This document shows positions 1-64,000 of a stretch of 64,000 bases of DNA, one piece after another. The DNA comes from Aphrocallistes beatrix. Lineage: Eukaryota; Porifera; Hexactinellida; Sceptrulophora; Aphrocallistidae. The notes under the pieces were generated by a model. It was given only the letters and a program-made list of their open reading frames with translations, did no database searches and was not told the DNA's origin. The position numbers and the translations under genes were made by a program. Location of the stretch: contig OY725505.1 in the NCBI GenBank assembly GCA_963281255.1, forward strand, positions 620,001 through 684,000, written 5' to 3'. Position 1 is the stretch's first letter. Every line of letters begins with the position of its first letter.

Positions 1-109
1 GTGAAAATATACACAATCTTTTTTATTGTCATACACTATAATACATTTAAGATATCGAACATAAGTTGTGGCTTTGAAGTATTAATGACAATGACACTCT
101 TTTTTTGTT

Positions 110-300
110 GTACAATGATTTCTATTGTGACAAGGGCGCTTCGCTTGATTCCGCTGCGGGGCTGGTGGACATTTTGGTAAGCCTTTTGGGCACCTGGGCT
201 CACATTGATTAATTATATGGGAGATTACATCAGGCGGACATAAAGTGTCCGCTAGCCGCGCAACGCAAGCAAGCGAAGCCGCTGTATCTATATACAAACA
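110..300. repeat. R1 dispersed palindromic GC-rich repeat, inverted pair
   Basis: A GC-rich patch (GCGCTTCGCTTG...GCTGCGGGGCTGG) is followed by its own inverted form (AGGCGGACATAAAGTGTCCG...CGCAAGCAAGCG). Related copies lie at 1187-1400, 42322-42580, 43376-43590, 55139-55285 and 57355-57410. The open frame crossing it is a by-product of the repeat. No family name is recognised. Confidence 0.6.
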
Positions 301-399
301 TTAATCGAGTTTTAATTGTAAGGATAGTGTTGTCATATAGTATATTGTATAGAAAAGGTGTGAAAAGTTGTTTTCCATATTTTTTGCTGCGGTGTGAAA

Positions 400-545
400 A
401 TTTCGCTTAGATCTTAGAACTTATTCGTAGTCATATCATTGGACACCTACATGCCAATTCATATCTCTATGACTTTCTTGCCAATTCTTCAATCAATTCG
501 CACAAACACAAAACAACAACAAAATCATAGCGTTTTAATATCTAA
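400..545. repeat. R2 dispersed AT-rich repeat
   Basis: The block contains TAGAACTTATTCGTAG, a CACCTACATGCCAATT stretch and CAATTCTTCAATCAATTCG. Similar blocks recur near 3055-3180, 21240-21375 and 24760-24870, the last two inside duplicated segments. No coding potential is visible. Confidence 0.5.
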
Positions 546-1186
546 GATAAGATGAAACGTATTTGGCATATGACAATAATTATCTAAACACATCAAATTC
601 GCTTGGCTTCGAAACGCATGGAGTGCAACTATGTCATAATTATGTTTAGTTAATCCAAGCATTTAGTAGTTCATCTTCCTGTAAAAATTACTTTTTAAAT
701 AGCGCTATCATTAGTATTTTGTCTAACTCTTCAAGCTAATAATCGTCTAGCTAGTAGCTCTTCATCACTCCGATGCACACAATAATTTGTATTAGATAAT
801 TATGGAATTGTTATGGAATGGTTAGGTGTAGATTATCTTGAAAGTGATTAAATAATTGAATTTCAAAGAATATTAAGGTTAATAGGTTTAATTGCTATAT
901 TCAACAGAAAAATGAAAATAGGATATGATTTATGCTAGAACACAAAGTACGTTGACTACTATACGAGACAAAAATTTTATATGAACTGAACATTGATGTA
1001 ATATGTTTTGATTTGATATATCACGATGTACTGTAAGTGAATGTGCATTGTGCATGTTTAAGTTATTATACATGTTAATGCAGTATTGTACTCGTATTCA
1101 TTCGTGGTAATGTTCAACGTGGTTCTGTGGCTATTAGAATTTGTCTGGTTTAGCGAAATTTGTCTGGTTTGATGCAACTATCATCA
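546..1186. other. AT-rich stretch without a recognisable gene
   Basis: I see no long frame, RNA gene or clear terminal repeats here. Confidence 0.5.
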
Positions 1187-1400
1187 AAAAAATGATGACT
1201 AATCACTTTGTTATGGCGTCATCATTACGCATCAAAAAGTTGACAAATTTGGTGATTTTTCGTGCGATATCGATTATAACAGTAGGACAGGCGTATTTAG
1301 GGATGTTATATCTCTTATAATTAATCAATGTGACCCAGGCGCCCGCAGGGCGCCTCCGGCAGGAACATGTGTCCGCCAGCCGCGCAGCGCAAACAAGCGA
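1187..1400 (-). repeat. R1 dispersed repeat, reverse copy
   Basis: Reverse complement of the copy at 42322-42580. It has the same order: GC-rich palindromic core (CGCCTCCGGCAGG..GTGTCCGCC), the TTATAATTAATCAATGTGAC-like link, then the ATGATGACTAATCACTTTG tail with repeated CATCATT/AATGATG motifs. Confidence 0.6.
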
Positions 1401-1803
1401 ATTGTATTAATTAATAGTGAACTTCTAAACAAATAAACTTTTGCTAAAATAATTCATGTTTATACAGTTATAGTTAAATGTTATTTAATTTTAATGAGTT
1501 GTTCTGAAACTTTTTTAATTACTTGAGGGAGTTATGTGCATATGTAATAAGTAATGATGATCTGTGGCAACTGTTTGTTAGTGACTGTTTTTATTGGTGC
1601 TTTTTCTTGAATGCTTCCTTCTTGAAGGTCCTTATGAACTGACTTCAGTCATTTTTGAAAATATATTCTGATATTCTAACGTTTTGAAAGCCAGATTAAG
1701 CATCTTCACTTTTAAAAAATTATTCTTCAAAATTTTGAGGTCTCTGCGAATAATTCCTTTCTTTAAACAGAATTTGGAGATTTTTCTAAAATTAAATGCT
1801 CGA

Positions 1804-2169
1804 TTAATTAGGTTTTAGAATTATCTTCCAATGTTTTACTGAGACGTCATCTCTCAGAACCGCTACGAATTTCTGAATTTCTCGTCTCGCCTCGTCTCTT
1901 TTTTGAATAGAGGGATTGGATGTGTTCAAATAGGCAATTCTTTTTGCCAAAAAAGCGAGGCTAGGATTGAGCAGGTCTAAAGCCTTGAAAAATTCTTTTG
2001 GATCGTAATCATCCCACGAATCTAGATTGAGAATAAAGTCTTCTGGCTTTCTCTGTTCTTCTGCTAGTCTGTCTGGATATTCTATTGCGGTTTGTAAGAT
2101 TTCGACATTTTTTGTTGTCAATCCGTCAATAAGATCTATTTCGTCTGTTTCATAAGATATGGTTATGTT
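1804..2169 (-). CDS. Hypothetical protein, last exon only
   Basis: On the minus strand an open frame runs from a good 3' splice site (CTCTCTATAG just above 2169, with an in-frame stop immediately upstream) to a TAA at 1804-1806, about 120 residues. It is acidic at first (ISYETDEIDLIDG) and then charged and helical (KEFFKALDLLNPSLAFLAKR, QKRDEARREIQKFVAVLRDD). The composition looks like real coding sequence and there are no internal stops. There is no in-frame ATG near the start, so this is best read as a 3'-terminal exon whose upstream exons I could not find. I do not recognise the family and give no function. A processed fragment or pseudogene exon is possible. Confidence 0.4.
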   Translation of the reverse strand, partial: NITISYETDEIDLIDGLTTKNVEILQTAIEYPDRLAEEQRKPEDFILNLDSWDDYDPKEFFKALDLLNPSLAFLAKRIAYLNTSNPSIQKRDEARREIQKFVAVLRDDVSVKHWKIILKPN

Positions 2170-2780
2170 CTATAGAGAGATTTAGAATATTATAATTTCA
2201 TATTCTAGATTTTAAAATTCTAAACATTCAAAGTTAAGATTTATCAAACAAACAAAATTGTCCTAGCATTTTAATATAGTAGTATTAAATTAAAATTTTG
2301 AATGAATAAGACCGATACATGTATACTCATATTATTGCAGATAACTCACTTCATTGGACGATGATTTCCGATCGTATTTTTCTAAAAAATGAGATTTGTA
2401 ATATTCTTGAAATGAACATTTACATATTTTATCAAATCAAATAAACCCCTCAAAAAGTAATACATAATATGTTACAATCGCGGATCGCGGACACTGCATG
2501 TTCACAGAGTCGTCCTACGGGCTATCAAAGATACAGTTGATTGTTTTAAAATTCCCTACTAAAAACGTCATTCGTCTACGGTGAATCATAAATTCAGAAC
2601 TAGGGAAGAGAAATTAGGTCCATGATCAGAATTCGAAATCTACACACCTATAAAACAAATGTAAAAAGTTGAAAGCTGTTTCTAGCATTCTTGAGATTGG
2701 TTTACATTATGTACCTATTGTAAACGAAAGTATACAAAATATTTATCATATATAAACCACAATATGATAATATTCGAAAT
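2170..2780. other. No gene seen
   Basis: AT-rich sequence. It may include the intron upstream of the exon ending at 2169, but no donor-linked exon could be supported. Confidence 0.4.
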
Positions 2781-2789
2781 CTACATCCT

Positions 2790-3200
2790 CGGAAACCCCA
2801 TGTCAAACGTTGGAAGCACGTCTCTAGCATATTTTTCAAAATTCGCCAAAAAGTGTGGAAATATGTATCTAAAGGTGTGAAAATATGTATCTAAAGGTGT
2901 GAAAATATGCACATAACCTTTTTTATTGCTATATACTATGATCAAATTAAGATATCTGCATAAGTTAACAATGATAGTATTTTGTATTGTCCTATAATGA
3001 TTTCTATTGTGAGTGTCAACTGTGAAGCCTATATATTCTATAGCAAAGGTGTGAAATTTCACTTACATCTTAGAACTTAATCGTCGTAGATTCATCATTT
3101 GACACCTACATGCCAATTTTCATATATCTATGACTTGCCAATTCTTCAATCAATCAGGACAAACAAATAACGACAAAAAATCCTAACGTTTTAACATATT
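2790..3200. repeat. R2-type repeat with a short tandem duplication
   Basis: Related to positions 1-100 and 400-545. Within it a roughly 21-base unit (AAATATGTATCTAAAGGTGTG) with the motif GTATCTAAAGGTGTG is repeated in tandem around 2864-2905. Confidence 0.45.
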
Positions 3201-3271
3201 TATTAAACACTCATCGGGATGTGGACATGTAATCTTTCACCTGCACTGCGAAGTTTACTTTAATTTATTTA

Positions 3272-3474
3272 CCGTATTTCCCTGAATAAGCGTAATAGAA
3301 CTAACATTCTCAGTTGTGGCAAAAATAAAGGTGCCAGTCAATGTAGTAAACAAAAAAAGAGCGCCGGGTCAAAATAGCGAATGAAAAAAATAAGCGCCGG
3401 GGCTTGAGTAAGCGCCGGGTCTAAAGGGTGCACGAAATAAATAAGCGCCCGGGCGCTTATTCGAAGCAATACGG
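3272..3474. mobile_element. MITE with TA target duplication (Tc1/mariner-like ends)
   Basis: Inverted ends CCGTATTTCCCTGAATAAGC and (reverse complement) CCGTATTGCTTCGAATAAGC are flanked by TA on both sides. The inside carries repeated AAGCGCCGGG units and no frame. Non-autonomous. Confidence 0.65.
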
Positions 3475-4956
3475 TATACTTATTTGGATTAAATGCGTTT
3501 GAATATTACTGGACTTCTTATCTGGATGGGCACACTTGACGTAGCTGTGTTCTCTGATCCCATTGATTCGAAAATATCTAACGATGTTTGTGTTAGTAGT
3601 ATTTGTATGAATCATCAATTCTTTTATATAAAACCTCTTTCAATTGCAATAAAATCAATTACTTGAGCAGATAATAATTCTGGAAAATACCCAGATGTAA
3701 TTTAACAAAGTTGCTGAATTTGAGCCTTCAGGTTTATATAAGCATTATTTTTCTCTGTCCAAATCATATTATTGTCACCATAATTCTGCATTTCTCGAAG
3801 CACTGGCGCAATTCTAAATGAACTTGTTCTATTTCTATCTAGATTAGACATTATGATGTAATGGTTTCTGGAAGCATCAAATTAACATTTATAAAACTAC
3901 TAAAGTTGAACTGCTCACGCAAATGATAGCAAACCACACAACGCTTACTATAATGAGGTAATTCAAGATTTTGACTTCTCCACTTTTAGGAAAGGTATTG
4001 TTCAACCAAATATGGAGATGATTTTTTGCTTTACACTGGTCCGTTTGAGCGGTTCCGAGAGCAAACAACAAAATCCTGTAAAATTTAGGGAGAATGGGAT
4101 CAAATATTGAAAAATTAATGAACATTGGGTGCAATCAGTGCTGCTTTAAATTTCTAATTAAAATCGAACCAATTGCACGATCATGCCAAATTACTTGAAC
4201 CGGAATGAAATACCTAATTTTTGGGAAAGTAATTTGATATCTTGATCCATCCTGCTCCTGCTCCTATCCCATCCCAGAAATCAGCTGAATTGCCTTTTTT
4301 ATTGCACAGTACGAACCTCTATGACCGAGCGGTGGCGTAGCCAGGATTTTCTGATGGAGGGGTGGGGCGGGGGCACAACACTCAGCTGGGGGTCGCTGTA
4401 AGCCCTGCACCCCAATGGGCGAAGAATGGAGGCTTTTAGGTCCGATTGATAGGATCCTCTGCTCGGTCCGAGGCGTTTTAGTTGGAGATTGGATCAAAAA
4501 ATGAGCCGAAATGAGGCTTTTTTGCGCTAAAAATGCAATACAGTGTGGTGGATTTAGCGGCATTAATCTCTGGAATAGTTTCGTATATATAGAAATATTT
4601 AAAGTGATTTTTGCATATTATGTGCAATGTGCCAATTGATCATGCCCAATGTGACGATTCCGCATGCGCAATGGACCTTTAATACCTCCTGATCCAGCAA
4701 GTACTTTAAATCCTGACGGAGGAAGGCATGTACCTCTCCTACCTCTAGCTATGCACTGACTAGATGAGCATAGGCGCCAAGTGTGGGTACCTGGGGGCGG
4801 CCCCCGCCAGGTTTGGAGCCTGTGGGAGGCCGTGGTGCTGGGCATTGGAGCAGTGGAGGAAGCTGTGGTTATCTATACTTACTCATGGCACCTATAGAGT
4901 CATAACTATTTATCCACTAGAAAAACTTCCATGGATGTGACCCATAATACATAATA
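3475..4956. other. Intergenic, degenerate repeats
   Basis: No supported gene. Around 4331-4380 is GGTGGCGTAGCCAGGATTTT followed by a G-rich run, which resembles a hAT-type MITE end. The 4765-4865 block (GGCGCCAAGTGTGGGTACCT, GAGGAAGCTGTGGT) recurs in shortened form at 41185-41255. Confidence 0.4.
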
Positions 4957-5126
4957 CAGTCAGGGTCGCTTATTATGAACATTCGTTTATTATGAACTAA
5001 CCTCCTGGTCCCAATTTCATTTTTTAGATAGGATCTGTATTGAATCAAGTTCGCTTAAAATGAAGTATCTCTATTATGAACATATTTTTTGGTCCCCTGG
5101 TGGTTCACAATAAGCGACCCTGACTG
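4957..5126. mobile_element. 170-bp MITE, TA target duplication
   Basis: The ends CAGTCAGGGTCGCTTATTAT and (reverse complement) CAGTCAGGGTCGCTTATTGT pair almost perfectly, and TA flanks both sides (4955-4956, 5127-5128). This is typical of pogo/Tc1-type non-autonomous elements. The interior holds no gene. Confidence 0.8.
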
Positions 5127-5394
5127 TATAGGAAGAGGGACTCTGGTCAGAGAGTATTTGGAAAACAGAAATCTTATTAGACTCACAATATTGTGTTGTG
5201 CTATCAAATCTTTCGTAATTTTACATACAGTCGAAATCGATTTTACTTACTATTTCTTTACAGGCTCAAACAGTAAGAAAAAACGATGGATATTAAGATA
5301 GATTTGGCATTTTGTACACCAGTAATAGTCTGAAATAGTAAAAAATACCCAAAAAAGGAAGAATAACCCTGTGTAAGAGAAAAACAGTTTCGAC

Positions 5395-5592
5395 CAGGGT
5401 TTCATCCAGCTTTCCAAGGTCATACGCCTAAATGGACGTCACCATTTTTCTACGCCCTAGACTCATTTTTATATAGCAATTTTATATATGTTTTATGCCA
5501 CCGCCTAGCCCCAAAAATCATACGCCTAATTATGATCCATGAGATCAAATACGCGCCTCTAGGCGCGCCCAGTACGCCTGGATGAATGCCTG
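5395..5592. mobile_element. 198-bp hAT-type MITE with 8-bp target duplication
   Basis: Ends CAGGGTTTCATCCAG and CTGGATGAATGCCTG are inverted, and the exact 8-bp duplication GTTTCGAC lies at 5387-5394 and 5593-5600. The 8-bp duplication and CAG..CTG ends are hAT hallmarks. Confidence 0.85.
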
Positions 5593-5653
5593 GTTTCGAC
5601 TATGTTTTTAAGTCATTTTGGGCGGGGAAACCCTAAAAGTGAATTGGATATAC

Positions 5654-5712
5654 CCCAAGGCTATTAATTAATTAAGGGAGAGGGGACGCTCCCCTTGATT
5701 AATAGCCTTGGG
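5654..5712. repeat. Perfect 15-bp hairpin upstream of cyclin Y
   Basis: Arms CCCAAGGCTATTAAT (5654-5668) and ATTAATAGCCTTGGG (5698-5712) surround a GC-rich loop. It lies 69 bp before the CCNY start codon, so it is probably in the promoter or 5' UTR. Function unknown. Confidence 0.6.
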
Positions 5713-5780
5713 TCTTGGGTGTCCCCCAACTCTAAATCCGCCGCTGAACATTACTTTCTAAACTGTTATTAGGTGTTAGC

Positions 5781-6956
5781 ATGGGTAACTGTCTACGCCC
5801 ATATGTCACTCTCGCAGGCACAGAAGACAGACAACGCAGAAAGTCTAAAGACAGATCTAACGCATATTTACCTACAGAACCTGTACACATCGAGTCCACT
5901 ACACTACAGCATAACATTCCTGAATCCAGTAAACCTGTGGACTTAGATAATTCCAATGAGATGTTATCTCAAAACTCTGTCAAAAGTAGTCCATCAGTCG
6001 ATGCATATTCGAACGAAGTTCTCTCTAAAGAGAGTCTATTATCTGGAAATGAATTTACTCCCACTTTCCTCCCTACAGACCTAATGCATATTAGCGATCG
6101 AGAAGATCTAACAACTTTCACTGACACTCTCTTCCTCAAACGCTTCTACTCCCTCGTCAACCCATCTACCCTTGCCAAACCATCTTTCAGCAAGAAAAAC
6201 TCGATAGTTTCAGCCAATCGGAAATTCTCTTCAACCAGCAGTGTCTTCATGAATGACAGCACTGTTAGTCAACCGAATATGAAGCACACTTTAAAATGCG
6301 TGTCTTTGGCTCTCCACCATTTGATCGTGTTCGATGCACAGCATAATGATAAACTGGATGTCCCCATTTTTGATGAACGCATTCATCCTGTCTCGAATCA
6401 TAACTCATTCTCTACCAAAGAGATTTCCATCCCAGACACAAAGTACATTTATAAATTCATGAAAAACCTTTTCCAATCCGCACAGCTGACAGCAGAATGT
6501 GCCATTATAACTCTAATATACTTAGAACGTCTTCTCAGCTACGCAGAGATAAATATCACAGCTCCCACTTGGAAGCGAATCCTTCTGGGTTCCATTCTCC
6601 TCGCATCTAAAGTCTGGGACGATCAGGCTGTATGGAATGTAGACTACTGCCACATACTGAAAGAACTTCAAGTCGATGACGTCAACGAGATGGAACGCTA
6701 CCTTCTCGAACTCTTACAGTTTGACATAAACGTGCCTTCTAGTGTTTACGCGAAATATTACTTCGATTTACGCACGTTGGCTGATTTTAATAATATTTCA
6801 CTTCCGCTTGAACCGATGGATAAGAAGAAAGCATTACACTTAGAAGCAGTGTCTGTAGTGAATGATAACGAATTCGAGACTGAATTATTCTCTACCAATA
6901 GATCTAACTCGGTAGAACAAGTTTGTCCATCCAAATCTCACATAATTCTCAACTAA
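5781..6956 (+). CDS. CCNY: Cyclin Y
   Basis: A single-exon ORF of 391 residues. Cyclin Y is a membrane-tethered cyclin that activates CDK14/CDK16-type kinases and takes part in Wnt co-receptor phosphorylation (family knowledge). The protein starts MGNC, so Gly2 can be myristoylated and Cys4 palmitoylated after Met removal, as in known cyclin Y. HISDRED (about 103-109) and DSTVSQPN (about 159-166) match conserved family blocks. The cyclin box spans about 165-335, with SAQLTAECAI, ASKVWDDQAVWNVDYC and LLQFDINVPSSVYAKYYFDLR. It is about 50 residues longer than the human protein (341), mostly in a low-complexity Ser/Asn-rich stretch at 40-100. An AG at 5771 shortly upstream could be the acceptor of a 5'-UTR intron. 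No lesion is seen. Confidence 0.95.
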   Translation: MGNCLRPYVTLAGTEDRQRRKSKDRSNAYLPTEPVHIESTTLQHNIPESSKPVDLDNSNEMLSQNSVKSSPSVDAYSNEVLSKESLLSGNEFTPTFLPTDLMHISDREDLTTFTDTLFLKRFYSLVNPSTLAKPSFSKKNSIVSANRKFSSTSSVFMNDSTVSQPNMKHTLKCVSLALHHLIVFDAQHNDKLDVPIFDERIHPVSNHNSFSTKEISIPDTKYIYKFMKNLFQSAQLTAECAIITLIYLERLLSYAEINITAPTWKRILLGSILLASKVWDDQAVWNVDYCHILKELQVDDVNEMERYLLELLQFDINVPSSVYAKYYFDLRTLADFNNISLPLEPMDKKKALHLEAVSVVNDNEFETELFSTNRSNSVEQVCPSKSHIILN

Positions 6957-8565
6957 CTCTATTTTCAAACTCGTTTGATTAATGTGATACTAGTGTAACT
7001 ACCATTTTGATCCTACTAGACACTGTATTGTATGCAGAGTTTGATTCCATGTAAAGTATTTATTTTATATTCGTAAAATATAACAGTACTACCCTATTGT
7101 ACATTGTGAAAATTATAAATCCATGGTTGGGAATCATTATTAGCCAATTGATGGGGATTCTCGGGGAGACAGACTTTTGGCCGATGATACAGATTCAAAA
7201 CTTCGTCGCGATATATCGTCGGCCGACATATAACTAATTCAGCCATTTATTTACGTCGTTTGATCAAACTGTACTGTATCCCGTTATTTAGAATCACTCT
7301 CGAATATTCAGTATTACCTCGACCATGGGCATAGATAGCTTGTGTGGACCTAGCCCCAAAATTTTTGATTAAGGTCACTGTGTAGGAAATATACAAGCTA
7401 TAAAATACTGATTTAAATTGTTAATGAAATTTTATAAAAAACGTACCCCCCCAAATTTCCTATGCAAAGATTCGTCAACCCACTATGCCCATGATTTCAA
7501 CCAGTTTGTTTCCTTTACGTATACAGTAGAACTCAGATAAGACGTACCCCTTCGGGAAGGAATTATTAGTACGTACTAACCGAGTTTGTACTACATAGAA
7601 ATCTATATTATAGTGGATTTTGGTTCAGAGAAATGAGTGTGTACTAAACCGAAGAACGTACTATCCTACTGTACTATATTCTATTAGTGCATTATATAAT
7701 TTTAAAAACAACTATTTTGTAATGGAAAAAAACGATGGAAAAAAACCCGACTCCGACTATACCATCCAATTTTTTATTTGTAGTCCAGATTTCGAATATT
7801 ATACAGCTCCCTTAAAGCTATCTTATCTCCATAATGCGTAGTTCCATCTCGTGTTTGTGAGAACAAAGCCGGCGATTATGGTTCATACAAGTAGTATACA
7901 TGCATTATTGAATGGCCATTGAGTCTCATTCAAGTTTCATACTTACCATTTTGTATTCCTATAAAATTCTCCATTTTATAAGGATTTTTGTGTCTTATGA
8001 TGTAGATGTCTATCATAGGCACAAATAGCACAAGTTGGGATGGAGAGTGACTGAATGCTGATCCATTTGTTAATTTGGATGGATTTTAGCTACTCAATAT
8101 TGATTATTTACGTTTATTCGACATTGAAAACTCAGCTTTTCCGAACCCAGCAGGAATTATCAATATTTATTGACTTATTGTATAACGTAGATTCAATTAC
8201 TAATACAATACGTAGATCCCATTAAAAAATCTCGATTCTCCTCTGGAATAACTGACATCCAGGTATCCCAGTTAGTTGTAAAGTACTGCCATTCTCGTTT
8301 GGGCAAACAGTATAGCTATATTCCCTGAACAGGAATTTACATCGGATGTACTATAATTTTGCCGACTAAATGGTGTTCTTTCGGGAAAAAACATGAGATG
8401 TTATTATTTTGGCGAATAAATTCCATAATTTTGGCACACAAGGTATTTGCCCAAATAATGTTAGCCAAAAAAAGAACAATTTAATTGCCAGAATAATATT
8501 ACATCCAATATTAATCGACTAAATTCCAGTTAGATAACCACCAGTTCTCATTCAACTAACTTAGC
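6957..8565. other. Intergenic between CCNY and AP2M1
   Basis: No gene is supported. The stretch contains the MITE at 7524-7671; the rest is AT-rich. The AP2M1 promoter should lie in the last few hundred bases, but no clear core element can be named. Confidence 0.5.
7524..7671. mobile_element. 148-bp MITE, TA target duplication
   Basis: Ends CAGTAGAACTCAGATAAGAC and (reverse complement) CAGTAGGATAGTACGTTCTT share the CAGTAG terminus, with TA on both sides. It contains repeated ACGTACT/AGTACGT motifs. Probably a pogo-like non-autonomous element. Confidence 0.6.
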
Positions 8566-11500
8566 ATGATAGGCGGGGTGTTTATCTTCAATTTCAAAGG
8601 CGAAGTCCTGATCAGTCGTCAGTACCGAGACGACGTGTCGAGACAAGCAGCCGATGCCTTCCGTGTCACAGTCATCCATGCACGACAAGCCGTCCGTTCG
8701 CCTGTCGTTAGCATAGCTCGCATCAATTTCTGTTGGATGAAGCGTAACAATATTTGGATTGCAGTGGCGAGTAAGCAGAATTTGCACGTCGCGCTTGTCT
8801 TCGAATTACTGAATAAACTCTTGGAGGTTTTCACCTCTTATTTCGGGTCTATTTCGGATGAAGCTATCAAGAATAATTTCGTACTCATCTATGAGTTGTT
8901 GGATGAGGTGTTAGATTTCGGTTATCCCCAGAGGACAGACATTGCTACGCTGAAGAGTCTCATCACACAGACTGGGACTAAAGTCCAGACCATTGAAGAG
9001 CAGCGTGAGTTGAATAGATCAAATTGATTGAATATCCTTTGATTAATTGCCTTTCAAATGAGAACCAGTCAACTCGTACCAAATACCAAATACCAAATGA
9101 AATGTACGATTTTATGTATTTTGGATGAGATATTATCTGTAAGAGCACAGCGAAAAGCAGGATTTTATGTTGACTTGGTACGAGTTTGCTGGCATTCCCC
9201 AAAGAGGGCTGAAAATATTTTGAATGTAACATTATTATGGCAATTAAATTGTGTTTTTTGCTAACATTATATTGGCGAATAATTTATATTATGACTCCTA
9301 TCTTGTGTGCCAAATTATTAGTAACATTTGCAGAGTTAAAAGATGAAAATATCGACAAAATTTGTTAGTACAAATTTAGGCTAAAATCTATCAATATTTA
9401 ATTATTTATGCATTTGATGGGTCCCATCGATACGATACGTGCTGCCCCGGGTCTTTTTACTTTCTCGGCGGCCCTGACTGAAGTTAACAATATGCATTAC
9501 GTCTAAAAATTGTAGGCATTATTAAGCATAAAATGAAACGAATGTTAGCTCAATTTTGTATTCACAAAGTGAACATTCTTGCATTTGGTTATAATAGTTA
9601 ATAAATCTTCTATTATAGCTTTAATATATACAAATTAACTTTGTAATAAGCATCCATTTCCTGATTTCCCAGGAAACAAATTCTCGAGAAATACAGCAAC
9701 ACTAGCGGTGATACGTTGCCAAGGTTCGAGAAAGAATTTTTTCTTGCTGCCAGTGCGGAAGTGAGATATTTCAGTCCATGGAATTGGAATTGGTTCAAGG
9801 ACCGATGACAGTAGGCATTTAGGATGAGATGTATAAGAATAGCTTTCGATCATTTTCCAACTTCGGTTAAGACTTTCAACCAAATTTAATCTTCGATCAA
9901 AATCAGACTGTTTGTCTCCATTATCCACTCCGTTAAGTTGAAATATATTATTTTAACCTAACGAAGTGGATGTTGTCGCTAACCGTTAAATTATGGAAGA
10001 TCTCGTAACCTCATCCCACTTAAATCCTTTTACAGTTGACTCTTGTTAGTTCGCATGTTTTCCAGCTCTTACAGTAGTTAGCACATTATATTTAAAAACT
10101 GAAAAAAAAGTTCTTGAAAGTTCTTGAAAAAATGCTTGAAGGAGCTATAAAGTTTCAAAGCATTTAAGCTCTATAATATTTACTTAAACCCGAAAGGTCT
10201 TAAACCATGTTGGCTAAAAAAAATTCTCCCACATTGAGCTTATTAAAGTGAATGTTGAAATTGATAAGTTTGCAATTCTTAGGTGAACTAACGAAACAGG
10301 TGACAGGCCAGATCGGCTGGCGTAAAGAGAACATAAAGTACAAGAAGAATGAGCTCTTCCTAGACGTGCTGGAAGATGTGAACTTGTTAATGTCTGCTCA
10401 AGGACAAGTGCTATCTAACCACGTGTCAGGACGCGTTGTGATGAAATCCTATCTGTCTGGAATGCCGGAGTGCAAGTTCGGAATGAATGACAAGATTATG
10501 CTGGAGAAACACTCAAAGCCTCAAACCATGGATGCTCCCAAGAAGACTCAGACAGGTGAGTTTAACACGACGAGATGTCTACCGTAAACTGGGGCGACTT
10601 TGGCCCTAAGAGGTTCTTTGTCCCACAATAGCAATTTTAATAAAATATACTCGAATTTAGAAATATTGCGTTTTAAATACCTTTGGATATATTGAGAGTT
10701 TCGTTCAACATATTATCAATGTGATTACATTGATTCATAAGTTTGAGTATATTTTATTATAAGTCGCCCCAGTTTACGATATGTGATAATAAAACCTGAA
10801 TTTTCCTTAAATAGTATCGGAATTTATCCTAAAAATTGGATGTTTGAATTTATCCTAATAAATTTGGAATTTGTCCTAAACTGAATAGAATGCCCAGATT
10901 CTTCAAAGTTAGTATATACTTTTCGTACATTAAATCCTGACGGGGTTACGTGTCCCGTGTCCGCTGTCCCCTGTCCCCTGGACCCCCTAGCTACACTACT
11001 GCTTGTCGGGACCTATATACAGTAGTCAACTATCCAGTGGTCTACAATGCTATTGAACCTCATTTTATCCACTGGTAGGTCATTGGTATTTGTTATATTA
11101 GACATACTATATAAATTAATCCTTACTATTAAAACTCGATTAATGTTTGTATATATATATGCAACGAATTGATTGAAGGAACTGCCAGGCACTGAAAGCT
11201 GATTTTTGGCATGTGGGAGTCTTTTGGCTATGGCTCCAGTAAGTTCTGACCTCAGACGAAAATTTTGACTCATTATGTAATTGTGATGTCATTGTCACCT
11301 TTTTTATTATTAGAAATTTCAGTTTTTCGACTATAACTTAGGTGATAAAGGGGTATCAGCCCGATGCTCCATAACGGACTGGGGAGAACCCTGTTAATCT
11401 ACTGTATATTAGTAATCAAAAATTCACAAAACTGAGTTTATAAATGAATGGGTTAGAAATGTATATATTAATCTTATGCTCTATCTAGGCATTGCAATCG

Positions 11501-12084
11501 ACGACTGTCAATTCCATCACTGCGTCAAACTCTCCAAGTTCGAATCAGACCGTAGCATCAGCTTCATCCCACCAGACGGAGAGTACGAACTGATGAAATA
11601 CAGAACAACCAAGGACATCACTCTTCCTTTCCGTGTCATCCCTCTCGTGCGGGAAACAGTCAAGAACCATATGGAGATACGCGTCATTGTAAAGGCAATG
11701 TTTAAAGCAACGCTACAAGCACAGAGCATTGAGGTGCGTATTCCGATACCACCGAACACTTCTGATGTGAAATTAACCGCGAATAAAGGAAAGCCAAAGC
11801 ACAAGAAAGGGGAAGGTTCAATCCTTTGGAAACTGAAGAAGATGGCTGGGGGGAGAGAAGCACAGCTAAGCGCGGACATAGAACTGCTTGCTACCGCCGA
11901 TAAAAAACTGAAACAAGGCATAAAACCGCCGATTTCAATGAACTTTGAAGTTCCCTTCGCTTGCTCAGGCTTGAAAGTTCGCTATCTCAAAGTATTCGAG
12001 CCTAAACTGAACTATTCTGATCACGACGTGGTAAAATGGGTTAGGTACATTTCAAAATCTGGACATTATGAAACGCGATCTTAA
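8566..12084 (+). CDS. AP2M1: AP-2 complex subunit mu (three exons)
   Basis: The exons are 8566-9004, 10283-10555 and 11489-12084, all joined by GT..AG introns at phase 1. The spliced protein is 435 residues, exactly the human length. This is the medium chain of the clathrin adaptor AP-2, which binds YxxPhi cargo signals and PIP2 at the plasma membrane. Residues 1-141 form the longin-like N domain ([43 protein letters not shown]). Residues about 170-435 are the mu-homology domain ([80 protein letters not shown]). The linker is shortened around DAPKKTQTG. The start is the only ATG fitting the family N-terminus. Introns carry MITEs at 9065-9192 and 10582-10779. No lesion is seen. Confidence 0.96.
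9065..9192. mobile_element. MITE in AP2M1 intron 1
   Basis: Inverted ends CCAGTCAACTCGTACCAA and (reverse complement) CCAGCAAACTCGTACCAAGT. A related copy lies at 28881-29078, sharing TTTTGGATGAGA and AGCACAGCGAAAAG internally. No target duplication could be fixed. Confidence 0.55.
9635..9928 (-). CDS. Unassigned antisense ORF in AP2M1 intron 1
   Basis: On the minus strand about 98 codons stay open with protein-like composition ([53 protein letters not shown]). There is no ATG at the start, so it would have to be an exon or a relic of a transposed coding sequence. I do not recognise it. It could be chance. Confidence 0.15.
   Translation of the reverse strand: MDNGDKQSDFDRRLNLVESLNRSWKMIESYSYTSHPKCLLSSVLEPIPIPWTEISHFRTGSKKKFFLEPWQRITASVAVFLENLFPGKSGNGCLLQS
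10582..10779. mobile_element. MITE at the start of AP2M1 intron 2
   Basis: Inverted ends CGTAAACTGGGGCGACTT (left) and AAGTCGCCCCAGTTTACG (right) are perfect. The element starts about 26 bp after the exon 2 donor. The interior is also self-complementary (ATATACTCGAATT / AAGTTTGAGTATAT). Confidence 0.75.
11083..11300 (-). repeat. R3 dispersed repeat in AP2M1 intron 2
   Basis: Reverse complement of the block at 42690-42830: GGAGCCATAGCCAAAAGACT, AAAAATCAGCTTTC and the GTATATATATATG run all recur. The open frame through it is repeat-derived. Confidence 0.5.
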
Positions 12085-12453
12085 GTATAATATGCATTTT
12101 TAGCTTATTAGGAGTGCCACATAACTTCACCACACAAACTCTGTACTATTACTATTGTGTATGTGATTGGAATTTAGTATGTTGTGATTAGGATGTGTTG
12201 TGATGATCTAGCATCTGTTTTACACTGCTTTACTATTACAATTTGTAATATGGATGTGATATATACATATTTAACATTAAACTTAAATTTTTGTCTTTTA
12301 ATAAGTTTCGTATCCTTTTTCACCCAAGTCTGGATCTTTTTATGAAAATATTTTGATTATTTATTTCTGTTTTTTTTTATTAATTAGAAATTATTGTTAT
12401 ACTATGGGTCTGTGTGACAGAAAAACACTAGGAAAGAGAGGGGCAATGATAAA
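12085..12453. other. AP2M1 3' flank
   Basis: AT-rich sequence directly after the stop codon, presumably 3' UTR. No canonical AATAAA could be tied to a cleavage site, and no other gene is seen. Confidence 0.4.
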
Positions 12454-12817
12454 CAGTGGAGTCTCTGAATAACGGACACATTCAGGGGGGGGGCCCGAGG
12501 GCTTTACCCCAACACCTTTTTGGGCTCCCCTTTTTGAGAATTCTAGATCCGCTAGTGACATTGGGGACATGGTTTTTGTCCGTTGTAGAGAGATGTCTGC
12601 TTCTCAGAGAGTGCTTCACTATTGCATGCGTACAACAGTAGGTATTGGATGTAGTGGTAGTGCCGGGATATATCACTAAATTCAATATATCATCACAATA
12701 TCTAATATCACAATATCACTATACTGTATATAGTAAATGCATTCCGTTCCTCGAGGTTTGTCTGAAGTAGAGGGGTTCTCCGCTTTTCGGAGTGTCTGTT
12801 TTTGGGATACTCCACTG
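12454..12817. mobile_element. Pogo-like MITE
   Basis: Ends CAGTGGAGTCTCTGAATAAC and (reverse complement) CAGTGGAGTATCCCAAAAAC. The same class of ends (CTCCGCTT../..AAGCGGAGT) recurs at 35847-36023 and 39034-39208. The right side abuts TA. The internal G-run at 12485-12493 gives a spurious frame. Confidence 0.5.
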
Positions 12818-12901
12818 TATACTTAACAAATTTGAAAAAAATATTTTTTAAATATTTGACACATCACATGCAATCGTGTCCTCTTTATATTCTTTAGGCG
12901 T

Positions 12902-13024
12902 TTTAATTAAATGGGCATGCCTAATTTTCGGGACGGGACGGCATCCCGTCCCGGAAATTAGGTATCTAGATTTTCCGGGACAGTCCCGTCCCGTCCCGGA
13001 AATTAGGCATGCCCAATTAAATAC
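12902..13024. repeat. Foldback of GGGACGGGAC repeats
   Basis: The outer arms ATTAAATGGGCATGCCTAAT and (reverse complement) TTTAATTGGGCATGCCTAAT are inverted copies. Inside are repeated CGGGACGGGAC / GTCCCGTCCCG stretches. It looks like a MITE or foldback. Antiparallel frames here are mirror artefacts. Confidence 0.6.
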
Positions 13025-14318
13025 AGATATGAAATTGACCCAAATCATTAATCACCACTGATCCATCTAATACCCTTTTTCAGGAATTTTGACACTGAAT
13101 TTAGATAACTATTTTTACTCGATTATCCTTAGTTCATGTATGTATATTGAAACTGGTGTATCATATTGTAATAAAAGAATTTCTAAATAGAATCACGGAT
13201 GCTCCATAACAATGGATAAGAAATGTTACTGACAAATATATAATCTGATATCCAACCAATTCCTTGGAGTCCATTCTATTTATAGTATTGACCTCCCATA
13301 TTTTTATGGCTTCCCCGCCCAAAATGACTTAACCGGAAGTTAGTGAACAAATTCAGTGTCCATTAGAGTCTTAAATCCGTCGTGAATATGTTTTGAAAAC
13401 GAATTTAAGTACTACTCTGTTATATTTTTAAAATAAATTTGTCAGTAATACATTTATATATGGATAGAAGTTTTTTCAATGACGTGAGTTAGCCTAATTA
13501 TACTCGCTCATCATGGTTTAAAAACATTCAAGGCCACAATTACTGTAGTGTATTGAATGCTATGGCTGATTCAAATGTTCGAGAGAAGCCTGAAGTAGAC
13601 AAAAGACAAAAACTTATTGTGTTTCTGTTTCCTCCTCAATTAAAACTATCAGATCCTAGTTCAAATATATTTATGCGCACAACACTATGAATACGATTGT
13701 TCGGTCGTAATTAGTTCTAATGTAGTCATTTTATTTGCAATTACTGTAACATCTTGAGTAGATTTAATTTACTCTGACATATTTTCGGTTCTAGCTCTCA
13801 ATACCCAAGTGAACACACACGTTCCTTAAACGAAGCTCAATATACTTGGATATTTAGCTATAACCGAGAATTCTTTGCTGTAGACGGTAGACCAGATTAA
13901 AATATCTCTAAATACATACATATATACCCAGGGTCGTAGGCTGTGTAGCCACCGAAAGTGGCACGGTTGGCATAAAATTCGACAAAAAAAGTGGTCCGGT
14001 TATCAAAGTACTGGTGGCTATGATCTTGCTCTGTATCGAAGGTTCTGATGTGTTGATAGATCTAGCATTCTATCATGTGGTAAATGTTTACAATATCTGC
14101 ATTATTAACTAATTATTCCACAGTGCCATAAATACTGTAAAAACTAGTTTCAACATCGTCCACAAATATTTGATAGAATACGAGCATAATTCAATTATAT
14201 ATATAATTGTAAGAAGTATGTATTCGTCAAACAATTATTTTTCTATCTCAGCTTGGTCAACTTCATTCTAAAAAGAGTTTCTGTTTCATATATTTTTAGC
14301 CATTTTTTTCGCTTTCAA
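13025..14318. other. Upstream region of CBFB
   Basis: No gene is supported with confidence. From 13492 to about 13688 a plus-strand frame stays open after a possible acceptor (GTGAGTTAG), with SWFKNIQGHNYCSVLNAM and a C-terminal LIVFLFPPQLKLSDPSS. It is too short and isolated to call. The CBFB promoter or 5' UTR must lie near the end. Confidence 0.35.
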
Positions 14319-17300
14319 ATGCCACGAGTAATCCCAAATCAGAAAGAACGTTTCGATAAAGATGAACTGTTCAAGAAACTGACTCAAGAGAGTGAAGTGA
14401 AATATTCCGCTATGCGAGAACTTCAGCATGACGAGAGAAAGAAGAAATTCCTCGAGTTTATTAAAGAAGGACACTCCTCTATATCTTTCCTGAATACAGG
14501 TATGACCTGCTGGTAATATCTTAAATACAGTATTTTGTTTCCTAAATTTTGGGATTCTGCCTGAACCCCGCCTATAAAAAGAATGTAGATCCAACTGCCA
14601 AAACCTAAATGATTGCAAACCAAATCGAATTATCTCTTTTCTATTATAAGAATATCCAACTTTTTGTCGAATACTTTGTTTTGATCAATTTTGTATGTTA
14701 TCCAGTTTCACCTCAGCGTTTTGTCCAGACACATCGCGGAATATCTATAAAATATCACGCATTTTAATTTTTATAGAGATTCTGCGATGTATCTAGACAG
14801 GGACGCAGCATTAGTTCGAATTGCAAAGTATTCGTTAGTTTGAATCGAATTCAGAATTAGCGTAAATTGAAGGATAATATTCCTTTGAATGGATTTTCAA
14901 TGCACTACCATATTTCGAATTAATTTCTAATATAGTACTGTCATTAGTTCGAATATATTTACATTGTAATGTCATTTGGTGGCATTTGGAAAAGATATTT
15001 ATAAGAACTGAGAGAAAAGCAGCATTTTCTTTATAGAAAATTGAGGATGAAAAGGCATTTCTGAACGAAGGGGGTGGTTGAGTGACATTATGGAGAAATA
15101 TTTATAAGAAATGAGGGAAAAGAATATAATAAATTGGAGAATGGAAACTTTTAACAATTGTATTAGATGAAATTCGACGACTGCATGCTTTGAAATAATT
15201 CATACTAAGCATGCGCCTCATGCTGGTAATACATTTCTAAGCACTATTCTGCGTATTTAATTATTTTAGGCAGATGATGTATTTGTTCAACCATCTTCAA
15301 CCGCATCCCTAGTCCATTTTGAGATTTAGATGGCAGGCCTTATATACAGAGGGCTATGCTATGGCCATATATATTAAACTTTCATTAGATTATTTGCAAA
15401 TAAACTATCATTTCACATTTATTTAGTGAAACTTTATGTTAAATCATGTGGAATGTGGTCCCTTGTTCGCAAAGGTTAGAAACCCTTAGTTAATAACCTA
15501 CCATTATACAGGAACCAATCTGTCTCTTCAACTCTGTCCAAACGCATGGTCTGAGAATAAAGAGGAAAGAAGCCCCACACAAGAATTTGTCGATTTTAAT
15601 AAAGAAGAAGGAAAAGTGCATTTGAAGTCTCATCTGATATTCAATGGCGTGTGCGTGGACTGGGTCGGATGGATTGATCTTGAGTCTCTGTCTGGTAAGG
15701 CCAGATTTGTATTCAACTACGAGAGAGCACAAGCAGAGGAGAAGTTGAGGAGAGAAGCGATGGAGCAGGTGATCTGGTTCTAGGTTATTATTATTATTAT
15801 TGTCACGGACACCTATATAAACGGACGTGACACTCTCATATCACTGTAAAACTCTAATAGGCCTAACTCGATCTATCAGGAATTTCTGCATAGTCTTGGT
15901 GTCTAAAAGCAAGGAAATCTTCCAAAAATTATTCAATGCTCTTCAATTTCCAGTTTGAGACCATTCAACGTCATTTTCGGTTATTTTTGTAAATTTGTTA
16001 AATAGGAAGTCATATTTTTGGAATCCATTGGTCATGTTGGCTGACCTCAACTATGAGTGGAATCTGAGTTATGTGGTTTTACACCTGTTTTAAGCACATT
16101 TTAAAGCGTTATTGATGTATAATTTTAAAGCACAATCAAGGTGGGGACGGTTTGATTCGAAAAAATTGATATTTTCTAAAGGAATGTTGCTACATTCCAT
16201 CGTTGCTATGGAAACACATTTTGACCATTTGAGCCTATATCTTGAAAACCGTTTTAGCTATACATTCAAATTTGATTGTATTCGATAGATCAGTGGTCTT
16301 CAAACTTTTTTCCCAGCGTACCCCCTGGCTATTTTTCGAACTTTACGCGTACTCCCAAGTAAGGAGAAATTATGGTTGAATGAGATATAACATACTTAAC
16401 AGACTCGTCTCAAAGAGAGCTCGCGTACCCCCAGGGGTACGCGTACCCCAGTTTGAAGACCACTGCGATAGATAATAGGCTACTTTTTATTAGCTCGGTT
16501 TTCGAGATATGATGCAATATAATTTATGAATCATATTTGATAAATTACACCATATCTCGAAAACCTTAAGATTTAATACAACGAATTATATTAGGAGCTA
16601 ATAGAAAGTAACCTATTATCTATCGAATACAGTCAAATTTGAATGTATAGCTAAAACGGTTTTCAAGATATAGGCTCAAATGGTCAAAATGTGTTTCCAT
16701 AGCAACGATGGAATGTAGCAACATTCCTTTAGAAAATATCAATTTTTTCGAATCAAACCGTCCCCACCTTGATTGTGCTTTAAAATTATACATTAATAAC
16801 GCTTTAAAATGTGCTTAAAACAGGTGTGAAAACCACATAACTCAGATTCCACACATAGTTGAGGTCAGCCAACATGACCAATGGGATTCGGTTAACCGGT
16901 TAACCGCCGTCAATCACAGTTAACGGTTAAGAAAATCTTGGATCGGTTAGCCGATCTGCTTTATTTTCTAAATATTTATACTAATTTCATTGTTTTTCGA
17001 TGAAGATTCATGAATATTACTTCTAAAATTTTGTAAACCAATTTTTCTAACCATATAGTATATTTCGAGACCACTGAAGATTGTAAATTTTTCAATATCA
17101 GGTTAAATATTAGTCGACAAATCCATATTTATACTAATTAATATTGACATCGGTTAACCGCCCTGGAGGAAACCAAAATAACCCCGAATATCGGTTAACC
17201 AACCCCAGCCCTGAACAAATTTAAAAAATAACCGAAAATGACGTTGAATGGTCTCAAACTTGAAATTGAAGAGCATTGAATAATTTTTTGAAAAAATTCC

Positions 17301-18004
17301 TTGCTTTTTAGACACCAAGACTGCAGAAATTCCAAATAGAACAGAAATTATGGTAGATCGAATTAGGCCTATTAGAATTTACCGTGATATGAGAGCGTCA
17401 CGTCCGTTTATATAGGTGTCCGTGTATTGTTTATTAGTGCAGGGAGATGCTTCTTGACACGTTGTACATCCATGCCATAAGACTACATCCCGTATGTAGG
17501 CATTAGTCTCGATTATTTTTCCGATCGTATTTGTTACTTGACACAGTTAATTTTTATCAGAACAAAAATTTCGAAATAGTTCTAATTAAAATTAGCTATC
17601 AGAATACTCTTTAGTGCTGGAAAAAGACTCAAATTGGTAACAGCTAAGAAAAATAGAATATCTTAATGATTATGAGGAGAAAACAATAAAAATTTTCAAA
17701 AATGATTGCGATAAAAAAATTGAGTGAATTATACTCAATTCTCCAGTCCACCATTCCCACCTTCACACCGTTAAAATACATCTTCCTTACACAATCCAAA
17801 CTTTTTGAAATATTTCCATGTTAGGTGAAAAAGCGTCAGATGGAATACGATCGGAGCCACAAGTTCATCAACGAGCACTGCATCCTGCAAGAGCAGCAGT
17901 TAGACGGCAGTCCTCTCTCTCACCCTCAAACCCACCCTCTCTTCCCAGGCAGTGGCCTCATTCCTCCACAGCAACATCACGCCGGAGTGCACCAGCAGAT
18001 GTGA
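14319..18004 (+). CDS. CBFB: Core-binding factor subunit beta (three exons)
   Basis: The exons are 14319-14499 (phase 1 donor), 15512-15768 and 17825-18004, joined by GT..AG introns, giving 205 residues. CBF-beta binds Runx transcription factors and stabilises their DNA binding; it does not touch DNA itself. Family blocks are MPRVIPNQKERFD, FKKLTQESEVKYS, GTNLSLQLCPNAW, GKVHLKSHLIFNGVCVDWVG and WIDLESLSG, covering the whole beta fold (about 1-140). The remaining tail is His/Gln/Pro-rich and ends HHAGVHQQM, unlike the human tail. The start follows the conserved MPRV N-terminus. Intron 2 contains a 1.6-kb foldback insertion absent from the duplicate copy at 32386-33477. Intact. Confidence 0.95.
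14722..14799. repeat. Short inverted repeat in CBFB intron 1
   Basis: TGTCCAGACACATCGCGGAA on the left pairs imperfectly with GATTCTGCGATGTATCTAGA on the right, around an AT-rich middle. Probably a short foldback MITE. Confidence 0.45.
16291..16465. mobile_element. 175-bp hAT MITE nested in the foldback
   Basis: Ends CAGTGGTCTTCAAACTTTTT and GTTTGAAGACCACTG are inverted, with the exact 8-bp duplication CGATAGAT at 16283-16290 and 16466-16473. A degenerate relative lies at 29368-29512. Confidence 0.9.
16889..17213. mobile_element. hAT-like MITE nested in the foldback
   Basis: It interrupts the right arm of the foldback: arm identity stops at about 16889 and resumes at 17214. The right end reads (reverse complement) CAGGGCTGGGGTTGGTTAAC. 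The left end has CGGTTAACCGGTTAACCG but lacks the terminal CAGGGC. Repeated GGTTAACCG palindromes mark both ends. Confidence 0.6.
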
Positions 18005-18489
18005 TGGACTCATACAATGCTATCTGACTCTAATGCATGTGTTCCAATATTGTAATTGATATAATTATGGTTAGCATACAATGCGTCATCTTATTCTCTT
18101 ACAAATCGTAGTACGTAGTTTGACATCTTATAGTACTGTCACATCAAGCTATCTATCCTAATGCTGTATTCGGAATGCATCCTCGAATTAATTAATTCTG
18201 CTCCAGTCTTGACCTCTGTTCATTGATTGAAAGTAATAGTTACTGCCTTAGTGTGCCTTAGTGCATTAGTTTCGTAATTTTTGTCGATCTTCTTCCATTT
18301 ATCATTTTTAATCAATAATTCAAAGGCACTTTATCCCAGAGTCGGATTCATTCTGGTTAATATATTTCCATTTCCAATTGAATTAGCCCTGAATTATTGT
18401 GGTTTGAAACATTTTAAAGTTTGCTTCCGTACTTGTATATAAAATTGAATATAAATAAACTTGAAAAGTTAACAGTAATATATAAATAT

Positions 18490-19737
18490 CTAATAGAAAA
18501 TATGTAGCCTAAAATGAGTATGTGCAGAAGCACATATAATCTTGTTATTTGGAGTAATGATTATCCCATTTGGCTTTATTTTTCTCTCATCGTCGTCCTC
18601 AGTGTTTCCTAGAGTGTGTAGGAGAATTCCTTCTTGCGAGAATACTTTAATGCAAGCATCACTATAATCACTGATAAGGATGTTATTCTGTTTATCGAAA
18701 CAGAAATAATATCCTTGTCTCACTTGTTTGTTACCTTTCTTACCGCATGGAATGAATGAACGAATTTTATCGCCAGCTTTAGAGAACACATGGAGGCAGG
18801 GATTGTCCATATAGCTCAGTACGAATACTTTATCCTCTAATAGCTTTACGTCCTTAAGCCCTGTCATGGTAGAGTGCTGTATGGATTGCTTATATTTCAG
18901 TTTACTGTCCATCACAACAACTCGATTGTTACCTTCATCTGCTACGTACACATCTCCGTTAATGTCTACAGTTAGCTGTTGAGGAAAAGAGAACTCATTC
19001 CTACCAGCTCCTTTCATTCCTACTTTATCTACTAAAGAGAAGTTAGGTAGCTCGAAGTGGAAAATAGTGTGAAGATATTGATCACTAACGAACACTTTCT
19101 TAACACTAATTCCTATTCCTACTGGGCGATTCAGATATTTCTCAGCGAATGTGTTTATGTACTCTCCTTTCTCAGAGAATACGCAAATTCTACCTGAATT
19201 ATTGATATAGCTATAATCTGCAACATAAATAAGTTGTGTGCTAATGTTATATGCTATGCCACAGGACTTATAAAGTTCTCCTGGCACAAAACCTTTCTTA
19301 CAAACCGAGATTCGTGGCTGTTTGAGATTTACATAATCTGGAATCGGAACTACCTCCTTCTCTATCAGTTGTCCTAGTCGGGAGATACTCTCCTCCACCT
19401 CTCGTGTCTCACACTCAAACCACAGTTCCACGTCTCTCACTGTCGTCTCCAGTTCTCGCATTCTCTCCTCTATCTCACCTACCATTCTCTCCCGCATGGA
19501 GTGGAGGACATTCTCATTCATTTCTTCCTGCACCTGAGTCCGAGTGGTAGCTAACTGCTTTCTCGTCCTCAACCGAGCTGTTTCCTCTGTTCGTCTCTGC
19601 TCCTTCTTCTCTCTGTACTCAGTGAGTAGTTCGATCCGTCTACGATTAATACAAACGACTAAATTGTCGCAACACTGATTGATGCGTGACTCTATCTGGT
19701 CTGCTACTGCTAGTTCTTCCGAGTACCTCTCTGCCAT
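18490..19737 (-). CDS. NHL-repeat protein A (coiled coil plus NHL propeller)
   Basis: Single exon, 415 residues, starting MAERYSEEL. Residues about 10-140 are highly charged and helical (LLTEYREKKEQRRTEET, MRERMVGEIEERMRELE) and should form a coiled coil. Residues about 160-415 hold NHL-type beta-propeller repeats: GRICVFSEKGEYINTF, PQQLTVDINGDVYVADEGNN, GYYFCFDKQNNILISDYSDA, NGIIITPNNKIICAS. This is the tail architecture of TRIM-NHL proteins without a RING or B-box, so a protein- or RNA-binding role is plausible but unproven. It faces CBFB tail to tail and equals copy C (36085-37332) in length. The ATG matches the start shared by all copies; an upstream in-frame Met is not conserved. Intact. 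Confidence 0.85.
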   Translation of the reverse strand: MAERYSEELAVADQIESRINQCCDNLVVCINRRRIELLTEYREKKEQRRTEETARLRTRKQLATTRTQVQEEMNENVLHSMRERMVGEIEERMRELETTVRDVELWFECETREVEESISRLGQLIEKEVVPIPDYVNLKQPRISVCKKGFVPGELYKSCGIAYNISTQLIYVADYSYINNSGRICVFSEKGEYINTFAEKYLNRPVGIGISVKKVFVSDQYLHTIFHFELPNFSLVDKVGMKGAGRNEFSFPQQLTVDINGDVYVADEGNNRVVVMDSKLKYKQSIQHSTMTGLKDVKLLEDKVFVLSYMDNPCLHVFSKAGDKIRSFIPCGKKGNKQVRQGYYFCFDKQNNILISDYSDACIKVFSQEGILLHTLGNTEDDDERKIKPNGIIITPNNKIICASAHTHFRLHIFY

Positions 19738-20010
19738 TATTCTTGTTTTGATGAGTGTATGGATAAAATGTGTATTCAAATGCTGCTCGAGAAGTGATTG
19801 TGTATTTATACTAGAGATAGTGCACTGATGTAGAGATTATGTATACCTCGTGATTAGGTTGATGTAAAGTCTTCAGACGATGGAGCACTATGTAAAAGGA
19901 AATGCTTACACAAATCAAGTCATTAAATGAACTCGTGTACTAATGACTCATATTTTCTCTCAGTGGATATTTGGGAATGTATTGCTCTGGAGGTTCAAAT
20001 TTAGCACATG
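19738..20010 (-). promoter_or_regulatory. Conserved upstream block of NHL gene A
   Basis: The roughly 270 bases before the ATG are shared with NHL copies B, C and 62864. Shared pieces include GTGCACTGATGTAGAG, GTAAAGTCTTCAGA and a TGACTCA (AP-1/bZIP-like) site at 19944-19950. Conservation may reflect recent duplication as much as function. Confidence 0.45.
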
Positions 20011-20110
20011 TATTTAATTAATCGATTCTACTGTTAAGGAAAAATATTTTTATTATTCTCTTTTTCCGAACCGTTAAAAATTTGTTTGATTTGAAATAAG
20101 TGTACTTATA

Positions 20111-20851
20111 CAGGATGGCTTCTAAGTTCTTTCCCAAGCTTGATTAGGTATAAAATATCTTATACTCAAATATTAGTTATTATGGTCTTTAGAGATTGTA
20201 ATTCAAATATTCTCAATGATTTTAAAAGATCTTTCAAGTCTAAGACCTAGAACTGCGTTTTGTATGGTGAGTTTTGTGGAGAAAATATGTGTCCTGGCGC
20301 GCAGCGAAATTCGAGAATCAGGGTCACTGCTTCTGTAAAAAAGGTCTCTATAATCGATGTTCCATGACGATTTAGCATCAGATACTTTTCATTCACCATG
20401 AAAATATTTCACAACTCCATTGAATTCATTATCAGAAATGAGATAAAGTTATTATTTCACGTGTTCAAATTAGCTATATTTTGCAAAATCACCCAAAATG
20501 GCATTTTTCACATCACTAAAAATCTGATCCAAATGGTTCTCAATATATACTGATCTAAACATCCTATATTTCTACAAATTTAGAGTGTTCGTGGAAAATG
20601 TGAGAGCTAATTTGTCTTAGAATTTGAAAAGTAGTGGACCCTGATTCTTGAATTCGCTGTGCGCCAAGAAATATTTTTTCCGCAAAACTCATCATACAAA
20701 ACACAGTTCTAGGTCTTAGACTCGAAAGATCTTTTAAAATCATTGAGAATATTTGAATTACAATCTCTAAAGACCATAATAACTAATATTGTTTGAGTAT
20801 AAGATATTTTATACTTAATCAAACTTGGGAAAGAACTTGAAAACCACCCTG
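20111..20851. mobile_element. Foldback element, TA target duplication
   Basis: Ends CAGGATGGCTTCTAAGTTCT and (reverse complement) CAGGGTGGTTTTCAAGTTCT are inverted, with arms of about 300 bases (TTATTAGTTATTATGGTC-type pairing, GACCTAGAACTG / CAGTTCTAGGTC). TA flanks both sides. No coding region is present. Confidence 0.75.
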
Positions 20852-20859
20852 TAATTGCT

Positions 20860-21777
20860 CAGAAAAGTGTTTATGACTATAATGGTGTTAGTAGCTTCAA
20901 AACACCATTGATATTTTAATACAGTATCATTGAGTGTTGAATAATCTATTAGATGCTGTCGGCTATACAAAATAATAGTGCATTTTATGGTACAGGAAGC
21001 GTTGCAAATACAAAACACAACAACAACATTAATTTTATCTATCATGAGGTTTATTTGTAAATTGCCATATCTTGATGGTCACGTAGGTATATATCGTTCA
21101 TGGTGCCCATGTTTAGTTTTAACACATTACCATATAAGGCCTGCTAAATTTTAGTTTTCTATTAACTGATTTAGCAGCAGTTCAGTGTGTATACTACATA
21201 CGTTCTTTGCGCACTTATACTAGAAGTTCTGAAAGGTCGCTTGAGTATTCAAGCTTAATTCGTAGACTCATCATTTGAAACCAATATACCAATGTTCATA
21301 GTTTTACACCTTGCCAGTTCTTCAACCAATTCTTCAATCAATTCAGACAAACAAGCAACGAATTATCATAACGTTCTAAGATCAATTTAGAAAAATAAAA
21401 TCCATTAGTAGATAGTAGAGTGCCTCTTAATCTCGTGTACATACATCTATCTGAGCACGAACTAACTGAGCTCTACTAGCATTGCCTAAGGAAGTTACTG
21501 TATAAGGAGTTTCTTTATTTCTTTTGGATTTATCTAAATTATTATTGGAGAAATATATATATAAATGTATATTATTATTATTATTATTATTATTCTTACT
21601 ACTATCATACTGAATATACTAGATAAATAAATAGAATGATGTTTAGCGCTAAATGACTAAGATATTTAGGATATTATGAAATATACACTCTTAGCAAATA
21701 AAACCATCAATTTACCTGTACAGTACAGAGTTACACAACTTGAATCTATCAATTGACTTTCTAAAAAATATAAAAGG
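20860..21777. repeat. Duplicated flank shared with 24560-25320 and 59640-59822
   Basis: Sequence downstream of the RBR gene fragment. Most of it aligns with 24560-25320 (GTAGACTCATCATTTG, GCAACGAATTA.CATAACGTT, AATAAAATCCATTAGTAGAT). Its last part is present reverse-complemented at 59640-59822. A short ATT microsatellite sits at 21570-21595. No gene. Confidence 0.6.
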
Positions 21778-21986
21778 CTATTCTGAAAGACTCCACATAT
21801 GTTGCAAATTCAGTTTTTCACACATCTTGAAACAAAGGGATAATCCATAACATGGATTGAAGAGATACAGGAAAGTCTTCATAAATATGGATGAAATCAT
21901 CATGTAAGAAGATAGTTGTATTAAGTGAAACATTGTTTGAGTAAACATATTTAATGGCATTGTCACTATATTAATCAGTGGTTTCA
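21778..21986 (-). pseudogene. RBR E3 ligase copy 1, C-terminal fragment
   Basis: On the minus strand it encodes the last part of the RBR protein (KPLINIVTMPLNMFTQTMF, then CYGLSLCFKMCEKLNLQHMW), the hydrophobic C-terminal tail also seen at 25365-26291 and 58976-59635. RING1, IBR and RING2 are absent. At 21984-21986 it is fused through the shared bases TCA to a CBFB exon 3 fragment, so it is a rearrangement product, not a gene. Confidence 0.7.
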
Positions 21987-22062
21987 AACCCACCCTCTCT
22001 TCCCTAGCAGTGGCCTCATTTCTCCACAGCAACATCACGCCGGCATGCACCAGCAGATGTGA
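21984..22062 (+). pseudogene. CBFB exon 3 fragment (third copy)
   Basis: This matches the last 25 codons and stop of CBFB exon 3 (QTHPLF.., ending HHAGMHQQM then TGA), with the CBFB downstream sequence continuing to about 22510. Substitutions remove a Pro-Gly of the tail (TTCCCTAGC). No upstream CBFB exon is attached. Confidence 0.8.
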
Positions 22063-22511
22063 TGGATTAATACAATACTATCTGATACTAATTATGTGTT
22101 CCAATATTATAATTGATATAATTATGGTTAGCAACAATGCGGTCATCCTATTCTCTTACAAATAATTTGACATTTTATAGTACTGTCTCATCAAGGCTAT
22201 CCTAATGATGCATTCGGGACTTCATCCTCGGATTAATTAATTCTGCTCCAGTCCGTTTATCTGTTGAAAGTAATTTTACTGTCCTCAATTGATGCCGTAA
22301 AGCAATAGTGTTTAACTTCATAACTTTCGTCGATCTTCTTCCATTTATCATTTTTATTTGATAATTCAAAACTACCTTAGCCCAGAGTCGGATTCATTCT
22401 GGTTAACATATTTCCATTTCTAATTACATCTACCCTGAATTATTGTAATGCGAAATAATATGATTTAATTTAATTTGATAGTTTCAATTCAAATGCATTT
22501 AAAAGATAACA

Positions 22512-23942
22512 TTAATATATGCATTTTAAAAAGAAAATATGTAACATAAAAGGAGTAAGATAAGAAGCACAAATAATCTTGTTATTTGGAGTGATGATTA
22601 TTCCCTTTGGCTTTATTCTTGTCTCTTCGTCCTCCTTAGTATTTCCTACAGCGTTTAGGAGAATTCCTTCTTGCGAGAATACTTTAATGCAAGCATCACT
22701 GGAATCACTGATAAGGATGTTATTCTGTTTATCGAAACAGAAATAATATCCTTCTCTCACTCGTTCGTTACTTTCCATACCGCGTGTAATGAATGAACGG
22801 ATTTTGTTGCCAGCTTTAGAGAACACATGGAGACAAGGATTGTCCATCCGGCTCAATACGAATACTTTATCCTCTAATAACTTAACGCCATTAGGTTCTG
22901 TCATGGTAGAGTGTTGTATGGATTGCTTATAGTTCAGTTCACTGGCCATCACAACAACTCGATTGTTACATCTATCCACTACGTACACATCTCTGTTAGT
23001 GTCTACAGTTAACTGTTGAAGATAAGAGAACTCATTCTTACCAGTTCCTTCCTTTCCTACTTTAGTTACTAGCCTGAAGTTAGGTAGCTCGAAATGGAAA
23101 ATAGTGTGAAGATTTTGATCACCAACGAAAACTTCCTTACCACTCATTCCTATTCCTACTGGACACTTAAGATATTTCTCAGCGAATGTGTTTATGTATT
23201 CTCCTTTCTCAGAGAATACGCAAATTCTTCCTAGTGGAGAATGGCAACCTTTACAATCTACAACATATACTAGTTTTGTGTTAGTGTCATATGCTATACT
23301 TTGTGGCCAACTAAGGTTCCCTGGCACAAAACCTTCCTTACAAACAGAGATTCGTGGATGTTTGAGATTTGCATAATCTGAAATCAGAACTACCTCCCTC
23401 TCTAACAGTTGTCCTAGTCTGGAGATACTCTCCTCCACCTCTCGGGTTTCACACTCAAACCACAGTTTCACGTCTCTCACTGTCGTCTCCAGTTCTCGCA
23501 TTCTCTCCTCTATCTCCCCTACCATTCTCTCCCGCATGGAGTGGAGGACATTCTCATTCATTTCTTCCTGCACCTGGGTCAGAGTGGTAGCTAACTGCGT
23601 TCTCGTCCTCAACCGAGCTGTTTCCTCTGTTCGTCGCTGCTCCTTCTTCTCTCTGTACTCAGTGAGTAGTTCGATCCGTCTACGACAAGGGATTATCTAG
23701 GAGCGCGAGATGCTCCTTCCAAGCTGCAAAGTGTTTAAGAGTGTAAAAATTCAGAAAAATACCAATTTACCCAATATTATAATGTCATTTAGTGATTTAG
23801 GCGTATCAAAATTTAGAAATTTTAGATTAGTATAATACCCTGGTCTACGATTAATGCAAACGACTAAATGGTCGCAACACTGATTGATGCGTGACTCTAT
23901 CAGGTCTGCTACTGCTAGTTCTTCAGGATACCTCTCTGCCAT
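22512..23942 (-). pseudogene. NHL-repeat protein B, interrupted by a MITE
   Basis: Same architecture as gene A: MAERYPEEL start at 23942, coiled coil, NHL repeats (PQSIAYDTNTKLVYVVDC, QQLTVDTNRDVYVVDRCNN, YFCFDKQNNILISDSSDA). The C-terminus is slightly extended (FFLKCIY). After 35 codons the frame is split by the hAT MITE at 23686-23842, which brings in-frame stops on this strand. The rest of the frame is open, so the MITE is the only lesion seen. MITE plus duplication is 165 bp (55 codons). If the insert were spliced out the gene could survive, but no convincing splice pair is seen. Confidence 0.75.
23686..23842. mobile_element. 157-bp hAT-type MITE inside NHL gene B
   Basis: The exact 8-bp duplication GTCTACGA lies at 23678-23685 and 23843-23850 and is derived from the gene. 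The right end reads (reverse complement) CAGGGTATTATACTAATC and the left end starts CAAGGGATTATC. Intact paralogues A and C show the empty site. Confidence 0.88.
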
Positions 23943-24220
23943 TATTCTTGTTTCTATGAGTGTATGGATAAGCTGTGTATTGAAATGCTGTATTTGAAGT
24001 GATTGCGTATTTGTACTAGAGACAGTGCACTGATGTAGAGAGTATGTGATATCTCGTGGTTAGGTTGATGTAAAGTCTTCAGAGGATATGAACACTTTGT
24101 AAAAGAAAATGCTTACACAAATTAAGTCATGAGCTGAATTCGTGTACAACGTAATGACTCATATTTCCTCTCAGTTGATATTTAGGGGTGTATTGCTCTG
24201 GAGTTTGTTAAATATTTTAT
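23943..24220 (-). promoter_or_regulatory. Conserved upstream block of NHL copy B
   Basis: Same upstream block as copies A, C and 62864, with the TGACTCA motif at 24155-24161. It is retained although the gene is broken. Confidence 0.4.
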
Positions 24221-25364
24221 TATATTCTTTTTCTGAACCGTTAAAAATTTGTATAATTTGAAATAGGTATACCATAGCATTATATAGATAAGGCACTCGA
24301 AAAACTTATACCAGGCATGGACTAGTATAGTTAGAGAATTTCACAACATGAGCCAAAGTTTTTTTCTATGCACGATGCACCTTCAAAATGTATTACCAGC
24401 CTATATAAACCACATATCAGAGTCCCTGATTCCGTAATCAAATGTGCATTGTCATCATCATATTGCGCAACGAGCTTTTGAGGAAATTTTGGTAATTTTA
24501 TCACTTGTTTTATACAGTCATAATCCACCATTAACGCCAAATTATCACAGAAAATCTTATTCTGGACCAGTTGTTTAGAAATATGTGGAAATTTTCATCA
24601 ATGTTGACACATTCTCGTTCATGGTGCCCATTTTTAGTTTTAATACAGATTACCATACAAATCTTGCCAGATTTTAGTTTTCTATTAACTGATTTAGCAG
24701 CAGTTCAGTGTGCATACTAATAACGTTCTTTGAGCACTCATATTAGTTCTGAAAGGTTCGCTTGGGTATTCAAACTTAATTCGTAGACTCATCATTTGGT
24801 ACCAATATACCCATTATCATAGTTTACACCTTTCCAGGTCTTCTATCAATTCTGAAAAAAACAAGCAACGAATTACCATAACGTTTTAATATCTAAGATC
24901 AATTTAGAAAAATAAAATCCATTAGTAGATAGTAGAATGCCTCCTAATCTCTTGTACATACATCTAGCTGAGTAACGAACTAACTGAGTTCTACAGTGTT
25001 GCTTAGAGTTTTTAGTTTCTTTTGAATTTATCAAAATTATAATTGAAGAAATATTTTGACAATTATAGTATTTTGAGAAGCAGCATTGGGCTTTTTTCAC
25101 ATATACAAGCATTATATTCTACTATAATCCCAATAAATATACTAGATAAACAAATAGAACATTCTTTAGCGATAAGAGACTAAGATTAGGATATTATGAA
25201 ATATACATAACAAACAATACTATCAATTTACATGTACAGTACAAAGTTACCCAACTTGAATCTATCCATTGACTTTCTAAATAATATAAACGGCTATTCA
25301 GAAAAACTCTACATATGTTGCAAATTCAGTTTTTCAACATGGATTAAAGATATACAGGAAAGTC
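24221..25364. repeat. Duplicated non-coding flank
   Basis: 24300-24600 matches 37730-38060 (CCAGGCATGGACTAGTATAG, CCACATATCAGAGTCCC). 24620-25320 matches 21090-21780. No gene is supported; short frames here are not conserved between the copies. Confidence 0.55.
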
Positions 25365-26291
25365 TTAAATAAATATGGATGAAATCATCATGAAAGAACG
25401 CCAAGATAGTTGTATTAAGTGAAACATTGTTTGAGCAAACATATTTAATGGCATTGTCACTATATTAATCAGTGGTTTCATTCCCATAATTGCTTGGAGT
25501 GGCATGAGTATAAGCAACAGAATGCGATAGAAGTAGGTAATAGGTATACTGTTGAAGTAAAGGTAAGGAGGCGCAAGGCAGCCTTTAAGTGCTGTTTTTA
25601 AGTGATGCGGTCCAAATATGGAATCATATGAGACTACACACCGTCCACAGTCATAGCACCAGCGTACCTGACACTGAGTGCACTCCATACTAGAACATCC
25701 AGTGGAACGTTGGATTGGGACATGGCATTTCGGACAGAAATGAGCATTGAACTCTGAATCAGATTTCCAACTCATCCATTTAGTGAATGCTTGATCTCCT
25801 TTCATGTAAGTAGAACATGATATGCCCTCGTGCCAGGGAGCATGGCAAAGGAAACACCAATTGAGATCACAATCGAGGCATCTGATTTGAGTTTATTTTG
25901 GGTTTATAGGGAAAAAACAAGATTTAATTCCATTTCCCATTTTCCGGAGTCTCTGATCTGAAATTGTCTCCAGCCTAGAGCAACCAGGACATGACTTGAC
26001 ACAGGGATTGCTTAATGACTCTGCTATTAATTTTCTGAATAACTTCTTATGAGTCTCTTCTTCTAGGTTGTTCAAGATCATCCCGTGATCCAACTTCTTC
26101 TCACATGTAGTGAAAGGACATTCAATCTTGAGCATTCCTTCTTTTATCTTCTGAGCGCAGTAGCTTTTCATGCATTCTTCGCAGATTAATTGTGCACAGC
26201 ATTGTTTCTCGACCATTTCGCTATCTTGTTTGATTTCTGAGCATACTGCACAGTCAACGTAGTTCTTTTCTTCAAAATATAATTCATCCAT
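25365..26291 (-). pseudogene. RBR E3 ubiquitin ligase copy 2 (RNF217/RNF144-like), internal stop
   Basis: This is the fullest copy. From ATG at 26291: RING1 with CAVCSEIKQ, CCAQLICEECMKSYC and CPFTTCEK; then CPGCSRL; IBR with CLDCDLNWCFLCHAPWHEG; RING2 with CPKCHVPIQRSTGCSSMECT and WCYDCG; then a hydrophobic tail likely to span the membrane. RBR ligases pass ubiquitin through a RING2 cysteine, here probably the C in GCSSMEC (family knowledge). A TAA at 25893-25895 breaks the frame between RING1 and IBR; copy 3 has GAA at that codon. No GT..AG intron of fitting length removes it. The C-terminus is also about 30 residues short. Probably a pseudogene; readthrough is possible but unsupported. Confidence 0.75.
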
Positions 26292-27867
26292 CTAACCGAA
26301 TAAAAGATATCATAATGAAACTAATGAAGATATTAGAAAGTGATTGTTTTTGATATTTATATTTGATATTACATGAAAGAAATATTAATGTCAAATTTCT
26401 AATTTCAATACACAGACTGTATATATGTACATGAATTATCACCTCGATTGAATAACTGCACTCCAGAGAGAGGTTTTTATAATTTTTGCTGCCTCAAGAA
26501 ATCGGGATATAATGTCTATATCCAATAATTAATTACGCCAGATACTTTAATGCGTGGCTATGGGGGGACTGTGAATTAAGTCATCTAAAAGCCATATCAG
26601 AGAATTATATTTTCGCTTGATTCTCAGATTGTCAATAGTTTAGTAACTATTAAGCAGAGCATTCAGCGCTCCTTTACTATAATTGGAGCGGACACCAGTT
26701 CCTAGGAAAGAAGCGTGATCCTCTATTCGCCCATTTAAAATACTTTTTGAAATTTATTTCCAAAATAATGGGTTATGCATTGAAATTTATTCCAACATTC
26801 AAACACGATTGAAAACTGAAAAAATATTTTACTACTATATCATATATTCCTTTTTAAGTCTGCATTCAAATTCAAATTTATCTTGAATTTAACTTCAGTT
26901 GGAAAATCAGGGAAATTGTGGAAACAAATTTTATTGAATAGAGTGCGCTCCTCAAAGATTTTCTTCCGATCCTCAAGTAGTAGTGCGCTCCTTTAATGCT
27001 CTACTATTAAATAATAAAATAAGTAACTATAGCTATTTAGTACATAATGGATACATTTGGTAGTTTTTATAGTTTCTCTTCACATACACTAACACACTTG
27101 GATAGCTGCTAGAAGGAAAACGTAAGTGAAATGACTAACTTCAGTCTTAGTATGCTATTTATAGAAATGATTTGTATTTAGCTTATACATTCTAAATATA
27201 TATCAATTAATAAAACCATGACTTCCATTTGAAATAACTTACTAATTCATTTACCAAATAGAATTAAATAGTGTCTAACTTTGCAAATTTCTGATCATCT
27301 TGTTTATCAAGGGATTGAATAGACTAAAGTAACGCAATACATTAACGTTAAAGAATTGCAATACAAGGGCTACATGAATTTAATCATTTGATTACAAATT
27401 ATTTTTTAATATTTATCTGTAATCCTAGTAGTCTTGCTATAGACCCAGCCACCAACTGCATATACTCTAATCGGACAAAAGTATTTAAAATCCTTGCTAT
27501 TTTCCACCTTAACTAAATATATATGTATACTCTAGTAATTTATTCAAAATAGATTAACTCTCGCTTTTCATTTGGTTGAGTTGCAATACTTATTAATATA
27601 TTATACCATTTGTTTCGTAATTCTAATGTTTAGACTATCCTTGATTATTCTGGTGCCAAGACAGGCTCCCCATTGATTCCTTCACCGCACCAATAAATAT
27701 TTGCTTCCTATGGCACTGTAATGTAATCGAGTTTAGAAAGGTTAGAAACCAATACCCTAACCAACCGTTGTAAAGTGGGCTAACGGCTTAAATGTTTCAG
27801 AATTCGACAAAGAAAGATAAATTGTATGATGAAGATGAGGGATTTATACAGTTCAAATATAATTAAA
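26292..27867. other. Long non-coding stretch
   Basis: No gene is seen. 26660-27010 is a degenerate repeat with AGCGCTCCTTTACTATAATT-like ends that partly repeat in inverted form (GTGCGCTCCTTTAATGCTC). 27465-27530 (ATACTCTAATCGGACAAA) recurs at 31395-31600 and provides the empty site for the MITE there. Confidence 0.45.
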
Positions 27868-28708
27868 TTAAGAATATATTTCTAGTCTATCCCCAGTATC
27901 CTTAGATAAAACAATTAATTTCTGATTAGTCATCCAAGCTATTCCAATGATCACCTTGGTAGTACCTGATAACTTGACTTTCCTTCTTTAGTGAAGAACT
28001 TGACTTGTGAAGTTGTATCATCAATTATAATAATGTTTCCAAAAGTGTCTACACAAAATCCACGATATCGCATACTATTCGGGATCCCATCTAAAATAAC
28101 AGAGTGTAATTTCTTACCCATGTGAGTGAAAACGTGAATGCTGTCAAAATCAAAACCCAAGACATAAACCTCATCTGGTGTCAGTTTGACATCACATGGT
28201 TTTAACATGGAGTGGTGCGAAATGTGTCTCTTGTATTGAAGGTTGTCATCCAGGATTTGTATACGATTATTACTGAAATCAGCAACGAACAGATCCCCCT
28301 TATTAGAAATATCAAGTTGTCTAGGTCCCATGAACTCTCCAATACCAGAGCCTCCATCATTCTTACTACGAATGAGGCTAATAGAATCTGTTACTTTGAA
28401 ATGGAGAAAGCTGGATAGCCCTAAAGCTATATAAACATTGTTCTTATATGTATCGCCATACTATGAGTGTACTCCATCTTCTCGTGTGAGAACGATCTTA
28501 AAAAATCCCCAGACTCAGAGTAGATAAACACAATCCCATGCCCGAAAAAATTATTGACCACAAGTATATAAATTTGGTCAGTAAATGGATCTATAGCTAC
28601 ACAACGACACACATCAGTAAGACAGGTCGTTAACTCTCCTTGTATGCTTATTAAGTGGTTGAAAACGTATTCAGGATGTTCTTCTATGGAGTCTAAGATA
28701 CTGGCCAT
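27868..28708 (-). pseudogene. NHL-repeat protein F, frameshifted
   Basis: A paralogue of the intact gene at 29611-30504, starting MASILDSIEE at 28708. Conserved pieces are CVAIDPFTDQIYILVV, FLRSFSHEKMEYTHSMAI, GDLFVADFSNNRIQILDD and GFCVDTFGNIIIIDD. Two lesions are visible: an extra AT in a CATATAAG run near 28447 (the neighbour has CATAAG) shifts the frame, and a deletion near 27955 replaces the C-terminal repeat with a short tail. Remnants of the lost end (QKLIVLS, LEIY) are still readable after it. Confidence 0.75.
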
Positions 28709-28880
28709 CTTATTATATTAGATAAATGTGAGGATTTACTTATAGTAGAAACTAAATTGCTATGAATATATGTAAGAGGAAAATACTTTATATGTCTATT
28801 GATAAGAGATAAGAGAGCGTATGTGTTGAATGTAATTTGAGAATTGCATTAAGATTAATTAGAGTAATTTGTGCTGGGAA

Positions 28881-29078
28881 CTAGTCAACTCGTACCAGCT
28901 ACCAACTCGTCCCAAAGCACTAGGTCAACTCGTACCAAATAGTAAAGTCAACTCGTAAGGCTACCAAAATGAAACCTAAGATGTCTATAGCATTTTGGAT
29001 GAGAAATCTGTAAGAACACAGCGAAAAGAAGGATTTTCTGTTGATTTAGTACGACTTGACTTGGTACGAGTTGGCTGG
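28881..29078. mobile_element. MITE related to 9065-9192
   Basis: The left end has CTAGTCAACTCGTACCAG with the TCAACTCGTACC unit repeated; the right end has GGTACGAGTTGGCTGG. The internal TTTTGGATGAGAAATCTGTA matches the AP2M1 intron copy. Confidence 0.5.
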
Positions 29079-29367
29079 CATTATATGTGCTATGAATCAG
29101 GATGCACTAATTAAGCAGTCTCGAGTAGTTACTAGGAAACCCTGTGTTTTTAGGAATAGCTGCAACTGCTACTATAGAAGCTCAGGAATCTGTAAAACAT
29201 GTATCTCGACGCACACGAACTTTTTCGCAACCAATGGAAAGAACTAGCACAAAAGAATCGTTTGAGATAGTTATGTTGGTGTGTATTAACATCTTACTCT
29301 GGATTTAGAGTCTAACGTGATGGAGTTTAGAAATTTTAGAAACCAATACTCTAACTCAGTAATTTAA

Positions 29368-29512
29368 CTCTTTTTAAAGCGCACCCCAGACTATTTTTGA
29401 GCTTTCTGTGTACCCTTAACAGAGTACTCATGCTATCACTAAAAGTATATTGGGATATAAAGTTTTTCTCCATGAGAAATCTAGCGTAACTCAAATTGAA
29501 GACCACTTCCCT
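29368..29512. mobile_element. Degenerate hAT MITE
   Basis: It resembles 16291-16465 (GCGCACCCCAGACTATTTTT, then AATTGAAGACCACTTC), but the terminal CAG and the target duplication are lost. Confidence 0.4.
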
Positions 29513-29610
29513 AACCAACTGTTGTAAGGTGAGTAAACCACTTAAATGTTCCATAATTCCACAAAGACTGATTCATAAATTGTATAATAAATATGAGGTA
29601 TTTAACCAAT

Positions 29611-30504
29611 TCAAATACACTCAAAGCTAGAATATATTTCAAGTCTATTGCAAAAATACGTAGATAGAACAATTAATTTCTGATTGGGCATCCAAGCTAC
29701 TCCAATTAAATGCTTAAAACTACTCCATATCCTGTATAATGTATTCATTGTTTCGAAGAGATTTCCTTCCTTTGTGAAGAACTTGATTTGGGAAGTCGCA
29801 TTATCAATTATAATAATGTTTCCATACGTGTCTACACAAAATCCACGACATCGCACATTATTTGGGATCTTATTTAAAATGATAGAATGCAATTTCTCCC
29901 CCATGAGTGTGAAAATTTGAATGCAGTAAGTGGATTGTTTCGGACTATCTCCTAACACATAAACCTCATCTGGTGTCAGTTTGATATCACATGGTTTTAA
30001 CATGGAGTGGTGCGAAATGTGTCTCTTGTATTGAAGGTTGCCATCCAGGATTTGTATACGATTATTTCCGAAATCAGCTACGAACAGATCTCCCTCATTT
30101 GTAATATCAAGTTGTCTAGGTCCCATGAACTCTCCAATACCAGAGCCTTTATCATCCTTGTTACCAATGAGACTAATAGAATCTGCTATTTCGAAATGAA
30201 GCAGGCAGGATAAGCCTAAAACTATATAGACATTGTTCTTATGTATAGCCATACCATGAGTGTACTCCATCTTCTCGTGTGAGAATGATCTTAGAAACTC
30301 TCCAGACTGAGAGTAGATCAACACAGTTCCATTACCGAATAATTCATTGACTAAAAGTACATAGATTTGGTCAGTAAACGGATCAATGGCTACACAGTGA
30401 GGCTCATCAAGAGTATCAGTTTGTGCGTCATGAATCTTTATGCGTTCTGAGTGATCGAAAAGATATTCAGGATCTTCTGCTATAGAGTAGATGAGATTGG
30501 CCAT
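29611..30504 (-). CDS. NHL-repeat protein G
   Basis: Single exon, 297 residues, starting MANLIYSIAEDPEYLFDH. Almost the whole protein is NHL-type beta-propeller: CVAIDPFTDQIYVLLVNE, TVLIYSQSGEFLRSFS, MGPRQLDITNEGDLFVADFG, NNRIQILDGNLQYKRH, CRGFCVDTYGNIIIIDNA and GVAWMPNQKLIVLS. Unlike A and C it has no N-terminal coiled coil, so it is a distinct subfamily. Such propellers bind protein or RNA; the partner is unknown. The broken paralogue F lies 0.9 kb downstream on the same strand, a tandem duplication. Intact. Confidence 0.82.
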   Translation of the reverse strand: MANLIYSIAEDPEYLFDHSERIKIHDAQTDTLDEPHCVAIDPFTDQIYVLLVNELFGNGTVLIYSQSGEFLRSFSHEKMEYTHGMAIHKNNVYIVLGLSCLLHFEIADSISLIGNKDDKGSGIGEFMGPRQLDITNEGDLFVADFGNNRIQILDGNLQYKRHISHHSMLKPCDIKLTPDEVYVLGDSPKQSTYCIQIFTLMGEKLHSIILNKIPNNVRCRGFCVDTYGNIIIIDNATSQIKFFTKEGNLFETMNTLYRIWSSFKHLIGVAWMPNQKLIVLSTYFCNRLEIYSSFECI

Positions 30505-31019
30505 CTCTGCTAATGAATAAATGTTATAATTTTCTTTGGAACGGATAATTGTTCGTTAATGAATATTGAATAAAGTATATCGCATGGCTAATTATAGATG
30601 AGTATTAATTTTGTAATTTGAGAATTGTATATCTTCACTTAGTCCATTAGAGCAATGTACCTATGCTAGGATGCTTGATACTACGTACATTAAGTGTGAA
30701 ATTTGACACCTACATGTTAGAATACCCTGTATTAATAGTGGAGAAATCGTTTCTCCATACATGCAGCTTGAGCAATGATGATAGTGGGACGCAGCGATGA
30801 ATCTCGCGGACTTGACGGGATGCATATAAAATTATTATAAAATCTTAAAAAGCTGTACTTAATACAAAATTTTAATCTAAAACAGGACGCTCATGAAAAT
30901 TAGTCTAATAGAAGAGTGACTAAGCCGAATGACTAAGCAGCTGAACCACCTCTGTGACTAAAACACTAAAACAGAGAGGATTCATGACTACAAATTCCAC
31001 TTGGCATTCGAGAATGGGG
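30505..31019. other. Intergenic, no gene seen
   Basis: Upstream of NHL gene G. Part of 30660-30760 resembles the R2 repeat (GACACCTACATGTTAG). No promoter element can be named. Confidence 0.35.
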
Positions 31020-31220
31020 ACTCTCCAGGTTTCATTACTGACAGAATCTACCATTCATTTGAAGCTGGAGTGCTACCATGTATGGATGGGCACACGAGAA
31101 GTGACGGAAGTAAGTTCTTACATCGATGTGGCAGAGTTTGACGGTCCATATGCGGCTGTTAACTATCTGAAATGGCTGCTCGACAACGAGACACTCTATG
31201 CCAGCTACTTCGAATCTTGA
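31020..31220 (+). pseudogene. Alpha-1,3-fucosyltransferase-like C-terminal fragment
   Basis: The plus-strand frame ending in TGA at 31218-31220 reads SSYIDVAEFDGPYAAVNYLK and WLLDNETLYASYF. It resembles the conserved 'SFI.V.DF.SP..LA.YL..L' C-terminal block of glycosyltransferase family 10 (family knowledge, from memory). The expected donor-binding sequence upstream is missing or degraded, and the rest of the catalytic domain is absent, so it is a relic or a lone exon. Confidence 0.4.
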
Positions 31221-31409
31221 AGCAGTCATTGTCAGAATTTCCTTCGCTGGCGTTTGTCAGAATGAGTATTATCGAGTTGACTTTGTCAGAATGTGAGTTC
31301 TACTCTAGGTTTCGTGAGAAGGTGATTGAGTGACATTTTAGTTTTTTTAGAATGAATGGGAGATTGATAGTCAACATTTTGGAGATGAGATTGGATATAC
31401 TCTAATCGG

Positions 31410-31556
31410 CAGGGTTGCCGTGGGAATGAAATTTCAATTCCCATTCCCATAGAATTCCTGTAGGATTCCCATAGGACCCTGCGGGAATCTCCATTGGGGC
31501 TTCCTATAGGACCCTGTAGGAATCCCCAAAGAAATCCTGTGGGATTCCCCATACTG
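31410..31556. mobile_element. 147-bp hAT-type MITE
   Basis: Starts CAGGGTTGCCGTGGGAATG and ends GATTCCCCATACTG. The exact 8-bp duplication CTAATCGG is at 31402-31409 and 31557-31564. The related sequence at 27465-27490 shows the uninterrupted site (CTCTAATCGGACAAA). The inside is made of repeated GGATTCCCATAGG-like units. Confidence 0.85.
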
Positions 31557-32385
31557 CTAATCGGACAAAGGTATTTGAAATCATTACTATTTTCCATCAT
31601 AACTAGTTATAAAGTGGGTCTATTCATGGAGAGAAATGCAATCAAACTGTAACAGATACTGTAATTTCGATTTCAAGTTCATATTCTACACATTCGAATT
31701 ACACAGGTTCGAAGCCTTCTATTGCTACTATATTAATTCAAAATCATACGCATAACTAGGGGCGCCGAACTTTTCGAAATATATGGGTAATTTTGGCGTT
31801 CTAGAGGGGCCTCAGCCCTAGAATTTGTATTGCGTCTAAGGGCCATCTTCGATTCCAGGAAGGGGCTTGAGCCCCCCAGCCCCCCGGGTTCGCCGCCTAT
31901 GCGCCTAATTATGATCCAAGACGACAGTGAAGTCACCGTCTTGTTGGGCAGAAGTTATATGGAGCAGTTTCGCAAAGTATCATTTGATTAGAAAGGATGT
32001 CGTATCAGATTAAAGGATACTTGACAGCCCGTAGATACGATGGTTAACGGAGCATCTCCTATCGCGCGCTAATGAGTAGCCAGAAGCAACGTAATGGGTC
32101 CGGTAGATCCTACAGAGGAAGTTCATCAGCCCCAAGCTCAGTGGCTGATGAAGTACAGAGGAAGTTCATCAACCCCAAGCAAACATGGCGACAAATAAAG
32201 ATCTTTTTTTAGTTATTAGCCGATAATTGATTAGAAAACTGTCATATAATATGACTATGCAAATTGACACCCAAGTGTCAAATAGTATCTACAAAAAGGT
32301 TTGAAAATCTAAACAGATTTTGACACCTTTTCTCTGATTCGATGAGTTTGGCATGTCATTGTCACTTTAAGAGGACAAAATACTG
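31557..32385. other. Intergenic, degenerate repeats
   Basis: 31738-31915 has inverted GC-rich ends (TAGGGGCGCCGAAC / GTTCGCCGCCTATGCGCC), suggesting another MITE. 32114-32180 has GTACAGAGGAAGTTCATCA repeated. No gene is seen. Confidence 0.4.
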
Positions 32386-33477
32386 AAACTTTATGTTAAA
32401 TAAAGTTAGAATGTGGTCCCTTGTTCGCAAAGGTTAGAAACCTTTAGTCAATAACCTACCATTATACAGGAACCAAACTGTCTCTTCAACTCTGTCCAAA
32501 CGCATGGTCTGGGAATAAAGAGGAACGAAGCCCCACACAAGAATTTGTCGATTTTAATAAAGAAGAAGGAAAAGTGCATTTGAAGTCTCATCTGATATTC
32601 AACGGCGTGTGCGTGGACTGGGTCGGATGGATTGATCTTGAGTCTCTGTCTGGTAAGGCCAGGTTTGTATTCAACTACGAGAGAGCACAGGCAGAGGAGA
32701 AGTTGAGGAGAGAAGCGATGGAGCAGGTGATCTGGTTCTAGGTTATAATTATAGTTGTTTATTAGTGCAGGGAGATGCTTTTAGGCAACGACTTTGACAC
32801 GTTGTACATCCACGCCATAAGAGTACATCCCATATGTAGGGCATCAGTCGATCGTGAAAAAGAAGCGATCAAGATCTTAGCTGTTACTATGATCGGCGAT
32901 CTCGATCATTTTCCGATCATTTTTGTTACTTGACGCTTAATTTTTATCGGAACTAAAATTCGAAGTGCTAATTAAACTTAGCGATCAGAATACGAAGTGA
33001 TAGTCTATTAGTGCTGGAAGAAGACTCAAATTGGTAGCAGTATAGAAAAATAGAATAAATTTTAGTTAATGATTATGAGAAGAAGACAATAAAATTTCTA
33101 AAATGATCGAGCTAAAAAAGATCGCGCAATCCTAATGACTTGCCAGTGTATTGTGTTGTGGGAATTTGAGTGAAATATACACTCAATTCTCCAGTCCACC
33201 ATTCCCCACCTTCACACCGCCAATGTCAATAATATATATTTGGGGTCAAATATATCTTCCTTATGCAATCCAACCTTTTTATAATATTTCCATGTTAGGT
33301 GAAAAGCGTCAGATGGAATATGATCGGAACCACAAGTTCATCAACGAGCACTGCATCCTGCAAGAGCAGCAGATAGACGGCAGTCCTCTCTCTCACCCTC
33401 AAACCCACCCTCTCTTCACAGGCAGTGGCCTCATTCCTCCACAGCAACATCATGCCGGCGTGCACCAGCAGATGTAA
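32386..33477 (+). pseudogene. Partial CBFB duplicate (exons 2 and 3)
   Basis: Exon 2 copy at 32470-32726 (257 bp, same length and splice sites as the original) and exon 3 copy at 33299-33477. Intron sequence on both sides matches CBFB. Exon 1 is absent. In exon 3 a run of five A becomes four (GTGAAAAGCG at 33299), which shifts the frame relative to the phase-0 junction, and the stop is TAA instead of TGA. Amino-acid changes in exon 2 are few (N to K, E to G). Its intron lacks the 1.6-kb foldback, so it preserves the pre-insertion state. Followed by a copy of the CBFB downstream region, split by the element at 33484-35405. Confidence 0.85.
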
Positions 33478-34114
33478 TGGACTTGTCACGAAAATTTTGA
33501 TCCGGGGACCAATTTTTTCATGGAAAATTGGTCCTCCCCTGAAAATTTTGGTCCTACTATGGACCAATTTTCCATGGAATTTTGGTCCGGGGGACCATTT
33601 TTCAGGGCTAATTGGTCCGGGGGACCATTCTTTTCAGGGAAAATTGGTCCGGGGGGACCACTTTTTCCAGGGAATATTGGTCCGGGGTACCATTTTCTTC
33701 AGGGAATATTGGTCCGGGAACCATTTTTTACAGGAAAAATTGTCCGTGAGACTAATTCTTTCATGGAAAATTAGATTCTATCAATCATTTGACATCCTCA
33801 ATTTTTTGATACTTTTCAATTGTCGAACAACCAAGTTGTTTGACCCCGGACTGACAATTCATATTTTAGTATTCAATACATTAGATGGACAATACTCACA
33901 AATTCCTGAATATACTTATCCCCAATTACATACTATTAGTAATACTGTATTGTTATGGATTTATTATATCACAGTATGATAAGTACTAAGAAGTAACTCA
34001 TTCTAGTCATACCAACACTTAAACAATGGTTGTTACTAATATCCGGGACAGGACGGGACAGCTGCAGGATATCCCCGGTTTTAACTAAAATACTGGACAT
34101 GTCCCAATAGACCA

Positions 34115-35044
34115 GGGTTGCCGTGGGAATGGGAATCCCCATACACATGTGATGGGAATGGGAATGATTTTCCCCCCGTGGGGATCTGTCACGAAAAAAT
34201 GGTCCGGGGCCAAAACTGGTCCCCCATGCCAAAATTGGTCCGGGTTAAATTTTGTGTCATTTGATTACGTACACTAAAGTAGTCCACTCCTCAAAGGATG
34301 TGATGACATTGCAATCATTCTAGGAGGTCTCTATTAATAGGGAGTCTATTCAATACATGCCAACTGCCGCTTTTATGTGAAGTTTTATTCTATCCACTTT
34401 TTTTTTACTCTACAAATATGTAGAAATTTTCTATTACGTCCTACCATATCCCCCAAACTTCAACGCTGCGCCCGCTTTTATCATGGCTCAAGTTGGCATT
34501 ATTCATGTTAAAAAAAGTGTCTAACGGTAGACCGATAGTGCAGTTAACTTGGAACGTGAGATATGAATATTGTAATACATCGAAGCTACTAAATTTTTGA
34601 AAATTTCGCAGCGTATGGAGATACATAAATACATATGGACGGATGTGGTACACCGTTCTTGCCATAGGGGCATCTCTCTGCAGAAACTGCACTAAAAATG
34701 GTCCCCGGACTAGATTTGGCAGCCAAAACTGATCCCTCCGATCAAATTTGGCAGCTAAAACTGGTCCCCCGGACTAACTTTGGCGACCAAATCTGGTGAC
34801 CAAATCTGGAAATTTAGCTATGGGGGACCATATTTGGCCAGGGGGGACCAATTTTGGCTGCCAAAACTGGTCCCCCGGACCAATTATGGCGACCAAATCT
34901 GGTCCCCCGGACCAATTTTGACCTGACAGATTCCCATAGGATTCCTATGGGAATTCCCTCAGGATTCCTATGGGGATTCCCACAGGAATTCTATGGGAAT
35001 GGGATGGGAATGGGAATTGAAATTCCATTCCCACGGCAACCCTG
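34115..35044. mobile_element. hAT-type MITE (GGGAATGG family) split by element II
   Basis: The left end CAGGGTTGCCGTGGGAATGG and the right end (reverse complement) CAGGGTTGCCGTGGGAATGG are identical inverted ends, filled with GGAATTCC/GGGATTCC units as at 31410-31556. It is split between 34186 and 34929 by a TG..CA element. The flanking 8-mers (CAATAGAC, ATACATAT) do not match, so the boundaries or target duplication are not confirmed. Confidence 0.55.
34187..34928. mobile_element. TG..CA element II, nested
   Basis: Starts TGTCACGAAAAAATGGTCCG, nearly the same as element I, and ends TTTTGACCTGACA. Flanks GATC (34183-34186) and GATT (34929-34932) could be a 4-bp duplication with one change. 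Its ends carry CCCCCGGACCAA/TTGGTC units. It sits inside a hAT MITE that sits inside element I, so the family moved at least twice here. Confidence 0.6.
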
Positions 35045-35409
35045 ATACATATTTAGCTAATCTCTAATCTAAGAAGTGTATTTTATTTCTTCTGCTCTCT
35101 AAAATCTGAACTCTTCCTATTGAGTGCCTACCTATTCCAACTATAATAACTAGACCTAATAACAGCTACCGCCGCGCCACTGGGGCTTGACATCCTTTCC
35201 AAATGGTGATGCATTTTTCATTGAAATATTGGTTAGGGCGGACCAAAATTCCTTATGGAAAATTGGTCCCCCGGACCAATTTTCCCTGAAATAAATGGTT
35301 CCCCCGGACCAATTTCCCCTGAAAAAAATGGTCCCCCCGGACCAAAATTCCATGGAAAATTGGTCCCCCGGACCAAAATTTTCGCGGAACAATTTTACAG
35401 TGACAGACT

Positions 35410-36084
35410 CATACAATGCTATCTGATTCTAATGCATGTGTTCCAATATTTTAATTGATAGTAGTAATTATGGTTAGCATGCAATGCGGTCATCCATAGT
35501 CTACTATAGGCTATGGGTCATCATATTCTCTTACAAATAATTGGACATATTATAGTACTGTCACATCAAGGCTATCCTAATGATGCATTCTGGACTTTAT
35601 CCTTGGATTAATTAATTGTGCTCCAGTCCTGAGCTCTGTTTATCGGTTGAAAGAAATAGTTACTGTCCTTTATTGATGCCGTAAACCAATAGTTTTAGGT
35701 TCGGAATTTTTGTCGATCTTCTCCCATTTATCACTATTAATTATTAATTAAAACCACCTTAGCCGAATCAGATTTATTCTGGTTAACATATTTCCATTCC
35801 CAATTGCATCTCCTCTGAATTATTGTAGTGCAAATATTGTGATTTCCAGGTGACTTCGCTTAATTGGGACACTTTTGTTTTGGATATTTTGTCCCGATTA
35901 ACCAATTAACCGATGAAATGTAGTATTAGCTTCTATGTATGGGAACCATTTCGTTCCTAGAGACATGTCCCAATTAAGCGGTTGTCCCAATTGACCGGTG
36001 TCCCGATTAAGCGGAGTTGAGTGCAACTTAATTTATTAGTTTGAATGCAAATGCGTTTAAAAGATAAACATAATATTTACATTT
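35410..36084. repeat. Copy of the CBFB-NHL intergenic region
   Basis: 35410-35846 aligns with 18009-18480 and 22067-22510 (CATACAATGCTATCTGA, ATTATGGTTAGCAT, TTTGTCGATCTTCT). It confirms that the whole CBFB-3'-end to NHL segment was duplicated. Contains a pogo-like MITE at 35847-36023. Confidence 0.75.
35847..36023. mobile_element. Pogo-like MITE
   Basis: The left end CAGGTGACTTCGCTTAATTG and the right end (reverse complement) CAACTCCGCTTAATCGGGAC are similar inverted ends. Repeated TGTCCCAATTAAGCGG motifs occur inside. The paralogous intergenic copies lack it. Confidence 0.6.
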
Positions 36085-37332
36085 CTAATAGAAAATATGC
36101 AACATAAAATGAGTAAAACTAGAAGCACAAATAATCTTATTATTTGGAATAATGATTATTCCCTTTGGCTCTATTCTTCTCTCGTCGTCTTCATTAGCAG
36201 CACCTACAGTGTGTAGGAGAATTCCTTGTTGCGAGAATACTTTAATGCAAGCATCACTATAATCACTGATAAGGATGTTATTCTGTTTATCGAAACAGAA
36301 ATAATATCCTTCTCTCACTTGTTTGTTACCTTCCTTACCGCATGTAATGAATGAACGGATTTTATTGCCAGCTTTAGAAAACACATGGAGACAGGGATTG
36401 TCCATATAGCTCAGAACGAATACTTTATCCTCTAATAGCTTAACGTCACTAGGCACTGTCATGGTAGAGTGTTGTATGGATTGCTTATATTTCAGTTTAC
36501 CGTCCATCACAACAACTCGATTGTTACCTCTATCCGCTACGTACACATCTCCGTTAGTGTCTACAGTCAGTTGTTGAGGAGAAGAGAACTTATTCCTACC
36601 AGTTCCTTCCTTTCCTACTTTAGTTACTAACCGGAAGTTAGGTAGTTCGAGTTGGAAAATAGTGTTAAGATATTGATCACTAACGAACACTTCCTTACCA
36701 CTAATTCCCATTCCTACTGGACACTTAAGATATTTCTCGGCGAATGTATTTATGTATTTTCCTTTTTCGGAAAATACACAGATTCTACCTAAATCATCGA
36801 TATAGTTACAATCTGCAACATAAACAAGTTGTGTACTAATGTCATATACTATGCTATAGGGGCAATATAGTTCTCCTGGCACAAAACCTTTCTTACAAAC
36901 CGAGATTCGTGGCAGTTTGAGATTTACATAATCTGGAATCGGAACTACCTCCTTCTCTATCAGTTGTCCTAGTCGGGAGATACTCTCCTCCACCTCTCGG
37001 ATCTCACACTCAAACCACAGTTCCACGTCTCTCACTATTGTCTCCAGTTCTCGCATTCTCTCCTCTATTTCCCCTACCATTCTCTCGCGCATGGAGTGGA
37101 GGACATTCTCATTCATTTCTTCCTGCACCTGAGTCCGAGTGGTAGCTAACTGCTGTCTCGTCCTCAACCGAGCTGTTTCCTCTGTTCGTCGCTGCTCCTT
37201 CTTCTCTCTGTACTCAGTGAGTAGTTTGATCCGTCTACGATTAATGCAAACGACTAAATTGTCGCAACACTGATTGATGCGTGACTCTATCAGGTCTGCT
37301 ACTGCTAGTTCTTCAGGATACCTCTCTGCCAT
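36085..37332 (-). CDS. NHL-repeat protein C
   Basis: 415 residues, starting MAERYPEELAVADLIESR; same length and design as gene A. The N-terminal coiled coil (REKKEQRRTEETARLR, ENVLHSMRERMVGEIEERM) is followed by NHL repeats (YSIVYDISTQLVYVADC, PQQLTVDTNGDVYVADRGNN, SDVKLLEDKVFVLSYMDN, YYFCFDKQNNILISDYSDA). It lies tail to tail with the CBFB duplicate, repeating the CBFB/NHL-A arrangement. No lesion is seen, so A and C are probably both functional. The upstream block is conserved, but its bZIP-like site is changed to TGACTCC (37545-37551). Confidence 0.85.
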   Translation of the reverse strand: MAERYPEELAVADLIESRINQCCDNLVVCINRRRIKLLTEYREKKEQRRTEETARLRTRQQLATTRTQVQEEMNENVLHSMRERMVGEIEERMRELETIVRDVELWFECEIREVEESISRLGQLIEKEVVPIPDYVNLKLPRISVCKKGFVPGELYCPYSIVYDISTQLVYVADCNYIDDLGRICVFSEKGKYINTFAEKYLKCPVGMGISGKEVFVSDQYLNTIFQLELPNFRLVTKVGKEGTGRNKFSSPQQLTVDTNGDVYVADRGNNRVVVMDGKLKYKQSIQHSTMTVPSDVKLLEDKVFVLSYMDNPCLHVFSKAGNKIRSFITCGKEGNKQVREGYYFCFDKQNNILISDYSDACIKVFSQQGILLHTVGAANEDDERRIEPKGIIIIPNNKIICASSFTHFMLHIFY

Positions 37333-37640
37333 TATTCTTGTATCTATGAGTGTATGGATAAGATGTCTATTCTAAATGCTGCATTTGAAGTGAGTGCATA
37401 TTTGTACTAGGACAGTGCACTGATGTAGAGATTATGTGATATCTCGTGGTTAGGATGGTGTAAAGTCTGCAGAGGATGTGAGCACTTTGTACAAGGAAAT
37501 GCTTATACAAATCAAGTCATGAGCTGAACTCGTGTACAATGTAATGACTCCTATTTCCTCTCATTGGATATTTAGGGGTGTATTGCTCTGGAGGTTCAAA
37601 TTTATCACTTTCAACATGGTATTTAACTAATCGATTCTAC
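37333..37640 (-). promoter_or_regulatory. Conserved upstream block of NHL gene C
   Basis: Aligned with the upstream blocks of A, B and 62864 (GTGATATCTCGTGGTTAGG, AAGTCATGAGCTGAACTCG). The TGACTCA of the other copies is TGACTCC here. Confidence 0.45.
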
Positions 37641-38117
37641 TGTTAAGTTAAATATTTTATTCTACTCTTTTTCTGAACGGTTAGAAATTTGTATAGTTTG
37701 AAATTGTTATACTATAGCAATCTATACATAAGGCACTGTCGCGCTCAAAAAACTTGAACCAGGCATGGACTAGTATAGTTAGGGAATTTCACAGCATGAA
37801 CCTTAAGTTTTTTTTCTAGGCACGATAGACTTTAAACATGTATTACCAGCATATATAAACCACATATCAGAGTCCCCGATTCCGTAATCAAAATGTGCAT
37901 TGGCATCATCATATTGCGCAACGAGCCCTTTTTTGATGAAATTTTGGCAATTTTATCACCTGTTTTATACAGTCATTATCCACCATTAACGCCTAATTAT
38001 CACAGAAAATCACTCTGGAACAGTTGTTTAGAAATATGTGGAAATTTCGTCAATGTTCATCAATGTTGACACATTCCTGCGTTGCTATGGAAATGCAATT
38101 TGACTAATTTGGAATTG
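37641..38117. repeat. Duplicated flank
   Basis: 37730-38060 matches 24300-24600. The GTTGCTATGGAAATGCA at 38082-38098 belongs to the foldback family of 15804-17424 and 61719-62481. No gene. Confidence 0.5.
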
Positions 38118-38440
38118 CAGTAGGACGTCAGTTATCCGAATGGGTTGGGACCGAGGGGGTTCGGATAACTGAAATGTTCGGATAACTGAAGTTGTTATGT
38201 AATTACTATATAAAAAAGATAGTCAGTAGTACTAAGTAGTCATAATGATTAATATGGATAAAATACATATTGATCTATGTATCATCAAAATTATATAAAA
38301 TGATGGCAGTGTAGCACTATCAATTCTCTACTCAAGGATGCATCATTTATAAATTTAATATAGTTTAGTTTGGTCAACCAAGGGGTTCGGATAACTGAAG
38401 TGTTCGGATAACTGAAGTTCGGATAACTGACGTTCTACTG
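38118..38440. mobile_element. 323-bp MITE
   Basis: Ends CAGTAGGACGTCAGTTATCC and (reverse complement) CAGTAGAACGTCAGTTATCC. Subterminal GGATAACTGAA motifs are repeated on both sides. TA follows the right end. Pogo-like, non-coding. Confidence 0.7.
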
Positions 38441-38597
38441 TATATCTCTAAATTTGCAAATGCTAGACGCCAATAAATGGTATCATCCAATAAGCAATAT
38501 GCGACTTCCTATTCACCAATAATACACTTTGTCTCTCTAAATATAACAGTTATTTCATTATCATTTTGTTAATTGCGAATTATTTAAAAGATAAACA

Positions 38598-39036
38598 TTA
38601 ACATATAAATTTATAATAGAAAATATGTAACATAAAAAGAGTAAAGCTAGAAGCACATATAATCTTGTTATTTGGAGTGATGATTATCCCCTTTGGCTTT
38701 ATTCTCTTCTCGTCGTCCTCCTTAGCATGTCCTACAGTGTGTAGGAGAATTCCTTCTTGCGGGAATACTTTAATGCAAGCATCACTAAAATCACTGATAA
38801 GAATATTATTCTGTTTATCGAAACAGAAATAATATCCTTCTCTCACTTGTTCGCTACCTTCCTTACCGCATGTAATGAATGAACGGAGTTTGCTTCCAGC
38901 TTTAGAGAACACATGGATACAGTGATTGTCCTTTCAGCTCAGTACTAATACTTTATCCTCTAATAACTTAATGTCTCTAGGTTCTGTCATTGTAGAGTGT
39001 TGTATGGATTGCTTATATTTCAGTTTACTGTCTCCA
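38598..39036 (-). pseudogene. NHL-repeat protein D, 5'-truncated
   Basis: The C-terminal third of an A/C-type gene: FSKAGSKLRSFITCGKEG, YYFCFDKQNNILISDFSDA, PKGIIITPNNKIICASS. Homology ends at 39036 where a MITE begins; the 5' two-thirds are not found beyond it. A frame disruption near 38935 (TTTCAGCTCAG instead of ATATAGCTCAG) adds further decay. Confidence 0.75.
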
Positions 39037-39208
39037 CTTAATAGGGTTACATCGGTCAGAGGACATTTTGCCCCGATTAAGCGGGGAACCCTATTAACCG
39101 AAAATAATTTGTATTAGCTTTTATGTGTGAGTTATTCCGGTCCAACCAAAAGTGGCCCGATTAATGGTTGATCCGATTAACAGTGACCCTATTAAGCGGA
39201 GTCGACTA
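39034..39208. mobile_element. Pogo-like MITE truncating NHL copy D
   Basis: Left CTCCACTTAATAGGGTTAC, right (reverse complement) GTCGACTCCGCTTAATAGGG, with internal CCGATTAAGCGG motifs. Same class as 35847-36023. The target duplication is not clear. Confidence 0.55.
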
Positions 39209-39574
39209 TATTATGAAAAGCAAATTATAGATTTTGCGTTGAGAACCAAAAGTCATTTTGAAATTTGTTCTATTTAAAATTTAATTGATGAAAAGTGATG
39301 ACTCATCGTAAAACGTCAGTCGACAGACTGATAGTAAAGACAGGAAATATGAAACTTTTAATATAACCTGCATAATAAATATCATACACGTTTAGTAAAC
39401 ATGGAGAACTCGTTTGATTAATTTTCATAATATATTTTTACTATAATTGTGTTTTAAAACATTTCTTTCCATGTCAACCAATCAGACTTAAGTATAGGGA
39501 GCAATTATGATTTATTTACATGCGTTTAGTTAGGTATAATCCCAATTGGCATAAAAATCAAGGTCACTGTGAAA
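39209..39574. other. No gene seen
   Basis: AT-rich sequence between a MITE and the Gypsy remnant. Confidence 0.4.
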
Positions 39575-41010
39575 AGAATTTAGGTATCTGACCAGTGATC
39601 GGCCGTCGCATTGCGGATGGTACGGCGTTGTATGTTTCTTTCTGACATCTAGAGTCCTGCAGAATGTACGGAATCCTCATCATCTAGTTGTGATCCCTGG
39701 TCTGTAAGGATAATTATCCCTAGGAACTCCGCGGCCGCGGTAGATCCAACCAAAGGCGGTCACTACATTTTCACACGTCAGATCATGTAGAGACATTATT
39801 TCAATCATACGGGAAATAAATCCACCATTAGTAGAAAATATCTACATATATTCTCCATGGAAAGTGCCGATATCGACTCCAACAGCAGCTCCGGGGTAAT
39901 CTTGCTCCAACGAGAACAGCTCCAAAAATAACAACCCGTCTCTTAGTCTCAAACTATTCGACACCCTCTTCAACTTCCCTTGGGTTACTTGTCCTGTCGA
40001 CCTATACAGTATTTTAGCTTCTCGTATTACCGGATCCTCATTCTGGGCTTAAGCAATCCCGCTCCGAGCTGGTTAGGGAGGTCAACCACGTACAAATGTT
40101 CCTCAAATGTACAAGTATGTTCCTGATTTAACTCGTCGTCGTAACCAGGTGGCGATTACGGTTTAGATAGTCTGCGACCCAACTAGAGTGTACGTTCCTC
40201 ACTATCCAATACGCGTAACATTTGGATCACGGGTCTCTCGTTGCCAACCCGTATAAGCGTATCTACGTATCCATAGAGTACTTGGACGGGCGAGCTACAT
40301 AGTCCGTGCACCTCACTAGGTGTACGTACCAATTCGCTTCCTAACTTGAGTTCTGCTAGCGTATACGGTCGATAACGCAAGTTTTGGCGCCAGTGTTTAA
40401 CATAGCAGTGACATTACAGTGCCCAACTTTACCTGTAAGGTTACTGCCTCTTCGTAAGAGTGAACGGGGAAAGCCTCTTCGCGCTTGAAATTTCTATCGT
40501 TTCTGTCGTACCTGCGTGATGCCTTCGGGAATTTACTGGTCCAATGCCCCTTATTCCCACAATTTCCGCAAGGACGCTCGGGACAATACCTCCACACATG
40601 CCCATACTTACCACAGGTGAAATAGCCCATGTTCTGGGACATTTGGCCAGGTCTTGTCTTTCTAGGGACTCTATCATCGTCTGTACTAGTCTTTCTATGG
40701 AATCTATCGCTATGGAATCGGAACGTGTTTACTTTCGCGGGGTCCTTCGTTAATTCTTCAGTACCTCTCCCTTTACTCTCTGAGTTTGAGGTTTTGGTTG
40801 ATTATTAGCACTATTTTTCATCATGAATAGCGAAGAAGCATACGTCATATTTACGTATTCTTCATTGCACAAAGAACAAACAATATCTTCGATTGCATCC
40901 GAGTTTATTGTCCTCAATAATTTGGAAGAAACTGATTCAGATCGGATTAAATTCTCAAGGCTTAGAGAAGACAGGAGAGAATACCGGAGGCGAGCCGACA
41001 TATCAATCAC
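39575..41010 (-). pseudogene. Ty3/Gypsy-like retrotransposon remnant, internally deleted
   Basis: On the minus strand, from 41010 down: gag-like sequence, then tandem zinc knuckles (CGKYGHVWRYC, CGNCGNKGHW) near 40560-40620, then a frame at 40183-40380 that may be protease-side sequence. Integrase core pieces follow at 39600-39730 (LTDQGSQ, then TLDVRKKHTTPYHPQCDG), in two frames. Reverse transcriptase and RNase H are not recognisable between them, so the middle is deleted. Several frameshifts and stops are present. No LTRs could be delimited. Confidence 0.65.
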
Positions 41011-41397
41011 CCTGCGGACTATCTTACTGCCCTTAATAACCTATTTGGTATTCTTATACGCATTGATCCCTTCGTGAAACTACCCCTAAGGACGACCAAT
41101 CACCTACTTTTTATTTTAAACTTAAACAAACCATCCTTCCTTCCTTCCACCACCATCTACCCTGTGGTATATATCTACAACTCATAGACGCCAAGTGTGG
41201 GTAACTGGGGGGGCGTGGTGCCGGGCAGTGGAGCATTGGAGGAAGCTGTGGTAGGGCAAGACTTCACACAAACTTATAGATTACAACTAAACCCCAAAAT
41301 TATGTTAATTGAATCTAGATATACTATATCCCAATTACATTTTTGTTCCACTATAGTCCGAGATTCTTTTCCCTAGGTGCCAACAATAGCTGTAGAT
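41011..41397. other. Intergenic, small repeats
   Basis: 41185-41255 is a shortened copy of 4765-4865 (GACGCCAAGTGTGGGTAACT, GGAGGAAGCTGTGGT). No gene. Confidence 0.4.
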
Positions 41398-41754
41398 CAG
41401 CGGTGGGCAACCTGGGGCCCTCGACTCTTTCAAAACACTATTATGGAGCCCGCGTGTTAATGATTGTAATACAAAATGGGCCCGCCTAATTTTGGTGTGA
41501 AATTGATGTTGAATATCAATATATTTTCTATAATCATATATGATTATTCAATTTATTTTACTTATTTTTGCTTTTATAAGTATAATTTTAGTTGTTACAT
41601 TGCTTCCATATAAGTTTCTAATGTCAGTTCTTGCTACGGCCATGGTGATGCAACCGTAGCAAGAACTGACAGATTTGGGGCCCGCGAGACCCCTCGCTGG
41701 CCCCAATTTTGATGGCCTAATGGTCCACTTAAGGATTAAGGTTGCCCGCCACTG
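41398..41754. mobile_element. 357-bp hAT-type MITE
   Basis: Ends CAGCGGTGGGCAACCTGGGG and (reverse complement) CAGTGGCGGGCAACCTTAAT. Flanking octamers CTGTAGAT (41390-41397) and GTGTAGAT (41755-41762) differ at one base. It contains the hairpin at 41622-41671. Confidence 0.75.
41622..41671. repeat. Perfect 18-bp inverted duplication
   Basis: Arms TGTCAGTTCTTGCTACGG (41622-41639) and CCGTAGCAAGAACTGACA (41654-41671) with a 14-nt spacer, inside a hAT MITE. Confidence 0.85.
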
Positions 41755-41984
41755 GTGTAGATCGATATTTGAGCGTCTAAGGTTAAAAAAAATTCGACCC
41801 CTCCACAACGGACAAGCTTTGTGGAACGGAATAAATTTAACATACAATGAGTCTCCCAAAATGGGCACTCCGAGAAAGGGACAAAGACCATGTTCCAAAT
41901 GTATCCTTAACTGGGAGACTCTACTTACTGTATGTACACTTTTTCTCCTCTGCGGTGTTTCATTATTAACAACCCTTATTACAC
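41755..41984. other. No gene seen
   Basis: Short flank between the hAT MITE and the mariner. An open frame crosses both but has no family features. Confidence 0.35.
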
Positions 41985-42321
41985 TACGAGGGGTGATTGA
42001 TAAGTCCGTGGCCTAAGGTAGAAGGAGATGTGATATACAGGTTTTATTGAGTGTGCATTCATTTAAACTTGACAAATGATGACACTGAAAATTTGAAGTG
42101 ATTAACCTGAACTGTTTTTTATATACAGCTTTTCAGTAACCGGTTCATGAGAAAATGGAAAACATCAGCAATCGTGCAGTAATCCGCTACCTCGGTCTCT
42201 AGGGCTTAACACCCAATGAGGTTCACGAGGACATGGTTGCCACACTAGGGGACAGGGTTGTTTGATTTAAATCATTGATTTAAATCAATGATTTTTATTA
42301 ATTAAAATCATGATTTAAATC

Positions 42322-42580
42322 ATACAAGCGCGCTTCGCTTGCTTGCGCTGCGGGGCTAGCGGACACAAAGTGTCCGCCAGAGGCTCCCTTCGGTCGCCTG
42401 GAGGTGACATTGGTTAATTATAAGGGAGAAATCATCTCTAAATATGTTCATCTTAGTTGTAAAATCGATATCACTCTGAAAAACACCAAATTTGTCAATT
42501 TTTAAAATTTTGATGAGTAATGATGACGTCATAGCAAAGTGATGAGTCATCATTTTTTGATGATAGTTGCACAATTTGTG
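42322..42580 (+). repeat. R1 dispersed repeat
   Basis: AAGCGCGCTTCGCTTGCTTG, GGACACAAAGTGTCCGCC and TTCGGTCGCCTGGAGGTGAC, then GGTTAATTATAAGGGAGA and a GATGAGTAATGATGACGTCA tail. Best-preserved copy of R1. Confidence 0.65.
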
Positions 42581-42817
42581 AGATATGTTAGTATACAGAT
42601 TCTATTAAAATTTCAGCCTTCTATCTCCTATAATGGCTGAGTTATGCCCGAATAAGTGTGTTGATTAACTTTTAAAAATGTGACAATGACGTCATAATTC
42701 CATGATGAGTCGACATTTTGCTCTGAGCTCAGAACTTACTGGAGCCATAGCCAAAAGACTCCCACATGCCAAAAATCAGCTTTCTGTGCTTGGCAGTTTC
42801 TTCAATCAATTCGTTAC

Positions 42818-42820
<3 letters not shown>

Positions 42821-42856
<36 letters not shown>
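42821..42856. repeat. (TA)n microsatellite
   Basis: About 36 bp of TA/CATA repeats at the insertion point of the 480-bp MITE. It gives spurious YIYIYI frames on both strands. Confidence 0.8.
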
Positions 42857-42859
<3 letters not shown>

Positions 42860-43336
42860 TGCTCTTCCAAAAGTATTCGTACACCCCAATAATTCCCATA
42901 CAATTTGTATAAATCGTATCTATTTTTGGAGGCAATAGTAATAAATCAGTAACAGTTGGACTAAATTTGTCTTAAAATACATATTCTATACACTCGATTT
43001 ACTCATTGTCTAGTGTTTCAAATCAATTACGTACTCTATTTAAAAGTTAAATATTTTTGACCCGTGACACCTAGTGCCACCAACGCCATCATATATAGTG
43101 GCATTAATTTATGTTATGTGGCACAATGAAGTAAATATTCAAATATTTATGTTTGAAGGAGAGTAATTGAGATGAAAGACTATAAAATGAGTAAATCGAG
43201 TGTGTAGAATATGAATTTTGAGCCAAATTTAGTCAAACTGTTACTGATTTATTACTATTGACTCCAAAAATAGATACGATTTATACAAATTGTATGGGAA
43301 TTATTGGGGTGTACGAATACTTTTGGTAGGGCAGTG
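42857..43336. mobile_element. 480-bp Tc1/mariner-type MITE
   Basis: Ends CACTGCTCTTCCAAAAGTAT and (reverse complement) CACTGCCCTACCAAAAGTAT, with inverted arms of at least 100 bases (TTCGTACACCCCAATAATTC). TA on both sides. Inserted in the TA microsatellite of an R3 repeat. Confidence 0.85.
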
Positions 43337-43375
43337 TATATACACAAACATTAATCGAGTTTTAATAGTAAGGAT

Positions 43376-43590
43376 AACAAGCGCGCTTCGCTTGCTTGCG
43401 CTGCGCGGCTGGCAGACACTTCGTGTCCGCCGGAGGCTCCCTTCGGTCGCCTGGGGTCACATTGGTTAATTATAAGGGAGATAGCATCTATAAATATGTC
43501 TGTCCTACTGTTATAATCGATATCACTCGAAAAAACACCAAATTTGACAATTTTAAAATTTTTTGATGAGTAATGATTACGTCAAAATAC
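43376..43590 (+). repeat. R1 dispersed repeat, second copy in the hAT remnant
   Basis: Same order of motifs as 42322-42580, with GGCAGACACTTCGTGTCCGC in the core. The two copies lie in direct orientation around the MITE. Confidence 0.65.
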
Positions 43591-44615
43591 CGGTTAAAGC
43601 GAACAAGGTTTGATTCCCCAGCCTGTACAAATGCATGAAATTAACTTCGGGTAATACGAATTCCGGATAATACGTTCAAGTTTTGAAGGTTCTCTGGTTC
43701 GTATTAACGAGATTCGACCCTATTCGAATTATAATGATCACACATATTACTATAGTGAACAATATTCATCAATGGCTTTTTTTACAATCAAAAATTAAAT
43801 TATTCAGCTCTGGCATCAAGCGCAGGAATTGAGCGGATATTTTCAACATTTGGCTATATACATTCCAGCATTAAGGAATAGTCTTGGAATCGATACGGCG
43901 GCCAAGATTGTATTTATCTACAGAATGCTCTATCTCTATAAAATTGCGTACTAAATTTTCTCTTCTACATTTTCCTATTGCAATTGATCATAAACATGCT
44001 GAATTCAAGCAAAATTAAATCGATAATATGCTATTAAACTATCTGATTCTCAATCTTGTGGATTTATTACCAAAATAATATGACAAAATGTGAAATGAAT
44101 TGCAAAAAGCAATAAAAATTAAAAAAATCTGATTTAGATCCGATTTTTTTGATTACGTCACCGTCACCACACTGGAGACCATTGCCAAGATTCATGACAT
44201 CATCATGGCGGATCGACGAGTAACGGAGTGATACATTGCTATCGAGCTGGGTATCTCACAGGAACGCGTCCATACGGTCATCCGCAATGAACTCCAAATG
44301 TCGAAGGTGTCAGCTCGGTGGGTCCCAAAGCTCCTTTCAGCCGATCAGAAACGGACTCGGCACAACATGTCAAGGGACAATCTTGCCATTTTTAAGGCGA
44401 ATCCCGCGATTTTTCTCCTGCGATTCGTGACCGTGGATGAGACTTGGGTACATCACTTCCAACCAGAAACTAAACAACAATCGAAACAGTGGAAACATCC
44501 GGATTCTCCGGCTCCCAAGAAAGCCAAGACCGTGATGTCCTCAGGAAAGGTGATGGCTTCGGTGTTTTGGGATGCAGGAGTGTTGCTGGTGGATTATCTT
44601 GAAAAGGGTCGCACT

Positions 44616-46361
44616 TGTAGGGTTCTATTTGGGGGGGGTCCCCCCAAATTTGGGGGAGACCCCCCCAAATTGACAAATTATATGAATATTTGGGGGGGTC
44701 ACCCCCATTTTTTGGGGGGACCCCCCCCATTCACCAAGATTGAGTTTTAAATTTGGGATTCCCCATATACTTCACTTTAGAGGCATAATTGAATTTATAT
44801 TATGTGCAACCTCTTCAATTATATTCAATTGATACAAATTGGTCACAAGGGTTCTTCGTATTCATAAGGAATAGACTTAAATCAAACATAAGTGTAAATA
44901 TAGTGTGTATAATTTGTAATTACAGATTGTTAGTGTTCCTATAACCATTATTCATAAGTAGTAATAATTTTCTGATATTTTGTTGTTCAAATTAGAAGTT
45001 GGAGTTAGGATTTTTAAAAAAGATACTTATTCAAGATTATCAAAACTTGGTAACATCGCTGATTTTAAATTCATTTTCAATTGAAAAGGAGTCATAAAGT
45101 TGAACCGCTGTGGTTCTTTTAGGTAATCTTCAATTATCAACTGACACATCACAAAGTAAAAGCGTTAAAAAATTGAAAACTTCTCCAAACGATCTTCCAG
45201 AAGAAGATCTATTCAGGCACATCACAATTAAGTGGCGACATAAAATTAATCAAGACATTTTACTCCTAAAATTGGACTTTGAGCATCCATCAGAATTCAC
45301 CAAAACAACATATATAAAGCTAAGGAATTGTATTCCGAAAAAGACTATTTCAATCATTCCTGATGGTAATTATCTATATAGGTCCATTAGTTGGTGGTTA
45401 ACTTGTAAAGAAGACTTTCATGGGTTCATTCGAACCAAATTAGTGGATTATATGGAGTCATCTTCTCCCAGTAAACAATATATTAAGAACAAAACAAATG
45501 AATCAATAGAAGAGTACCTAGCTCGGAACAATACAATCATGTCAACAGTTTGGGGTGGTGATGTTGAGCTATTTAGTATGGCGATATGGCTACAAACAGA
45601 TGTATATGTATACATAAGTGATGGTTGGGATAAATTCTCTTTCAAAGGATTTAACCAAAAAGTAGGAAGAAACATTGCAAGTAGTCAAGCAATTTATCTT
45701 AGAAATGAGGCATCACATTATGAACCCATAGTATCAGTTGTTAGGAAGGAAATTTGTTAGGGAAATATAGGAACTATAGTGAATAGGACATTTAGGATTA
45801 GTTTTTCTTCTGAATTTCATTTTCTTTCTATTTCATCACTTATTTTCATTACTAAATTCATTTTATACTGTCATTTTATTCACTATATATTCTGTTTTAC
45901 TTTATCTGTAATACTAATGAGATCGTAACATAAATTGCTTTCTTTACTAAATTACAAGTAATTAAGGTAAAGCGTAAATGTTCAGAACTGAGTAGGAATT
46001 TTCAAGCTAAACTTGAATATATTACTAGATAATCAATATTCTTTCAAAACCATAATATAAAACTAAAATGAAGAAATCCTCTTAATATATTACTTGAAGT
46101 TGCATATTTTGGAGAGTTACCCCAAACTTAAAACTCAGTCTTGGTGAGTAGGGGGGTCCCCCCCAAAAAATGGGGGGACCCCCCTAAATATTCATATAAT
46201 TTGTCAATTTGGGGGGGGTCCCCCCTAAAATGTGGGGGACCCCCCCAAATGAAATCCGAGTTATATAAATGGGGGGGGCCCCCCAAAAAATGGGGAGACC
46301 CCCCCAAATATTATTCCAAATTTGTCAATTTGGGGGGGTCTCCCCCAAATAGAACCCTACA
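44616..46361. mobile_element. TG..CA element carrying an OTU-like ORF
   Basis: 1746 bp. The left end TGTAGGGTTCTATTTGGGGG and the right end (reverse complement) TGTAGGGTTCTATTTGGGGG are perfect inverted ends. The 5-bp duplication GCACT (44611-44615, 46362-46366) comes from the mariner, whose reading resumes exactly after it. At least four palindromic units on the left and seven on the right have the form G(5-8) TC or GA C(5-8), linked by AAATTTG or the motif TTGACAAATT. The single ORF (45123-45760) is OTU-like; no transposase is present. Ginger1 DNA transposons are known to have TG..CA ends and OTU or Ulp1 domains behind the integrase, so this may be an internally deleted relative (inference). 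Confidence 0.88.
45123..45760 (+). CDS. OTU-like cysteine protease domain, catalytic Cys replaced
   Basis: About 210 codons open from an acceptor-like TTCTTTTAG to TAG at 45758-45760. There is no early ATG, so a 5' exon or the transposase part is missing. The OTU core is recognisable: IIPDGNYLYRSISWWL, LARNNTIMSTVWGGDVELF, SMAIWLQTDVYVYISDGWD, then EASHYEPIVS. The catalytic Cys of the usual DGNCLFR motif is Tyr (TAT at 45371-45373, one transition from TGT). The catalytic His is present (45716-45718). OTU domains cleave ubiquitin-type linkages; this one should be inactive as a protease. It lies between the palindrome arrays of the element at 44616-46361. No internal stops. Confidence 0.65.
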
Positions 46362-46374
46362 GCACTATCACCGG

Positions 46375-46902
46375 CAGGGTTGGGTTCAATTATACTTTTA
46401 TATTCAATTACAATTACAACTAATTCGAATTTACAATTATATAATAATTATATAATTATAATTACAATTACAAGCAACTTTAATTTCTAATTATAATTAC
46501 AATTATAATTATAATTGAGAAGATATTCACAATTACAATTTCAATTACAATTACAAAAATGATGGGTGTATATCTTCGGTGAACATATTTATAGTGCACA
46601 GGGACCATGAAAAAGAGAGAATCCATATGCTTACTTGTAAAGTTGTCAACTTACACTTACCAATTCCCGAGAAACACCGAACACAACGATATCAAAACAA
46701 TAATGTGAAGAATTAACACATGTATAGGAATTGTAAGCGTGGCTTTAGCCTTTAGGTATAATTTAGACGTAATTACAATTATGCACTTCAATTACAATTA
46801 CAATTATGTCAATTTTTTCGAATTACAATTACAATTACAATTACAAAACTTTTCAATGATCAATTACAATTACAATTACAATTATAATTGAACCCAACCC
46901 TG
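46375..46902. mobile_element. 528-bp hAT-type MITE
   Basis: Ends CAGGGTTGGGTTCAATTATA and (reverse complement) CAGGGTTGGGTTCAATTATA are perfect, and the exact 8-bp duplication ATCACCGG lies at 46367-46374 and 46903-46910. The inside is simple sequence (AATTACAATTACAATTA). It inserted one octamer away from the OTU element, in the same mariner codon region. Confidence 0.93.
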
Positions 46903-47282
46903 ATCACCGGGGCGGGGCCTACTACGCTGATCTCCTTAGACACCTACGGAATATTATCAAGAAAAGTCGCCGTGGAAAGCTGACAAAGGGAGTGCTCTTT
47001 CACCAGGATACAAGTCCACAGTGGCTATGGCTGCAATCCATGAATGTGGATTTGAACTAGTCGATCACCCTCCCTACTCTCCTGATTTGGCACCCTCTGA
47101 CTACTACCTTTTCCCGAAGATGAAAGGAAGCTCGGTGGTCGCCACTTTGCCTCAGACAATGATGTCATTAATTGGACTAAGTGTGTTAGTGTAGAAGGGG
47201 ACTATGTTGAAAAATAAATGTGTTTATAGCCTAATAATTGACTCATTCTACCTTGGGCCACGAACTTATCAATCACCCCTCG

Positions 47283-47529
47283 TATGTTAACCCCAAAAAT
47301 GCGCTGAGTAGAACGAAAAGAAACTACTTACTTTCTCGAACTGACATTCATACCTTCTATTTTCATTAAATAATTATTGCTCTGAGTTTCTACATAGCAT
47401 CTACATAGCAACAGTAATGCGGGCAAAACCCTCAAATAGAATATACTAGTAGGCCCGCAGTTACGCTAACCATATATATATACCGTTATGTTAGTTAGTA
47501 TTGTATGGCGGTATACTGTTTAGTATTTC
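47283..47529. other. No gene seen
   Basis: Flank of the mariner; TA-rich at 47472-47485. Confidence 0.35.
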
Positions 47530-48114
47530 TTGCAGTACTTTTATCAAGCTGCGCATCTCATCGTAGAGATTCTCTTCGCGAAAGCTCAACGCTCCGGGAT
47601 TATAGAGGGGATGTTAATCAGCGAAGTTCTGAAAGCGAAGAACAATGCAAATATGGACGGACTTCACTACATTTGCATTGAGAAACACAAAACTGGGTAT
47701 ATCCACTCCAGCCAGCGATCATCTACCTGGACACAGATCTACACCTACGTACTTGTCAATCTTCACTTCGCTCGTCATTGCTCAGCTGCCACCCATCGGA
47801 CACCAGAGAGCTGGACCAGATTGCCGTACCTTCCAAACGTGGACGGCGGATTCTCTCCACACAAGCAATGTGAGCAGTTGTCTCTCTCGCTCTACGGGAT
47901 CAACGACCCGCACGGCTGTTCCACGCACTACCGTAAAACTGCTTCGCTTTAATCAACCAGCATAATCCTGATTTTCAGGAGTCGCTCTCGCAATTCATGT
48001 GCCATTCCAGGAAAGCGACGGAGAGCATTACAGACACCACATGGCACACCACCTTCACTGAGCTGGCCAGATGTCAAGCCATGCCTGGAGAAGAGTACGT
48101 CGCTATTGCCACGC
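47530..48114 (+). pseudogene. Tyrosine recombinase-like remnant (Crypton-like)
   Basis: The frame reads FAKAQRSGIIEGMLISEVL and DGLHYICIEKHKTG, resembling the first half of the tyrosine-recombinase core with its conserved Arg (QRSG) and the HKT segment seen in animal Crypton-type genes. After shifts of frame come PESWTRLPYLP and, from about 47979, ESLSQFMCHSRKATESI, resembling the C-terminal HS..TA..Y block. The nucleophilic Tyr is not seen, and at least two frameshifts are needed. GC content is higher than the surroundings. Identification is from memory of motif order. Confidence 0.45.
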
Positions 48115-48765
48115 CCCACCACTCGAACTAACCTCATCCCTCTGCTACTTTTCTCTCCCCTGAGGTCCATCACGAGGATTCCAATCAATGGTATGCCCAT
48201 ACCACAACCAGGACATTTGGACGAAAACATCGGAATAAAGACCCTATACATTTCTGATAATCTAACTAATTCATTTCCTCCATTTTCTCATTCATTGATA
48301 TCTCTTTTTTCGATTGTGTTTCGTTCTTAATTCATCCAATGGCCACCTATTATTTGCCTTTATTTCATTATTTTCAACGGGATCATTAGCATAGCTAAGG
48401 CTTTTGTCCTACCGGAAGAATGCTTGCTTTATTTCACTTAGAACTTATTTTTTATCCATTATTCCATTACTAATCTTTCGAAGTAATTTACTTTACAAAC
48501 CGGCTTTGCGTTCTGATTCACTCACACATTTTTGAAAACCTATGACGACATTTTTTAAGAATCAATGGTACATCTAATTACGACGACCCTTTTGATTGCA
48601 AAAAATGGTTGTAATTTTGGGTTTGCTGCAATTCTGTAAATATCTAGTTTGAATGTCTTATAATTGAACTGCATGACTTGAAAATACAACTTCAATTAAG
48701 TGAAGTGATGCTCGAAGATGCTCATTTTTCTCAAAATTTTCAATTGGAATTTTGTTTTGTTCATT
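48115..48765. other. No gene seen
   Basis: AT-rich sequence after the recombinase relic. Confidence 0.35.
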
Positions 48766-48808
48766 CAATACTTTTGGCTAGGCAGTGTATGCCTAGCCAA
48801 AAGTATTG
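48766..48808. repeat. Perfect 19-bp inverted duplication
   Basis: Arms CAATACTTTTGGCTAGGCA (48766-48784) and TGCCTAGCCAAAAGTATTG (48790-48808) around GTGTA. The left half with GTG resembles a Tc1/mariner MITE terminus (CACTGCC.A.CCAAAAGTATT as at 42857), so this may be the end of one element plus an inverted duplicate. Confidence 0.8.
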
Positions 48809-49168
48809 GAACACATTCTAATGTGTGCCAACATATGCCATAAGTGGCACAGGTGGCAGAGAAACGGGCCCATTGAAGGAAATCAACAAAAGTTTAGTGG
48901 AAGAGGTCGGAGGGACAGTTTATATTGATATCACAATGTTTACACTTGTTTAATATTGAATTCAATGGGTTGTGCCACTTTGGCAATTGTCGCGTCATCA
49001 TTGCCTAATTTAATGATAAATGCCTATTAGAGCTCAAATTTTAATAGTTGAGATAAACAATTGTTCAATATATAGATCAATATAGATATCTCAACAATTT
49101 ATCTTAATTAATTCTGCTTACGTCATCATTACATCCACAATTTTAATCCTACGAACTTTAATTGATGT

Positions 49169-49291
49169 AAGAAAAGCTCCTCACAGACGGGCTAGAAGTA
49201 TGATTCCGAATTCCTTGGATGACATGTATTGTGTCATCATCCAAAAAATGTGGAAGCACCCTTCTGGCCCGTCTGTGAGGGGCTTTTTCTT
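49169..49291. mobile_element. Hairpin MITE just upstream of the Crinkler-like gene
   Basis: AAGAAAAGCTCCTCACAGAC on the left pairs with GTCTGTGAGGGGCTTTTTCTT on the right through about 30 bp with few mismatches. A smaller inner hairpin (TTGGATGACA / TGTCATCATCCAA) is present. It ends about 70 bp before the ATG at 49360. Confidence 0.6.
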
Positions 49292-49359
49292 AAATGTCAA
49301 TTTATCTTTCTAATCTTATCCAATTCCTTTCTAATTAGATCACTTTTATTATTATTTTA

Positions 49360-50889
49360 ATGGCAAATTATATCGCTGATAATAGTTCAGATTGTCGAAC
49401 ATCTAATAAATCGAAGTCAAGAAGTGAGAGTTGTGTCAGTACTACCAATCCTATTTGGAAAAATGAATTAATTGATGTTGATTTTTATGAAGTTTCTGGT
49501 TCCAATTTTGGCAAAAAACCATATTGTTTAGATGAGTTATTGCATAATCCAGATTCTGTCCAATTCGATGGGACACCCGAGAAGCGTTTGTCTAATTGGC
49601 TGATAAAGTACATTGGAGCTAAGGATATTTTGTGTCAACACAATCAGATTCCTGCGTTCAAATCCACAAAATTCCCACGCATCTATCCATTCCTAATTAG
49701 ATTGGACACTAGTAAACCAGATATTTGTATTGAATTTGGTGCGAACTCTCCAAAATATCCTGGACTCATTATTGAAGTTGTTTCTAAAGATAATTTTAAA
49801 GATACAGTCGCCAATTGTGTGATTCTTATGATTGATCAATTCCGATATTTGCGTCTATTTTTTGAAATGCCCTGCATTTGTGGTTATGTATTTCCAAATA
49901 ATTCGGCCAAATGTGTGGTTAAAATAGTTATTGAATGGAAGAAGCTCCAGTTTACCGTTACTTTTGAACGCTTAGAAAGAGATGATGTCTTAAATGATGT
50001 TAAAGAGGTATTCAATGCACAGTGCTTTGAAGAAAATCTAAAGCCTGTTGCTGATCAAGATTTATACTTTATGAAACTTTCTAATGGTGATCTCGAAGAA
50101 ATCAAAAAAGATTTTAATATTCAAGATTACCTTGAACAAGTTCCTTCCAGTGATAGCATTATTATGAGAGACAAGAACTTTTACTACAAGATAGTTCCAA
50201 TCGATAAAAGACGAGAGACGTTGTCTAATATGTTAAATATATTATATTTAACAAATCATTATAAACCAAATATTAATATGGACAACTATGTATTTCCAAT
50301 CAATTTTCTGAATTTTCCTAATTATTCTGCTAATATTTTCAAATTCCAAAAGCAAGCTTTTGCTCCTCTAAGCAAAACTGAAGCAAAAGATTGTCTTGTA
50401 GACTTGGTTGATCAGATTATTCCTGTCCTTTCTAATTTTCATCAGAATTTTAATCATGCTCATAATGATGTGCGTTTGCCAAACATTTGTTTTGATGAGA
50501 ATGGCACTGTCCGACTAATAGACTTTGATTTTGCCGATAAAAGTTGGACAATTGCTAAATATTCGGATGAATATCCATTTCTGCTTAATCCTCCTCCTGA
50601 TCAACTGCAAGATCCTAAATGGACCCATGCTGACCTCGATTTCAAACAGTTAGGTTTGATGATCTTCTGTATTCTTCTACCAACATTTAGCCAAACAAAG
50701 GTTGAGGAGAAAGATGTACTAAATAAAATGAATGATATTGACGCTGTTCATCGTGATTTCCTCAACGACATGATTTTTCGTTGTGATCATAGCAAGCTTC
50801 AAACTTGGAAGAAAAATAATGACAATAGCAACTTTTCTTCCATCAAATCAGTGCTTGCTGAGCGAAATGCTTCAATTATTACTGAATAA
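49360..50889 (+). CDS. Crinkler-like protein: nuclease-like domain plus protein kinase-like domain
   Basis: Intronless, 509 residues, AT-rich codons, no lesions. Residues about 70-210 resemble a PD-(D/E)xK nuclease fold (PDICIEFGA with D121, GLIIEVVSKD with E139, then IDQFRYLRLFF); the canonical Lys after E-x is replaced by Val. Residues about 265-460 are kinase-like: YYKIVPID, catalytic loop HNDVRLPNICF (H368, D370, N375), LIDFDFAD (D388, a DFG equivalent). An N-terminal nuclease-like region joined to such a kinase, with HxD-x4-N and DxD, is typical of CR/Crinkler effectors and their animal relatives, which often sit among transposons (family knowledge). No signal peptide is visible. The role is unknown; defence, conflict or a TE-linked gene are options. 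The start is the first ATG after an AT-rich leader. Confidence 0.65.
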   Translation: MANYIADNSSDCRTSNKSKSRSESCVSTTNPIWKNELIDVDFYEVSGSNFGKKPYCLDELLHNPDSVQFDGTPEKRLSNWLIKYIGAKDILCQHNQIPAFKSTKFPRIYPFLIRLDTSKPDICIEFGANSPKYPGLIIEVVSKDNFKDTVANCVILMIDQFRYLRLFFEMPCICGYVFPNNSAKCVVKIVIEWKKLQFTVTFERLERDDVLNDVKEVFNAQCFEENLKPVADQDLYFMKLSNGDLEEIKKDFNIQDYLEQVPSSDSIIMRDKNFYYKIVPIDKRRETLSNMLNILYLTNHYKPNINMDNYVFPINFLNFPNYSANIFKFQKQAFAPLSKTEAKDCLVDLVDQIIPVLSNFHQNFNHAHNDVRLPNICFDENGTVRLIDFDFADKSWTIAKYSDEYPFLLNPPPDQLQDPKWTHADLDFKQLGLMIFCILLPTFSQTKVEEKDVLNKMNDIDAVHRDFLNDMIFRCDHSKLQTWKKNNDNSNFSSIKSVLAERNASIITE

Positions 50890-51597
50890 AATTGATTTAC
50901 TTGCCCCTCAATTCCTCACTTATATCTTCTCTTTCAACTTAACTTTTCATTTTCTTTTACTATATTCTAACCTTTTGACTCTCCTTTTCATGAGATATTA
51001 GTATTTGATTTACTAAAATCTACAAACACGACATTCTCTTTTCATTCGTTTATTGATCATTTGTTGAAGTCACTTTTGTAAGTCTTTTGAATAGAGCGAA
51101 GCAAGCATTTTAAATGTTGGATCAATCTGAAAACAAGACACCTAGCCTATCAGTAAGATTACAATGGCTGGGTTATTATATGGGTAAGGGTAGCATACAT
51201 ATCTAAAAAGTGGTACGGCAGAATATTTGGCACTTGTTTTGGTAGAGATTTAAAAGTGGTCCAATACTTTATCATTGATTTAGATGTGCTTAAATGATTT
51301 AATTGTACGTAGTATATTGAAAAGTAGTACAATGGGAATTTACTTAATTGTCGTCTATTTGCATAAATGTATTAAGTCATAATGAATTGTTTTATTTTGA
51401 ACAGATTAGTAATGGCGCAGCAAAGTTGAGCATTCCTGGAAAGTTATAAGGCACTTGCCTAACTGTCCTAACTGATATTCTACCCCTATTTGGGCTCTTT
51501 TTCTCAAATTTTCGGATTAATCTCAGTGTTTTTATTGGGAAATATTCAGAGATGGTACTGTATCTCATGTGGGACTCGTCCCATCTTGTCATGTGTT
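50890..51597. other. 3' flank of the Crinkler-like gene
   Basis: AT-rich; no gene. Possible 3' UTR just after the stop. Confidence 0.4.
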
Positions 51598-52024
51598 CAG
51601 GGTTTCATTAAACATTGACTCAAGGGATGGCAAAATTTGGGTTTTGAGGAATAATGGGTGGCGAGGCCGTAATTACGTGAGATAGGGTTGTCTGGGAGCA
51701 TCCTCCCCCTGGAAATAAGAAGGGTAGGGTCTCTGAGATCGAATCTAGTACAATATGTGAAGCAAAAATGCATTTTTCTGAAATTGTAGCTTTGTGGTAT
51801 ATTTGCATTAACAAAAGCGTTTGTGGCTTGTTAAAAGTTTAGTATTTTGCTTACTTACATTGAGTAGTACTGACAGTGCATGTACATTAGGTCATTATTT
51901 TTATTGTGAAGTTTCAGTTTTTGTGTTTCAATATTATACAAAATAAACTAACTTTTTCCAACATTTCAAGGGATGTCAAGGGATGGCGGGAGCCATCCCT
52001 CGCCATCCCCTAAATTAAACCCTG
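51598..52024. mobile_element. 427-bp hAT-like element
   Basis: Starts CAGGGTTTCATTAAAC and ends (reverse complement) CAGGGTTTAATTTAGG, with GGGATGGC motifs near both ends. Direct GTGTT flanks both sides (51593-51597, 52025-52029); only 5 of the expected 8 bp are preserved. Confidence 0.6.
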
Positions 52025-52888
52025 GTGTTAGTTATATCATGACCTGAGCAGCCCTGACCGGAATCCCTTGAGCTGATCAGGCCCGGCGCTACCGGGCGTG
52101 TCCTGAGTGTCCACTGTCTCGAGGACATGATGCGGTGCTTAAACACCTACTAACCTGTAGGTATCCAGACACCTCACTAGGTTGGTCGTTGTTTGTACAC
52201 CCGTTACCTCATAATACCTGGTGCGGGTCATGGTGATCGTTTCAGGTCATATTCAGATCATCAGGTCAACAACTACCGGAAAATTTGATTTGATTTGTTC
52301 CCTGTATCAATCCCATCATAACACATAAATTTTCAGTCAGTTTGGGCATGTAAAATTTCGTGTCCATGCAGCATTAGTAGAAATTTCAATATCAGAATCG
52401 ATTCCATACTGAAACACGTTAATAAATGAGGAAATTGCTTAATTTTCAAAATATGCAGTAACATAGCCTACATAAGGCTCATAAGGCTCACATAAGGCCT
52501 CACAGTAACTTGAGGATTTTGGACTAGGGATGCGGAGAAAGTCCGAACCATCAAATTGAATAATTGCTACAAAATCACCTATCCAATGGTTTAAAATACT
52601 AATGTTAGATGTAATAACGTATTCTAACCCTTTTAAATGAATATTTTCTCATTATTACACTTCATTTTAGTTATTAATAAATGTTTACAATTTCTTTTTA
52701 AAATAACCCATAAGTGTTAAAAATAATATGTGTAATAAGTAACAAATTCTTTTTTGCAAATCTGTTTTCAATTTTCTTCTTTTAATTTGGCTACTCTACT
52801 AAGTATAAACTCTGAAATATTATTTCTCAAGCTAGACAATCCTTTTACTCACTCTTATACCCAAACGCTGTTCTGCTCCCAGGTGTAA
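52025..52888. other. Intergenic / possible intron before the THAP exon
   Basis: 52050-52270 is unusually GC-rich with no frame. 52480-52545 (CCTCACAGTAACTTGAGG, ACTAGGGATGCGG) is an end of the foldback family at 61719-62481. A pyrimidine-rich tract precedes CTCCCAG at about 52881. Confidence 0.45.
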
Positions 52889-53434
52889 GAGATTCCACAC
52901 AGAGATGGCCTTGATGAACTCAAAGCTGTTTATGTATGTTCCAAGCATTTCAAAGATGGAGACATTGAATATACACACGAAATACCCAACGGTGATGGTA
53001 CCTATCGGGAAATCCCGCGAAAGTGCTTAAAGCTAAAAGAAGGTGCAGTACCATCTATTCTACCAGGATGTCCACGTTACTGTTCATCACACTCAGGAAC
53101 TAAACGCTCTCGTCTATCCATCGAGTCTAAAGATGATGAACTCCTCTCTCAAGCAATGAGTCTCAGCCTAATATCAAATGCTGAGGAGAATAAGAAGTTT
53201 CTGATCTACACTTTCCAAGACCTGCAAGATAAGTTACCACTTCTTTCTATTTATGAAACATGGTCATACTGGTATCCGAATCCAAGTACATTAGTGTTTA
53301 TGCGCCCGAAGCTAGATGCTAGCAATATTCCAATTGAGGTTTACTTATCAGTAGAATTTGATTTGTCTGTCCATAGCATTCTATATACTAAGGCAATGGC
53401 ACTCACCCAAAAATTAGTACCATGGATTGGTTAA
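52889..53434 (+). CDS. THAP-type zinc finger protein, partial (terminal exon)
   Basis: After an acceptor (GGTGTAAG) the frame reads IPHRDGLDELKAVYVCSKHF, then LKLKEGAVPSILPGCP, and stays open to TAA at 53432-53434. CSKHF supplies the second Cys/His zinc pair of a THAP domain, and LKEGAVPSIL matches its C-terminal AVPTIF motif. The N-terminal C-x2-4-C exon was not found. About 120 residues follow, with LLSQAMSLSLI and YETWSYWYPNPSTLVFM, of unknown fold. THAP domains bind DNA and occur in host factors and in P-element-type transposases; this context does not decide which. Confidence 0.6.
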   Translation, partial: EIPHRDGLDELKAVYVCSKHFKDGDIEYTHEIPNGDGTYREIPRKCLKLKEGAVPSILPGCPRYCSSHSGTKRSRLSIESKDDELLSQAMSLSLISNAEENKKFLIYTFQDLQDKLPLLSIYETWSYWYPNPSTLVFMRPKLDASNIPIEVYLSVEFDLSVHSILYTKAMALTQKLVPWIG

Positions 53435-53635
53435 ATACTTCAAAACCAATAATTTTGATATTGTAGATAATTCAATTTTCCATCAATTTAGGCATTCACC
53501 CACCCTGACAAACTAACTATTATATCAGAACAATTGAAATGAGATATATTATTTGGTTTTTAACGCACATAATCGAATTATTTAATACTTAATACAGACA
53601 AAATATCAAAAGAATAGTTAATCACAATATTGAGA
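53435..53635. other. Flank of the THAP exon
   Basis: AT-rich; nothing recognised. Confidence 0.35.
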
Positions 53636-53780
53636 CTTGAGGGACAGACTTGACTTAGCTTGAGAGACAGACTTGACTTAGCTTGAGGGACAGACTTGAC
53701 TTAGCTTGAGGGACAGACTTGACTTAGCTTGAGGGACAGACTTGACTTAGCTTGAGGGATAGACTTGACTTGACTTGACC
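53636..53780. repeat. 23-bp tandem repeat, about six copies
   Basis: Unit CTTGAGGGACAGACTTGACT + TAG, nearly identical between copies (one GAGAGAC variant, one GGGATAG variant). Ends in a TTGACTTGAC run. Likely a variable minisatellite. Confidence 0.9.
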
Positions 53781-55138
53781 GACCTGAGGCATCATAAGGG
53801 AACGATGTACTTCTACAAGGTACTAAGGAACAATCACACTCCGGACTTTCAATAGGATATAGTCACACATTCCGGACTTCTACAGTCTGTGAAATTAACT
53901 AAATAAACAAAGAATATATTAAATTAGTTCTTGAATTTAACCAGTTTACTATTCTCTTGTTTCAATACTAGTGCATTATATATAGGTCTTAACTTTACTT
54001 AGAAGTGTACAATGTTCTGATTCATAGTAGCACATGCCAAATGAATAATATTAGTACGTGTACGGGAAGGGCCAGAATAAATCTTTTAAATTTCTGCTGA
54101 GGGTGCAGATACATCGTTGTCATAGGCATAACTCCAGTGGTGGCAGAGGCATAGGCGCCGTAACCCACCCAGCTACCCGGCAATGGCCGGGCGGCCCAGA
54201 GGGAATACCGGGTGCTACTCGGTCTAATGCGGGGTGCTACCCTGTAAAAAGCTTAGTGCTATTATGTACTGGTAATTGACTGTTACTAATTCCTCATGTA
54301 GATCAAGGGTTCAAGGCCCATTTGGCTGACGGTAACGCTGGATCAGCTGAAGATACGGCCCGATTAACTGACTGAACGGCCCTGGATTATTGTGGCCGGG
54401 CAGTTCAAGGGTAGGAAATAAAGTTTACGACGCCTATGGGCAGGGGTGGCATGCCACATTAGTTTGGTGTTACAAATCTCGCCACCCCAGCTCACCGTGA
54501 AAAAAACCCAAAATAGTTACGCCTATGATCGTCGTTAATTAAACGACTATTCTTCCCTACCCGATTCACATTGAACATTTTCTAAACATCATTAACGAAT
54601 TTCAAGAACTCAACAGTTTAGTTCTGGTCTATACTGTTCTTATCCATGATATTAAGCTAACAGCCGGTTGAAGTTGACGAATGGAAAATCTTAAGGGCCA
54701 AAATTACATTTCGCCTTTCCAACCTGACAACCAGCAGGCATGTCAGGTTGGAAAGGCGAAATGTCCCGATGTTAATTACCCTTGGGATCTTGTTGTTCTG
54801 GTAGTATTCACACGTCTTGGAATGGCTCAATACCATTTTCACGAAGAGCACTATCTTTGGGAAATTGAAAACTTCGAGTGTTCTACTCTTCTGTAATTGG
54901 AAGTAGAGTCAGGCACGAGACAAGACATCGATCGCGTCCAAATAATGATTTATGCAATTAGTGCTGTCAAGTGAGGTATTATAAATGAGTAATAGAAATG
55001 ATATGCAGTAAAATATTACATGATTGTAATACACTAGTGTTGTATGTGAAGTAAATATAAATATTGTGGTTACATAATATTTTCAAAATGAATATTTAAA
55101 CAACCATGAACTCACAATATGAATTAATTATATAGTTG
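53781..55138. other. Intergenic with a GC-rich possible SINE
   Basis: 54120-54430 is GC-rich, contains GGGTTCAAGGCCC (a loose match to a tRNA-type B box) and ends AATAAAGTTTACGACGCC. A tRNA-derived SINE is possible, but no A box or tRNA fold was established. Flanking CATAGGCATAAC and CGCCTATG motifs resemble MITE ends. No protein gene. Confidence 0.35.
54706..54764. repeat. Perfect 24-bp inverted duplication
   Basis: The arm at 54706-54729 (starting ACATTTCGCCTTTCC) and its exact reverse complement at 54741-54764, with an 11-nt spacer. It has no MITE-like flanking duplication. Confidence 0.88.
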
Positions 55139-55285
55139 ACAAGCGCGCTTCGCTTGCTTGGGCTGCGCTGCTGGCGGACACTTCGTGTCCTCCGGAGGCT
55201 CTCTTCGGTCGACTGGAGGTGAGATTGGTTAATTATAAGGGAGATATCATCTCTAAATATGTCCATCTTAGTTTTAAAATCAACT
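55139..55285 (+). repeat. R1 dispersed repeat
   Basis: AAGCGCGCTTCGCTTGCTTG followed by GGCGGACACTTCGTGTCCTC and TTGGTTAATTATAAGGGAGA. Same orientation as 42322. Confidence 0.65.
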
Positions 55286-55952
55286 CAAATTGACAGCAAC
55301 ATATAGAAAAATAGAATAAGTCAATGATGGTGAGGAGAAAAGATAATACAAATCACCTCAAAATGATTAAAAAAATGATCGGGCTAAAAAACGTTCACTA
55401 TCTCCCAAGTTCCAACCAATCATTCAAAAAGATCCGACTTCATTTGATCGTCAAAATAGAATCGCGATTATGATCAAGCGGTCAATGATCGCATGATCCT
55501 AATGCCCTAAAGATTTTTGGTAGAGCCAGGGCTTCACCAACGCTACTTGAGCCTACTCTCATCTATAACCAGCACCGTCGGAAGCTCCTCAAATTTTTGC
55601 TGCCATGGCCGCCCTGCCTAGCCATTAACCTCCCCCAGCCACACCTCTGCATACCTACTAGCCATCCCAGGCCTAGCCGCAAAATCTTCCCAGGCCTACT
55701 CATCAGATGCTTCATCAAAAGTGGGGCGGCCATGGCCGCCCCATGTCTGAAGGCCTTGTCTTTAACTACTCTGGGGAGGTTTAGTTTGTCTCAGGACCTT
55801 GCTAACTATATATGTACCCTTTTTTTCCAAAATTCTTTAATTATTACTTAATTTTCTTTCTAATTCGAATGCAATATCTGCATGCGGATGGGCTTTATCC
55901 GCATGCGAATGAACCTTATCCGCATGCGAATGAACGTTTTTAATAGCTCGAT
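55286..55952. repeat. Sequence shared with CBFB intron 2, then non-coding
   Basis: 55286-55510 resembles 17620-17730 and 33010-33130 (TAGAAAAATAGAATA, ATGATCGGGCTAAAAAA), so part of CBFB intron 2 is itself a dispersed repeat. 55595-55745 has inverted GGCCATGGCCGCCC boxes. 55882-55935 repeats TTATCCGCATGCGAATGAAC. Confidence 0.45.
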
Positions 55953-56093
55953 ATGATCCTATATAGTGTTAGATATTACGACACGGTATATTTAGATGAA
56001 GGCTTACTAAATTGGGTTCGCTGCGGTGTGTGTAAAGAATGGTTCCACAGAGCTGGCATTCAATTTGATGACCCAAACCAAGGAGATTACTGA
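55953..56093 (+). CDS. Short PHD-like zinc finger fragment
   Basis: A 46-codon frame from ATG to TGA reads LDEGLLNWVRCGVCKEWFHR then AGIQFDDPN. The W-[VI]-x-C-x2-C-x2-W-[FY]-H pattern is the C-terminal half of a PHD or related zinc finger, often found at the end of transposon-encoded proteins. The first zinc ligands are missing, so it is a last exon or a relic of a larger gene. Confidence 0.45.
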   Translation: MILYSVRYYDTVYLDEGLLNWVRCGVCKEWFHRAGIQFDDPNQGDY

Positions 56094-56535
56094 ATTTGTA
56101 ATTCTATAAATGTGTTTTTTATGATGATAAAAGCCTAATATTCACGTTATTATCTGTGATTTGTCACTGAGTGATAAAATCACTCAGTGACAGATAAGTA
56201 ATCCGTATTACGTATTATTAATAATGAAAATTAAAAGTTAATTTTCAGTATTATTTCAAAAATATTTAGCTAATCTATTGTATTTACGTATTTGATATGC
56301 TACAATTATCACTCACATGTCAACAAGAAAAAGTTTAAAATCCTAGTACAATCACTACTACTAATAGTCAAATAAAGTAATGAGTAAATAAGATTATTTG
56401 GTCATTCAAGAGGTACCAGTCACAATCGAAGGTTTGTATTTTATCATTATTACCATTACCATCAGCACACATTGAGACAGAACCACAATTAGTAGGTAAT
56501 AGAGGATAGTTACGATGTTGAGGATGTAATTGTTT
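56094..56535. other. No gene seen
   Basis: AT-rich; a small hairpin CACTGAGTGATAAAATCACT lies at 56165-56184. Confidence 0.4.
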
Positions 56536-56843
56536 TCACTTGAAACGAGTAGTTTTATAATCGATAGCAACTGCTGCAATATTGAGAATAATGACTATGC
56601 CAATCAAGAGCAGTGAGATACTTAACAGAACAAGTGCGACGTATTTCCTCACTGACTCTGCTTTGGTTAAGAGTTTGGTTGCAGTCAGTGCGAGTATGAG
56701 GTTAAGAGTGAGTAAGATGATGCTTATTATTGCCTCTGACTTAAGATACCTTAGATCATCCGTCCTGAATGGATTACCGCTTAACCTTGAAGGAGACAGG
56801 AAAGGTAGGAAATTTTGAAACCAATCAGGATTGTTCCCAATGG
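56536..56843 (-). CDS. Ninjurin-like two-TM protein, terminal exon
   Basis: On the minus strand, after an acceptor TTTCCAG, about 101 codons run to TGA at 56536-56538 without a stop. The sequence begins GNNPDWFQNFLPFLS, then RTDDLRYLKSEA, a first hydrophobic helix (IISIILLTLNLILALT), a polar loop (KLLTKAESVRKY), and a second helix (VALVLLSISLLLIGIVIILN) before a charged end (DYKTTRFK). The spacing and the LVLLSISL motif resemble ninjurins, small membrane proteins acting in adhesion and plasma-membrane rupture; similarity is by eye only. Upstream exons were not found. A different two-TM family is possible. Confidence 0.35.
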
Positions 56844-57583
56844 CTGGAAACCATCATTGAGGTAGGAGAGCACTTCTATGATAACTGGCCTCATGTTAGG
56901 GAGAAGCAAGCAGAGAGTGGATGAAAGAATGGTGAGAAATAATGTGGATATGTGCCTAGCAATCTATATATACTTATTTTTTCATTAGTTTATCCACTGT
57001 AGCAGTAGATACCGTATAATACATTTCTAGTAGTCGGTATCAGTAGACACTTCTAGAGAGATGACTTTCCTGGTGGGCATTGTACGCACATGTGGAAGCG
57101 AACTGCAAAGTTTTGCTTGGATATTTTCCACATTTCACATCTATGAGCGCTATACCTTTTTCATCCAAAAAATATTTTTAATTACCATTATTAAAATGTA
57201 TAATTTATAGCATTTGTTCCCAGCATGGAATCGCAGGGTCTGATTCTATTGATGGGAGGGTCCACAGAATGTAGAAATATTACTTTGAGGAGATCGATGG
57301 GTAATACGAGTTAAAAACTATTGAATTATAAGTATTAAAATACATCCCGCTTCGGTTGCTTGCGCTGCGTGCCCGCAGAGTCACCCTGTGGGTGCTTGGG
57401 GATATTAAAGAAACAATACGTCGCTTTCTGGTTCTCAGCTAAGATTGCTGAATTTTCATTTACCTATGATTACTAGGCAGATCTATGTCAGAATACATAT
57501 TCGGATTTCTGTGCGAACTCCGATCTAGAAACATCTCATACTTTTTGGCACTTCCAACGCAAATAAAAGAATTCGTGGTGGCG
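56844..57583. other. Intergenic with an R1 fragment
   Basis: 57355-57410 is a degenerate R1 core (GCTTCGGTTGCTTGCGCTGC). No LTR structure is visible next to the Gypsy fragment that follows. Confidence 0.4.
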
Positions 57584-58975
57584 TCAGGAGTCGTCCTGGG
57601 CACCCACATGCCACGCCTCTTGCAGCCATTTCGGAGCGCGCCGTGGCCTGGATGATCGTCGTACTTCAGGAGGCTCTGGCTCTGGCTCTAGCTCTAGGTC
57701 TCCTGATGCAATGGATTCCTCCGTCTGTTCACCTATCGGGTCTGTTTCGCTGAGTGATTCCGAATCAATAACAGGATTACTTTGTGCATGTTGTTCTTCT
57801 ACGTCAGACATCCCGAGTTGTCACTCTGAGTTTGTTGGCGGACATCGTTTGCATCTGTTTAGATGCACAACTTTCTCTTTCCCATTCGCAGCCTTATCTT
57901 GACGTTTGGGCCTCTCCTTGATATGATCATATGCGGTCCTTCGAAATATGGGATTAGACCGTTTCCCCTCCTCTCATTCCTTAGGTACACCCAGTCGCCT
58001 GCTTTAGAAGCAGTATCCCTCTTACCCCGGTCGTATTCCGCCTTCATTTTGGCTCTTGCTTGTGCAAGATTGTCGTTCACCTGATCGTTTACGAGGGTCT
58101 CCGTCTCCTGCAGCTCTTTGACCCATTCTAAGACTGATTCGTAAGAAGCTTGTACTGCTGGTTCCAATTCTGCTGCAGAAATAGGCCTAGGATCCACTCC
58201 AAACATGATTTTGTAGGGCGAGAATCCGGTACTGGCGCTTGGCAGCGCGTTCAAGATGTAGCTCACGCGGGGAAGTAAGAGCCGACCAGTCAGTTTCTTG
58301 TAATTCGTGCTCTGCGATTAGACATCGAATTATCTGCTTCACAGACTTGATTCCTCTCTCGGCTTGTCCATCCCCTTCTGGGTGATAGGCGGAACTATGC
58401 TTCTTAGTAATGTTGAGCCGTGCTTGGAATTCTCTAACCTCGATTCCATCCACACTTGGTCCCTGTTCATGAATTTGGAGAACGTATCTACTATCAGAAG
58501 GAAGTGCCTGTGATTCGTATTAGCATACGGTAGGGTAGCTATATCATAAGCAATAGCTTCCCTTGGCCGACTGGCTTGAATAGAAGGAACGAGCGTTTCG
58601 GGTGGCGCGTTCTTTGGCTTATTGCGGGCGCAGATAGAGCATTTTTTACAAAAGAAATCTATGTATTTACCGGGCCAGGTTCTTTTGGAGAGGGATGAAC
58701 AGGGGTTCATCCCTCTCCAAAAGAACCTGGCCCGGGTAAGTAGTGTGGTTTTGTCGACTCCAAAGTGCCCTTCATTATGCACTAGACCGATTATCTCATC
58801 CCTCATTGGCCGAAGGACTACCACCTTCTTACCCCTGTAGAGCAGTTCCCCAATAATCTGCATCCCAGCCTGCTTTCGGAACGGACCGTGATCTATCCTT
58901 TGCGACTCTTGCAACTGCTTCTTTGCTGATGCAACTGTGGTATCGTTACTCTGTGCCTTCACTAGTTCCGTCAGG
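57584..58975 (-). pseudogene. Ty3/Gypsy-like integrase and tail, 5'-truncated
   Basis: Read on the minus strand from 58975: a pre-integrase zinc binding region (HNEGHFGVDKT, ARFFWRGM, CKKCSICARNKPKN) and the start of the catalytic core (IAYDIATLPY, LLIVDTFSKFM). After frameshifts follow SSAYHPEGDGQAERGIKSV with the catalytic Glu, MSYILNALPSASTGFSPYK, the GP-type module (YFEGPHMIISRRGPNVK) and an acidic/basic tail RRSSRPRRAPKWLQEAW ending in a stop at 57584. Protease, RT and RNase H are missing because the element stops where the RBR copy begins (about 58975). A 30-bp perfect inverted duplication breaks the zinc region. At least two frameshifts; not functional. Confidence 0.75.
58671..58734. 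repeat. Perfect 30-bp inverted duplication within integrase
   Basis: The arm at 58671-58700 and its exact reverse complement at 58705-58734 are separated by four bases (AGGG). One arm encodes the integrase piece RFFWRGM in the right frame; the other is its inverted copy where different protein sequence should be. Confidence 0.9.
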
Positions 58976-59635
58976 AGGGAAATGGAATTAAATCTTGGAT
59001 TTTCTCTGCAAACCCAAAAGAAACTCAAATCAGTTGCCTCGATTGTGATCTCAATTGGTGTTTCCTTTGCCATGCTCCCTGGCACAAGGGCATATCATGT
59101 TCTACTTACATGAAAGGAGATCAAGCATTCGCTAAATGGATGAGTTGGAAATCTGGTTCAGAGTTCAATGCTCATTTCTGTCCCAATCCAAAGTTCCACT
59201 GGATGTTCTAGTATGGAGTGCACTCAGTGTCAGGTACGCTGGTGCTATGACTGTGGACGGTGTGTGGTCTCACATGATTCCATATTTGGACCACATCACT
59301 TAAAAACAGCACTTAAAGGCTGCCTTGCGCCTCCTTACCTTTACTTCAACAGTATACCTATTACCTACTTCTATCGCATTCTGTTGCTTATACTCATGCC
59401 ACTCCAAGCAATTATGGGAATGAAACCACTGCTTAATATAGTGACAATGCCACTAAATATGTTTACTCAAACAATATTGCACTTAATACTATTATCTTGG
59501 AGTTCTTTCATGATCATTTCATCCATATTTATGAAGACTTTAATGCAACTCTTCAATCCATGTTATGGATTATCCCTTCGTTCCAAGATGTGTGAAAAAC
59601 TGAATTTGCAACATATGTGGTGTCTTTCGGATTAG
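58976..59635 (+). pseudogene. RBR E3 ligase copy 3, inverted orientation
   Basis: Starts inside the RING1-IBR linker (GIKSWIFSANPKETQ), where it has GAA at the codon that is TAA in copy 2. IBR is intact (CLDCDLNWCFLCHAPWHKG). In RING2 a 14-bp deletion between two TGTCC repeats (junction at about 59183) removes a zinc-binding Cys pair and shifts the frame. The rest resumes as STGCSSMECTQCQ, WCYDCG and the complete hydrophobic C-terminus ending CYGLSLRSKMCEKL.., TAG at 59633. RING1 is lost at the junction with the Gypsy fragment. Confidence 0.78.
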
Positions 59636-59825
59636 CCTTCTGTGTCTTTTAGAAGATCAATGCATAGATTCAAGTTGTGTATCTTTGTACTGTATATGTA
59701 AATTGATGCTATTTTTTGTTAAGTATATATTTCATAATATCATAATCTTAGTGTCTTATCGCTAAATATCATTCTATGTATTTATCTAGTATATTTAGTG
59801 TGATAGTAGTAAGAATATAATGCGA
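59636..59825 (+). repeat. RBR downstream flank, inverted copy
   Basis: Reverse complement of 21590-21780 (TTCATAATATCATAATCTTA, CTAGTATATTTAGTGTGATAG). It shows that this block is an inverted duplicate of the 21-26 kb region. Confidence 0.7.
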
Positions 59826-61524
59826 CCTCACTATGGTTCTGGGATCAGAGGAAGTCTCCATGCGTAAGTCGGAGGCCTTCCTTGCATTGGAGAGCGGAAC
59901 GGCGTGGTCTGTACGAGCAGTTGGCGTTCGAAGAGCTACAACTGCTCCTTCGCTACTGCTACCGCGGACGTGCAGAGACAGGTGCTGAAGGACCGAGTGT
60001 GGGTCTGAAGTACTGCGTAATTATGGACGAGTCCAGCGACTGCGCTGTCGCAAAGCAGTTGGTCCTCTATGTGAAGGTCCAGGGCGCCGTGCTGTTTGCC
60101 TGAATGCTGGATATGGCCGCTGATGGTTTCGGTGAGGCCAAGAACGCTTGCGTCCAGCTGCTCACCAATCTCGACATGGAGCTCCAGAACCTTACCGCAG
60201 TTGCAACCTGACAGTGCAGCTGCGATGAGAGGCAGTAAGAAAGGCGCTACCAGACTCCTGTCCGACTGGGCCGAGGGACCTGTCTTCACGAGCCACTGTG
60301 TTCTGCACAGAATCAATCTCGCGATTGTTGACGTGTTTAACGGAAAGTCCAACTGCCCTGATGTCGTTCAAGAGTTGGCCGTGGAGATCGAGACGTCGCT
60401 CCGATACGCGCACTCCTACTTCAACAGTCCACTGCGAACCGCAAGGAGCTTCAGACAGTTGGGCGAACTTTCGGTCGCTGCGTTATCCCGCATTCCCTTT
60501 GCGAAACACGACGGCTCTCCCGCTATCTCACGATGAAGGCACTCTGGCTGGGTCGCGATGTTGTGGTTGAGTTCCTACGAAACAACTATCAGCGGATGGC
60601 CACGAGGGGAGGTGCATCCTGCAGATGCTGGTGTAACACGCCGACGAATTCAAAGGCACCCTGGACGTTATGCGTATAATCTTTTTGCTCTCCACTCGCA
60701 TGCAAACCAGGAACCTCTCCGAGTGGACTATGTACCTCCACTTCCAGCTAGCCGATAGAACACTGGAGGAACTCACGGAGGAGTTAGATATGAGTCGTGT
60801 GAAGAAGTTTGTGAAGTTCATGCGGGTACGCCTCGTAGAACGTTGCCCGTTCATGAAGTCGGCACAGGCTTCGTAAATCCACGACTTCAGTATTTTAAAG
60901 AAAAGTGGTGCTGAATTCTGCTTCTCTAAGGATCTCTAATGCAAAGCTGCCCATTCCCACTTCGCCATTCACGAGAGACACTATGGAGGCCTGTCTGAGG
61001 AGCATTTCCTGAAGTTCTTCCTGCGGGTATACCACCGGTTTGTTGAAGGTGACAAGTCAGCGGTCCATCTACGACGAAAGGGAAGTTTGCCGTGATCTTG
61101 CAGGAGGACAAGCGGGATCGCGAGGACCTACGCGTATACCGCATGGTATTGGAAATCCAGAGTACCTACAGTATGGACAGTGCTGACGAGTTCAGTACCA
61201 TGGCGCATTAAGTCCAAATCACGCAACAGGCTGGCCTCGCACCACTTCGTCTCTTGTATGTAGATGTCGCTGTCGGCCACTCCTGACAGAGATGTGGTCT
61301 ACGCACATTGGGCGCAATCCAAGGCTTGCCTCGAGGTCGTCGTCAGGGCAGTTAAGGGAGACTGGACAAGCTGGACAACCTGTACATCTCCAACCTAACA
61401 GGACTACTTCGCAGACTCTGATTTCGAACCGGATTCTCCGGAAAGCGATGAAGATGATCACGATTACGAAGTGGTAGAAAAGAGTGGCTTCCTGGTAGAG
61501 GAAGTCTGGAGCGAGAATGACTAG
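59826..61524 (+). pseudogene. GC-rich hAT-superfamily transposase-like pseudogene
   Basis: Readable in pieces across three frames: GLKYCVIMDESSDCAVAKQL (the first catalytic Asp region), AAMRGSKKGATRLLSDW, FTSHCVLHRINLAIVDVFNG (a SHC.LH block typical of hAT and domesticated hAT genes) and ETSLRYAHSYFNSPLR, then an acidic C-terminus SDEDDHDYEVVEK ending at TAG 61522-61524. Many frameshifts and stops. GC content is clearly higher than in all flanking DNA, suggesting a different origin or recent arrival. It lies inside the inverted RBR-NHL block. No terminal repeats could be fixed. Confidence 0.6.
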
Positions 61525-61587
61525 ACTTTTTCACCACACTATCCTTGCATACAGCAACAATGATCTTAACAATATAATAATCCTTAT

Positions 61588-61712
61588 AATCCTGTAAACG
61601 AAATTTTCCGTATTAATAAGGGTCCGAAACCCGTAAAATTTCCGTATTTGCCTTTGGAGAAAACTGGAAACTTTCAGTACGGAAATTTTTGAGTGGCTTA
61701 GAGGGAACACTG
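61588..61712. mobile_element. Possible hAT MITE end
   Basis: The right end reads (reverse complement) CAGTGTTCCCTCTAAGCCAC, a common hAT-type terminus, with inverted TACGGAAATTTT/AAATTTCCGTA inside. The left terminus and duplication are not found. Confidence 0.4.
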
Positions 61713-61718
61713 ATACCA

Positions 61719-62481
61719 TAGCCTACTGTATATAATACCTCACAGTAACTTGCGGATTTGGGACTAGGGATGCGGTAGAAGATGGATGAACTAATACATG
61801 AACTGCGTAAAATCATTTACAAAGCACAATAGTGCTTAGGAATGTATTATCAGCATATATAAATATGGCGTCAAAGTATCCATATCCGTTGTTAAAATTT
61901 TGATTAGTCACCATATGGTTGCGCAATAGGTTATATTTGTGACAAACTTGGTGATTTTCAGAGGCCGTTTAGGGGCACTTCTGAGTGTTTTTATTTCAAA
62001 GTTTTTCGCATAGAACTGAGATGTGAATGGGTTAATGCGAAAAAAATGGGATTTTTCCGTGAAATGTTGCTATGGAAACGTGTTTTGGTCAGTTGGGGTT
62101 ATAGCTTGAAAACTGCAATAGCTACACATTCAAATGTAATTCCATTTGATAGCAAATATACTACTTCCTATTAAGCGATAATATATTTTCGACCTCTAAA
62201 TTCAATGGTTTACGAGATATTCGACAATTTCTCATATTGGTCACATTTGGTAATTTGTCGAATATCTCGTAAACCATTGAAAATTTGTCACAAATATAAC
62301 CTATTGCGCAACCATATGGTGACTAATCAAAATTTTACAACGGATATGGGTACTTTGACACCATATTTATATATGCTGGTAATACATTCCTAAGCTCTAT
62401 TGTGCTTTGTTAATGATTTAAGGCAGCTCATGTATTAGTTCAACCATCGTTACTGTGAGGCATTATATACAGTAGGCTATG
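61719..62481. mobile_element. Foldback element, complete
   Basis: Ends CATAGCCTACTGTATATAAT and (reverse complement) CATAGCCTACTGTATATAAT are perfect. Further pairing: GGTTGCGCAATAGGTTATAT region, TTTACGAGATATTCGACAA / TTGTCGAATATCTCGTAAA. Partial relatives lie at 15220-15330, 24380-24480, 52480-52545 and 63150-63715. Its core GTTGCTATGGAAACG is shared with the element at 15804-17424. Non-coding. Confidence 0.75.
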
Positions 62482-62559
62482 ATTGACACCTATTTTCTAA
62501 TTTAGCAATTTTTAAAAGGTTCAGAAAAAGAGTATAATAAAAATATTTACTTAACAGTG

Positions 62560-62863
62560 GAATCGATTAGTTAAATACCATGTAGAAAGTGATAAATTTG
62601 AACCTCCAGAGCAATACACCACCAAATATCAACTGAGAGGAAACATGAGTCATTAAATAGTACACGAGTTCAGCTCATGACTTGATTTGTGCAAGCATTT
62701 CCTTTTAAAACGTGCTCACATCCTCTGAAGACTTTACACCCACCTAACCAGAGATATCACATACTCTATACATCAGTGCACTGTCTCTAGTACAAATACA
62801 CAATCACTTCAAATACAGCATTTCAATAGACAGTTTATCCATATACTCATAGAAACAAGAATA
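62560..62863 (+). promoter_or_regulatory. Conserved upstream block of NHL copy E
   Basis: Inverted-orientation copy of the NHL upstream block, including TGAGTCA at 62646-62652, GACTTGATTTGTGCAAGC and CAGTGCACTGTCTCTAGTAC. Now attached to a truncated gene. Confidence 0.45.
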
Positions 62864-63149
62864 ATGGCAGAGAGGTATCCTGAAGAACTAGCAGTAGCAG
62901 ACCAGATAGAGTCACGCATCAATCAGTGTTGCGACCATTTAGTCGTTTGCATTAATCGTAGACGGATCGAACTACTCACTGAGTATAGAGAGAAGAAGGA
63001 GCAGCGACGAGCAGAGGAAACAGCTCGGTTGAGGAAGAGACAGCAGTTAGCTACCACTCAGACTCAGGTGCAGGAAGAAATGAATGAGAATGTCCTCCAC
63101 TCCATGCGGGAGAGAATGGTAGGGGAGATAGAGGAGAGAATGCGAGAAC
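62864..63149 (+). pseudogene. NHL-repeat protein E, 3'-truncated
   Basis: The first 95 codons of an A/C-type gene (MAERYPEELAVADQIESR, then the coiled coil to EERMREL). Homology stops at 63149 where foldback sequence begins, adding a short tail and a stop. All NHL repeats are lost. The reading frame up to the break is intact, so the break may be recent. Confidence 0.8.
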
Positions 63150-63715
63150 TTGATCTCTAAATTCAATGGTTTACGAGATATTCGACAAATTACCAAATGT
63201 TACCAATATGATATATTATCTAATAACTCGTAAACCATTGAATTCAGACAAATAAAGTATATTATCGCTTAATAGGAAGTAGTATATTTGCTATCAAATG
63301 GAATTACATTTGAATGTGTAGCTATTGCAGTTTTCAAGATATAACCCCAACTGACCAAAACATGTTTCCATAGCAACATTGGAATGTAGTAACATTCCAT
63401 GAAAAAATTCCTTTTTTCGTATTAACTCATTCACATCTCAGTCATATGTGAAAAATTTTATAGTAAAAACACTTAGAAGTGCTGCTAAACGGCCTCTGAA
63501 AATCACCAAATTTGTCACAAATATAACCTATTGCGCAACCATATGGGTACTTTGACACCATATTTATATATGCTGGTAATACATTCCTAAGCTCTATTGT
63601 GCTTTGTTAATGATTTAAGGCAGCTCATGTATTTGTTCAACCATCGGCTACCGCATCCCTAGTCCCAAATCCACAAGTTACTGTGAGGCATTATATACAG
63701 TAGGCTATGATCTAA
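63150..63715. mobile_element. Foldback element, one arm
   Basis: A single arm of the family at 61719-62481, ending GAGGCATTATATACAGTAGG then CTATG. It starts inside the family sequence, directly against the NHL fragment, so the insertion came with a deletion or the other arm was lost. Confidence 0.7.
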
Positions 63716-64000
63716 CAAACGTAACAGATTCAAAGCATAGTTTGCAGTTATATTAATTCTCAATAGATTAGATGAGACCGAATCGCCTGAATGAAAGGAC
63801 GTCTTTGCTGAGTTCTCTCCTCCAGACTAGCTCTATAGTTCTCCATCAGAGGACGAGTTAGTCAATCATTTACACGGCTGATTTTCTTTCTTAGAAAAAT
63901 TGTTTAACTAAAATGCAGGTAAGAGAACAAATAGATAAGTAAGAAATGAGTACACATCTAAAGTAATAAGCGAAACATTATAATCAAGGTGAAAATATAC
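63716..64000. other. Window end; possible first exon
   Basis: At 63913-63918 ATGCAG is followed at once by GTAAGAG, a strong donor, after a pyrimidine-rich CTTTCTTAG. A two-codon first coding exon (Met-Gln) is possible, as in some ubiquitin-type genes, but the rest lies outside the window. Confidence 0.2.

Follow-up and report, generated by a model that had tools for sequence, protein, structure and literature searches.

Ginger transposons bear on the kinship between retroviral and Gypsy integrases and DNA transposases. Ginger1 is described as encoding a Gypsy-like integrase with YPYY, H2C2, DDE and GPY/F motifs, together with an OTU or Ulp1 domain (Bao, Kapitonov and Jurka 2010, PMC2836005). 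The same account gives it TGTNR ends, 4-bp target-site duplications (TSDs) of CCGG or CCGT, a length of 2.6-7 kb and a protein of 500-800 aa, and lists OTU families from Hydra, such as Ginger1-1_HM and Ginger1-2_HM, with one intron. Ginger2/TDD is described there as being without GPY/F and YPYY, preferring RTATAY, and making 4-bp TSDs, or 5-bp TSDs in TDD-4 and TDD-5. A later survey gives TSDs of 4 bp in Ginger1 and 4 or 5 bp in Ginger2, and describes IS3EU/GingerRoot, IS481EU and Polinton as lacking HHCC and having TSDs of 6 bp, or of about 4, 15 or 25 bp (Kojima and Bao 2023, PMC10045372). The GPF/Y module is treated as a hallmark that Ginger1 shares (Kojima 2025, PMC12440569). Searches of open-licence PMC papers turned up no more recent account of Ginger1 with 5-bp TSDs.

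Here we describe an element from the hexactinellid sponge Aphrocallistes beatrix, found in a 64,000-nucleotide stretch of contig OY725505.1 that we call the window. Very probably it is non-autonomous and arose by internal deletion from a cut-and-paste DNA transposon of the Ginger superfamily, its parent (the C13 type, below) being one that would encode an integrase and an OTU domain; we put the probability of this reading at about 0.92. As a non-autonomous deletion copy whose OTU has lost its catalytic Cys, the element is nothing out of the ordinary. The group from which it comes adds a new variant to the Ginger superfamily: its features are combined in an unusual way, and its phased ends are striking.

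Results

The window element and its insertion site

The element interrupts a mariner transposase fragment whose frame picks up again beyond the insertion. Its main features, in window positions, are the following.

44298..44615, + strand: mariner transposase fragment, the insertion target (Pfam Transposase_1, E 1.6e-13)
44611..44615, no strand: left target-site duplication GCACT, exact over 5 bp
44616..46361, no strand: whole element, 1,746 bp, TG..CA ends (direct reading and empty site)
44616..44635, + strand: left terminal inverted repeat, perfect over 20 bp (35 bp at 91%), by inverted-repeat comparison
45110..45760, + strand: ORF of 216 aa with an OTU domain (PF02338), read as the remnant of the 3′ end of an integrase-OTU gene
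46342..46361, - strand: right terminal inverted repeat, perfect over 20 bp, by inverted-repeat comparison
46362..46366, no strand: right target-site duplication GCACT, exact over 5 bp

The termini read TGTAGGGTTCTATTTGGGGG...CCCCCAAATAGAACCCTACA, with an inverted match that is perfect for 20 bp and 91% over 35 bp, and further imperfect inverted stretches are longer (107 nt at 84%). Elsewhere on this contig, a paralogous segment (L073, at about C19:712 kb) has the same mariner fragment and flanking repeats without the element, and crosses the insertion point uninterrupted with one GCACT. The window element was therefore inserted as a unit, making the 5-bp duplication. The insertion target sits in a segmental duplication, the two segments lying about 48 kb apart in opposite orientation and differing by about 0.7-1.7% mismatches and several gaps.

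The sole long ORF of the element matches the Pfam OTU family with E 4.7e-7 and 30.8 bits (cut-off 23.3), and its homologous part starts at the deletion junction described below. A first-pass annotation made from the letters alone had reported perfect 20-bp inverted TG..CA ends, an exact 5-bp duplication, about eleven palindromes near the ends and a single OTU-like ORF. Each of these held up: the ends are present at 44616-46361, the empty-site paralogue confirms GCACT, 11 palindromes were counted where shuffled sequence gave at most 2, and Pfam recognises the OTU.

Longer integrase-OTU relatives

The genome (100.5 Mb, 28 contigs) was searched with the element, the ORF, the ends and later the integrase. 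One relative, which we call C13 (C13:3061296-3065845, minus strand, 4,550 bp; TSD TGGAC read on the + strand), has ends as in the window element. Between them lie frames with integrase pieces, the core containing FERIQIDLTQ, QSDNGGEF and QGQVERFN, and then OTU. In C4F, a copy of a related family (C4:5138097-5143978, 5,882 bp, TSD GATAG), an integrase frame of 692 codons is followed by one TAG and then, in the same frame, by 177 codons of OTU, and Pfam assigns rve (PF00665, E 1.2e-15) and OTU (E 2.8e-8). C13, C4F and C10F each hold both integrase and OTU inside the same kind of ends and are flanked by TSDs.

The closest solved structure to the integrase is that of PFV (E 1.8e-12). The zinc finger is spaced H-x4-H-x32-C-x2-C (HHCC) in C2F and aligns in C10F too, the C4F frame starting inside it; the catalytic core of C4F is spaced D-x64-D-x35-E (DD35E). 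The integrase-OTU part comes to about 870 codons. C13, C4F and C2F also have in common an upstream frame of 139-156 codons that ends in an AAG/GTA donor, and in C13 and C2F a TTTAG acceptor precedes the zinc-finger exon. Donor and acceptor, as read from sequence alone, likely mark an intron.

Frames were read in four full-length copies (C13, C4F, C10F and C2F), and in each of them the integrase-OTU gene is broken; other long copies, such as C6:2812259-2818620, fall outside this count. No reverse transcriptase was seen in the integrase-OTU elements, in frames read by eye and with Pfam on the main frames. The GPY/F letters are absent from the integrase. An SH3-like barrel is predicted in their place, which would fit a diverged version of the same module, short of proof. 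The AlphaFold model of the 692-codon C4F frame was poor overall (mean pLDDT 37.7) and gave no Foldseek match at E 0.001 or better; Ty3 integrase (7q5b) came fifth at an unreliable E 0.018. A 94-aa C-terminal piece was modelled better (pLDDT 71.4), again with no Foldseek match at E 0.001, and its VIA-align rows were tied among Tudor/SH3 folds, which for a predicted structure shows a common small barrel and not descent. The integrase piece of C10F had no relative in IMG/VR.

Target-site duplications

A whole-genome census with the 20-bp end pattern TGTAGGGTT, allowing at most one mismatch, found 90 ends, and the reversed-pattern control found 6. Pairing by eye those that face inward and span at most 6.4 kb gave 28 pairs and left out 34 of the 90 ends; two copies with one matched end each (C4b and C6x) stand outside the TSD count. 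Exact 5-bp TSDs flank 25 of the 28 pairs. The exceptions are C8:2255639, with an exact 6-bp repeat, C12:4128274, with a match at 4 of 5 positions, and C2:5052466, with none. An earlier, narrower end scan of loci already found had given 5-bp TSDs at 16 of 16 pairs. CCGG, CCGT or ACGG occurs as the TSD of none of the 28.

Taken on average, the 25 exact TSDs are symmetric, with G..C at the outer positions counted 23 versus 3 and the next positions 22 versus 6, and so show weak GGNCC symmetry. All 56 ends of the 28 pairs start with TGTAG, partly by construction of the search pattern, which 50 of them match without mismatch and 6 with one.

A shared internal deletion

Compared with C13, the window element lacks an internal segment.

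45135..45141, no strand: internal-deletion junction, a 7-nt overlap of the left part (to 522) and the right part (from 3369) of the C13 element

Element positions 1-526 match C13 1-522 at 98%, positions 520-1735 match C13 3369-4511 at 90%, and about 2.85 kb of the C13 type, integrase gene included, is absent. The identical junction is found in five copies, namely the window element, C4b, C7 and C6x by their letters and C4a by BLAST coordinates. Three of the five have both ends, and their TSDs all differ (GCACT, GTATA and ATACA), so the deleted form itself has moved. A junction common to five copies, taken with differing TSDs, indicates that the deletion happened once and that its product was then mobile several times without an integrase of its own.

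Deletion derivatives occur in sister families too (C1a of the C4F type and C8a of the C2F type). There is also a non-autonomous group of about 2.4 kb (C4c, C4d, C6a, C6b, C3a and C10a; for example C4:4514672-4517077), with TGTAGGG ends, 16-21 G/C palindromes and 5-bp TSDs. These six and C12a match C4F over about 0.4-0.7 kb at one end, 0.4-0.5 kb in the 2.4-kb elements, and 0.7 kb at the other, at 89-96%. Their middle has no match longer than 120 bp to C4F, C10F, C13 or C2F; it measures about 1.0 kb, except in C12a, where it is about 2.0 kb. C4e, compared in one orientation, matches C4F at one end (91.7%).

G/C palindrome arrays

Both ends of the window element carry arrays of G/C palindromes, defined as four or more G, 0-4 nt, and four or more C.

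44631..44728, no strand: left array of 4 G/C palindromes, centres 19.0, 42.0 and 20.0 bp apart
46151..46346, no strand: right array of 7 G/C palindromes, centres 18.5-43 bp apart

The remaining 62.25 kb of the window holds 1 such palindrome against 11 in the element, and 500 dinucleotide-preserving shuffles of the element gave a mean of 0.18 and a maximum of 2. Across 20 element copies, the 233 centre-to-centre spacings below 100 bp peak at about 20, 41 and 60 bp, and none falls between 24-36 or 48-56 bp. Since many copies are related, phasing was tested on single representatives against 20,000 uniform random spacing sets. The number of random sets matching the observed phasing was 1 for the window element, 19 for C13, 3 for C4F, 0 for C4d and 612 for C2F. 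Families A, B and C differ in their unit sequences, yet all keep the spacing close to multiples of 20.5 bp, the phasing of family C being weak (612 of 20,000 random sets equal it). Two or four helical turns between palindromes would line them up along a single face of the DNA. The palindromes are candidate binding sites for the integrase.

Alternatively, the arrays may have no role in transposition and simply result from slippage or tandem growth of G-rich ends. Array length varies between copies by units of about 60 bp, and slippage is easy in long runs of G and C. A tandem unit that copies itself would retain its own spacing, so tandem copying could alone preserve the spacing inside a family. 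We rejected the idea that the 2.4-kb elements share just ends and arrays with C4F, as the opposite-strand comparison shows the longer shared ends given above, and one support for a role of the arrays is thereby lost. What stands against slippage is the spacing kept near multiples of 20.5 bp across three families with unlike units, weakly in the case of family C. We regard slippage as a serious contender whose chances lie somewhat below even, and prefer to read the palindromes as probable integrase binding sites.

The OTU frame of the deleted copies

Two catalytic positions of the OTU can be placed in the window copy.

45371..45373, + strand: OTU catalytic-Cys position, TAT (Tyr); all 10 other loci with the motif have Cys
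45716..45718, + strand: OTU catalytic-His position (SHYEP), intact

The motif DGN(C/Y) was found in 11 of the 16 loci scanned, window included, with Tyr in the window alone; the remaining five gave no Cys-motif match. The OTU in the window copy should be inactive because the catalytic Cys is gone. Among the five deletion-class copies, only C4a has an unbroken OTU frame with both catalytic Cys and His. C4b has two 1-nt deletions, one common to C4b and C6x; C6x (C6:3054259 onwards) has a 1-nt deletion and an insert of about 3.3 kb, and C7 (C7:2385587-2388009) has an insert of about 0.46 kb with an 8-nt repeat at the join.

One might suppose that the OTU-only elements are a lineage of their own in which selection maintains the OTU because it aids the element, perhaps as a protease with an accessory role in trans or one that counters silencing. 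The first-pass annotation had raised the related idea of a new group that keeps OTU alone. The ORFs of the window copy and C4a are open over 200+ codons. Moreover, the private changes in the deleted line, with the shared T129A left out, number 9 non-synonymous to 7 synonymous against a site ratio of 3.88:1, for an omega of about 0.33 and P(<=9 N of 16) = 0.03, uncorrected; the raw count of 13:7 gives P = 0.10. This count leans towards some constraint on the OTU of the deleted line. However, the ORF has diverged as much as its flanks. The window copy differs from the other four deleted copies by 1.1-1.6% in the ORF, 1.1-3.1% in the left flank and 0.9-1.4% in the right flank, and from C13 by 1.1%, 0.5% and 1.9%, respectively. 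Four of the five copies are damaged, by Cys to Tyr in the window, 1-nt deletions in C4b and C6x, and inserts in C6x and C7. On damage and divergence we rejected selection on an OTU-only group as the main reading, though the N:S count leans the opposite way, and consider it quite improbable. The annotators' new group likewise dissolves into one shared deletion in five copies, with no slowing of OTU relative to the flanks and one OTU of five intact. We read the OTU of the deleted line as a relic, with the N:S count as a reservation.

Discussion

The reading of the window element as an internally deleted Ginger copy suggests the following course of events. A C13-type parent would encode an OTU cysteine protease behind an integrase-like transposase, the latter with HHCC, DD35E and a C-terminal barrel predicted to be SH3-like. 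A short-homology internal deletion would have taken out the integrase, and the OTU end would have survived by chance. Integrase supplied in trans may then assemble on the TGTAGGG ends, probably also on the adjoining helically phased G/C palindromes, and join the ends to the target across a 5-bp stagger with weak GGNCC symmetry, which would create the 5-bp duplications. In this way the deleted form was probably mobilised several times after the integrase was lost. In the full element, the OTU presumably strips ubiquitin from the transposase or from repair factors.

We place the group in the Ginger superfamily. Its full-length members C13, C4F and C10F have a Gypsy/retrovirus-like DDE integrase between terminal inverted repeats, with no reverse transcriptase seen, and the TGTNR termini of the superfamily are present, partly by pattern construction. 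The architecture is close to that of the OTU subtype of Ginger1: TGTNR ends, terminal inverted repeats, a length inside 2.6-7 kb, a Gypsy-like integrase with the H2C2 (HHCC) zinc finger upstream of DDE, a C-terminal OTU after the integrase, a likely intron and non-autonomous derivatives. In contrast to Ginger1 as described, the TSD is 5 bp and not a 4-bp CCGG or CCGT/ACGG, and the GPY/F letters are absent; these are the two failures for which we do not file the group as Ginger1 as published. It also differs in an integrase-OTU part of about 870 codons as against 500-800 aa, and in adding the conserved upstream frame and the phased palindrome arrays. YPYY was not recognised upstream of the zinc finger in a reading by eye.

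Ginger2/TDD (TDD-4 and TDD-5 of Dictyostelium and metazoan Ginger2) likewise has TGTNR ends, HHCC and DDE, and no GPY/F letters, and TDD-4/5 share the 5-bp TSDs. However, an OTU is not described for Ginger2 in the available text of PMC2836005 and PMC10045372, and although the 5-bp length fits, the RTATAY preference does not, the group showing weak GGNCC symmetry instead. Gypsy LTR retrotransposons have a similar integrase core, TG..CA ends and TSDs of 4-6 bp; here neither LTRs nor a reverse transcriptase were seen, and there are terminal inverted repeats and an OTU after the integrase. IS3EU/GingerRoot, IS481EU and Polinton were ruled out by the presence of HHCC and the 5-bp TSDs. MULEs encode a MULE transposase and make TSDs of about 9 bp; they were ruled out by the integrase and the 5-bp TSD.

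A captured host OTU gene or an unrelated element (MULE, LTR fragment, Polinton) moved by other means might be entertained in a genome where OTU-like sequences are abundant (150 of 150 scored match, among 331 candidates) and other integrase cores occur at 28-41% identity, several in frames of more than 1,000 codons that are presumably Gypsy, but we rejected MULE, LTR and captured-gene readings as highly improbable, since C13, C4F and C10F, all with TSDs, share one type of end enclosing both integrase and OTU, and their frames, read by eye and on the main frames with Pfam, showed no reverse transcriptase. The annotators had named an unrelated transposase such as that of a MULE, or the absence of the ORF from all other copies, as findings that would count against them; instead, an integrase serves as the transposase, and further copies do contain the ORF. 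The genome search they had proposed for full-length copies with an integrase yielded C13 and C4F, with integrase then OTU. Their doubt over a Ginger1-type 4-bp TSD was well placed, as tabulating the duplications gave exact 5 bp in 25 of 28 pairs. Their suggestion of a deleted relative of Ginger1 is supported in kind by the deletion and the integrase-OTU relatives, but the group is not Ginger1 as published.

The longer relatives combine traits that are not described together in the open-licence PMC papers searched. Tentatively, and at odds only a shade short of even, they could represent a third Ginger lineage. It would be defined by integrase-then-OTU order, TDD-like 5-bp integration with a GGNCC bias, the absence of GPY/F letters and an additional conserved exon upstream. 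Its ends would act as arrays of G/C palindromes every two or four helical turns, with the integrase binding many sites along a single face of the DNA. If a Ginger1 architecture does go with a 5-bp stagger and no GPY/F letters, then stagger and target choice have changed within one group. The natural deletion forms, with the integrase lost and the OTU lost or dead, are suited to asking what the OTU does, and the phased palindromes offer a concrete candidate recognition site that is testable.

OTU domains occur elsewhere in this genome in frames of 1,006-1,272 codons, several of them multi-copy; a 1,041-codon frame is present at five places with the same score. At the two of these loci that were read (L058, C4:959828-963289, and L050, C3:6285606-6289166), the frame ends in the OTU, preceded by a region that Pfam leaves unnamed, and this type is probably another OTU-fused transposon group. 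Finally, locus L011 (C1:8286000-8295990) contains, at its positions 5258-7765, a long in-frame minisatellite of 32 copies of (T/A)QLVVER within a frame of 835 codons, where element pieces are nested.
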